Part shown: in pieces, positions 1 to 33,326 of the stretch
Position numbering within the stretch: position 1 is the stretch's first letter
Layout of the letters: the number at the start of each line of letters is the position of its first letter
The notes under the pieces: generated by a model
Databases searched by the model: none
Told to the model about the DNA's origin: nothing
Seen by the model: the letters and a program-made list of their open reading frames with translations, nothing else
Translations under genes and position numbers: made by a program
From: an uncultured Rhodospirillales bacterium
GTDB taxonomy: Bacteria; Pseudomonadota; Alphaproteobacteria; Azospirillales; Azospirillaceae
Direction: 5' to 3'
DNA length: 33,326 nucleotides
Assembly: GCA_903931735.1 (NCBI GenBank)
Contig: CAIZDL010000071.1
Location: 1-33,326, forward strand

Positions 1-2261
1 GAATGGGAAAATCATCGGGCGGATGGGACGAAGCTTGAGGTTGATGCGACAATTCGATTGGCAAATGTTGATAATGGAAGATTCTTCATTGTGATATCGC
101 GCGATATAACAGAGCGTCGACACTCTCAATTTGCTTTACGGCGAAGTGAGCACCTGCTCCGAGAGGTTCAGGCGGTCGCCAATCTTGGTTATTATGTATA
201 TGACGTGGCCACAGACCGGTGGACAAGCTCTGAAATTCTTGAATCCATTTTTGGTATTGATGAGTACTATCCCCGAGATGCTGCCCATTGGCTCGAGTTG
301 GTTTGCGCAGACATGCGGGGCGAGATGCGGGATTACTTGGGCCGTCTTTTAGCGATAATGTTCCTTTTAGCCGGGAATATCGGATTATCAGGCAATGTGA
401 TGGGGAAGAACGATGGGTTCATGGTCTTGGAAAACTGCAAATCGATATTCAGAAATTTTCATTAGCCTTGGTTGGGACAATTCAAGATATTACAGACCGT
501 AAACGTGCAGAGTTTGCCCTAAAAGCGGAGCGAGATCGTGTTGAAGCTGGATTTGAGGCGATTAAGGAAAGGGAACAGAGCTATCATTCTTTATTCAATA
601 ATATGCTCGATGGCTTTGCGCACTGTATAATGCACTTTGATGGGGAGTCCCCAGTTGATTTTACTTACCTAAGTGTTAATTCGGCGTTTAACAAGTTAAC
701 TGGCCTTTCCGATGTTACCGGGCGGCGGGTTAGTGACGTGATCCCTGGTCTAAGAGAAACAAATTCTGAGTTATTTGAAGTTTATGGCCGGGTTTCGCGA
801 ACGGGTGTTCCAGAGCGTCTGGAGGTTTATATTGAGCGGCTTGCGATGTGGCTGTCGATATCGGTATATAGTACGCAGAAAGATCACTTTATCGCTGTCT
901 TCGATAACATTACAGATCGGAAGAAGGCAGAAGAACAAGTTATGTTCTTGGCCCACCATGACCCCCTTACTGAACTGCCCAACCGCTTAGTGGTCAGGGA
1001 TCGCGTTGAGCAGGCGATGATCTATTCAACCAGGGAAAAGTCGAAGGCCGCCCTGCTGTTCTTGGATATTGATAACTTCAAAATCATTAACGATACCTTG
1101 GGTCACACGGTGGGCGATGCGCTGCTTCAGCAGGTCGCCTTAAGGTTGCGTTATTGTATTCGGACGACGGACACGGTTAGCCGGCAAGGTGGTGATGAGT
1201 TTTTGATCGTTTTGCCAGGGGTTCATGATACAGCAGATATAACGACCGTGGTTGCTAAGGTATTAGAGCTTCTTGCTGCTCCGTTTGAAATTGAGGGGCA
1301 TAACGATCTGTCTACGACGGCATCATTGGGCGTTTCTGTTTTTCCTGATGATGGAAAGGATTTTGATACGTTGTTGAGAAAGGCGGATACAGCAATGTAT
1401 CATGCCAAAGAAGGCGGGAGAAATAGGTGTAGCTTCTTTGATCGACAGATGAACGCCGATGCCGATGAGCGGCTTGCTCTTCGCAATGAACTCCGGCGGG
1501 CCATAGACCGGGAAGAATTCGTCCTTTACTATCAACCGCAAGTGGATCTTGTCAGCGGTGCCATCATTGGGGCAGAGGCGCTCATCCGATGGCGCCACCC
1601 GGAAAGAGGCTTGCTGGCGCCTGGGCATTTTATCTCAATCGCCGAGGAAAGCGGGTTGATCGTTCCGATCGGGGAGTGGGTGCTGCACGAAGTTTGTCGC
1701 CAGGCGGTGGTGTGGCAGAACGGCGGATTCCCCGAGCTTGTGGTCGCGGCTAACTTATCGGCGGTTCAGTTTAAGCAAAGCGAACTTGAGAGTACCATTG
1801 TATCTGCTTTGTTAAAATCTGGCATCGATCCGCGCCTTCTTGAACTGGAGTTAACCGAATCGATACTGATAAAAGATACTGAACAAGTTCTTTCAACGAT
1901 TCGCCGTATAAAATCATTTGGCATAAAACTGTCCATAGATGATTTCGGAACGGGATATTCAAGTCTTGCCTACCTGAAGAGATTTTCGGTAGATAAGTTA
2001 AAGATTGACCAGTCATTTATTCGTGATCTTGAAACTGATCCTGGAGATGCCGCGATAGTTCGCGCCGTAATCCAAATGGCGCGAAGCCTTGGCCTTCGGA
2101 CCATCGCTGAGGGTGTTGAAAATCAACGTATTCTTGAACATCTTCGCGTTAGTCATTGCGATGAAGCACAAGGGTATCATATCGCCCGTCCTATGTGTGC
2201 CGACGAGTTCGCGATTTTTCTGAGTTCGCACGATGTAAACCGCCATCGCTCGGAGTCATAA
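1..2261 (+). pseudogene. PAS-PAS-GGDEF-EAL cyclic-di-GMP protein, 5' end outside window, one frameshift
   Basis: Combined diguanylate cyclase/phosphodiesterase with sensory PAS domains. The reading frame is open from base 1, where a PAS C-terminal stretch ending in RDITERR is visible, so the start lies upstream. A second PAS domain begins in that frame but continues (SREYRI, RWVHG, QDITDRK) in another frame from about base 351. One base appears to be missing in the T run at 347-350. A third PAS follows, then GGDEF (GGDEF codons at 1188-1202, RTTD inhibitory site six residues before) and EAL (EAL at 1575-1583, with NLS, ELTES, DDFGTG, KID and AEGVE). All catalytic motifs of both output domains are intact. 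AT content is higher than in the genes downstream. The lesion could be a true mutation or a sequencing error. The part from about 288 on could still be made as a shortened protein. Confidence 0.85.
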
Positions 2262-2584
2262 GGCCGCTTGCCCGACCCGCGGGCATCGATTTGTTGCGAA
2301 GTTGAGACCGGGCTTCAGGGGCGAAATTGGCCTTAAGTCAGGCCCGTCCGGTTCGCAGAACCAGCTCTTTACGGGCGTCCAGGTGTTCGGAGCAGGTTGA
2401 GACACGCAAATCCCGACGGGCCGTTCGGCAGACGTTTCCGAGCAGACCGCCAGAAGAGCACCAGTATCGCCTCGAGCGCCGCCACCAGGAGCCAAGGAAA
2501 GCGGGCCGGAGCGCAGGCCCCCCGGTGATCAAATTCACCATTGAGGCAGATCAACCAACGAGGGGGCCTCCGAGTATTGTCACA
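2262..2584. other. Gap with no supported gene
   Basis: About 320 bases between two convergent genes. A short GC-rich inverted repeat (GCCCG/CGGGC, 2270-2284) just after the EAL gene could help end transcription, but no T run follows. On the reverse strand, 2369-2554 could encode about 60 residues with one hydrophobic stretch. It has only a TTG start and no convincing ribosome binding site, so I do not call it. Confidence 0.5.
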
Positions 2585-2881
2585 TCAAACCTTGATGCTG
2601 CCGGGCAAGGTTTCGGGTGGGCGCTGAGGTTGAGCCGCTTGCGTCGGGCTTTGGGTCGTGGCATGGGGATGGCGCGCCTTGTGGTGCGGCCCGACCGTGC
2701 CGTCGGTGTTGACTTTCTGGGTAGGGTTGGCGGCGTTTTGGGGCGATGTCTGGGTTGCGACCGCCTCCGGCTTTGCTGAAGCCTTCTCCGCGGCCTCCGT
2801 TGCGGAGGTTTCTGCCGGAGCGGCGGCCTTTTGGGGAGGCGGGACATTCTGGGTCGTTGGACCGATGCTTGAGACTGACAT
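2585..2881 (-). CDS. Small Ala/Pro/Gln-rich hypothetical protein
   Basis: A 98-residue protein starting MSVSSIGPTTQN. It is rich in Ala, Pro, Thr and Gln, with no hydrophobic segment, signal peptide or recognisable domain, so it is probably disordered. The ATG has a reasonable ribosome binding site (AGAAAGG) about eight bases upstream on the reverse strand. It stands alone, divergent from the response regulator gene at 3178. In style (short, MS start, Ala/Pro-rich, charged tail) it resembles the small gene at 22479-22673, but I see no clear alignment between them. A long overlapping forward frame exists (2658-3071) but lacks a plausible start. Function unknown. Confidence 0.5.
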   Translation of the reverse strand: MSVSSIGPTTQNVPPPQKAAAPAETSATEAAEKASAKPEAVATQTSPQNAANPTQKVNTDGTVGPHHKARHPHATTQSPTQAAQPQRPPETLPGSIKV

Positions 2882-3078
2882 GGGGCAACCTTTCTGGTTG
2901 ATGTCCGCTGATTGGACCTTTGGGCCTGCTTTATCGGATAAAGACGGAACGCCTTCGATTTCGATTGGCCGGGGAATGTCCGCTTCTACACGGCAGAGCC
3001 CCGTTGTGCTCGAACCAGACGACCATCCTCACCATCACCGTCCTAAAGATACCGGATTGGTATCGGCGTAGCGAGGCT

Positions 3079-3099
3079 TGTAAAATTACAGATTTGTAA
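3079..3099. promoter_or_regulatory. Operator-like TGTAA repeats upstream of the two-component genes
   Basis: Three alternating arms occur in an AT-rich island: TGTAA, two bases, TTACA, four bases, TGTAA. The outer TTGTAA copies are direct repeats with a 16-base period, and each neighbouring pair is an inverted repeat. The site lies about 80 bases before the response regulator start. OmpR-type regulators commonly bind such repeats and control their own operons. Binding here is inference. Confidence 0.4.
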
Positions 3100-3177
3100 G
3101 GTTCGTTCAGTGGTGGTCCAGTAGCGTTGCAGGGAGCGCAGATGGTATGGTCGATCGTCCCGAACCGACGAGACGAG

Positions 3178-3855
3178 ATGAAAATCCTGCTGATCGAGGA
3201 TGATGGCGAGACCATCGACTGCATTACTACCGGCCTGCGGGATCGTGGCCACGTGGTCTTTCACGCCGCAGGCGGCAGCGATGGCCTGCGTCTTGCCACC
3301 ACCGAAGCTTACGATTTGTTGATCGTCGACCGCATGTTGCCCGGCCTGGACGGCCTCTCGCTCGTCAAGACACTCCGGGACGCCGGGAGCAAGACGCCGG
3401 TGCTGTTCTTGAGCACGCTCAGCGGCATCGACGACCGGGTGATCGGCCTGAACGCGGGCGGCGACGACTACCTCGGCAAACCATTCGCCTTCTCCGAACT
3501 GGCAGCCCGAGTCAACGCGTTGGGGCGTCGCCCGACCCTGGCCCCAGTGGAGACCGTGCTGCACGTTGCCGACCTGGAGATGGACTTGCTGAACCGGACT
3601 GTCCGCCGTGGCGGCACCGTCATCGACTTGCTGCCGCGCGAATGGCAACTGCTGGAATACTTGATGCGCAACGCCGGCAAGGTGATGACGCGAACTATGT
3701 TGCTGGAGCGGGTGTGGGACTTCCACTTCGATCCCCGCACCAATGTCGTCGAAACCCATATCAGCCGGTTGCGCCAGAAGGTGGATAAAGGCTTTGCGGT
3801 TGACCTCATTCACACCGTTCGTGGTACTGGGTATTGCCTCCATGCGCCCGAATAG
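3178..3855 (+). CDS. OmpR/PhoB-family response regulator
   Basis: Two-component response regulator of 225 residues. The N-terminal receiver domain shows the acidic pair (IEDD, residues 6-9), the phospho-accepting Asp in IVDRMLPGLDG, the conserved Thr/Ser position in LFLSTLS, and Lys in GKPF. The C-terminal winged-helix DNA-binding domain includes the typical VVETHISRLRQKVD recognition region and ends in VRGTGYCL. The ATG at 3178 starts directly at the MKILLIEDD core; an in-frame ATG at 3127 would add 17 residues not typical of the family. The last 14 bases overlap the start of the histidine kinase at 3842, so the two are almost certainly co-transcribed and form a cognate pair. The signal sensed is not evident; no transporter or target gene adjoins. 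Confidence 0.93.
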   Translation: MKILLIEDDGETIDCITTGLRDRGHVVFHAAGGSDGLRLATTEAYDLLIVDRMLPGLDGLSLVKTLRDAGSKTPVLFLSTLSGIDDRVIGLNAGGDDYLGKPFAFSELAARVNALGRRPTLAPVETVLHVADLEMDLLNRTVRRGGTVIDLLPREWQLLEYLMRNAGKVMTRTMLLERVWDFHFDPRTNVVETHISRLRQKVDKGFAVDLIHTVRGTGYCLHAPE

Positions 3856-5356
3856 GCTGTTCACGACCGCAAGTTTCCGCCTGACGCTGCTTTATGCGAC
3901 GTGGTTCAGCCTGTCTGCCTTGGTCTTGTTCGGTTTCATTTACTGGGTGGTTACCGATTACACGGCGCGCCAGTTGGATGCTTCCATTGTCGCTCAGGTA
4001 ACCTCGTTGCGGCAGGACGCCGGGCCTCAAAGCAGCACCCCTTTCAGCTCCCTGATCGGCCAGCGCTCCGAGGCGCCGGGAGGGCGTGAGTTCGCCTATT
4101 TGCTCCAGGACGCCTCGGGCGTCCGGATTGCCGGCACCCTGCCGCCGATGACGCCCGCGGTCGGCTGGCAGGAGTTGCCGTACCCGGAAACCGCCGGTGT
4201 CGACGAAGGGGATGGGCATGGTTGGCGCGCGCTTGGCACCTCCCTTGATGACGGCTCGTTTCTGCTGGTGGCCCGAGACATTTACCAGATCGATGAGGTG
4301 CTTGATCTAATGGAACGCATCTTCGGCTGGGGCTTCGCCGTTACCCTGGTGCTGGCGTTCGTTGGCGGCGCTGTGGTCAGCGCCGGTTTTCTGCGCCGGC
4401 TCGATACCATCAATCGTACCTGTCGGGAAATCGTCGACGGCAACCTTTCCCGTCGCGTTCCGACCGCCGGCAGCGGCGATGATTTCGATCAGCTCTCGGC
4501 CAATCTCAACCGGATGCTCGACCGAATCCAAACTTTGATGGAGAACCTGCGGCAGGTCACCAACGATATCGCCCACGATCTGCGCACGCCCCTCTCGCGG
4601 CTGCGGCTCCGGCTGGAAGGCGTTCGGGCCGGGGCTCGTTCCCCAGTCGACTACGAGGCCGCCACCGACCATGCCATTGCCGAGATCGATGCCGTGCTCG
4701 GCACCTTCAATGCGTTGCTGCGCATCGCCCAGATCGAGTCCGGATCGCGCCGGGCGGGATTTGCCACCGTCGATCTGTCGGCGCTGACCCAGAGTATTGT
4801 TGAAACCTACGTCCAGGTCGCCGAAGACCAAGGCCACACCCTCACAGCAACCATCGCCCCAGACATAACAATACTGGGAGACCGGGAGTTGTTGGCCCAA
4901 CTTCTGGTCAATCTGGTCGAAAATGCCCTTTGCCATACTCCGTGCGGTTCCATCATCAAGGTCGGTCTATCGGCCTTGGAATCAGAGGCCGGTCCTCGCC
5001 TGATCGTTGCCGATAACGGCCCCGGCATCCCGGTTGGCGAGCGTGACAAGGTTTTGCAACGGTTTCATCGGTTGGATGGCAGTCGCGCGACACCGGGCAG
5101 CGGCTTGGGGCTCTGCCTCGTCGCTGCCGTTGCCGAGTTGCACGGTGCCGCCGTCACCCTCGAGGACAACGGACCTGGATTGCGCGTAATCGTCGGCGAC
5201 ACCAAGACGACAACCGCCCTGCAGGATCGCTTGACCCATCCAGAACCGGCGGCACCACCATGCGGCCCGGGATTCCCGCTCTTGTCAGACCCTCGCCAAA
5301 GTGCGCCCGGACGTTTGCCCCTGTTCCTGCTTGGGGGGTTCCAGTTGGCTCTGTGA
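3842..5356 (+). CDS. Membrane sensor histidine kinase, partner of the upstream regulator
   Basis: A 504-residue HAMP-type sensor kinase. It has an N-terminal membrane helix (about residues 11-35), a periplasmic sensor loop of about 120 residues, a second helix near 165-185, then HAMP and HisKA with the phospho-accepting His in [12 protein letters not shown]. The ATPase domain shows the N box ([10 protein letters not shown]), the G1 box (DNGPGIP) and the G2 box (GSGLGLCL). The ATG overlaps the end of the response regulator gene. After the usual end of the ATPase fold there are about 45 extra residues, rich in Pro and Leu, running to within 45 bases of ettA. This tail may be a lineage-specific extension or the result of loss of the original stop. 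The ligand cannot be told from sequence. Confidence 0.93.
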
Positions 5357-5400
5357 TGCGCTACAAACGGGAGGCGGTGCGATATCAGGAGCGAGAGTCC

Positions 5401-7083
5401 ATGGCGTCCTATCAGTATGTCTATGTCATGAAGGGGCTGACAAAAATTTTCCCCGGCGGCAAGAAGGTGCTGGAGAATGTGTGGCTGTCCTTCCTTCCGG
5501 GGGCCAAGATTGGTGTGCTGGGCGCCAACGGTTCCGGTAAATCGACGCTCATGAAGATCATGGCCGGGCTCGATAAGGATTATGCCGGCGAGGCGTGGTC
5601 GGCCGAGGGGGCTACTGTTGGCTATCTGCCTCAGGAGCCCCAGCTTGATCCGAGCAAGACGGTTCAAGAAAATGTCATGGATGCGCTCGCCGCGACCAAG
5701 GCTCTCATCGATCGCTTCGAGGTGGTGAGCAACCGGCTTGGCGAGGTTGAAGATCCGGACGAGATGACCGCCCTTATCGATGAGCAGGCGGTGCTTCAGG
5801 AAAAGATTGAGCACGCCGATGCTTGGGATCTCGACCGCACGGTTGAGATCGCCATGGACGCGCTGCGTTGCCCGCCCGGCGACGCTCAGGTGACCACACT
5901 TTCGGGCGGTGAAAAACGCCGGGTTGCGCTGTGCAAATTGTTGCTCCAGAAGCCCGATATGCTGCTGCTGGACGAACCGACCAACCATCTTGATGCCGAG
6001 TCCGTGGCTTGGCTGGAGCGGCATTTGGCGGAATATGCCGGCACGGTGGTGTTGGTCACTCACGATCGCTACTTTCTCGATAATGTCACCGGTTGGATTC
6101 TCGAGCTTGATCGTGGCCAGGGCATCCCCTATGAGGGCAATTATTCCTCCTGGCTGGCTCAGAAGCAAAAGCGCATGGAGCTGGAAGGGAAACAAGAACA
6201 GGCGCGTCAGAAGACGCTGGCCGCTGAGTTGGACTGGATTCAGGCGTCCCCTCGTGCCCGTCAAGCCAAGAGTAAGGCCCGTATCAGTGCTTACGAAACC
6301 TTGCTGGCCCAGAGTAAAGACCAGGGCGGTGGCGAGGCGCAGATCATCATTCCAGCGCCGCCAAGACTTGGCTCGGTGGTGATCGAGGCGGACAAGCTGC
6401 GCAAGGGCTTTGGCGAACGATTGCTGATCGATGGCTTGGATTTCCGGTTGCCCCCGGGCGGTATCGTCGGCGTCATCGGACCAAATGGCGCCGGCAAAAC
6501 AACGCTGTTTCGCATGATCACGGGGCAGGAGACGGCGGATGGTGGTAGCTTCAAGGTTGGCGACACCGTGAAGCTCGGCTATGTCGACCAATCGCGTGAT
6601 ACGCTCGCTCCCAATAAATCGGTGTGGGAGGAGATTTCGGGCGGCGTCGATATGATCGAGCTTGGTAAAAAAACCATGCCCTCGCGGGCTTATGTCTCGG
6701 CTTTTAACTTTCGGGGTGGCGATCAGCAGAAAAAGGTCGGACAGCTCTCCGGGGGCGAGCGCAATCGGGTTCATTTGGCCAAGATGTTGCGGTCGGGTGC
6801 CAATGTGTTGTTGCTGGACGAACCGACCAATGATCTCGATGTTGATACCCTTCGGGCATTGGAAGACGCGCTGATTGGGTTTGCCGGTTGCGCTGTGGTC
6901 ATTAGCCATGATCGCTGGTTTCTCGACCGTATCGCGACCCACATTCTGGCCTTTGAGGGCGACAGTGAAGTGGTTTGGTTCGAGGGCAATTATCAAGACT
7001 ATGAGGCCGACCGCAAAAGGCGCCTTGGCGCCGATGCCGAACAGCCGCATCGCATAAAATACAAGCCCTTGGTGCGCACATGA
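5401..7083 (+). CDS. ettA: Energy-dependent translational throttle ABC-F ATPase EttA
   Basis: ABC-F protein of 560 residues, close to the usual 555. It has no membrane domain and two ABC cassettes. Cassette 1 has Walker [10 protein letters not shown], signature LSGGEKRR and Walker [13 protein letters not shown]. Cassette 2 has [17 protein letters not shown] and [12 protein letters not shown]. The start [21 protein letters not shown] is the characteristic EttA N-terminus, and AGGAG lies about nine bases upstream of the ATG. Between the cassettes lies the charged linker that in EttA contacts tRNA and the ribosome. The family binds the ribosomal E site and couples initiation-complex progress to the ATP/ADP ratio. 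Its stop overlaps the start of the next gene by four bases (ATGA). Confidence 0.95.
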
Positions 7084-7574
7084 TCCGGTGGGGCGCCGTG
7101 CTGGTTGTGGTGTTGGCGGGGCTGAGCGGCCCCGCGTTCGCCGATTGCACCGACGGCGCCGCGCCCAAGGTTAAGTGGCATCGCTGTCTTCAGGATAACC
7201 GGGCTTTGGTCGGAGTCGATCTGAGTGAAGCGGTGTTGAGGGAAGCAACATTTTTAAGAACCGATCTTAGCGGCGCGGTTTTGCGCGGGGCCGATGCCTA
7301 TCGGGCGAAGTTTGTCAGCGGCAAGTTGCCGGGGGCGGTGCTTGATGGCGCCCGGCTGATCGATGCCGATTTCAGTCGGGCCGATCTCACCGGCGCCTCG
7401 CTCAAGGGCGCCGATTTGCGCGGGGTCCGTTTTTATGAGGCAGATTTGCGCAAGGCCAACCTTGCCGGTGCCCGGCTTGAGCGGGCGGACTTGCGCAATG
7501 CCACGCTTGCCGGGGCCATTTGGATTGATGGCACGCGGGTGTGCGCCGAGCCGTCGCTAGGCCAATGCAATTGA
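7080..7574 (+). CDS. Exported pentapeptide-repeat protein
   Basis: A 164-residue protein with a likely signal peptide (hydrophobic stretch residues 5-20, cleavage after PAFA). About 15 consecutive pentapeptide repeats of the A(D/N)LXX type follow (for example [25 protein letters not shown]), which fold as a right-handed square beta-helix. Four cysteines, two near the mature N-terminus and two near the C-terminus, could form disulfides in the periplasm. The ATG overlaps the ettA stop, so translation is probably coupled. The role is unknown. Some cytosolic pentapeptide proteins protect DNA gyrase, but the apparent export makes that role unlikely here. Confidence 0.85.
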
Positions 7575-7701
7575 GGATGGTGACCTGTGCCCCGCGCGAA
7601 ATGGTGGTAGACGTTTTACAGGGCAGGACGGGGTTGCGCGGGTAGCCGGGCTTGCTCTATCATCGACGTATGATGGTGGTGGGGCGGAGGTTTGATCGGT
7701 C

Positions 7702-8757
7702 ATGATCGATGCAGAGGACCTGGCTCCGGGTTTCAACTTTGCGAATAGAGCGCTTGACCGCATCGCGGCGGAAGGGCTGGACCCGTATCCGGCAAACTTT
7801 ACCCTCTGGTATTCGTATTATTCCGATATTTTGCCCGACCTGAGGCGGATGATTGATGTGCTGGTTCGAAGTGGCCAGCCCTTTAGTCAGGTGCGGTGCG
7901 ATGAACTGTTTCAGCGGTTTTTTGGCACCGATGCCGAGGCGCGGGCGATCCGCGAGGCGGGGGAGCGCACCCAAAACGCGATCGCCAAATTGCAAGAGGT
8001 GCTGCGCGAGACGGAAGTCGTGATCAGCCGTTATGGCGAGGCGCTGGGCGGGTTTCGCTTAACCCTTGAAGAGACCGTGCCGTTGGAGCGGTTGCGCGCG
8101 GCGGTAGCGGCGATTGCCAGCGAGACCGATGCCATCGCCGAAGAGCATCGACGCCTGCAACGGCGGCTTGCCGAGACGGGATCGGCGCTCAGCCAATTGC
8201 GCGCCCGTCTTTATAGTGCTCGGCGTGAGTTGATGATCGATAGCTTAACCGGGATCGCCAATCGCAAGGGGTTTGATAGTGCGCTCGCCGATGCTGTCGC
8301 GGCGGCCCAAGCCGAGCGGCAGCCGATGTCGCTGTTGATGATCGATCTTGACCATTTTAAAAGCTTTAACGACCGTCATGGGCATTTGGTCGGGGACATG
8401 GTGTTGCGGCTCACCGCCAAGGTTTTGACCGACTGCGTTAAGGGGCGCGACACCGTTGCCCGCTTCGGTGGCGAAGAGTTCGCGATAATCCTGCCCGGGA
8501 CCAGTTTGGGCGATGCGGTGATTGTTGCCGATAATGTTCGGCAAACGCTCGGCCGCAAGCAAATTATCAATCGGAATAGAACTGAGAATTTTGGGACGAT
8601 TACCCTTTCGGTCGGGGCTACCGAGTATCGGGTGCGGGAGTCGCCCCACGACTTGATCTCGCGTGCCGATTCCGCACTTTATCTGGCGAAGCGCAACGGT
8701 CGGAATCAGGTTTGTTCTAAAGGGGCGGATGCACCGGCATCGGACCCCGCCGGTTAG
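7702..8757 (+). CDS. Diguanylate cyclase with helical N-terminal domain
   Basis: A 351-residue cytosolic protein predicted to make cyclic di-GMP from two GTP. Residues 1-80 form a small alpha-helical domain with the PxxFTLWYxYYS pattern seen in many alphaproteobacterial cyclases. Residues 85-180 look like a coiled coil, probably for dimerisation. The GGDEF domain follows, with DSLTGIANRKGFD, the metal-binding Asp in MIDLDHFK, and the active site GGEEF at 256-260. The inhibitory-site position reads KGRD, so the canonical RxxD is absent and product inhibition may be weak. GGAGG lies about 12 bases upstream of the ATG. No EAL domain or membrane segment is present. Confidence 0.93.
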   Translation: MIDAEDLAPGFNFANRALDRIAAEGLDPYPANFTLWYSYYSDILPDLRRMIDVLVRSGQPFSQVRCDELFQRFFGTDAEARAIREAGERTQNAIAKLQEVLRETEVVISRYGEALGGFRLTLEETVPLERLRAAVAAIASETDAIAEEHRRLQRRLAETGSALSQLRARLYSARRELMIDSLTGIANRKGFDSALADAVAAAQAERQPMSLLMIDLDHFKSFNDRHGHLVGDMVLRLTAKVLTDCVKGRDTVARFGGEEFAIILPGTSLGDAVIVADNVRQTLGRKQIINRNRTENFGTITLSVGATEYRVRESPHDLISRADSALYLAKRNGRNQVCSKGADAPASDPAG

Positions 8758-8846
8758 GCCGTGATGCGATCAAGCGGAACCGCACCGGCTCTAATTACTT
8801 TCGGCGCCGATTTTCGCCGTGTCAAGCTGCGAGTCAGCGATTGCCT

Positions 8847-9965
8847 TCAGCGCTCGTCCTCCAGGCGTAATGGCCGGGCGGGCCTGGGCTCTCCTCCCGA
8901 TGACCCGCTCGACGATGGCCTCCCACGCTTAATTTCAAGCGTGACCACGCCGTCTTTGGGCGGGCCATGGAGCACCATACGGTTTTGTAGTTTCTGCTCC
9001 TCAATTGACCGGAGTAGGGCTTCATAGGTCGGAAGATCGGGGTCCGGTTGGTTGGAGGGCTTCGGCGGTGCCGACGGGAAGGGGTGCGGTGCCCCTTTGC
9101 CGGCTTGGTTCCCGGTGTCGGGAGATGAGGCGGCGGGGCCGCTTTTGCCGGGCGATTGCGTGTTTGGCGCGGTTTGGCCGGGCGGCGCGGCGCTGGCTTC
9201 CGGCGGTGCAGGAGCGGTCGGAGCGGCTTCCGCGGGTTTTGCCGCTTCAGACGGGGGCATTTCAGACGGGGACGGTTCGGCTGCGGGTGGCGGTGCTTTT
9301 CTTGGTTCAGCGCTTTTGCCCTCAGTCGCAGCCGGCGGGGCGGGCTCCGATGTTTTGGGTTTCGCGTCGGCAGGCTTGGAGGTGCCGGGCTTTGAGGGGG
9401 TCGGCTTTGAGTCGGCGGGCTTGGTGTTGGTGTCGCCGGGTTTCGCGTCCGCACCGGGTTTCAGGTCGTCGGGGCGAGGTCCCGGCGGTAAGACCTCTTT
9501 GGGGGCAGGTTGGGCATTTTTATCGTCCGTGCCGGTGTCATTTCCGGGCGGACCGTTCCCAGGCGGGGATGCGGTATCGTCTTGGTTGCCCGGAGGCGGG
9601 GGCGGCGGTTTTGTCCCTGGTTTGGCTGGGGGCGGCGCGGTGTTTCCAACGGCGGTGGGGGGCTTTGGCGGTTTCTTTTGAAGCTGGAGTTGGCGCAAGC
9701 GCTCTTTTTCTCGCTCCCGAGCACGCTCTTCTTCAATGCCCGGATACCAAACCTTGAAGCAGTCAACGAAGAGTGGGTCGCGGCAGTGGCGTAAAACTTC
9801 ACGGGCTTCAGGTGCGATCGGCCCCGGCGCGCCCGGAGCAGCCGGCCCGGCCTCCCCGGGGGGGAGCGAGTCGGCAGCCTCTTGGGCGGAGGCCGTCAGC
9901 GGCATCACCCCCAGTACCGGCGTTGCCAAAAATGAAAGCAGAAGCGGGACGCCGAGGACGCGCAT
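8847..9965 (-). CDS. Proline-rich secreted or periplasmic protein
   Basis: A protein of 372 residues that I do not recognise. It has a signal peptide (MRVLGVPLLLSFLATPVLG, with likely cleavage after ASAQ) and a short region with two cysteines (RHCRDPLFVDCFKVWYPG). A basic coiled-coil stretch (EEERAREREKERLRQL) is followed by about 200 residues of Pro/Ala/Lys/Glu-rich low-complexity linker. The C-terminal part ends in an ordered-looking stretch (TYEALLRSIEEQKLQNR, VVTLEIKRGRP). The linker resembles those that span the periplasm. I prefer the ATG at 9965 because TAGGAT lies eight bases upstream; an in-frame ATG at 9974 adds three residues. It lies 80 bases after hflX, on the same strand. The Gly-rich forward frames across it are shadows. 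Confidence 0.75.
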   Translation of the reverse strand: MRVLGVPLLLSFLATPVLGVMPLTASAQEAADSLPPGEAGPAAPGAPGPIAPEAREVLRHCRDPLFVDCFKVWYPGIEEERAREREKERLRQLQLQKKPPKPPTAVGNTAPPPAKPGTKPPPPPPGNQDDTASPPGNGPPGNDTGTDDKNAQPAPKEVLPPGPRPDDLKPGADAKPGDTNTKPADSKPTPSKPGTSKPADAKPKTSEPAPPAATEGKSAEPRKAPPPAAEPSPSEMPPSEAAKPAEAAPTAPAPPEASAAPPGQTAPNTQSPGKSGPAASSPDTGNQAGKGAPHPFPSAPPKPSNQPDPDLPTYEALLRSIEEQKLQNRMVLHGPPKDGVVTLEIKRGRPSSSGSSGGEPRPARPLRLEDER

Positions 9966-10045
9966 CGGTTTCATCCTAGGGAGATAACAGAAAAGCACCC
10001 CAGATTGCAGCATAACGCTCATTGCTCTTGGTCGCCATTGTCTCT

Positions 10046-11377
10046 TCACGACCTCAGATACTCGGGATGGCGATGCTCGAAGCGGGCACGATCGGAGGGT
10101 TCGAGGGAGACGGTGAGGTGGGCGCGTTCCTCGTCGTCGCGCCGGGCCAGCACTTCGCCGTGACCGTAAAGCCAGGACATTGCCCCGCCGTCGGATAACC
10201 GGACCGAGACCTGGAGAGTCTCGCGTTCGGCGGTCATGATGCGGTCGAGGAGCGCGAACAGTCGCTCCAAGCCTTCGCCGGTCAGGGCCGAAACCGCCAC
10301 GGCTCGCCCGGAGCCGCCGCCAAACTGGGCCAGGGCGTGCGCGCGGCCGTCATCGTCGAGCAGGTCGATTTTATTCAGCACCTCAACCAGCCGGGTGTCG
10401 GCCTCGGGGTCAATCCCCATATCTTGCAGCACCCGATAAACATCGTCGCGCTGGGCTTGGCTGTCGGGGTGGGCAAGGTCGCGGATGTGAAGAATAATGT
10501 CGGCCGCCATCACCTCTTCAAGGGTCGCCCGGAATGCTTCAACAAGGCCGTGCGGTAAGTCGGAAATGAAACCAACGGTATCAGAGATGATAACCTTGCG
10601 CCCCGAGGGCAGATCAATTGCCCGCATGGTTGGGTCAAGGGTGGCAAACAACAAATCTTTGGCAAAAACATCCGCCCCGGCAATTTTGTTGAACAACGTG
10701 GATTTCCCAGCGTTGGTATACCCCACCAGTGCAACCACCGGGTAAGGCACCCGGTCCCGGGCTTTGCGGTGGAGAGCGCGAGTGCGGCGAACCTCGTCCA
10801 ACTCCTTTTTGATCTTGACGATTCGGTCGCCGATCAACCGGCGGTCCAATTCGATTTGCGATTCTCCGGGGCCGCCCAGAAAGCCAAAGCCGCCGCGCTG
10901 ACGCTCAAGGTGCGTCCAAGACCGGACCAAGCGGGAGCGTTGATAGGTGAGCGCGGCAAGTTCTACCTGAAGTTGGCCCTCCCGCGTTCGGGCGCGGGCG
11001 CCAAAGATCTCCAGAATGATGCCGGTGCGATCGATCACCTTGGTTTTTGTTGCGCGCTCCAGATTGCGTTGCTGAACCGGCGACAACAGGTGGTTGACCA
11101 CGATCAGCCCAATGGTCTGCGCCTCGACCAGCGCGCTGAGGCGCTCCAGCGTGCCGGTGCCGAGCAGGGTCGAGGGGTTGGGGCGGCCGATGGTCACCGC
11201 CTCCGCGTGGACGACCTCAAGTTCAATCGCGGCGGCAAGGGCCACGGCCTCCTCAAGCTGGGCGGCGGGCGATCTGCGCCCGGTTTCGCCAACTTTGCCA
11301 GGGCCTTTGCGCAGCACAGGATGCACCACCAGCGCGCGGCCGGGGGAGGTCTCGTCGGTTGGGGGGGGCGTGCTCAC
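10046..11377 (-). CDS. hflX: Ribosome-associated GTPase HflX
   Basis: A 443-residue GTPase that in the family splits or rescues stalled ribosomes. The N-terminal HflX domain carries LLGTGTLERL and VIDRTGIILEIF, followed by the Gly-rich linker RQRGGFGFLGGPGESQIE. The G domain shows G1 GYTNAGKST, the G3 element SDTVGFISDLP and G4 NKIDLLD. A C-terminal domain of about 60 residues ends the protein. The start is GTG, three bases after the hfq stop, giving an hfq-hflX operon as in many proteobacteria. Length and motif spacing are normal. Confidence 0.96.
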   Translation of the reverse strand: MSTPPPTDETSPGRALVVHPVLRKGPGKVGETGRRSPAAQLEEAVALAAAIELEVVHAEAVTIGRPNPSTLLGTGTLERLSALVEAQTIGLIVVNHLLSPVQQRNLERATKTKVIDRTGIILEIFGARARTREGQLQVELAALTYQRSRLVRSWTHLERQRGGFGFLGGPGESQIELDRRLIGDRIVKIKKELDEVRRTRALHRKARDRVPYPVVALVGYTNAGKSTLFNKIAGADVFAKDLLFATLDPTMRAIDLPSGRKVIISDTVGFISDLPHGLVEAFRATLEEVMAADIILHIRDLAHPDSQAQRDDVYRVLQDMGIDPEADTRLVEVLNKIDLLDDDGRAHALAQFGGGSGRAVAVSALTGEGLERLFALLDRIMTAERETLQVSVRLSDGGAMSWLYGHGEVLARRDDEERAHLTVSLEPSDRARFEHRHPEYLRS

Positions 11378-11380
11378 CTG

Positions 11381-11629
11381 CTAGTCGTGCTCGACGTCGC
11401 GGCCGCCGTCAAAGAGCTGAATGGGATGCCCCGGCATTACCGTGGAAATTGCGTGTTTATAAACAAGCTGAGAGTGTGCGTCGCGTCTCAAAAGTACCGA
11501 AAAGTTATCAAACCAAGTAATAATTCCCTGAAGTTTAACGCCGTTCACCAAAAACACCGTCACCGGCATTTTGTTCTTGCGGACGTGGTTAAGAAAAACG
11601 TCCTGAACGTTTTGGCCCTTTTCGGACAT
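11381..11629 (-). CDS. hfq: RNA chaperone Hfq
   Basis: An 82-residue Sm-like protein that forms a hexamer and pairs small RNAs with mRNAs. The Sm1 region ([22 protein letters not shown]) and the Sm2 motif (YKHAIST) are complete. The N-terminus [18 protein letters not shown] is typical of alphaproteobacteria. The C-terminal tail is short, as usual in that class. AAAGG lies about eight bases upstream of the ATG. It is followed at once by hflX. Confidence 0.97.
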
Positions 11630-11704
11630 GGTGGGTTACCTTTCGTTGGTCGTTATTGGGGCGCCTATTGTTTAGGAGCCCTGGTTATCCCCAGAGAAAA
11701 ATGA

Positions 11705-12412
11705 CTAGGCCAAGAGAGCCCGCTCGGGAGAGTTGATCATCGATATAGCGCCATCGAGGCGGCGTACCAAGTCGCACAGTGCAACGCAACTGTTAACCGT
11801 GATGGCTGGGGGAAACCGGGTAACGTCGCCTTCATCGCCGGAGCTGACCAGCACCGGCACGCAGCCCGCCGCATGGGCGCACTCCATGTCGATGTCGGCA
11901 TCGCCGACGAACCATACCTCGCCATCGGTGAGTTCGGCCGGCGCCAGCGCCATGGTGACCGGGGCAATCGCGGGCTTATCCTGGTGCGCGTCGCCGGCGC
12001 CAACGAGGCCGCCGAAATAGCCGGTCCAGCCCAGCGCGTCGGCTTCTTCCCGCAAGAAGCGCCCGGTTTTGTTACTGACCACAGCCAGATAAACACCGCG
12101 CGAATGCAGGCTTGCCAACAGTTCGCCGGCCCCGGGCAGGGTGCGCAGTTTGGCAATGTGGTGGGCGGCAAAGTGGCCATAATAATAGCCGCGCGCCTCT
12201 TCCCACCGATCGCCAAACAGTGGCGGGAAGGCGTTGCGTAGGGAATGGCGGACCCGAACACGGATTTCGGCGCTGGTCCACTCCGGGTGGCCCATTGCCT
12301 TGAGGGTGACGTTTACGCTCTCTTCAATGATCGCCCAGCTATCGACCAGGGTATTGTCCCAATCGAACAGCACCGCGCGGGGCAGGCGGGTGGGGTGGGC
12401 CAGGCTGGTCAT
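11705..12412 (-). CDS. HAD-family phosphatase, phosphoglycolate phosphatase-like
   Basis: A 235-residue haloacid dehalogenase hydrolase. Motif I is LFDWDNTLVDS with the nucleophilic Asp and the general acid/base Asp two residues later. Motif II is VVSNK, motif III is the Lys in HQDKPAIAP, and motif IV is VGDADIDME. The helical cap between motifs I and II matches the Gph/PGP type. The motif reads DWDNT rather than the commoner DLDGT, so the substrate could differ from phosphoglycolate. The gene overlaps the end of the aminotransferase gene by four bases (ATGA), which suggests coupled translation. Confidence 0.88.
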   Translation of the reverse strand: MTSLAHPTRLPRAVLFDWDNTLVDSWAIIEESVNVTLKAMGHPEWTSAEIRVRVRHSLRNAFPPLFGDRWEEARGYYYGHFAAHHIAKLRTLPGAGELLASLHSRGVYLAVVSNKTGRFLREEADALGWTGYFGGLVGAGDAHQDKPAIAPVTMALAPAELTDGEVWFVGDADIDMECAHAAGCVPVLVSSGDEGDVTRFPPAITVNSCVALCDLVRRLDGAISMINSPERALLA

Positions 12413-13269
12413 GCCGAGCCCTCCATGGCTTTAAAATAGGCGGCGCGGAGGCGGCGCGCCACGGGACCGGGCACGCCGTCGCCAACGGCCTGGCCGTCGA
12501 TGCGGGTGATTGGCAGGGCAAAGGTGGTGGCGCTGGAAACCAGGGCTTCCCGCGCCGTCATCGCCTCAGCCAGCGAGAACGGCCTCACCTCAAACGGGAT
12601 ATCGAGAGCCTGAGCGAGGCCAAGCAAGGTGAGGCGGGTCACGCCATTGAGAATCATATGGTCGGGTTGCCGGGTCACCAGCACCCCGTCTGCGGTGACA
12701 ATCCAGGCGTTGGAAGCGCACCCCTCGGTGATAAAGCCCTCGGCGTCGATCATCCAGGCTTCAAAGCAGCCGGCTTCGGCAGCGCGTTGCTTTCCCAACA
12801 CTTGGGGCAGCAGGCCTACGGTTTTGATATCGCGGCGGAGCCAGCGGATATCGGGAATCGTGATAATCGCAACGCCGCGCTCCAATTGCTCGGGGCTGGC
12901 GAACCGGGTGGCCTTGCGGGTGGTCATCACCAGCGAAGGCGTGACCTTGGGGCAGGGGAACTTGAAGTCCCGCGGGGCGACGCCGCGGGTGATTTGGAGA
13001 TAAATCAAGCCATTACGCACAGCGTTTCGTCGCACCAATTCCCGCATCACCAATTTCAGCGCGGCCCGTGATATGGGCTGGTCGATGGAAACTTCCCGCA
13101 GCGAGCGCGCAAGCCGGACCAAATGCCCATCGAGATCGGCAAAGCGGCCGTCGAGAATTGCCACCACCTCATAAACGCCGTCGGCGAACTGAAAGCCGCG
13201 GTCCTCAACGTGGACGCACGCCTCGGTGTGGGGCAGATAACGACCGTTGACATAAGCCAAACGCGGCAT
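12409..13269 (-). CDS. D-amino-acid aminotransferase-like PLP enzyme (fold type IV)
   Basis: A 286-residue class IV aminotransferase. MPRLAYVNGRYLPHTEACVHVEDRGFQFADGVYE is typical of D-amino-acid transaminases. The PLP Lys is expected in RRDIKTVGLLPQV, and FITEGCASN is the usual cofactor-binding loop with Glu. LNGVTR is also in place. The family makes D-alanine or D-glutamate for peptidoglycan, but branched-chain transaminase and aminodeoxychorismate lyase are close relatives. I favour the D-amino-acid type on the N-terminus and the DIK motif. It lies between pyrB and the HAD gene on the same strand, with a repeat-rich leader upstream. Confidence 0.87.
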   Translation of the reverse strand: MPRLAYVNGRYLPHTEACVHVEDRGFQFADGVYEVVAILDGRFADLDGHLVRLARSLREVSIDQPISRAALKLVMRELVRRNAVRNGLIYLQITRGVAPRDFKFPCPKVTPSLVMTTRKATRFASPEQLERGVAIITIPDIRWLRRDIKTVGLLPQVLGKQRAAEAGCFEAWMIDAEGFITEGCASNAWIVTADGVLVTRQPDHMILNGVTRLTLLGLAQALDIPFEVRPFSLAEAMTAREALVSSATTFALPITRIDGQAVGDGVPGPVARRLRAAYFKAMEGSA

Positions 13270-13301
13270 GAAGCACCCGCTGTGTCGGGGGGACGGAGCG
13301 T

Positions 13302-13320
13302 TTAGAGCATCATGCTCTAA
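13302..13320. repeat. Short palindrome with adjoining T-rich tract
   Basis: TTAGAGCAT and ATGCTCTAA are perfect inverted arms around one base, followed on the forward strand by CTTTTTGTTTTT. This looks like a forward-strand terminator, but no forward gene ends here. Its TTTAGAGC core matches the ends of the 53-bp repeat that starts ten bases downstream, so it may be a partial relative. Confidence 0.55.
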
Positions 13321-13329
13321 CTTTTTGTT

Positions 13330-13382
13330 TTTAGAGCGGATTCATGCGAGAGGGTGAGGCCGCTCTTTCGCGACCCGCTCTA
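13330..13382 (+). repeat. 53-bp palindromic repeat, copy A
   Basis: The ends are inverted repeats (TTTAGAGCGG at 13330-13339 and CCGCTCTAAA at 13375-13384). The element is 53 bases from TTTAGAGCGG to CCGCTCTA. The reverse complement of copy B (14407-14459) has the same length and shares the first 15 bases and the last 16 bases exactly; only the centre differs. It sits just after pyrB and before the aminotransferase gene. Confidence 0.75.
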
Positions 13383-13401
13383 AACGATTAGTGCCAAACT
13401 T

Positions 13402-14355
13402 TCAAGGGATGCTGGCGCGGGTCAGCAAGTTTAAACACGCCATGCGCACCGCCACGCCCAGTTCGACCTGATCGAGAATAACGCTGCGCTTAATGTCGTC
13501 GGCGACCTCGGAGTCGATTTCAACCCCTCGGTTCATGGGGCCAGGGTGCATGATCAGCGCATCGGGCTTGGCGGCTTTCAGTTTTTCGCGGGTCAGGCCG
13601 AAAAAATGAAAATATTCGCGCACCGAAGGGACATAGTGTCCGCTCATCCGCTCTGTTTGAAGGCGCAGCATCATCACGATATCGACCTCGGCGAGGCCTT
13701 GCTCCATGCGGTGATGGACCTCGACTCCAAGCCGGCCAATGTCGGCGGGGAGCAACGTTGGCGGCGCCACCACCCGCACCCGCGCGCCCATGGCGTTGAG
13801 CAGGTGAATATTGGAGCGCGCGACCCGGCTGTGCAAAATATCGCCGCAAATCGCCACCACCAGCCCATCCAGCCGGCCGCGGCGAAGGCGAATGGTCAGG
13901 CTGTCGAGAAGGGCTTGGGTCGGGTGCTCGTGGTTGCCGTCGCCAGCATTGATCACCACGCAATTTACCTTGCGCGCCAGGAGCTTAGCTGCTCCCGAAT
14001 CCGGATGGCGCACCACCAGCACATCGAGATGCATGGCGTTGAGGGTCATGGCGGTGTCGATCAGAGTCTCGCCTTTTTTGACCGAACTTGCCGCCACTTC
14101 CATGTTGATCACGTCGGCGCCGAGGCGTTTTCCGGCCAGCTCGAACGAAGTCCGTGTGCGGGTCGAGTTTTCGTAAAAAAGATTAACCAGCGTGCGGCCG
14201 CGCAGCAAATCCCCATTGCGGTTGGCGCTGCGGCATTGGACCACATAGCCCTCGGCGCAATCGAGAAAGCGAGTGATTTCAGCCGCCGGCATCCCCTCGG
14301 TCGCGAGAAGATGGCGGGGTGCGGGTAAGGCAGGGGCGGTGGCACTGTCGATCAT
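13402..14355 (-). CDS. pyrB: Aspartate carbamoyltransferase catalytic chain
   Basis: A 317-residue enzyme that joins carbamoyl phosphate and L-aspartate in the second step of UMP synthesis. The carbamoyl phosphate site is [10 protein letters not shown]. Other family motifs are the SSVKKGET loop, HPTQALLD and [10 protein letters not shown] near the C-terminus. Length is normal for a catalytic chain. No pyrC or pyrC-like pseudo-dihydroorotase follows, although pyrB-pyrC pairs are common in alphaproteobacteria; the next gene is an aminotransferase. The gene sits exactly between two inverted copies of a 53-bp palindromic repeat. No regulatory chain (pyrI) is seen. Confidence 0.96.
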
Positions 14356-14406
14356 GGCCCGATTATAAAGGCCGGCGGCCCGGTGGGCAACGCATCATAT
14401 CGGGGC

Positions 14407-14459
14407 TAGAGCGGGTCGCGAAGTGGTGGACGCACCCCGTAGCGTGAATCCGCTCTAAA
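14407..14459 (-). repeat. 53-bp palindromic repeat, copy B (inverted relative to copy A)
   Basis: Bounded by TAGAGCGG (14407-14414) and CCGCTCTA (14450-14457). Read on the reverse strand it matches copy A over both ends (15 and 16 bases identical) with a divergent centre of about 20 bases and no length change. It lies in the 108-base gap between the membrane-anchored ParA gene and pyrB, five bases from the end of the former. Confidence 0.75.
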
Positions 14460-14463
14460 AAGC

Positions 14464-15801
14464 CTATTTCCTTCCCGGCGTGAGCCCTTGGGTGATATTT
14501 AGCGAGAGCAGGCAGGGCATTTGGTTCGGGAGCACCGGGCCGTGCTCAAAATCCGTGTGGTCCAGGCACTCTGCGAGGGCCGGGCTCATGTTGCCGGCCA
14601 ATGTCGCGGCCAGCAACAACAGCTTTTGTGCGCGCGGATCGGCACGGGCGAGGATCAGCGTGCCGGCTTCCCAGGGGGTGCGTGCACCGGTTATCGCGGT
14701 TACGGCCTTGACTCGCCACTCCATTGGAGCAAGCCGGGCGGTGGCGAAAAACAAAAGTGGCCCCAGCATTAACGCCGCCGCCACCAGCCCCGCCGTTACC
14801 CAGGTGTGCCGGCGCAGGCCAAAGGTGCGCTCAGCGGCATGGGCCAACGTGCTGGCGCGCAACGCTGCCTGATGCTCGGTTGCCGCCTCGGCATCATAGA
14901 GCGGCGAGGTTGGGTTGGTCACCCAGGCGACGAGACGGCTGGCGATGGCCATTTGAGCCGCAACCGGGTTCCAGCCATCGCCAATGGCGTGCATCGCCCC
15001 AGAACCCCGGTTGGCGGCGTCTTCCAGGCGTTGTACCAACTCGACGGTCAAACCGACATAAGCGCTGGCGGCGGTCGAGCGCGGCCGGTGAAGCAACAAG
15101 GGCCGGCCCAAAACAGAAGCCGCCGCAAGCTCGGGGCTATAGGGGATTTCGGTGGTTAGCACTTGATCGGCAAACGAGCGGCGCACGGTGGCGGCCAAAG
15201 TTTTGGCGCCCTGGGTGTCGCCGTCCTGGCGCTGCATGGTCAGTAAAACATCGAGCACCGGTCGGGGCTTTTGGGCGGCGTCCGCGAGGTTGGCCATAAA
15301 CTGGTCAAGGTGGCGTAATCCTTGGAGCGCATAAGCGTCGTAGGGCAGCGGCACCAGCACCCGGTCGGCGGCGAGCAGCGCGTTGATGGTCAAGCTGCCG
15401 AGCGAGGGCGGGCAGTCGATCACCACATAGTCGAACGGTTGACTAAGGGCCTGAAGGGCCTGTGAAAGTCGGTGCTGCCCTTCGTGTTTGGTCGAAAGAT
15501 CGGCCTCCAGTTGGGTGAGGTTGAGGCTGGCCGGCGCAACCCACAGATCGGGAATTCTGGTTTGCCAGACCACGCCTTGATGATTGCCGCCCTCGGTCAG
15601 TAATTGGTGAGTGCCGCCCTCGCCACTGGCAATCAACGCAAAGCCGACATTGGCGCTGGCGTTGCCCTGGGGGTCGCAATCGACCAGGAGAACCGGCCGC
15701 CCGGCGGCGGCCAGCGCGGTGGCGAGGTTGACGGCGGTTGCGGTTTTGCCAACTCCGCCCTTTTGACTGGCCACCGCGATGATGTGGGAGTGCTCGGCCA
15801 T
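14464..15801 (-). CDS. ParA-family ATPase with C-terminal membrane anchor
   Basis: A 445-residue protein. Residues 1-260 are a ParA/Soj-type ATPase with the deviant Walker A SQKGGVGKT (12-20), DCDPQGNAS (41-49) as the second nucleotide-binding motif, and VIDCPPSLG (127-135) as Walker B/switch II. The fold includes PLPYDAYALQGL as in chromosome-partitioning ParA. A linker of about 70 residues follows, then one clear transmembrane helix (334-354) and about 90 further residues. ParA proteins usually lack a transmembrane helix, so this one is probably fixed in the membrane. No parB lies nearby, which argues against chromosome partitioning. It is the last gene of a four-gene set; the gap to the gene before it is two bases. 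Confidence 0.88.
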   Translation of the reverse strand: MAEHSHIIAVASQKGGVGKTATAVNLATALAAAGRPVLLVDCDPQGNASANVGFALIASGEGGTHQLLTEGGNHQGVVWQTRIPDLWVAPASLNLTQLEADLSTKHEGQHRLSQALQALSQPFDYVVIDCPPSLGSLTINALLAADRVLVPLPYDAYALQGLRHLDQFMANLADAAQKPRPVLDVLLTMQRQDGDTQGAKTLAATVRRSFADQVLTTEIPYSPELAAASVLGRPLLLHRPRSTAASAYVGLTVELVQRLEDAANRGSGAMHAIGDGWNPVAAQMAIASRLVAWVTNPTSPLYDAEAATEHQAALRASTLAHAAERTFGLRRHTWVTAGLVAAALMLGPLLFFATARLAPMEWRVKAVTAITGARTPWEAGTLILARADPRAQKLLLLAATLAGNMSPALAECLDHTDFEHGPVLPNQMPCLLSLNITQGLTPGRK

Positions 15802-15803
15802 AT

Positions 15804-16685
15804 CTAGCTTCCCGGCGGTCGGAGATTGATCAGGGCTTCAAGGCCAACGCGCTTGCCGGCCCCGCTTCCTTGCGTGGTTTCGGCCTCGTCGCTTGGTTTT
15901 TCCCCCGGCCCTGGGCGGGAGGTGCCATAAAGCGCCGCCCACAAGGCCGCCGCTTGGGCGTTTTGTGGCGGTGTGGCCGGTACGCTGAGAGAGGCCCCGG
16001 TGGCGGGAGCGACCCCGGCGGCGCGGCGGCCTTTTGCGCGCTTAGGCGGAAGCGGAGCCAGCCGCCCCGGTCCGAATGAGGGTAGGGCCGGGGCTAACGC
16101 CGCAGCGGACGAGGCCGACCAGCTCTTATCCCCAACCAAAGATTTCAAGTCGTTGACATCGATCCGGCGGTAAAAGATCAGCCGGCACCTTCGGGACAGC
16201 ACCACGTAGGGCATTCCCAGCACGACCAAAAACCCGAGCACTAAAAACGACCCCGGTGCCGAGGCTCCCCGCACGATTTGTTCGAATCCCGCGAGTCCTG
16301 GCCCGGCAAGGCCAATGCCGGCGAGCATGTGTCCGGCTTCAGCGGCAATAAGGAGTGTCAGGCCAAAGGTCACGATTAGGTAGAAGGCGGGAAAACGCGG
16401 GTGCTTGGCGAGACCCAGCCCCGCCGCCGTTAATGCCAAAACCGACAGAACAACCTTCCCGAGAGTGAGCAGCAGGAGGGCCGAGCCAAGATCAGGGTTG
16501 AAAAGATCAAATGATATGACAGGTTCGATCAGTCCAATGGTCCCGACCAATGCCAGGAGCACAATCACCACCAAGAGTACCCCGGTCACCACCGCATCGG
16601 GGTGGGATGCAGCGGTGAGGTAATCGACGGTCACGGTCCGCCGCGATTTCCTCCCGGCCGTTGCGGGCGGTTTGGTCTCGGACAT
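15804..16685 (-). CDS. Four-helix membrane protein with a DUF2569-like pattern
   Basis: A 293-residue protein. A basic cytosolic N-terminus of about 30 residues is followed by four predicted membrane helices (about 33-55, 68-92, 101-122, 143-165). The fourth runs into MPYVVLSRRCRLIFYRR, which recalls the end of DUF2569 proteins. The remaining 120 residues are an Ala/Pro-rich, probably disordered cytosolic tail. Function unknown. It sits nine bases after the Mic60-like gene and two bases before the anchored ParA gene, so it very likely belongs to the same transcript and perhaps the same complex. The DUF2569 similarity is from memory and moderate. Confidence 0.75.
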   Translation of the reverse strand: MSETKPPATAGRKSRRTVTVDYLTAASHPDAVVTGVLLVVIVLLALVGTIGLIEPVISFDLFNPDLGSALLLLTLGKVVLSVLALTAAGLGLAKHPRFPAFYLIVTFGLTLLIAAEAGHMLAGIGLAGPGLAGFEQIVRGASAPGSFLVLGFLVVLGMPYVVLSRRCRLIFYRRIDVNDLKSLVGDKSWSASSAAALAPALPSFGPGRLAPLPPKRAKGRRAAGVAPATGASLSVPATPPQNAQAAALWAALYGTSRPGPGEKPSDEAETTQGSGAGKRVGLEALINLRPPGS

Positions 16686-16694
16686 AGCCGCCCC

Positions 16695-17906
16695 CTATTG
16701 GTTCCGGCTGACCGCAGGACTGGGAATCGCACCCTGGCGCAACGCCGACATGGCGGCATCGGCATCGAGCCGGCTGTGGGCCAGGGCCAGCCAGCGCCCG
16801 GCCAATTCGCCGGGGTAGGCATGTAAATCTTCAAGCTGCCGAACCGCGACCGGCAGGTTGCTGAGGCCCAGCGCCGCCCGAATGCCGCCCAGAGCCGCCC
16901 GAAAGCGCTTCGATTCCGGGGTGTCGCTCAGCCCAAAGCCTGAACCGATCCAGCCGAAAAACCGGCTGAAGACGTTCTGATCTCGCGAAACCTCAACCAG
17001 TTGGGGTGCGAACTGGTCGCGGACATCGACAACGCCGCCAAGCTTGGGGGCGATTTCATCAAACCGTTCCCGAAGGGCGATCAGTGTGGGGACGCCGGTG
17101 GTGGCATTGCTCTCCAACTGGCTGGCAAGCGAGGCAAGGTTGGTATCCCCCGATAGCGCGGTCGATATCCGGTCAAGCTCAGCCTTGAAGGGTGCGCCGC
17201 GCTCGATTGCCGCCTGGAGTTGGTCGAGTGCTGAAGAAAATTGCACGGCGCGCATGGCTGTGCCAAACTTCAGATCGACAGTTGCGGCAAGATCGCTGAC
17301 CCGATTATCAACGCCAACCAACCGTTTGGCCAGTTGCGCCTGATCACGCTCCACCTCATCGAGCTTTGTGATCAGGGTGCCTGGGATCTCGGTGCTTTTT
17401 GGCTCAACCTTCGTTCCGGGCAGCAGATAGAGCACAATTACGGTGAGGAAGGCGCCAACCAGCATCAACCCGGTTGCGGCGGCGATGCCGAGGGTCAGCC
17501 AGCGCATCCCTTTGCGGGTCCGCCACCAGGAGCGGCGCGCGGCTATTGCTGCGGTTAGCGTGGCCTCTTCATCATAAACGGCCTGTTCTTGATCGTCGCC
17601 GTCCCCGGCATCGTCGCTTTGGTTGGGTTCGCCATGCTCGGGCAGAACCTCGGTTGCTTCCTCGGTGACGGGCGGGGTGGCGGCGTCGCCAATCTGCGCC
17701 ATCATCGAGTGCGTATTAAGGCTTCTAAAAAGAACAACGTAATCCTCGTCTGAAAGGAACATCAGACGAGAATCTCGGGCTGCAAACAAATCCCACCGTT
17801 CGGCCAGCGACAACGCCAGCAGAGAATCCAGCATAACCGCGCTTTCGTCGCGGCTGGCCATCCAACTGTCGGTGATGAGTCGGTCGAGAGTGTCGATCCA
17901 GGACAT
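16695..17906 (-). CDS. Membrane protein with Mic60/mitofilin-like C-terminal region
   Basis: A 403-residue protein. Residues 1-130 are cytosolic and end in an acidic stretch. One transmembrane helix lies at about 136-163, followed by a coiled coil (residues about 175-235). The C-terminal part has the pattern of alphaproteobacterial mitofilin/COG4223 proteins: ATTGVPTLIALRERFDEIAPK, then an amphipathic segment, then repeated helices ending in RWLALAHSRLDADAAMSAL. That family tethers membranes and shapes cristae or intracytoplasmic membranes. The true alphaproteobacterial Mic60 is normally next to haem biosynthesis genes and lacks this N-terminus, so this appears to be a paralogue or new architecture. 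I chose the ATG at 17906, whose first base is the last base of the preceding TAA; the in-frame start at 17966 lies inside the upstream gene. Confidence 0.8.
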   Translation of the reverse strand: MSWIDTLDRLITDSWMASRDESAVMLDSLLALSLAERWDLFAARDSRLMFLSDEDYVVLFRSLNTHSMMAQIGDAATPPVTEEATEVLPEHGEPNQSDDAGDGDDQEQAVYDEEATLTAAIAARRSWWRTRKGMRWLTLGIAAATGLMLVGAFLTVIVLYLLPGTKVEPKSTEIPGTLITKLDEVERDQAQLAKRLVGVDNRVSDLAATVDLKFGTAMRAVQFSSALDQLQAAIERGAPFKAELDRISTALSGDTNLASLASQLESNATTGVPTLIALRERFDEIAPKLGGVVDVRDQFAPQLVEVSRDQNVFSRFFGWIGSGFGLSDTPESKRFRAALGGIRAALGLSNLPVAVRQLEDLHAYPGELAGRWLALAHSRLDADAAMSALRQGAIPSPAVSRNQ

Positions 17907-18679
17907 TATCGTGAAGCCATACCGTGAGTGACTGGGGCCAGGGCCAACGTAAGTTGCTTCAGCCAAGTAGCGTAATCGCCGGTAGCTCTCCTGGCGGCGA
18001 GAATGCCGAGGCCGGTCATCTGGGCTACGGTTTTGGGATCGAGGGTGATGACTTGGGCCGGCGGCATTTTAAGCCGTTCGAAGTCGGTCCACGCCTCGCT
18101 GACGCAACTCGCCATTTCAACGATGTAAAGCCCCCGGTCGCGCATCATTTCAATCCGCCTGAACTCGGGCGTGCCGCCGTAGGTGTCAAAAGGTCCGGCC
18201 TTTTTATTGAGCACCAGAATGCGTCGGCAAAACGGGAAGATGCGCTCAACCGTTTCTAAAACCTCCAGCCCCGATGATACCGCCAGCGGTTCGGCGGTAA
18301 TAGGGACGTAGATGTCCATGGTAACGCCGGAATCTTCAAAGAGCGAAGCAAGGTTCGACTTCTCGGCCCAGGAAAGGATTAGCCGGTCCATGTTGGCGCC
18401 AATATCGACGCCGGTATCACCCTCGACGATTTCTTCGGCTAGCCGGTCCCAATAGCTAAAAGCCAGAGATGGATTGGCTCTGATCTCGTCCATCGAGGCG
18501 CCGATCTTGAGCGAAAGCACCTTGTCGGGGCCCATAAATTCGCTAAGCTTCGCCTTGTCATCAGCATCGATCAGGCGTAATGGCCGTCCGGATGCCTCAT
18601 AGATCGCCGCGAGAGCCATCATGAGAACCGACTTTCCGACGCCTCCCTTGCCGTTCGCGACCCAAACTGTATGTGGCAT
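17906..18679 (-). CDS. ParA/TraL-like P-loop ATPase
   Basis: A 257-residue cytosolic ATPase. The deviant Walker A reads ANGKGGVGKSV (8-18), and the second motif is RLIDADDKAKL. Unlike ParA proper, there is no DxPP switch II; the matching place reads DIYVPITAEPL. VLNKKAGPF probably provides the adenine-contact Asn. This divergence recalls TraL/MinD-like NTPases of conjugation or polar positioning systems. AAGGAAG lies a few bases upstream of the ATG, and the stop overlaps the next start (TAATG). It is the first gene of the four-gene cluster, following a promoter-like site and a structured leader. Its partner is probably one of the two membrane proteins encoded downstream. Confidence 0.85.
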   Translation of the reverse strand: MPHTVWVANGKGGVGKSVLMMALAAIYEASGRPLRLIDADDKAKLSEFMGPDKVLSLKIGASMDEIRANPSLAFSYWDRLAEEIVEGDTGVDIGANMDRLILSWAEKSNLASLFEDSGVTMDIYVPITAEPLAVSSGLEVLETVERIFPFCRRILVLNKKAGPFDTYGGTPEFRRIEMMRDRGLYIVEMASCVSEAWTDFERLKMPPAQVITLDPKTVAQMTGLGILAARRATGDYATWLKQLTLALAPVTHGMASR

Positions 18680-18717
18680 GACGCTTCCTTCGCAACCTGT
18701 TGTCGTTTAACTAAAAG

Positions 18718-18954
18718 GCTAATTCAGGGGCGCCCGGCACCGTTCCGCATTCGCAAACCTGCGAGGACGTTGCCGGTGCACAGCCAAGGGTAGGGGGGCT
18801 GGTCAATCTGCCGGGGCGCCAAGAGTAGCTCACACATAGTTCCGTCTCACCGAAAAACGCCGAGCCTTGAAGTCGTGGTGGACAAAACGAAACAGGGACC
18901 AAAGGGCTAAGGCGTTTTATTCGGAGTAGCCTGTGGAAGCTCACACCTCCGCGC
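18718..18954 (-). ncRNA. Candidate structured RNA or leader of the ATPase cluster
   Basis: The stretch can fold strongly. The outer stem is 18729-18739 with 18809-18820 (one bulge). A competing inner stem pairs 18737-18742 with 18774-18779. Small hairpins lie at 18752-18763 and 18781-18801. A long imperfect stem of about 15 pairs joins 18850-18866 to 18904-18924. A promoter-like site lies just upstream on the reverse strand. I could not match it to 6S, tmRNA, SRP or RNase P RNA. A 94-residue frame across it (18711-18995) has no coding features. Confidence 0.35.
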
Positions 18955-18960
18955 ACGGCG

Positions 18961-18989
18961 ATCATAACCGAAAAACCGGGTGGCAACAA
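18961..18989 (-). promoter_or_regulatory. Sigma70-like promoter for the structured RNA or ATPase cluster
   Basis: On the reverse strand TTGTTG (18989-18984) and TATGAT (18966-18961) are separated by 17 bases. Transcription would begin near 18954, giving a leader of about 275 bases before the first ATPase gene unless the RNA ends earlier. Confidence 0.45.
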
Positions 18990-19161
18990 TTCCAAAAAAG
19001 TAATGTCCCGCCAATTTTATGATTTTGGTGATATTGACCGTGAACGGAGCGGAAATTACCGGTTTTGCGAGGCTTATGGCGGGGGGAAAAGCCTGCCCGG
19101 AGGTCGCCGAGAATCGATTTTACGCCTGACTCGGACACCCGATATCTATCGAACCAGATGA

Positions 19162-21369
19162 TCAACCGATTGCCGTTGAAGGCTTCAGAAGATCTTGCTG
19201 GCGGCGGGCTTCTCGGTGAGCGTCGGCCACCCGGCGAAGCCCCGGCAACTCAAACCAGGGCTCAATCTCGCAGCGGGTAAAGTGCGCGGCGAAGGCCAGT
19301 GGCGTCACCGCTTTGCTAAACAGGTAGCCCTGGGAATAGCGGCAATTGCGTTCCATCAGGATGAGCGCTTGCTCGGCGGTTTCAACACCCTCGGCAACCA
19401 CCGAGAAGCCAAGGCTCCCGGCTAACCCAATGATGGTATTGATAATTGCAGTATCGGTGGCATTGCTCGCGATGTCGCGCACAAAGGAGCGATCAATTTT
19501 CAGCGTATCGATGGGAAAGCGTTTAAGGTATGCCAGTGACGAATAGCCGGTGCCGAAATCGTCGATGGCCAAGCGGACCCCCAGTGCCTTGAGCCGGCGT
19601 AGAGTTTCAACCGCTCTCGTCATGTCGACCATCATCGCGCCTTCGGTCAACTCCAGTTCTAGGTGCTCGGGCGGTAAGCCGGTTTCGTCGAGAATCTGGC
19701 GCACCAGACGGATGATCCGGCTGTCATGAAATTGGCGGGGCGACAGGTTGACGGCCATAACGTCGAGGCAAATGCCGTTTTTTCGCCAGAATTGCGCCTG
19801 TCGGCACGCCTGCCGCAGCGTCCATTCGCCAATTTGGGCGATCTGGCCGGTATCTTCGGCAACCGGAATAAAGTTCGATGGCGGCACCATTCCTAATGTT
19901 TGGTGCGGCCAGCGGATCAACGCCTCGGCACCGACGACCCGGCCGGTTTCGAGATCAAATTTTGGCTGGTAGTGAAGGACGAACTCTTCCCGTAAAATTG
20001 CGTGGCGAATATCGTGCTCAAGATCAAGCCGTTGCATCGATTGCTCGCACATTTCAGCGGCATAAAGGCTGAAACGTTGGGGGGGCGATCGTTTGGTGTG
20101 ATACATCGCAAGATCCGCACAGCGGATCAAACCATCTGCGTTGTCGGAGTCCCCCGGATAAAAGGCAATCCCGATGCTGGGTGAGCAGTATAGTTCGCGC
20201 TCCAATAACGGAAATGGGTCGCTAAACGCATAAAGTAATTTCTCTGCTAAGTATGATGCAGAAAACCGTTCGCTAATATTTGGTATTATCATAACAAATT
20301 CATCGCCACCATATCGGCCGACCGTATCCGACGCCCCGCAGGAACTCCGGAGTCGCCGTGCGACTTGTCGAAGCAACTCATCCCCGGCCCGGTGGCCAAG
20401 TGAATCGTTGACTTGTTTGAAGCGATTAAGATCGATGAAGGCTACGGCGACGCGCTCGCCTTTGCTTTCAGCGTTGCGGATCGCTTGATCTAAACGTTCA
20501 TGAAGCAGGTGCCGGTTTGGCAAGTTGGTCAGGCCGTCAAAATTGGCCCGATAGCGGATGCGGTCCTCTTGCTGTTTGCGTTCCGTGATGTCGGAGCAGG
20601 TAACGATATAAAATTCCGTGTCGCCGCCGGGGCCGCGCACAGTCGTCACCGAAACCCACGCTGAAAAGGGAACGTAATCGGGACGGACGCAGTTAAGTTC
20701 CCCGCGCCAATGGCCGGTTATGGTGGCATCGGCGCAAATACGCTGAAGAAGCCCGCTTTCACTAAACCCATGGGTTGATAATAAAGGTGCAAACCCGATA
20801 ATCTCGCTTCTTTGTTGCCCTGTGATCGTTAGATAAGCTTGGTTGGCCGCGCAGACTTTAAAGGTGTGATCGGCAACTAAAATTCCTTCTGAAACACTTT
20901 CAAATGCTGTGGCAAGCAATCGAATTTCTTTTTCAGCAGTCATTCGCGCGGTAATGTCGGTGACCATGCCTTCATAGTAAAGGATACGGCCTCTTTCATT
21001 GCGAACGCAGCGGGCGCTTTCTTCAATCCAGATAACCTAGTGATCGCGGCGATAAACTTGAGCTTGAAAGTCCGTGACCACACCATCGCGAGCCATGATT
21101 GTCGCGAAATCGTGGCGTCGGTTGGGGTCGACGTAGAGCTGGCCGGCGATGTCGGTAAAGGACGCGATCAGATGATTGGGCCCGTCAAAGCCATACATTC
21201 GGGCCAAAGCGGGGTTGACACGAATGTATTGGCCATCAACCGTAGTTTGGTAGATACCCTCGACTGCGTTTTCAAAGATGCTGCGGTAATGACTATCTTC
21301 GCCGACCCGGGAGCTGGCCCCCAGCTCTTGCTCGCCGCACGACAACGCATCGGGACCCTCAGCCGTCAT
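19162..21369 (-). pseudogene. PAS-PAS-GGDEF-EAL cyclic-di-GMP protein interrupted by an amber codon
   Basis: One continuous frame of 736 codons is broken by a single TAG at 21037-21039. Before it lies a PAS domain (FENAVEGIYQTTVDGQ, VNPALARMYGF, ending QAQVYRRDH). After it the PAC part resumes in the same frame (VIWIEESARCVRNERG, YYEGMVTDITAR). A second PAS, GGDEF (20296-20310) and EAL (19918-19926, with NLSPRQF, ELTEG, DDFGTGYSSL, KID and AEGVE) follow, all with catalytic residues intact. The GGDEF inhibitory-site position is GASD, not RxxD. A CAG to TAG change explains the stop. Translation could restart at ATG 20967, giving a 601-residue protein without the first PAS. The ATG at 21369 is my start; TTG at 21414 is an alternative. 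Confidence 0.88.
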
Positions 21370-21537
21370 GGGCCCGCATAGTCCCTTGCCTGCATATTGG
21401 TCCCTGTTATCCAATTCGGCCCCTGTTGCCTTATGAGGCGATGGTTATCCCGTCCGAACGCGCCTAAAGCAGCGGCGCTTACGGAGGTTTTTAGGAGAAT
21501 AATATCAGTGGCGCTGCGTTGCAATAAAGGAAATATC

Positions 21538-22272
21538 TTAGTATTGACGGATCAGGCCCACCAGTCTGCCTTGGACATTGACCCGATCGGCGCCAAAAAT
21601 GCGTGTTTCGTAGGCAGGATTGGCGGGTTCGAGTGCAATTGCCTTCCCCTTGCGCCGCAAACGTTTGAGAGTAACCTCGGCCGCATCGACCAAAGCCACG
21701 ACGATGGTGCCACTTTCGGCTGTTTCGCAGCGCAAAATAATCACCGTGTCGCCGTCCAGAATCCCAGCGTCGATCATCGAATCCCCGGTCACCTTGAGCG
21801 CATAATGCTCGCCAGGGTTTAGCATCGATGCCGGAATGCTAATGGTGCTGCTATGATCGCGAAGGGCTTCAATTGGCATTCCGGCGGAGATCCGGCCGTA
21901 AAGTGGCAGCGACACGACGTCGACACCGTCTGCCACCTCGCGTCCCGGCAGGGCGCCGGAGAAATCGCCCTTGATCACGTTTGGTTGGAATTTTGGCGGT
22001 TGTTCGGAGCCGCCGGCGTCCCCGGTGTCGGGTGCCAAAATTTCTGTTGTTGGAATGCCATCGGGCAGGCGGATCACTTCCAGCGCCCGCGCCCGGTGGG
22101 CAAGGCGCCGAATGAATCCTCGCTCCTCGAGGCCGGTGATTAAGCGGTGGATGCCCGACTTCGACTTGAGATGAAGGGCGTCTTTCATTTCATCAAAGGA
22201 TGGTGAAATGCCGCCCTGTTTCAGGTGATGGTTGATAAAAAGCAGGAGTTCTTGTTGCTTTCGGGTTAACAT
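21538..22272 (-). CDS. lexA: SOS repressor LexA
   Basis: A 244-residue LexA, near the usual alphaproteobacterial length and longer than the E. coli protein. The N-terminal winged helix begins [19 protein letters not shown] with [11 protein letters not shown] and [19 protein letters not shown]. The self-cleavage bond is Ala130-Gly131 (GRISAGMP). The catalytic Ser165 is in GDSMIDAG and Lys203 in VTLKRL. It represses DNA-damage genes and cleaves itself when RecA is active. A perfect SOS box and a weaker one lie 39-78 bases upstream, so it should regulate itself. Confidence 0.96.
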
Positions 22273-22310
22273 TGGCTACCCCCCAAGGTCGCGGCGTTGG
22301 GCTAAGGCCC

Positions 22311-22325
22311 GAACAAAAGCTAAAC
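22311..22325. promoter_or_regulatory. Degenerate second SOS box
   Basis: GAAC-N7-AAAC, the reverse complement of GTTT-N7-GTTC, so one half is perfect and the other has one mismatch. It lies 11 bases from the perfect box and 39 bases from the lexA start. Paired LexA sites at lexA are common in other bacteria. Confidence 0.45.
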
Positions 22326-22335
22326 AACGCTTCAT

Positions 22336-22350
22336 GTTCTAGTTTGGTTC
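22336..22350. promoter_or_regulatory. SOS box (LexA operator) of lexA
   Basis: GTTC at 22336-22339, seven bases, GTTC at 22347-22350: an exact match to the alphaproteobacterial LexA site. It lies 64 bases upstream of the lexA ATG and 129 bases upstream of the divergent small gene at 22479. Confidence 0.85.
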
Positions 22351-22478
22351 GCGTTCCTCGTCAAGCCCTCAACGACCGTCGACGGAAGTTTTTTTGCTTG
22401 GTGCGCGGAAATCGTTGTAAATTTTCAAGGGGCGTCCTTATAGTGACCCATTGAAATAATTGACCTGTGGAGAATTCC

Positions 22479-22673
22479 ATGTCGACTGCTGTCGCCGGTG
22501 CAAGCACCTTTACGCCTCCGGTGGCCGCAAATCAGCCGCTCCGTACCAAATCGGGCGGGGTCGATAAGGACCACGATGGTGATGCCGGGGGTGCGGAAAA
22601 GAGCGCCGCCGCCCCCAAGCTAAGCCCGCCGGTTGATCCTAATCGCGGGCGCAAGCTCGATGTGTTGGCTTAG
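22479..22673 (+). CDS. Small hypothetical protein, divergent from lexA
   Basis: A 64-residue protein starting MSTAVAGASTFTPP, with a charged centre (KDHDGDAGG) and a Pro-rich C-terminal half. No membrane segment, signal or domain is visible, and it is probably disordered. GGAGA lies about six bases upstream of the ATG at 22479. An ATG at 22467 would overlap that binding site. It shares the intergenic region with lexA, so the SOS box might also affect it, but 129 bases is far for direct repression. Function unknown. Confidence 0.65.
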   Translation: MSTAVAGASTFTPPVAANQPLRTKSGGVDKDHDGDAGGAEKSAAAPKLSPPVDPNRGRKLDVLA

Positions 22674-22693
22674 GCCGCTTCCGGTCGTAACCC

Positions 22694-23542
22694 TCAACGG
22701 GCTGTCAAGTTGCGGGGCTGGCTAGCGGCGGTGTTCGCCGTGGCTAGGGAAAGCTGCGCCGAAATCCAAGCGAGGGCGGCATCGACGGTGGCGGCGTTGT
22801 CACCGGGCTCGGGGGCTGGGCGGTCGATCATCAGGACGGGGATGCCAAGCCGGCGGGCGGCGGCGATTTTGGCATAAGTGGCGTCTCCGCCGCTGTTTTT
22901 ACTCACGATCATGTCGACATGGGCGCTTTTGAAGAGCGCTTCCTCATCGGCTTCGCCAAACGGCCCTCGGGCGAGAATAATTTCAAAGCCGCTGAAGCTA
23001 CCGCAACGATTGGCTCCGCTGTTATCGGCCCTGTTGTCATCGGGCGGGTCTATCATGCGGGCGATCAGGCGCAGGCCGGGTGAACCAGCAAACCGTGCCA
23101 ATTCCTGGCGCCCCACGGCGAGAAAAACGGTCTGGCCGGCGGCGGGCAGGGCCTTGGCAGCCGCGTCTATGTCGGGCACTCCATGCCAGAGGTCGCCGGT
23201 CACGCGCTCCCAGGCCGGGCGGAGCAGTTGCAGGCGGGGCACCCCGGCGCTGTTACAGGCGAGAGCGGCATTACGCGAAATGGTTGCAGCGAATGGGTGC
23301 GTTGCATCGACCACCAGATCAATCGCCGCCGACTCGAGATAAGCCGCGAGTCCGGCGGCTCCACCAAAGCCGCCAACCCGGATTTCGCCGGGCGGCAGGC
23401 GATGCGCCACCGTGCGTCCGGCCAGGGATGTTATCACCGTCAGGCCCGGGTGTTCGGCCGGTTTTTGGGCCAACTGTTCGGCCAGGGCCAGTGATTCGGT
23501 GGTGCCGCCCAGCAGCAGGAGGCGTGATTTGGTGTGCGTCAA
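22694..23542 (-). CDS. cobK: Precorrin-6A (or cobalt-precorrin-6A) reductase
   Basis: A 282-residue CobK/CbiJ-family enzyme that uses NAD(P)H to reduce the macrocycle during corrin synthesis. Visible family motifs are LLLGGTTESLALAEQL near the N-terminus, VVDATHPFAATISRNA, FLAVGRQEL, and the C-terminal IVSKNSGGDATYAKIAAAR followed by IPVLMIDRP. Its start overlaps the cbiD stop by four bases (ATGA). It pairs with CbiD, which belongs to the cobalt-early (anaerobic) route, so the substrate is probably cobalt-precorrin-6A, in which case cbiJ would be the better name. No other cobalamin gene is in the window. Confidence 0.93.
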   Translation of the reverse strand: MTHTKSRLLLLGGTTESLALAEQLAQKPAEHPGLTVITSLAGRTVAHRLPPGEIRVGGFGGAAGLAAYLESAAIDLVVDATHPFAATISRNAALACNSAGVPRLQLLRPAWERVTGDLWHGVPDIDAAAKALPAAGQTVFLAVGRQELARFAGSPGLRLIARMIDPPDDNRADNSGANRCGSFSGFEIILARGPFGEADEEALFKSAHVDMIVSKNSGGDATYAKIAAARRLGIPVLMIDRPAPEPGDNAATVDAALAWISAQLSLATANTAASQPRNLTAR

Positions 23543-24618
23543 GCGGTCGTGCTCCCGGTATCGTACCGTCCAACCAAGGTTCCTGTGCGGTTGAATATCG
23601 CAATCTCGATCGGTACTTGTTTCGATGTTGCCTCAAATGCAACCGCCCATGCCCGTGCGGCGATGGCGGTGGCCAGCGGTAATCCCTCGCTTTGGGTAAG
23701 CTCCAGGACCGTCAGCGCGGTGTTGGCTGCGCGCACGGCCACCACTTGGTCGGGGCTGCCCCCGATTTCGGCCACGATGCCGGCCAGCCAGCGAAAATCA
23801 ATGTCGCTGGCTTTGGAGTGGAGGTTGAGGTGTCCGGCCGCGAGTTTGGTGGTTTTAGCGAACCCCCCGCCGATGGTTAATTTTTCCACCGGATGCCGGC
23901 GTAAATAGGTGAGCAACCCACCCATGAAATCCCCCACATCGATCACGGCCAAATCGGGAAGGCCGGGATAAAGGGTTCGGACGCCCATTTCAGAGGCGGC
24001 GCCGGTCACGGCAACAAGATGATGCAGGCCCGAGGCGCGGGCGACATCAACCGCACGATGGATCGAGTCGACCCAGGCGGCGCAGGAGTAGGGCACCACA
24101 ATGCCGGTGGTCCCGAGTATGGACAGCCCCCCGACAATGCCCAGACGGCCATTGAGCGTCTTTAAGGCAAGTTCGGCACCGCCGGGGATGGAAATCTCGA
24201 TCTCGGCGTCTTTCAGGCCAAGATTGTCCGCGATCATCGCGCGTGGGCCGGGGTTGATCGCGGGCTCGCCCACCGCCAGGGGCAATCCTGGCCGCGTCAC
24301 GGTGCCAACCCCTTCCCCGGCGCGAAAAGACAATCCGCTTCCGGGCGGCCGTAATCGCACCCGCACCACCACGAGGCAGCCATGGGTCACGTCGGGGTCG
24401 TCGCCCGCGTCCTTGATGACGGTCGCCTCGGCCCAGCCATCGCCGATAACAGGGCGGAGCAGCGGGAAGGAGGGGGTCTGGCCACCGGGCAGGCGCACGG
24501 TTACCGGGTCGGGAAACCGACCGGTTCGCAGCGCCTCGGCTGCGGCTGCCGCAGCGGCGGTGGCCGAGGCTCCGGTGGTCCAGCCATGTCGAAGTGGGGG
24601 CGCGCAAGCGACTGTCAT
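23539..24618 (-). CDS. cbiD: Cobalt-precorrin-5B C1-methyltransferase CbiD
   Basis: A 359-residue enzyme that methylates C-1 in the cobalt-early route to cobalamin. The N-terminal RHGWTTGASATAAAAAA is the family hallmark. INPGPRAMI, the GGLSILGTTGIVVPYS region and GGGFAKTTKLAAGHLNLH are also as expected. Length is normal. It heads a two-gene unit with cobK. In the 210 bases upstream I see no cobalamin riboswitch, only a hairpin at 24682-24696. Confidence 0.95.
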   Translation of the reverse strand: MTVACAPPLRHGWTTGASATAAAAAAAEALRTGRFPDPVTVRLPGGQTPSFPLLRPVIGDGWAEATVIKDAGDDPDVTHGCLVVVRVRLRPPGSGLSFRAGEGVGTVTRPGLPLAVGEPAINPGPRAMIADNLGLKDAEIEISIPGGAELALKTLNGRLGIVGGLSILGTTGIVVPYSCAAWVDSIHRAVDVARASGLHHLVAVTGAASEMGVRTLYPGLPDLAVIDVGDFMGGLLTYLRRHPVEKLTIGGGFAKTTKLAAGHLNLHSKASDIDFRWLAGIVAEIGGSPDQVVAVRAANTALTVLELTQSEGLPLATAIAARAWAVAFEATSKQVPIEIAIFNRTGTLVGRYDTGSTTA

Positions 24619-24681
24619 GGCGTCACCATAGCGGACCCTTCGCAGGCGCGAGGCAAATTTTTTGACGGGAGGACGAGGAAG

Positions 24682-24696
24682 GGGAGCAGCGCTCCC
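24682..24696. other. Short perfect hairpin between cbiD and the channel gene
   Basis: GGGAGC and GCTCCC flank three bases. A weaker inverted repeat (TTCGC/GCGAA) follows within 25 bases. Neither is followed by a clear T run. Role unknown; it may influence either divergent gene. Confidence 0.3.
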
Positions 24697-24828
24697 GGGC
24701 CGGCTTCGCGTAAAAGAAGCGAAACATCAGGTCTTTTACGGACTCGCCAGTTCCGAAGTGGTGGGGGATCGTGCTACGGTCAGCCGTTGACACTCTGATC
24801 AACCACACTTTCGCCTCCGGGATGGCGC

Positions 24829-25803
24829 ATGGAGCATCAGCCTCACCATTACCCGCATTCGGGGCACCCCGATCATCGCCATCATCCGTCCCAGCGTGGA
24901 TGGGTGGGGGGCGTGGTTTTTACTGCGTTTTTATTGAGCGTCATCGCCCTTTCGATTAAGGCGGTGGCCGGTACGCTGGCGTTTGTTTTGCTCGGCTCGG
25001 TGATTTTTGTGGTGGCGGTGTTTCACCGGGTGTTTCCTGGTAGCCGGTTCTTCACCCTGTCATTGGTCAATTTTATTGGGATTTATGCGTGCATTTTTGC
25101 GGTGATCGTTGAAAGTAACTTCACGATGATCAGCCAGCGCGAACAGGCGCTTGGTTTTATATTGCCTTTATTGGCATTTCTTGGGGGGGCCTGTATTCGG
25201 GCGCGCACGGTGCGGCACATTGTGGTTTCTCGCCGGCCTCGCCACAATTCCCATTTTGGCGAGATATTTCTTTGGCTGTTGCCGATGGCGGGTATGGTTG
25301 CTTTGACATTTGCTCTGCCGGGCGGTCATATGGGCGGGGCTCTCCCAAATATTCCCTTTGTGGCCTTTCAGGGCGTTGTGGCGGTGATTGTGTTGTTTGT
25401 CAGCCGCGATATTGCGATATTTTTACTTGATATCGGTTTATTGTTTGAAGGGTTTTTTGCTCAGGCATCGCGGCTGGTGATGCCGGCTTTCGCTTTTCTT
25501 ACATTTTATTCTCTGTTGGTGATTATATTTGCCGCTCTCTACTCGATTGTTCAGCGTATTTCGCCGGGAGCTGATTTTTTGGCCAGTGGTATTGCCCGCA
25601 CCTTGACATTTGCCGAGTGTCTTTATTATTCGGTGGTTACCCTCAGCACGGTTGGCTATGGCGATATTCAACCAATCAGCGGGCCGGCGCGGTTCGTGAG
25701 CGCCGTTGAAATCGTAATGGGGGTGTTGTTGCTGTTGTTTGGCTTCAGCGCGATCATTCGGCACACGCCGGCCAACACCCGCACTCCGCCGGAAGATTTT
25801 TAG
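24829..25803 (+). CDS. K+ channel-like membrane protein with His-rich N-terminus
   Basis: A 324-residue protein with about seven hydrophobic helices. Near the C-terminus are the pore helix and selectivity filter TVGYGD (274-279), flanked by membrane helices as in two-helix potassium channel domains. The filter sequence is the exact potassium signature, so K+ conduction is likely. The first 20 residues contain eight histidines (HHYPHSGHPDHRHH pattern), a possible metal- or pH-sensing tail. There is no RCK/TrkA-N regulatory domain. A TTGACA hexamer lies about 40 bases upstream, without a good -10. The start has no strong ribosome binding site. Confidence 0.85.
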   Translation: MEHQPHHYPHSGHPDHRHHPSQRGWVGGVVFTAFLLSVIALSIKAVAGTLAFVLLGSVIFVVAVFHRVFPGSRFFTLSLVNFIGIYACIFAVIVESNFTMISQREQALGFILPLLAFLGGACIRARTVRHIVVSRRPRHNSHFGEIFLWLLPMAGMVALTFALPGGHMGGALPNIPFVAFQGVVAVIVLFVSRDIAIFLLDIGLLFEGFFAQASRLVMPAFAFLTFYSLLVIIFAALYSIVQRISPGADFLASGIARTLTFAECLYYSVVTLSTVGYGDIQPISGPARFVSAVEIVMGVLLLLFGFSAIIRHTPANTRTPPEDF

Positions 25804-25958
25804 GGCCGGCTGATTTGTCTCAGGTCCGGCGCGGGCGGGAGGCACTGCCAGTGTGTTATGATGCTCCGGTAACGCAAGTCTGTTATGCTTAGCTGTCGAA
25901 GTCGGATGCCTACGCTCAGTCCCGATGCTCCCCCCTCCGAGACCGATAAGGACGTGTC

Positions 25959-26513
25959 ATGACCGCACCTGCCTTGCGTCCCAGTGCATCGCTGAAGTCG
26001 GCGCAGCGTCGCTCGTTGTCTGAGTTGACGGGATCGCCAAGCGTGGCTTCTGCCGATCTTGGGCGCCAATATATCGTGTTTGCTATCGATGCGCAGGAAT
26101 ATGCCATCGACGTTATGGTGGTCCGTGAGATTCGCGGGTGGGTTCAGGAGTCCAAGCTGCCCAACTTGCCGCCCCACATTCGCGGCGTGATCAATCTGCG
26201 CGGAATGGTGATCCCGATTCTGGATTTGCGGTCGCGATTTGGGTTCGAGTCGGGGGATGTCGGCACCCGCAACGTCGTGATCATCATGCAGGTGGCGGAT
26301 CGCACCGTTGGTGTGTTGGTGGACGCGATCACCGAAATTTTGACACTCTCGCTCGATCACCTGAAACCGGTGCCCGAGATGGGGCTGGGGGGTGCAGACT
26401 GCGCCTTTCTGACCGGTGTTTATGTCCTTGGTGAGCGGTTGCTTGCGCTGCTCGATGTGGAATTGTTGATTCTTGGCCAGCATCTTTCGCCGGAGGACAT
26501 GGCTTCCGCCTGA
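25959..26513 (+). CDS. CheW-like chemotaxis coupling protein
   Basis: A 184-residue protein with an N-terminal extension of about 35 residues followed by one CheW domain. The domain shows QYIVFAIDAQEYAIDVMVVREI, LPPHIRGVINLRGMVIPILDLR, and DRTVGVLVDAITEIL, all typical of CheW. Such proteins link methyl-accepting receptors to the CheA kinase at the membrane. No cheA, receptor or other che gene is in the window, so it is an orphan or a paralogue serving a receptor array encoded elsewhere. Confidence 0.92.
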   Translation: MTAPALRPSASLKSAQRRSLSELTGSPSVASADLGRQYIVFAIDAQEYAIDVMVVREIRGWVQESKLPNLPPHIRGVINLRGMVIPILDLRSRFGFESGDVGTRNVVIIMQVADRTVGVLVDAITEILTLSLDHLKPVPEMGLGGADCAFLTGVYVLGERLLALLDVELLILGQHLSPEDMASA

Positions 26514-26575
26514 TCACGACGGGCCTTGCGCAAGGGGGCTCGACAGTGAGGGGGGGCGTGGTCCATGGTTGGGTC

Positions 26576-29407
26576 ATGACCGATCAATTCTCATCATCCC
26601 CGCCGGTGGCGGATCAGGCCTCATCGCAGGCGCTTTATCTGGTGGATGGCTCGGGGTTTATCTTCCGGGCCTTTCACGCGCTGCCGCCGTTGACCAGGGC
26701 CGATGGCACACCGGTGAACGCGGTTCTCGGCTTCACCAATATGTTGATGTCGGTTCTGGCCGACCAGCGCGCCGAGACGGTTGCGGTGGTCTTCGATAGC
26801 AGGCGCGAGACCAATTTCCGCACCGGGATTTACCCTGCCTACAAGGCCAACCGCGACGCGCCCCCGCCCGAGCTGGTGCCTCAGTTTGCCTTGGTGCGTG
26901 AGGCGACTCGGGCGTTTAACGTTCCCGCCCTCGAGATGGAGGGGTACGAGGCTGACGATATTATCGCTGCCTATGCCAAGCTTGCCCAGGCAGCCGGGCG
27001 CCCCGTGACCATTGTTTCGTCCGACAAAGATTTAATGCAGTTGGTTGGTCCCGGCGTTTCGATGCTCGACCCGATTAAAAACCGGAGTATTGGTCCGGCC
27101 GAAGTCTTTGAAAAGTTTGGCGTTAACCCGGATAAGGTGGTCGATGTTCAGGCTTTGGCTGGAGATAGCACCGATAATATTCCTGGCGTTCCTGGGATCG
27201 GCATTAAAACTGCAGCTTTGTTGATCACCGAGTATGGTGATCTCGATACGTTGCTGGCCCGGGCGGGTGAGATCAAGCAACCCAAGCGTCGCTCGTCGTT
27301 GTTGGAGTTTGCTGATCAGGCCCGGTTATCCCGCCAATTGGTGAAATTGGCTGCGGATGCTCCGGTGCCGGTGCCGCTGGAAGAAGTGAGGGCGCGGCGG
27401 CCTGATCCGGAGGTGCTGTTTTCTTTCCTCCGTCTTCAGGGCTTTAAAAATATTGTTGCGCGTATTGAGTCGGAGTTTTTGCATGGGCAGCACCCGGTGG
27501 TGGTGCCCGGAGCGCCGCTGTTCGATGCGTCCATTTCTGCGCCGCGTCTAAGCGAGCCGGCGCCGGCCACCGTTTGTTATGAGCTGGTTCAGAGCTTGCC
27601 GGCGCTGGAACGCTGGGTCGCCCGCGCGGTTGAGGCGGGAGTGGTTGCGGTGGATACCGAAACCACCTCGCTGACCCCCAGCACCACCGGGTTGGTTGGG
27701 GTGTCGTTGGCAACGGCACCAGGGCTGGCCTGTTACATTCCGCTTGGCCACGTCGACGCCGATGGTGTGGCGGGGGATTTGTTTGGCGCCGCTTCCCGGC
27801 CCGCGCAAATTGATCGTGATGCGGCACTGGCGGTGCTAAAGCCCTTGCTTGCCGACCATTCCGTGTTGAAAGTTGGGCATAATCTGAAGTTTGATGCGCA
27901 GGTGTTCGGGCAATTTGGCCTCACGATCACCTCGTATGACGATACGATGCTGATCAGTTATGTGCTTGAGGGCGGTGCCCACGGCCATGGCATGGATGAG
28001 TTGGCGGAACTTCATCTCGGCCATAATACCATCAAATATTCGGACGTCACCGGGAGCGGAAAGTCTCAGATCACCTTTGACCGGGTGCCTTTGGACAAGG
28101 CGCTGGATTATGCCGCCGAAGACGCCGACATCACGCTTCGGTTGTGGCGGTTTTTAAAGCCCCGGTTGGTCGCCGAACACATGGTGACGGTTTACGAAAC
28201 GCTGGAGCGGCCATTGGTGCCCGTTATCGCGGCCATGGAGCAGGCCGGCGTTTGCCTCGATCGGGGGGTGCTGTCGGCGCTCTCGCGGGATTTTGCCGGC
28301 CGGCTTGGGGAGTTGGAGCGGGAGATTCACCGGTTGGCCGGGCACGTCTTCAACGTTGGTTCGCCCAAGCAGTTGGGGGAGGTGTTGTATGGCAAGATGG
28401 CGCTTGCCGGGGGGCGCAAGGGCAAGGCCGGGGCTTTCACCACCGATAGCGCGACGCTGGAACCCTTGGCCGAGCAAGGGGTGGAGATCGCCCAAAAGGT
28501 GTTGGATTGGCGTCAGCTCGCCAAATTAAAAAGTACCTACACCGATGCGCTACAGGCCCAGATTGCAGAAAAAACCGGCCGTGTCCATACTTCATTCGCG
28601 CTGGCGTTGACCAGCACCGGCCGGCTTTCCTCCAGCGATCCTAACCTTCAGAACATTCCTATTCGCACGGAGGAGGGACGCAAGATCAGGACTGCGTTCG
28701 TTGCTCCACCGGGGTGTAAATTGCTGTCGGTGGACTATTCGCAGATCGAGCTACGGTTGGTGGCCGAGATTGCCGGCATCAAGGCACTAAAGCAAGCCTT
28801 TCACGACGGCGTCGACATTCACGCTCTGACAGCCTCCCAAGTCTTCGGCGTGCCGTTGGAGGAAATGACCTCTGAGCTACGGCGTAAGGCCAAGGCGATT
28901 AACTTCGGAATTATTTACGGCATCAGCGGCTTTGGGTTGGGAAAGCAACTGGGTATTGGCACTGGGGAAGCTGCCGCCTTTATCAGGGATTATCTCGACC
29001 GGTTTCATGAGCTGCGGAGTTGGATGGAGACCACGCGCGCGTTTTGTCGTGCCAATGGTTATGTTCGCACACTTTTCGGCCGTAAGTGCCATATCCAAGG
29101 CATTACCGACAAGAACGCGGCCCGACGTAGCTTTGCCGAGCGTCAGGCGATTAACGCACCAATTCAAGGTACCGCGGCGGATATCATGAAGCGGGCAATG
29201 GTTCGGGTGCCGGGGGCGCTGGTGGAGACTGGCCTCTCGGCCCGGTTGTTGCTTCAGGTCCATGATGAGTTGTTGCTGGAGGTGCCGGAAGCTGAGGTCG
29301 AGGCGACCTCGAAATTGGTGCGCGCCGTAATGGAAAACGCTGCTCACCTTGGCGTGCCGTTGGTTGCAGAAGCCGGCGTTGCTCTCAACTGGGCCGAGGC
29401 CCACTGA
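26576..29407 (+). CDS. polA: DNA polymerase I
   Basis: A 943-residue replication and repair polymerase. The 5'-3' nuclease domain is N-terminal (LYLVDGSGFIFRAFHALPP, YEADDIIA, SSDKDLMQL, GDSTDNIPGVPGIG). The 3'-5' proofreading domain is active-looking (VAVDTETTSL, VGHNLKFDAQ, YAAEDADI). The polymerase domain has motif A SVDYSQIELR, motif B RRKAKAINFGIIYG and motif C QVHDELLLEVPE. I list the ATG at 26576, nearest the family N-terminus. An in-frame GTG at 26546 has a better Shine-Dalgarno (AAGGGGG, seven bases before) and would add ten residues, so the true start is uncertain. Confidence 0.97.
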   Translation: MTDQFSSSPPVADQASSQALYLVDGSGFIFRAFHALPPLTRADGTPVNAVLGFTNMLMSVLADQRAETVAVVFDSRRETNFRTGIYPAYKANRDAPPPELVPQFALVREATRAFNVPALEMEGYEADDIIAAYAKLAQAAGRPVTIVSSDKDLMQLVGPGVSMLDPIKNRSIGPAEVFEKFGVNPDKVVDVQALAGDSTDNIPGVPGIGIKTAALLITEYGDLDTLLARAGEIKQPKRRSSLLEFADQARLSRQLVKLAADAPVPVPLEEVRARRPDPEVLFSFLRLQGFKNIVARIESEFLHGQHPVVVPGAPLFDASISAPRLSEPAPATVCYELVQSLPALERWVARAVEAGVVAVDTETTSLTPSTTGLVGVSLATAPGLACYIPLGHVDADGVAGDLFGAASRPAQIDRDAALAVLKPLLADHSVLKVGHNLKFDAQVFGQFGLTITSYDDTMLISYVLEGGAHGHGMDELAELHLGHNTIKYSDVTGSGKSQITFDRVPLDKALDYAAEDADITLRLWRFLKPRLVAEHMVTVYETLERPLVPVIAAMEQAGVCLDRGVLSALSRDFAGRLGELEREIHRLAGHVFNVGSPKQLGEVLYGKMALAGGRKGKAGAFTTDSATLEPLAEQGVEIAQKVLDWRQLAKLKSTYTDALQAQIAEKTGRVHTSFALALTSTGRLSSSDPNLQNIPIRTEEGRKIRTAFVAPPGCKLLSVDYSQIELRLVAEIAGIKALKQAFHDGVDIHALTASQVFGVPLEEMTSELRRKAKAINFGIIYGISGFGLGKQLGIGTGEAAAFIRDYLDRFHELRSWMETTRAFCRANGYVRTLFGRKCHIQGITDKNAARRSFAERQAINAPIQGTAADIMKRAMVRVPGALVETGLSARLLLQVHDELLLEVPEAEVEATSKLVRAVMENAAHLGVPLVAEAGVALNWAEAH

Positions 29408-29425
29408 CCGCGGAAGTGTCTGTTT

Positions 29426-29911
29426 TTAGCATCCTCGGCTGCTGATCGAGTCCAGTGCACCTTGGAGAATGTAGGCGGCGGCCATTTTGTCGACCACTTC
29501 GGCGCGGCGTTTCCGGGTCATGTCTGCCTCGATCATGAACCGTTCGACGGCGCTGGTGGAGAAGCGCTCGTCCCAAAAGGCGATTTCTGGTTCCGCGCCA
29601 AATAGGTCGGTTCGGGTTAATAACAGCCGGGCAAACTCACGTACTCGTTGTACCGCAGGTCCCTCGCCACCATCCAGAGCGAGGGGCAAGCCCAAAATCA
29701 AGGCTCCAACACCTCGATCCCGGGTAATTGCGGCAAGCTCCAGTGCGTCTGCGCTAAATTTTGTGCGCCGGATGGTGCCGATTGGCGATGCAACCATCAA
29801 GCCAGGGTCGGACAGAGCGATGCCGATGGTTTTTGTCCCGAGGTCTAGTCCCAATAGGCGTTGCCCCGCACGCAAGTGCTTTCGAAGCTCGGCGGGGTTG
29901 CGGATCGCCAT
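29426..29911 (-). CDS. ruvX: Putative pre-16S rRNA nuclease / Holliday junction resolvase-like YqgF
   Basis: A 161-residue RNase H-fold protein. The nucleotide-fold start LLGLDLGTKTIGIALSD carries the first catalytic Asp. LILGLPLALDG, FWDERFST with the second acidic residue, and DKMAAAYILQ with the third are in place. The family trims the 5' end of 16S rRNA and was earlier called a Holliday junction resolvase. It converges with polA, 18 bases apart, and diverges from gatC, the usual alphaproteobacterial neighbourhood. Confidence 0.94.
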   Translation of the reverse strand: MAIRNPAELRKHLRAGQRLLGLDLGTKTIGIALSDPGLMVASPIGTIRRTKFSADALELAAITRDRGVGALILGLPLALDGGEGPAVQRVREFARLLLTRTDLFGAEPEIAFWDERFSTSAVERFMIEADMTRKRRAEVVDKMAAAYILQGALDSISSRGC

Positions 29912-29988
29912 GATGGGTGATAACCTTTCAAGCAGTTCGGCGTCGGCATTCGGCGCCGCTATTCGTCGCAGGTGGAGAAAGCTACCCG

Positions 29989-30276
29989 ATGTCGCTCGAT
30001 AAGACTACCGTGGCGAAAATCGCTTACCTTGCCCGCATTGAGGTTCCTGAGGCTGATCGGGAGCATATGGCCGGCGAACTTAGCAAGATCCTAGAGTTTG
30101 TGGAGCAATTGGGTGAGGTTGACACCACTGGGGTTGTGCCAATGGCCAGTGTGGTGGATACCGGGTTGCGTCGTCGTTCCGATCTGGTCACCGATGGCGG
30201 GTATGTCGACGCTGTGCTCGCAAACGCGCCGGATCGCGCGGGAAGCTATTTTGCAGTGCCAAAAGTGGTGGAATAG
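29989..30276 (+). CDS. gatC: Aspartyl/glutamyl-tRNA amidotransferase subunit C
   Basis: A 95-residue subunit of the GatCAB complex, which converts Glu-tRNA(Gln) and Asp-tRNA(Asn) to the amidated forms. [32 protein letters not shown] and the C-terminal YFAVPKVVE are diagnostic. The ATG at 29989 follows GGAGA; in-frame codons from 29917 would add 24 atypical residues. gatB follows after two bases, with no gatA in between. Confidence 0.95.
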
Positions 30277-30278
30277 TT

Positions 30279-31727
30279 ATGGCATATATTCAGGGTGAGA
30301 CCGGCGATTGGGAAGTTGTGATCGGGCTGGAGGTTCATGCTCAGATTACCTCGAAGTCTAAACTGTTTAGCGGTGCATCTGCCGAGTATGGTGCGGAGCC
30401 CAATAGTCAGGTTAGTCTCGTCGATGCTGGTTTTCCCGGCATGTTGCCGGTGATAAATGAATATTGCATTGAACAGGCGGTCCGCACAGGTCTTGGTCTG
30501 CGTGCCGAAGTTAATTGTTTTTCGGTGTTTGACCGTAAAAACTATTTTTATGCAGATCTTCCGTGTGGCTATCAGATCAGCCAGTATTTGCAGCCAATCG
30601 TCGGTAAAGGTGAGATTATTCTCGATTTGGCGGAAGGCGTGTCGCGTACCGTTGGCATTACTCGTTTGCATCTTGAGATGGATGCCGGAAAGAGTATGCA
30701 CGATCAGCACCCAAGCAAAACTTACGTTGATCTCAACCGCTCGGGTGTTGCATTGATGGAGATTGTTTCCGAGCCTGATATGCGGACTTCGGAAGAGGCC
30801 GGTGCTTATTTACGGAAACTGCGGACAATTTTGCGTTATCTTGGCAGTTGTGATGGCAATATGGAAGAGGGCTCCATGCGCTGTGATTGCAATGTTTCGG
30901 TGCGCAAGCCCGGCGCGGCCCTTGGCACCAGGACCGAGACCAAAAATGTCAACTCGATCCGGTTTGTGATGCAGGCCATTGAGTATGAGACTCGACGGCA
31001 GATTGATATCTTGGAGGAGGGCGGAAGTATCGTCCAGGAAACCCGGCTGTGGGATACCAGCAAGGGCGTGACCAGGGCGATGCGCTCTAAAGAAGAGGCA
31101 CATGATTATCGTTATTTTCCCGACCCCGACTTGCTTCCGCTGATTCTCGACCCGGCTTGGGTGGCGCAGATTAAGACGACATTGCCTGAATTGCCTGACG
31201 ACAAGAAGCAGCGTTTCATCCGCGATTACAAATTATCACGTTACGATGCCGAGGTGCTGGTTGCGGAGCAAGCCAAGGCCGATTTTTATGAGAAAGTTGC
31301 TCGGGGCCGGGACCCGAAGTTGGTCTCCAACTGGGTGACAGGTGATTTTTTTGGTGCGCTCAATAAAGCGGGTCGGGATATCGATGATAGCCCGGTTTCT
31401 GCCGACGCGCTGGGTGGTTTGATCGATCTTATTGCCGATAACACCATTTCTGGCCGCATTGCCAAAGAAGTGTTTGAGGAGATGTTGGCCTCGGGTAAGG
31501 CTGCTGCGGCAATCGTTGAAGAAAAAGGCCTGCGTCAGGTCACGGATACCGGTGCTATTGACGCTGCCATTGAGGCGGTGATGACCAAAAATCCTGATAA
31601 GGTCTCCGAATATCGCGGCGGTAAGGATAAGCTTTTTGGCTTCTTCGTCGGGCAGGTGATGAAGGCCACCGGCGGCAAGGCCAATCCGGCGCTGGTTAAC
31701 GAAATTTTGAAAACTAAGCTGGGATAG
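30279..31727 (+). CDS. gatB: Aspartyl/glutamyl-tRNA amidotransferase subunit B
   Basis: A 482-residue subunit that activates the misacylated tRNA and receives ammonia from GatA. Typical segments are [64 protein letters not shown] and CDCNVSVR. The C-terminal YqeY-like tRNA-binding tail runs to the end ([13 protein letters not shown]). Full length. It is translated straight after gatC; the amidase subunit gatA, normally between them, is absent from the window. Confidence 0.97.
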
Positions 31728-31776
31728 GGAAGAGCTATCGGCTGCGTGCTGGTGGCGCGGAAGTGTCACAATAAAA

Positions 31777-33180
31777 TTAAGTATCAGCGATTGGAAAACG
31801 CACCGTCACGGCAGTGCCCTTGCCGACGGCGCTGGCAATAGTGAGAGAGCCACCATGAAGATTGACCAGTCCTTCAACTATTGAGAGGCCAAGTCCGGTT
31901 CCGCCCTGGGTCCGCGCATAGTGGTTATCAATCTGTTCGAAGGGCTTAATAACCCGCGCGATATCATTGGCGGGAATCCCTGTTCCAGTGTCGGCGACAA
32001 CGATATCGATATACTTTCCAGCTTCTAGAACGGTTACTAAAATACTCCCTCCGTTGACATTAAATTTAATCGCGTTGCCGAGGAGATTGATTAAAATTCT
32101 GCGCATGGCGCGTTCATCGGCCAAAAGATCGGGGATGTTGGCGGGAATTGCCATTTTTATAACAATATTGGCCCCAAGCGCCAAATCTTTAACCATGCGG
32201 ATGCTTCTTGTCACCATCGAGGCCACCGGCACCCGGACAAGTTCCAACTGGACCATTCCTGCCTCGATCTTAGAGAGGTCGAGAATGCCGTTGATGATCT
32301 CGAGGAGGTGATAGGCGCTTTGTCGGGCGTATTCGGCGTGCTCGACGTACTGCCGATCTCCAATAGCCCCAAATATTTCAGTAGAAACAAAATCCGCAAA
32401 GCCAATAATTGAATTGAGTGGTGTGCGTAGTTCGTGGCTCATTGTCGCGAGAAAAATCGATTTTGCTTGGCTGGCACGCTCAGCAATATCTTTTGCTTTC
32501 TGTAAGTCTTCGATCATCAGCCGTCGCTCGGTGATATCGAAAATGGTTTCGATGGCGCCAACAACCATCCCGCTGGCGTCGCGCACCACCGACGCTGACC
32601 CCCGCAACCAAACCGGGCGGCCGCGCAGGTTTGGGATGCTTGTTTCGGCCCAGATTGTGTCGCCGTGGGGCTCAAAAAATGAATAGGCCCCAGGGATAAA
32701 CGCATCGGCTCTCAGCGCCATGTCGACGAGAATCGGGCGGCGCTCGCCGTAGAACGGCAGGCCGTACTCGTGATCGCATTTGCCGACCATTTCGGCCGCT
32801 GAGACCCCACTGAGGGCCTCCATAGCCCGGTTCCAAAATAAAACAGTCCCGTTCAGGTCGATAACGATGGTTGCGTCTGGAAGTAAGTTAATAATATTAG
32901 CCAAATGCCGTTCTGAGTTGCGCAGCGCGGCTTCCCGAACTTCAATCGTTTCAACAAAATATTTAAAAGCGCGCCCAAGCTCGCCGATCTCATCATCTAA
33001 ATCTTTGGAAAAGGAAAGTATGTTATTTCCATTAACGGCATTTATCATGCACGTTACCAAATCGCGAAGTCGGCGGATTACATTTGTATTGATATAAATA
33101 ATGATAATTACGGCATTCGCCGCGCAAATCAAGGCGATTATCATTAACAATAATGACTGGCGCTCGCTGGATTGGAAAAC
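31777..33180 (-). pseudogene. HAMP-PAS histidine kinase, N-terminal sensor region lost
   Basis: In transcription order there is one membrane helix (LICAANAVIIIIYINTNVIRR), HAMP, PAS (NIINLLPDATIVIDLNG to IETIFDITERR), HisKA with the phospho-accepting His in MSHELRTPLNSIIGF, and the ATPase domain (LLGNAIKF, DTGTGIP, GGTGLGLSI). Kinases of this type carry a first membrane helix and a periplasmic sensor domain before this helix. Here, kinase-like sequence fades about 10-20 residues upstream, and the DNA changes to what looks like an insertion element. No ATG or ribosome binding site precedes the helix; the first start-type codon is TTG at 33150. The catalytic part is intact, but the gene is probably non-functional as a sensor. 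The exact boundary (33175-33232) is a guess. Confidence 0.7.
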
Positions 33181-33222
33181 TGCCGTGGTTCGGCGGGGAT
33201 CGTCCCGGCGGCTGTTGCAAAT

Positions 33223-33326
33223 CTGAGGTGGGTGTCGCTCCCCTGAGCCGGTAGGCTCGGGTTGTCGAATCCACGAAGAGGAGCAACACCCGTGAAGAAG
33301 AGTATGCGTGAAACGGTTTCCAAGGA
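33223..33326 (+). mobile_element. Probable left end of an insertion element, continuing past the window
   Basis: A 15-base inverted pair (33230-33244 and 33277-33291, 13 matching) encloses a second hairpin (GAGCC/GGCTC, 33245-33258). Directly after it a frame begins with GTG at 33292. The upstream kinase gene appears to be cut at this place. Family not identified because only about 100 bases are visible. Confidence 0.4.
33292..33326 (+). CDS. Start of a putative transposase or other element-encoded protein (partial)
   Basis: Only the first 11 codons are present (MKKSMRETVSK with a GTG start). GAGGAG lies eight bases upstream, ideal for initiation. That site is inside the 3' arm of the hairpin, as in insertion elements that hide the start from read-through transcripts. 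Family cannot be told. Confidence 0.35.
   Translation, partial: MKKSMRETVSK

Follow-up and report, generated by a model that had tools for sequence, protein, structure and literature searches.

A chromosomal gene cluster joining a mitofilin-like membrane protein to two ParA-type ATPases: a candidate envelope positioning system

What two different ParA-type ATPases and two membrane proteins, one of them Mic60-like, might do together at a bacterial envelope is the question raised by a cluster of four genes, here called A to D, in a 33,326-nucleotide stretch of DNA. This stretch, referred to below as the window, makes up the full length of contig G000:C71 in a draft genome; the close relatives of that genome are recorded as uncultured Rhodospirillales MAGs.

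Layout and genomic setting of the cluster

All four genes lie on the minus strand, and open reading frame analysis placed them at the coordinates given in a preliminary description of this DNA. The genes and their features are as follows.

17906..18679, minus strand: gene A, a 257-aa cytosolic deviant-Walker ATPase, TraL/StbB-like (CbiA/ParA-type; 62-68% identity to gammaproteobacterial orthologues)
18629..18652, minus strand: P-loop of A, GKGGVGKS, with the signature lysine (invariant in 12 orthologues)
18386..18418, minus strand: DTGVDIGANMD of A, replacing the ParA switch II DxPP (D-x-G-A-N-M-D invariant in 12 orthologues)
16695..17906, minus strand: gene B, a 403-aa membrane protein with a cytosolic helical N-domain, one transmembrane (TM) helix and a periplasmic mitofilin-like domain
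17679..17906, minus strand: N-terminal helical domain of B, residues 1-76, its best-conserved part, predicted to be cytosolic (most blocks at pLDDT 85-92)
17430..17486, minus strand: TM helix of B, residues 141-159 (hydrophobic helix prediction)
16728..17378, minus strand: coiled coil and mitofilin-like bundle of B, residues 177-393 (hhalign to alphaproteobacterial Mic60, 99%; 7pv1_B)
15804..16685, minus strand: gene C, a 293-aa protein with four TM helices and a long disordered tail
15822..15857, minus strand: C-terminal motif of C, GKRVGLEALINL (same motif in otherwise unalike C proteins)
14464..15801, minus strand: gene D, a 445-aa ParA-type ATPase with a C-terminal TM helix and a short periplasmic end
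14743..14799, minus strand: TM helix of D, residues 335-353 (hydrophobic helix prediction)
14464..14742, minus strand: periplasmic end of D, with conserved W-R, G..W.AG, R.D..A and two cysteines

The tight packing noted in the preliminary description checks out: the stop of A and the start of B share a TAATG overlap at about 17904-17908, and the gaps between B and C and between C and D are 9 and 2 bases, respectively. Comparison with a related genome (G002) gave dN/dS values of 0.04 for A, 0.14 for B, 0.18 for C and 0.09 for D, values that indicate purifying selection on each of the four. The best-conserved protein by a wide margin is A, 95% identical to its G002 counterpart, with B at 77% and C at 68%. 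The flanks of the cluster are chromosomal, with carbamoyltransferase and aminotransferase genes on one side and GGDEF-EAL, lexA and cobalamin genes on the other. A Pfam scan found no parB, min or transfer gene among the window ORFs it covered, in agreement with the earlier remark that no parB, min or conjugation gene lies nearby. A promoter scan upstream of A gave nothing convincing, an Rfam scan of the window gave no match, and our literature search found no paper describing an A-B-C-D cluster.

The two ATPases

With its deviant Walker A motif KGGVGK[ST], A falls within the ParA/MinD superfamily. The absence of DxPP, previously pointed out, is real, DTGVDIGANM standing where ParA has D.PP. 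The best distant named relatives of A are TraL and StbB; it shares 25-26% identity with plasmid TraL and scores 19.4 bits against the NCBIfam TraL model PRK13886, far below the family cut-off of 360. In another genome (G291), a homologue with 33% identity to A has a relaxase-like gene and an integrase as neighbours, suggesting that the ancestry of A is linked to conjugation. This distant homologue is the only one with such a linkage, and no relaxase or accessory DNA-binding gene linked to A was found among the window proteins scanned.

The cluster could, on these grounds, be read as what is left of a conjugative or mobilisable element, given the TraL/StbB kinship of A and the neighbours of the G291 homologue. 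Against this stand the housekeeping genes that flank the cluster, the lack of a relaxase or transfer gene in the window scans, the failure to find any plasmid record matching B, and the selection preserving all four genes. No known plasmid or conjugation system includes the cluster, and we regard a remnant as highly improbable and already largely refuted.

D likewise belongs to the ParA/MinD superfamily. It carries an AAA_31 domain and, as first described, combines full ParA motifs (KGGVGKT and VVIDCPPS) with a membrane helix of its own. In its periplasmic end, C412 and C430 do not vary across 7 alpha- and gammaproteobacterial homologues. The A-less gammaproteobacterial copies of D tested have lost the P-loop lysine, and other homologues the signature lysine, suggesting that D is perhaps not a motor everywhere. 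D does not look like part of a ParABS system in the window, where no ParB gene adjoins it and none appears among the Pfam matches of the proteins scanned. An origin of D as a phage or plasmid gene was considered and rejected, its likeness to generic ParA being confined to the ATPase part, as was a defence system, since the sole PADLOC match, a weak one, covered just the P-loop region of D, typical of ParA.

The mitofilin-like protein B and its partner C

B was predicted to have its N-terminus inside the cell, because an arginine-rich stretch directly precedes the TM helix. Against Pfam Mitofilin, the C-terminus of the window protein scored 27.3 bits (cut-off 27.4) and that of its G001 orthologue 38.1 bits. 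When compared by hhalign with 21 Mic60 sequences from Azospirillaceae and other groups, the B proteins of the window's own genus reached 99.0%, those of G011 and G013 95.7%, those of Chromatiaceae 91.8% and those of Thiotrichales 65.3%, with all groups aligning to the same Mic60 region and with reversed and column-shuffled control alignments remaining below 1%. Thus, profile comparison upholds the mitofilin-like C-terminus proposed for B, and the periplasmic part of this protein is, at the level of sequence, truly mitofilin-like. The predicted structure of B (mean pLDDT 72) superposes on the Mic60 mitofilin domain 7pv1_B with an rmsd of 1.9 Å over 55 residues at 22% identity, the best rmsd among the matches listed, with a Z of 7.3, which is middling for helical bundles. 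A Foldseek search with the model returned no significant PDB match, a PDB profile search with the B alignment returned weak helical matches only, and Pfam HemX, considered as a source of the domain, gave no convincing match in eight genomes, so that this comparison is uninformative.

A separate Mic60-like gene with the usual Azospirillaceae N-terminus is present on another contig of the same genome (G000:C38), so B is an additional mitofilin-domain protein and, judged by these sequences, an extra paralogue rather than the genome's Mic60 orthologue. The genus also retains a Mic60-dynamin gene pair.

The single helix of B and the four helices of C given in the preliminary description are both borne out. 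C proteins differ in architecture among groups, having four helices, two helices with a long N-terminal region, or one helix. In Azospirillaceae, Chromatiaceae and Thiotrichales alike, they end in the motif R-x-G-L-[ED]-x-L-[IV], which is predicted to face the cytosol. This motif was found at every A-B locus pattern-searched and at the C-D-E locus of Thiospirillum jenense (E is introduced below), and is absent at D loci without A-B.

Distribution and proposed function

The cluster is present in all five genomes of its own genus, with A-B-C-D complete in four; in the fifth (G003), the contig end falls inside C. Two other Azospirillaceae MAGs (G011 and G013) carry A, B and a longer C, named C', with no adjacent D, the G013 contig ending shortly past C'. 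Conserved A peptides, searched for in about 85,000 genomes, located 15 A loci, a lower bound because only exact peptide matches count. Beyond Azospirillaceae, these loci, at 63-67% identity, are in MAGs labelled Thiotrichales and in Chromatiaceae, namely T. jenense, Allochromatium warmingii, Thiocystis minor, Lamprocystis, Thiocystis sp. and Halochromatium. The cluster is thus kept far beyond close strains, which had been proposed as a check. No further close A was found in 385 sampled genomes of the window's own class, where weaker homologues score 100-140 bits. Alpha- and gammaproteobacterial A proteins share 62-68% identity, yet A has so few loci: the cassette is rare and patchy, and was probably laterally moved. 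The A-protein tree, whose long branches are unreliable, gives neither the direction nor the number of transfers.

In gammaproteobacterial loci, A-B-C-D is followed by E, a SPOR-domain protein (two of the three E proteins tested exceed the Pfam cut-off), and often by F, a MinD/FlhG-like ATPase. The six genes form a single row in Lamprocystis and Halochromatium, A-B faces C-D-E in Thiocystis, and C-D-E is located away from A in T. jenense. Of 146 Chromatiaceae genomes, 6 contain A and 12 contain full-length D, and every genome with A also has D (hypergeometric 8e-8, relatedness ignored). At the loci read in D-positive, A-less genomes, only D-E-F is present, without the C motif, which suggests that D-E-F is an independent unit in Chromatiaceae and that A-B-C was added to it in some lineages; in several Chromatiaceae D-E-F adjoins greA and carAB. 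No Pfam LysM match was obtained in C, C' or E; one stretch of C' is LysM-like by eye, with a fold prediction at pLDDT 35.

The proteins E and F could point to a cell-division module, in which B, C, D and E would sit at the septum while the ParA/MinD-type ATPases A, D and F would regulate septal peptidoglycan or the placement of the septum. In favour are the SPOR domain of E, a type that binds denuded septal glycan and is typical of septal proteins (PMC6895207), the MinD-like F, and the separate D-E-F unit beside greA and carAB. The patchiness of A and D among the 146 genomes is, however, odd for a core division factor, and in the window neither E nor F, nor any recognisable peptidoglycan-binding domain, is found beside the cluster. 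We therefore consider a division module unlikely.

The mitofilin domain raises a second alternative, a MICOS-like role in which B, by bending or tethering the inner membrane, would make or hold internal membranes and the ATPases would place them. The homology of the periplasmic domain of B to that of Mic60, the activity of alphaproteobacterial Mic60 in intracytoplasmic membranes (PMC12136173), the majority of phototrophs among the Chromatiaceae carriers and the Mic60-dynamin pair of the own genus all speak for it. However, reaction-centre genes are absent from all five own-genus genomes, from both Thiotrichales MAGs tested and from the Lamprocystis MAG; phototrophs without A exist, one photosynthetic Chromatiaceae genome lacking A and having no C near its D; and in Lamprocystis the cluster persists although its B has lost the TM helix and most of the periplasmic part. 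Since carriers without reaction-centre genes exist, the cluster is not tied to phototrophic intracytoplasmic membranes and a phototrophic-membrane function is disfavoured; these carriers and the photosynthetic A-less genome weaken the intracytoplasmic-membrane role offered earlier as an example, and MICOS-like shaping appears quite unlikely.

A third alternative, an assembly factor that opens or marks the cell wall for one envelope machine (a pilus, secretin or flagellum) in the manner of ExeA-ExeB, fits an operon in which membrane proteins accompany a cytosolic ATPase and, in relatives, a peptidoglycan-binding protein. None of the clusters read, however, has a recognisable pilus, secretin or secretion gene beside it, and the ATPases are ParA-type rather than ExeA-type AAA; ExeA/GspA-ExeB/GspB systems combine an AAA ATPase with a peptidoglycan-binding domain, for which A and D gave no Pfam match. 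Such a role seems improbable. Flagella are not singled out as cargo, because FliG, present in 15 of 18 carrier genomes, is also present in A-less relatives; this co-occurrence is uninformative, and a flagellar function proposed from it was set aside.

The membrane-bound positioning system first suggested for these genes is still the best reading, strengthened by the SPOR protein and the MinD/FlhG-like ATPase of gammaproteobacteria. A to D probably form an undescribed machine that fixes something at a set membrane place. More specifically, we tentatively propose, at somewhat less than even confidence, that their products make up a single trans-envelope scaffold for positioning, driven by ParA/MinD-type ATPases. 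The observed part of this reading consists of the conserved gene order, the co-occurrence, the domains and the hydrophobic helices, and from these the following steps may be envisaged. A would dock on the cytosolic N-domain of B, on the cytosolic tail motif of C, or on both. B would cross the membrane and build a Mic60-like coiled-coil scaffold in the periplasm, while D would anchor a second ParA-like switch at the membrane and extend its cysteine-bearing end into the periplasm. In gammaproteobacteria, E may tie the assembly to denuded division-site peptidoglycan, and F may work with it. ATP cycles would then recruit or hold cargo at a pole or division site, as in HubP/FimV with FlhG/ParA or in StbB with R388.

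A bolder version, rather doubtful as a whole, would place the mitofilin domain outside MICOS, in an independent, laterally transferred trans-envelope machine whose Mic60-like periplasmic scaffold would be powered from the cytosolic side by a conjugation ATPase that has been domesticated and by a ParA anchored in the membrane, so that ATP would drive control of membrane architecture or polar assembly. No earlier case of ParA-type ATPases accompanying a mitofilin domain is known to us. If the positioning scaffold is real, it would constitute an undescribed ATPase-driven envelope system, with a bearing on pre-mitochondrial uses of Mic60-type scaffolds and on the recruitment of conjugation ATPases to chromosomal tasks. 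Many of the carriers are MAGs; others are the culturable purple sulfur bacteria A. warmingii, T. minor and T. jenense.

Comparison with known systems

Each component resembles a known system in part. The deviant Walker fold and the KGGVGK[ST] motif of the relaxosome ATPases StbB, TraL and VirC1, of which StbB is required for the polar placement of plasmid R388 (PMC3098194), recur in A. At about 26% identity, however, A scores far under the NCBIfam cut-offs and is chromosomal here, without relaxase, StbA/TraK or oriT. B shares one TM helix, a coiled coil and a periplasmic C-terminal mitofilin domain with alphaproteobacterial Mic60 (COG4223, of MICOS ancestry), and differs in its own N-terminal domain, its operon partners and its status as an extra copy. 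D has the full ParA motifs and AAA_31 domain of ParA/Soj, MipZ and BcsQ-type ParA, to which it adds a TM helix and a periplasmic end, while having no ParB partner and a degenerate P-loop in several homologues.

As a whole, the putative scaffold is best explained as analogous to HubP/FimV-FlhG, without being a member of that system. HubP/FimV is a peptidoglycan-binding membrane protein that organises FlhF/FlhG at the pole (PMC12918733). The gammaproteobacterial clusters likewise pair a wall-binding periplasmic protein, through its SPOR domain, with ParA/MinD-type ATPases, as HubP/FimV does with FlhF/FlhG and ParA1, and the FlhG-like F is a kind of ATPase common to both. The FimV/TPR C-terminal domain had no Pfam match in A-D or their relatives. 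Different from HubP/FimV, the cluster distributes these parts over several separate proteins, with a mitofilin-like periplasmic scaffold and two or three ParA-type ATPases encoded together.

Variants of B and D

The membrane protein B, with its periplasmic mitofilin-like domain, has two transmembrane helices in Thiotrichales (L087:1048-2487; L093:683-2143) and a coiled region longer than that of the window's B; the topology of B therefore varies between groups. In a Lamprocystis MAG, B (L089:7844-8428) has neither its transmembrane helix nor the bulk of its periplasmic region, and this genome still keeps A (a cytosolic TraL/StbB-like ATPase), the membrane protein C, D (a ParA-type ATPase with a transmembrane helix), E (a SPOR-domain protein) and F (a MinD/FlhG-like ATPase).

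In several Chromatiaceae (L142-L146, L116), D, E and F form a unit, which greA and carAB often adjoin. The P-loop lysine of D is lost in these units, where the motif reads GVGAT, so this D probably no longer works as an ATPase.

Other A-like proteins

At another locus, many Azospirillaceae genomes encode a second protein resembling A, with an identity of about 26%; in the window's own genome, its gene comes after one whose product carries a long proline-rich tail and has no NCBIfam match. In another alphaproteobacterial family, an A homologue adjoins relaxase-like and tyrosine integrase genes, apparently on a mobilisable element.

Loci with A-like genes
L074:5151-7191, second A-like protein, Azospirillaceae
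L079:6113-6934, second A-like protein, Azospirillaceae
L161:7470-13964 (G291), A homologue, relaxase-like gene and tyrosine integrase gene

A Mic60-like and dynamin-family gene pair

In three genomes of the own genus, a dynamin-family GTPase gene lies directly 3' of the separate Mic60-like gene, which is distinct from B.

Mic60-like and dynamin-family GTPase gene pairs
L164 (G000:C38), 82-3141, both genes on the same strand
L165 (G001:C6), 2997-6143, both genes on the same strand
L166 (G004:C201), 3445-6427, both genes on the same strand

The GTPase matches Dynamin_N (48.8 bits), with about 81% identity between these genomes. No dynamin-family gene was found beside Mic60 in G018, of the same family. 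By analogy, the pair is reminiscent of Mic60 and OPA1.

Follow-up and report, generated by a model that had tools for sequence, protein, structure and literature searches.

What is a mitofilin-like C-terminus doing on a protein with an unrelated N-terminus, encoded among ATPase genes? Mic60 provides the key argument for deriving mitochondrial cristae from the shaping of membranes in Alphaproteobacteria, and the initial annotation of the DNA studied here proposed that one of its genes encodes a Mic60 paralogue recruited by ParA-type ATPases. The gene lies on the minus strand (ATG at 17906, stop at 16695) of the window, by which we mean the whole stretch of 33,326 nucleotides that was analysed, a complete contig (C71) of the 3.48 Mb genome G000. 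We refer to proteins that carry the N-domain linked to the first ATPase of this cluster (ATPase1) as type A, and to canonical-type Mic60 proteins of the kind encoded on contig C38 of the same genome as type B.

Organization of the gene cluster and of the type A protein

We found four genes packed tightly together on the minus strand, the type A gene being second in order. The first (17906..18679) encodes ATPase1, a ParA/MinD/TraL-like deviant Walker A ATPase of 257 amino acids, and its stop codon overlaps the type A start by one base (TAATG). The type A gene (16695..17906; 403 amino acids) is followed by a third gene (15804..16685) for a membrane protein with four hydrophobic segments and a ParB-like tail, GKRVGLEALINLRPPGS, at its end. 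The last gene (14464..15801) encodes ParA2, a protein of 445 amino acids with a ParA (AAA_31) domain, one transmembrane (TM) helix and a C-terminal tail predicted to be periplasmic. The neighbours had initially been described as ATPase rather than haem genes, and ParA/MinD-type ATPases do adjoin the type A gene. The cluster contains no DNA-binding ParB gene.

The type A protein begins with a conserved cytoplasmic helical N-domain (residues 1-76; 17679..17906, minus strand), which we propose as the dock for ATPase1. Among 14 type A proteins, 13 residues of this domain, all in the stretch from position 7 to position 56, never vary; the remainder of the protein has two such residues. Its mean pLDDT in the AlphaFold2 (AF2) model is 84-91 for residues 1-60 and 72 for residues 61-70. 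An acidic linker of low model confidence (residues 77-114) follows, and a TM helix (residues 141-159; 17430..17486, minus strand; mean hydropathy 2.45) lies within a predicted helix spanning residues 113-161. From the predicted helix content we infer a topology in which this single TM helix leads into a periplasmic coiled coil. In the AF2 model, a long, coiled-coil-like periplasmic helix (residues 177-236; 17199..17378, minus strand) runs into the mitofilin-type domain (approximately residues 220-393; 16728..17249, minus strand), which was assigned from profile alignment with canonical Mic60, a Pfam match and helix order. No NCBIfam match to the carph-isopro N-terminus was found in the window's type A protein. 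The N-terminus is indeed unlike that of Mic60, as first described, with a conserved helical domain and an acidic linker in place of carph-isopro. The type A protein of Lamprocystis (L135:7844-8428) is shortened, its N-domain running on into the final portion of the mitofilin-like region with no TM helix and no first half of the mitofilin part; neither the profile sets nor the C-terminal tree includes it.

The C-terminal part is almost certainly mitofilin-related

In single-sequence searches, the mitofilin domain scores at the Pfam cut-off. Pfam Mitofilin (PF09731) matches residues 195-288 of the window's protein with an E-value of 2.3e-6 and 27.3 bits, just below the cut-off of 27.4, and a six-frame search of the genome gives 27.5 bits, just above it. 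At an E-value of 0.1 or less, the Pfam model recognises only 5 of the 14 type A members. Profile-profile comparison is decisive: a profile built on the C-terminal parts of five orthologues within the window's genus aligned with haem-linked Mic60 in hhalign at 99.8%, with an E-value of 2.1e-27 over 234 columns, and the gammaproteobacterial type A profile aligned with Mic60 at 98.2% (E 3.7e-13). The main Mic60 set excluded four distant haem-linked Mic60s, which together with two others formed a separate set; the type A proteins of three further loci (L150-L152) were read and kept outside alignment A2, the profiles and the tree. Folded by AF2 from type A rows alone, the domain has helices at residues 241-251, 255-265, 275-303, 330-347, 351-359 and 367-393, with block pLDDT mostly between 74 and 94, except for about 46-53 from residue 291 to 330. 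Canonical Mic60 folded from Mic60 rows alone shows the same helix order, as compared by inspection.

All-helical, acidic, coiled-coil-rich proteins yield chance matches, so that the likeness might reflect convergence of a membrane-anchored helical coiled-coil protein. PDB structure searches with the type A model would fit such convergence, since they returned generic helical bundles alone and no MIC60 row; the positive control, a search with a canonical Mic60 model, likewise listed generic helical bundles and no MIC60, so that these searches favour neither view. A profile of type A proteins alone found no MIC60 structure among PDB sequences at E-values up to 1, and structure 7pv1 was matched (E 4e-10) by a profile that also held canonical Mic60. 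Against convergence, the hhalign match extends across the whole domain and conserved motifs (PF..EL, GVPTL..LR.RF and WL..A..RL.A) lie outside the coiled coil. The controls were null or far weaker: column-shuffled profiles, 10 per hhalign comparison, all reached 0.3% or less, the reversed Mic60 profile gave a best E-value of 0.0019 against the type A sets over 36 columns, and E. coli HemX gave a best E-value of 0.05 against the type A profiles. We regard convergence as extremely improbable. Judged from its sequence, the window's protein is almost certainly a mitofilin homologue, and the profile-profile search upholds the Mic60-like C-terminus that had been claimed for it. We also considered a HemX origin of the gammaproteobacterial C-termini and rejected it, given HemX E-values of at least 0.05 and the absence of PF04375 from 11 of 11 gammaproteobacterial host genomes.

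A separate canonical-type Mic60 is encoded in the same genome

We found a second Mitofilin protein in G000, encoded on contig C38. It carries the carph-isopro domain (64.1 bits, cut-off 38), which is also found in a haem-linked Mic60 of the family (G016c); pattern matching showed its motif in most haem-linked Mic60s. The C38 protein aligns, N-terminus included, with other type B proteins and with haem-linked Mic60s of other genera. Since this separate Mic60 has the canonical N-terminus, our data indicate that type A is, with high probability on sequence grounds, a paralogue of Mic60; two draft genomes of the comparison (G002 and G003) yielded no second Mitofilin gene at an E-value of 0.01. The paralogy that was first proposed is borne out by the carph-isopro Mic60 on C38 and by the lack of that N-terminus in type A. 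The canonical copy expected elsewhere in the genome exists; the haem context expected for it is absent, and its neighbour is instead a gene whose product has a dynamin GTPase domain (E 1.3e-12).

The haem locus bears on whether type A could be an ordinary Mic60 that moved away from it and acquired its ParA neighbours by chance. Among 30 genomes of the family outside the window's genus, 26 have a Mitofilin match within 3 kb of hemD (the exceptions are G008, G011, G012 and G013). Within the genus, none of five genomes has a Mitofilin match on the hemD contig (hemD was found in four of the five). Relocation is favoured by the lack of a Mic60 gene after hemD in G000 and, by inspection, in G001-G003, as well as by the two draft genomes in which no second Mitofilin gene was found. 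In G000, the gene after hemC-hemD looks, as read from its sequence, like one for an Hpt-domain protein. Relocation is opposed by the second Mitofilin gene with a canonical N-terminus in five genomes (G000, G001, G004, G011 and G013), by the separation of types A and B in the tree, and by the constancy with which N-domain and ATPase1 occur together in two bacterial classes (see below). We consider a relocated Mic60 very unlikely.

In a tree of 55 C-terminal parts, gammaproteobacterial type A (support 100/98), type A of the window's genus (100/100) and type B (98/98) each form a clade. Alphaproteobacterial and gammaproteobacterial type A are joined at a support of only 46/0, on long branches, and a single clade of alphaproteobacterial type A is neither demonstrated nor rejected (p-AU 0.32). 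Alignments A3 and A5 comprise 42 and 27 of these parts, respectively.

Several further associations of mitofilin-like proteins were observed. A dynamin-like GTPase gene lies beside the canonical-type Mic60 gene in all five type B loci (L003:82-3141, which is G000:C38, and L072, L073, L074 and L075). Mic60 and OPA1 are partners in mitochondria, and the pairing of type B Mic60 with a dynamin-like GTPase recalls that partnership; its occurrence in organisms with type A is a second striking link. In G020, also from Azospirillaceae, the gene for another mitofilin-like protein (L078:6264-8077; Pfam 32.2 bits) and the final part of a ParA-type ATPase gene overlap. In the tree this protein groups with type B and not with type A, and the overlap may represent an independent link to ParA. 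Two other mitofilin-like proteins (L076:5283-6710 in G026 and L077:5939-7375 in G019) are encoded in clusters of envelope-protein genes, which include an MlaA-like lipoprotein gene by eye.

Type A and ATPase1 occur together in two bacterial classes

ATPase1 matches Pfam CbiA (32.9 bits, cut-off 25.4) and carries the deviant Walker A motif KGGVGKS, the corresponding motif of ParA2 being KGGVGKT. It is 62-96% identical to 13 alphaproteobacterial and gammaproteobacterial orthologues, with 62-66% between the window and the gammaproteobacterial ones. Alignment of ATPase1 against genome contigs gave 15 loci, six alphaproteobacterial and nine gammaproteobacterial, the latter in Thiospirillum, Allochromatium, Lamprocystis, Thiocystis, Halochromatium and Thiotrichales records; the gammaproteobacterial hosts of the module are mostly purple sulfur bacteria. 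At an E-value of 1e-40, ATPase1 was detected in 9 of the 210 genomes that represent the order of A. warmingii and in one of 385 sampled alphaproteobacterial genomes, namely the window's own. The ATPase1 tree places the alphaproteobacterial sequences together (95/54) and those of Chromatiaceae together (98/98).

A protein with the N-domain is encoded directly downstream of ATPase1 at 17 of 19 loci examined (7/7 alphaproteobacterial, 10/12 gammaproteobacterial), ATPase1 lacking type A downstream in Thiospirillum (L131) and at one Thiotrichales locus (L132). It is highly likely that type A forms a functional unit with ATPase1, and because the N-domain is the constant partner of this ATPase, it is the likely dock for it. 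The ParA association noted at the outset proved stronger than could be known then, since the N-domain keeps to a single ATPase family in both classes. Because the mitofilin-like part goes with the ATPase operon into Gammaproteobacteria, local recruitment of a Mic60 is not the sole possible history.

Presence in two classes suggests transfer, and there are weak matches to TraL (E 5.6e-4, 19.4 bits against a cut-off of 360) and TraB (17.8 bits against a cut-off of 863), as might be expected if the TraL-like ATPase and ParA belonged to a conjugation, plasmid-partition or phage module or were what is left of one. We consider this origin very improbable. The window's cluster is flanked by housekeeping genes, including those for aspartate carbamoyltransferase, HflX and D-amino-acid transaminase, and no conjugation genes were noticed by eye in the loci read. 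Carriage of ATPase1 by plasmids was rejected, with no close match in 72,556 plasmids (one match at 26.8% identity), and so was carriage by phages, with one match in viral contigs at 28% identity over a part.

Phototrophy was rejected as the common trait of the hosts, Photo_RC being present in 7 of 15 host genomes and in none of five in the window's genus. In the two genomes that have the system outside the window's genus, photosynthetic reaction-centre genes occur in multiple sets, with 4 Photo_RC matches in G011 and 5 in G013, some of them partial. Widespread in Azospirillaceae, with other neighbours, is a second and distant family of ATPase1-like proteins (approximately 26-29% identity; for example G000:C151:42378-43109, L119).

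The third gene and ParA2

No Pfam family matched the third gene. Its ParB-like C-terminal tail (15807..15863, minus strand) is a candidate ParA-activating peptide, and the tail motif GL[ED][ASD]L[IV] lies near the end of all 12 third genes scanned; the tail recurs in G002, L133 and L138. The chromosomal ParB of G000 begins MSEDTKKSEGGKRGSLGRGLSALFGE. In the available text of PMC12462528, the ParA-binding peptide of ParB is described as aliphatic and positively charged, and according to the available parts of PMC13170346, ParA/MinD ATPases depend on activators with such peptides, which in known systems sit at or near the N-terminus.

ParA2 matches Pfam AAA_31 with an E-value of 9.8e-47. It is 43% identical over 255 residues to the chromosomal ParA of the same genome, to which it adds a TM helix (residues 335-353; 14743..14799, minus strand) and a tail, and it is 31-40% identical to gammaproteobacterial ParA2s. 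Genes for the membrane protein with the ParB-like tail and for a membrane-anchored ParA usually accompany ATPase1 and type A. ParA2 lies on the opposite strand at some gammaproteobacterial loci and is not adjacent to the set in G011 and G013. The ParA2 of one Chromatiales genome (L151) ends in a SPOR domain (Pfam E 4.6e-6). ParA2s of Chromatiaceae (L150, L151, L152 and L136-L138) have a SPOR-like end, identified by eye except in L151; a ParA ATPase with a TM helix and a peptidoglycan-binding-type domain is an unusual fusion. A third, FlhG/MinD-like ATPase gene adjoins the set at three Chromatiaceae loci (L135:11062-11847, L138:11195-12082 and L150:7933-8832).

Proposed module and its meaning

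The best explanation of these data, which we consider about equally likely to be right or wrong, is that type A is a Mic60 paralogue with a mitofilin-type periplasmic domain and TM helix on a different head, and that it belongs to a ParA/MinD-type positioning module. The N-domain would provide the docking site for ATPase1, the third protein would stimulate the ATPase activity of ParA2 through its ParB-like tail, and the TM parts would make the complex span the inner membrane. On the periplasmic side, the mitofilin domain might oligomerise and bind or bend that membrane. What the ATPases position would then be a site in the membrane or envelope and not DNA: the pole, the division site or a junction of the intracytoplasmic membrane. 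That the module positions an envelope site is in our estimate slightly less than an even prospect; that the mitofilin-type domain actually bends the membrane is doubtful. We tentatively propose an undescribed envelope-spanning ParA/MinD system of Azospirillaceae and purple sulfur Gammaproteobacteria, in which a mitofilin membrane protein places or shapes a site of the inner membrane.

As for which site, the pole or the division site is favoured by the SPOR domain and by the FlhG/MinD-like genes that lie close by in Chromatiaceae. The same observations, the definite SPOR domain in Chromatiales and the similar ends seen by eye, together with the ATPase gene beside the set in L135, L138 and L150, would also fit a regulator of cell division or peptidoglycan in which the mitofilin domain serves only as a periplasmic platform for oligomerisation or partners and bends nothing, as would the fact that photosynthetic reaction centres are not common to all hosts. 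The window's own ParA2 has no SPOR domain in Pfam, and no division genes were noticed in its cluster; we judge such a regulator rather unlikely.

A type A paralogue with its own head, in an operon that is also gammaproteobacterial, shows that the mitofilin domain is modular, and its presence in gammaproteobacterial ATPase operons suggests that the domain has been transferred. If our proposal is true, mitofilin domains are not confined to Alphaproteobacteria and mitochondria and ATPases can control them spatially; the module would offer a system for studying whether ATP drives the placing of a mitofilin protein.

Comparison with known systems

The available text of PMC9764997 limits Mic60 to Alphaproteobacteria and mitochondria, and the available parts of PMC12631773 and PMC12136173 mention bacterial Mic60 in Alphaproteobacteria only. 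In the accessible portions of the open-licence literature we came upon no mitofilin protein described from Chromatiaceae or together with ParA genes, and a mitofilin-like domain in Gammaproteobacteria appears to be unreported. Like type A, the haem-linked Mic60 of Alphaproteobacteria has one TM helix, a periplasmic coiled coil and a mitofilin-type C-terminal domain. Type A differs from it in its unrelated N-domain and in its ParA/MinD operon instead of hemCD, and from canonical Mic60 in coexisting with a separate canonical-type Mic60 and in having relatives in Gammaproteobacteria as well. As far as the available text of PMC12631773 describes them, Mic34 and Mic40 of Euglenozoa are similar in that mitofilin domains occur on divergent, non-canonical proteins; these are eukaryotic and not integral to the membrane, whereas type A is a membrane protein in an ATPase operon. 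With ParABS, McdAB, PomXYZ and MinDE, the module shares deviant Walker A ATPases and a candidate activator peptide. Unlike these systems, it has two ATPases, one of them membrane-anchored, and a TM partner with a mitofilin-type domain; its cluster has no DNA-binding ParB gene, and its activator-like peptide is C-terminal, in contrast to those of known ParA/MinD activators.
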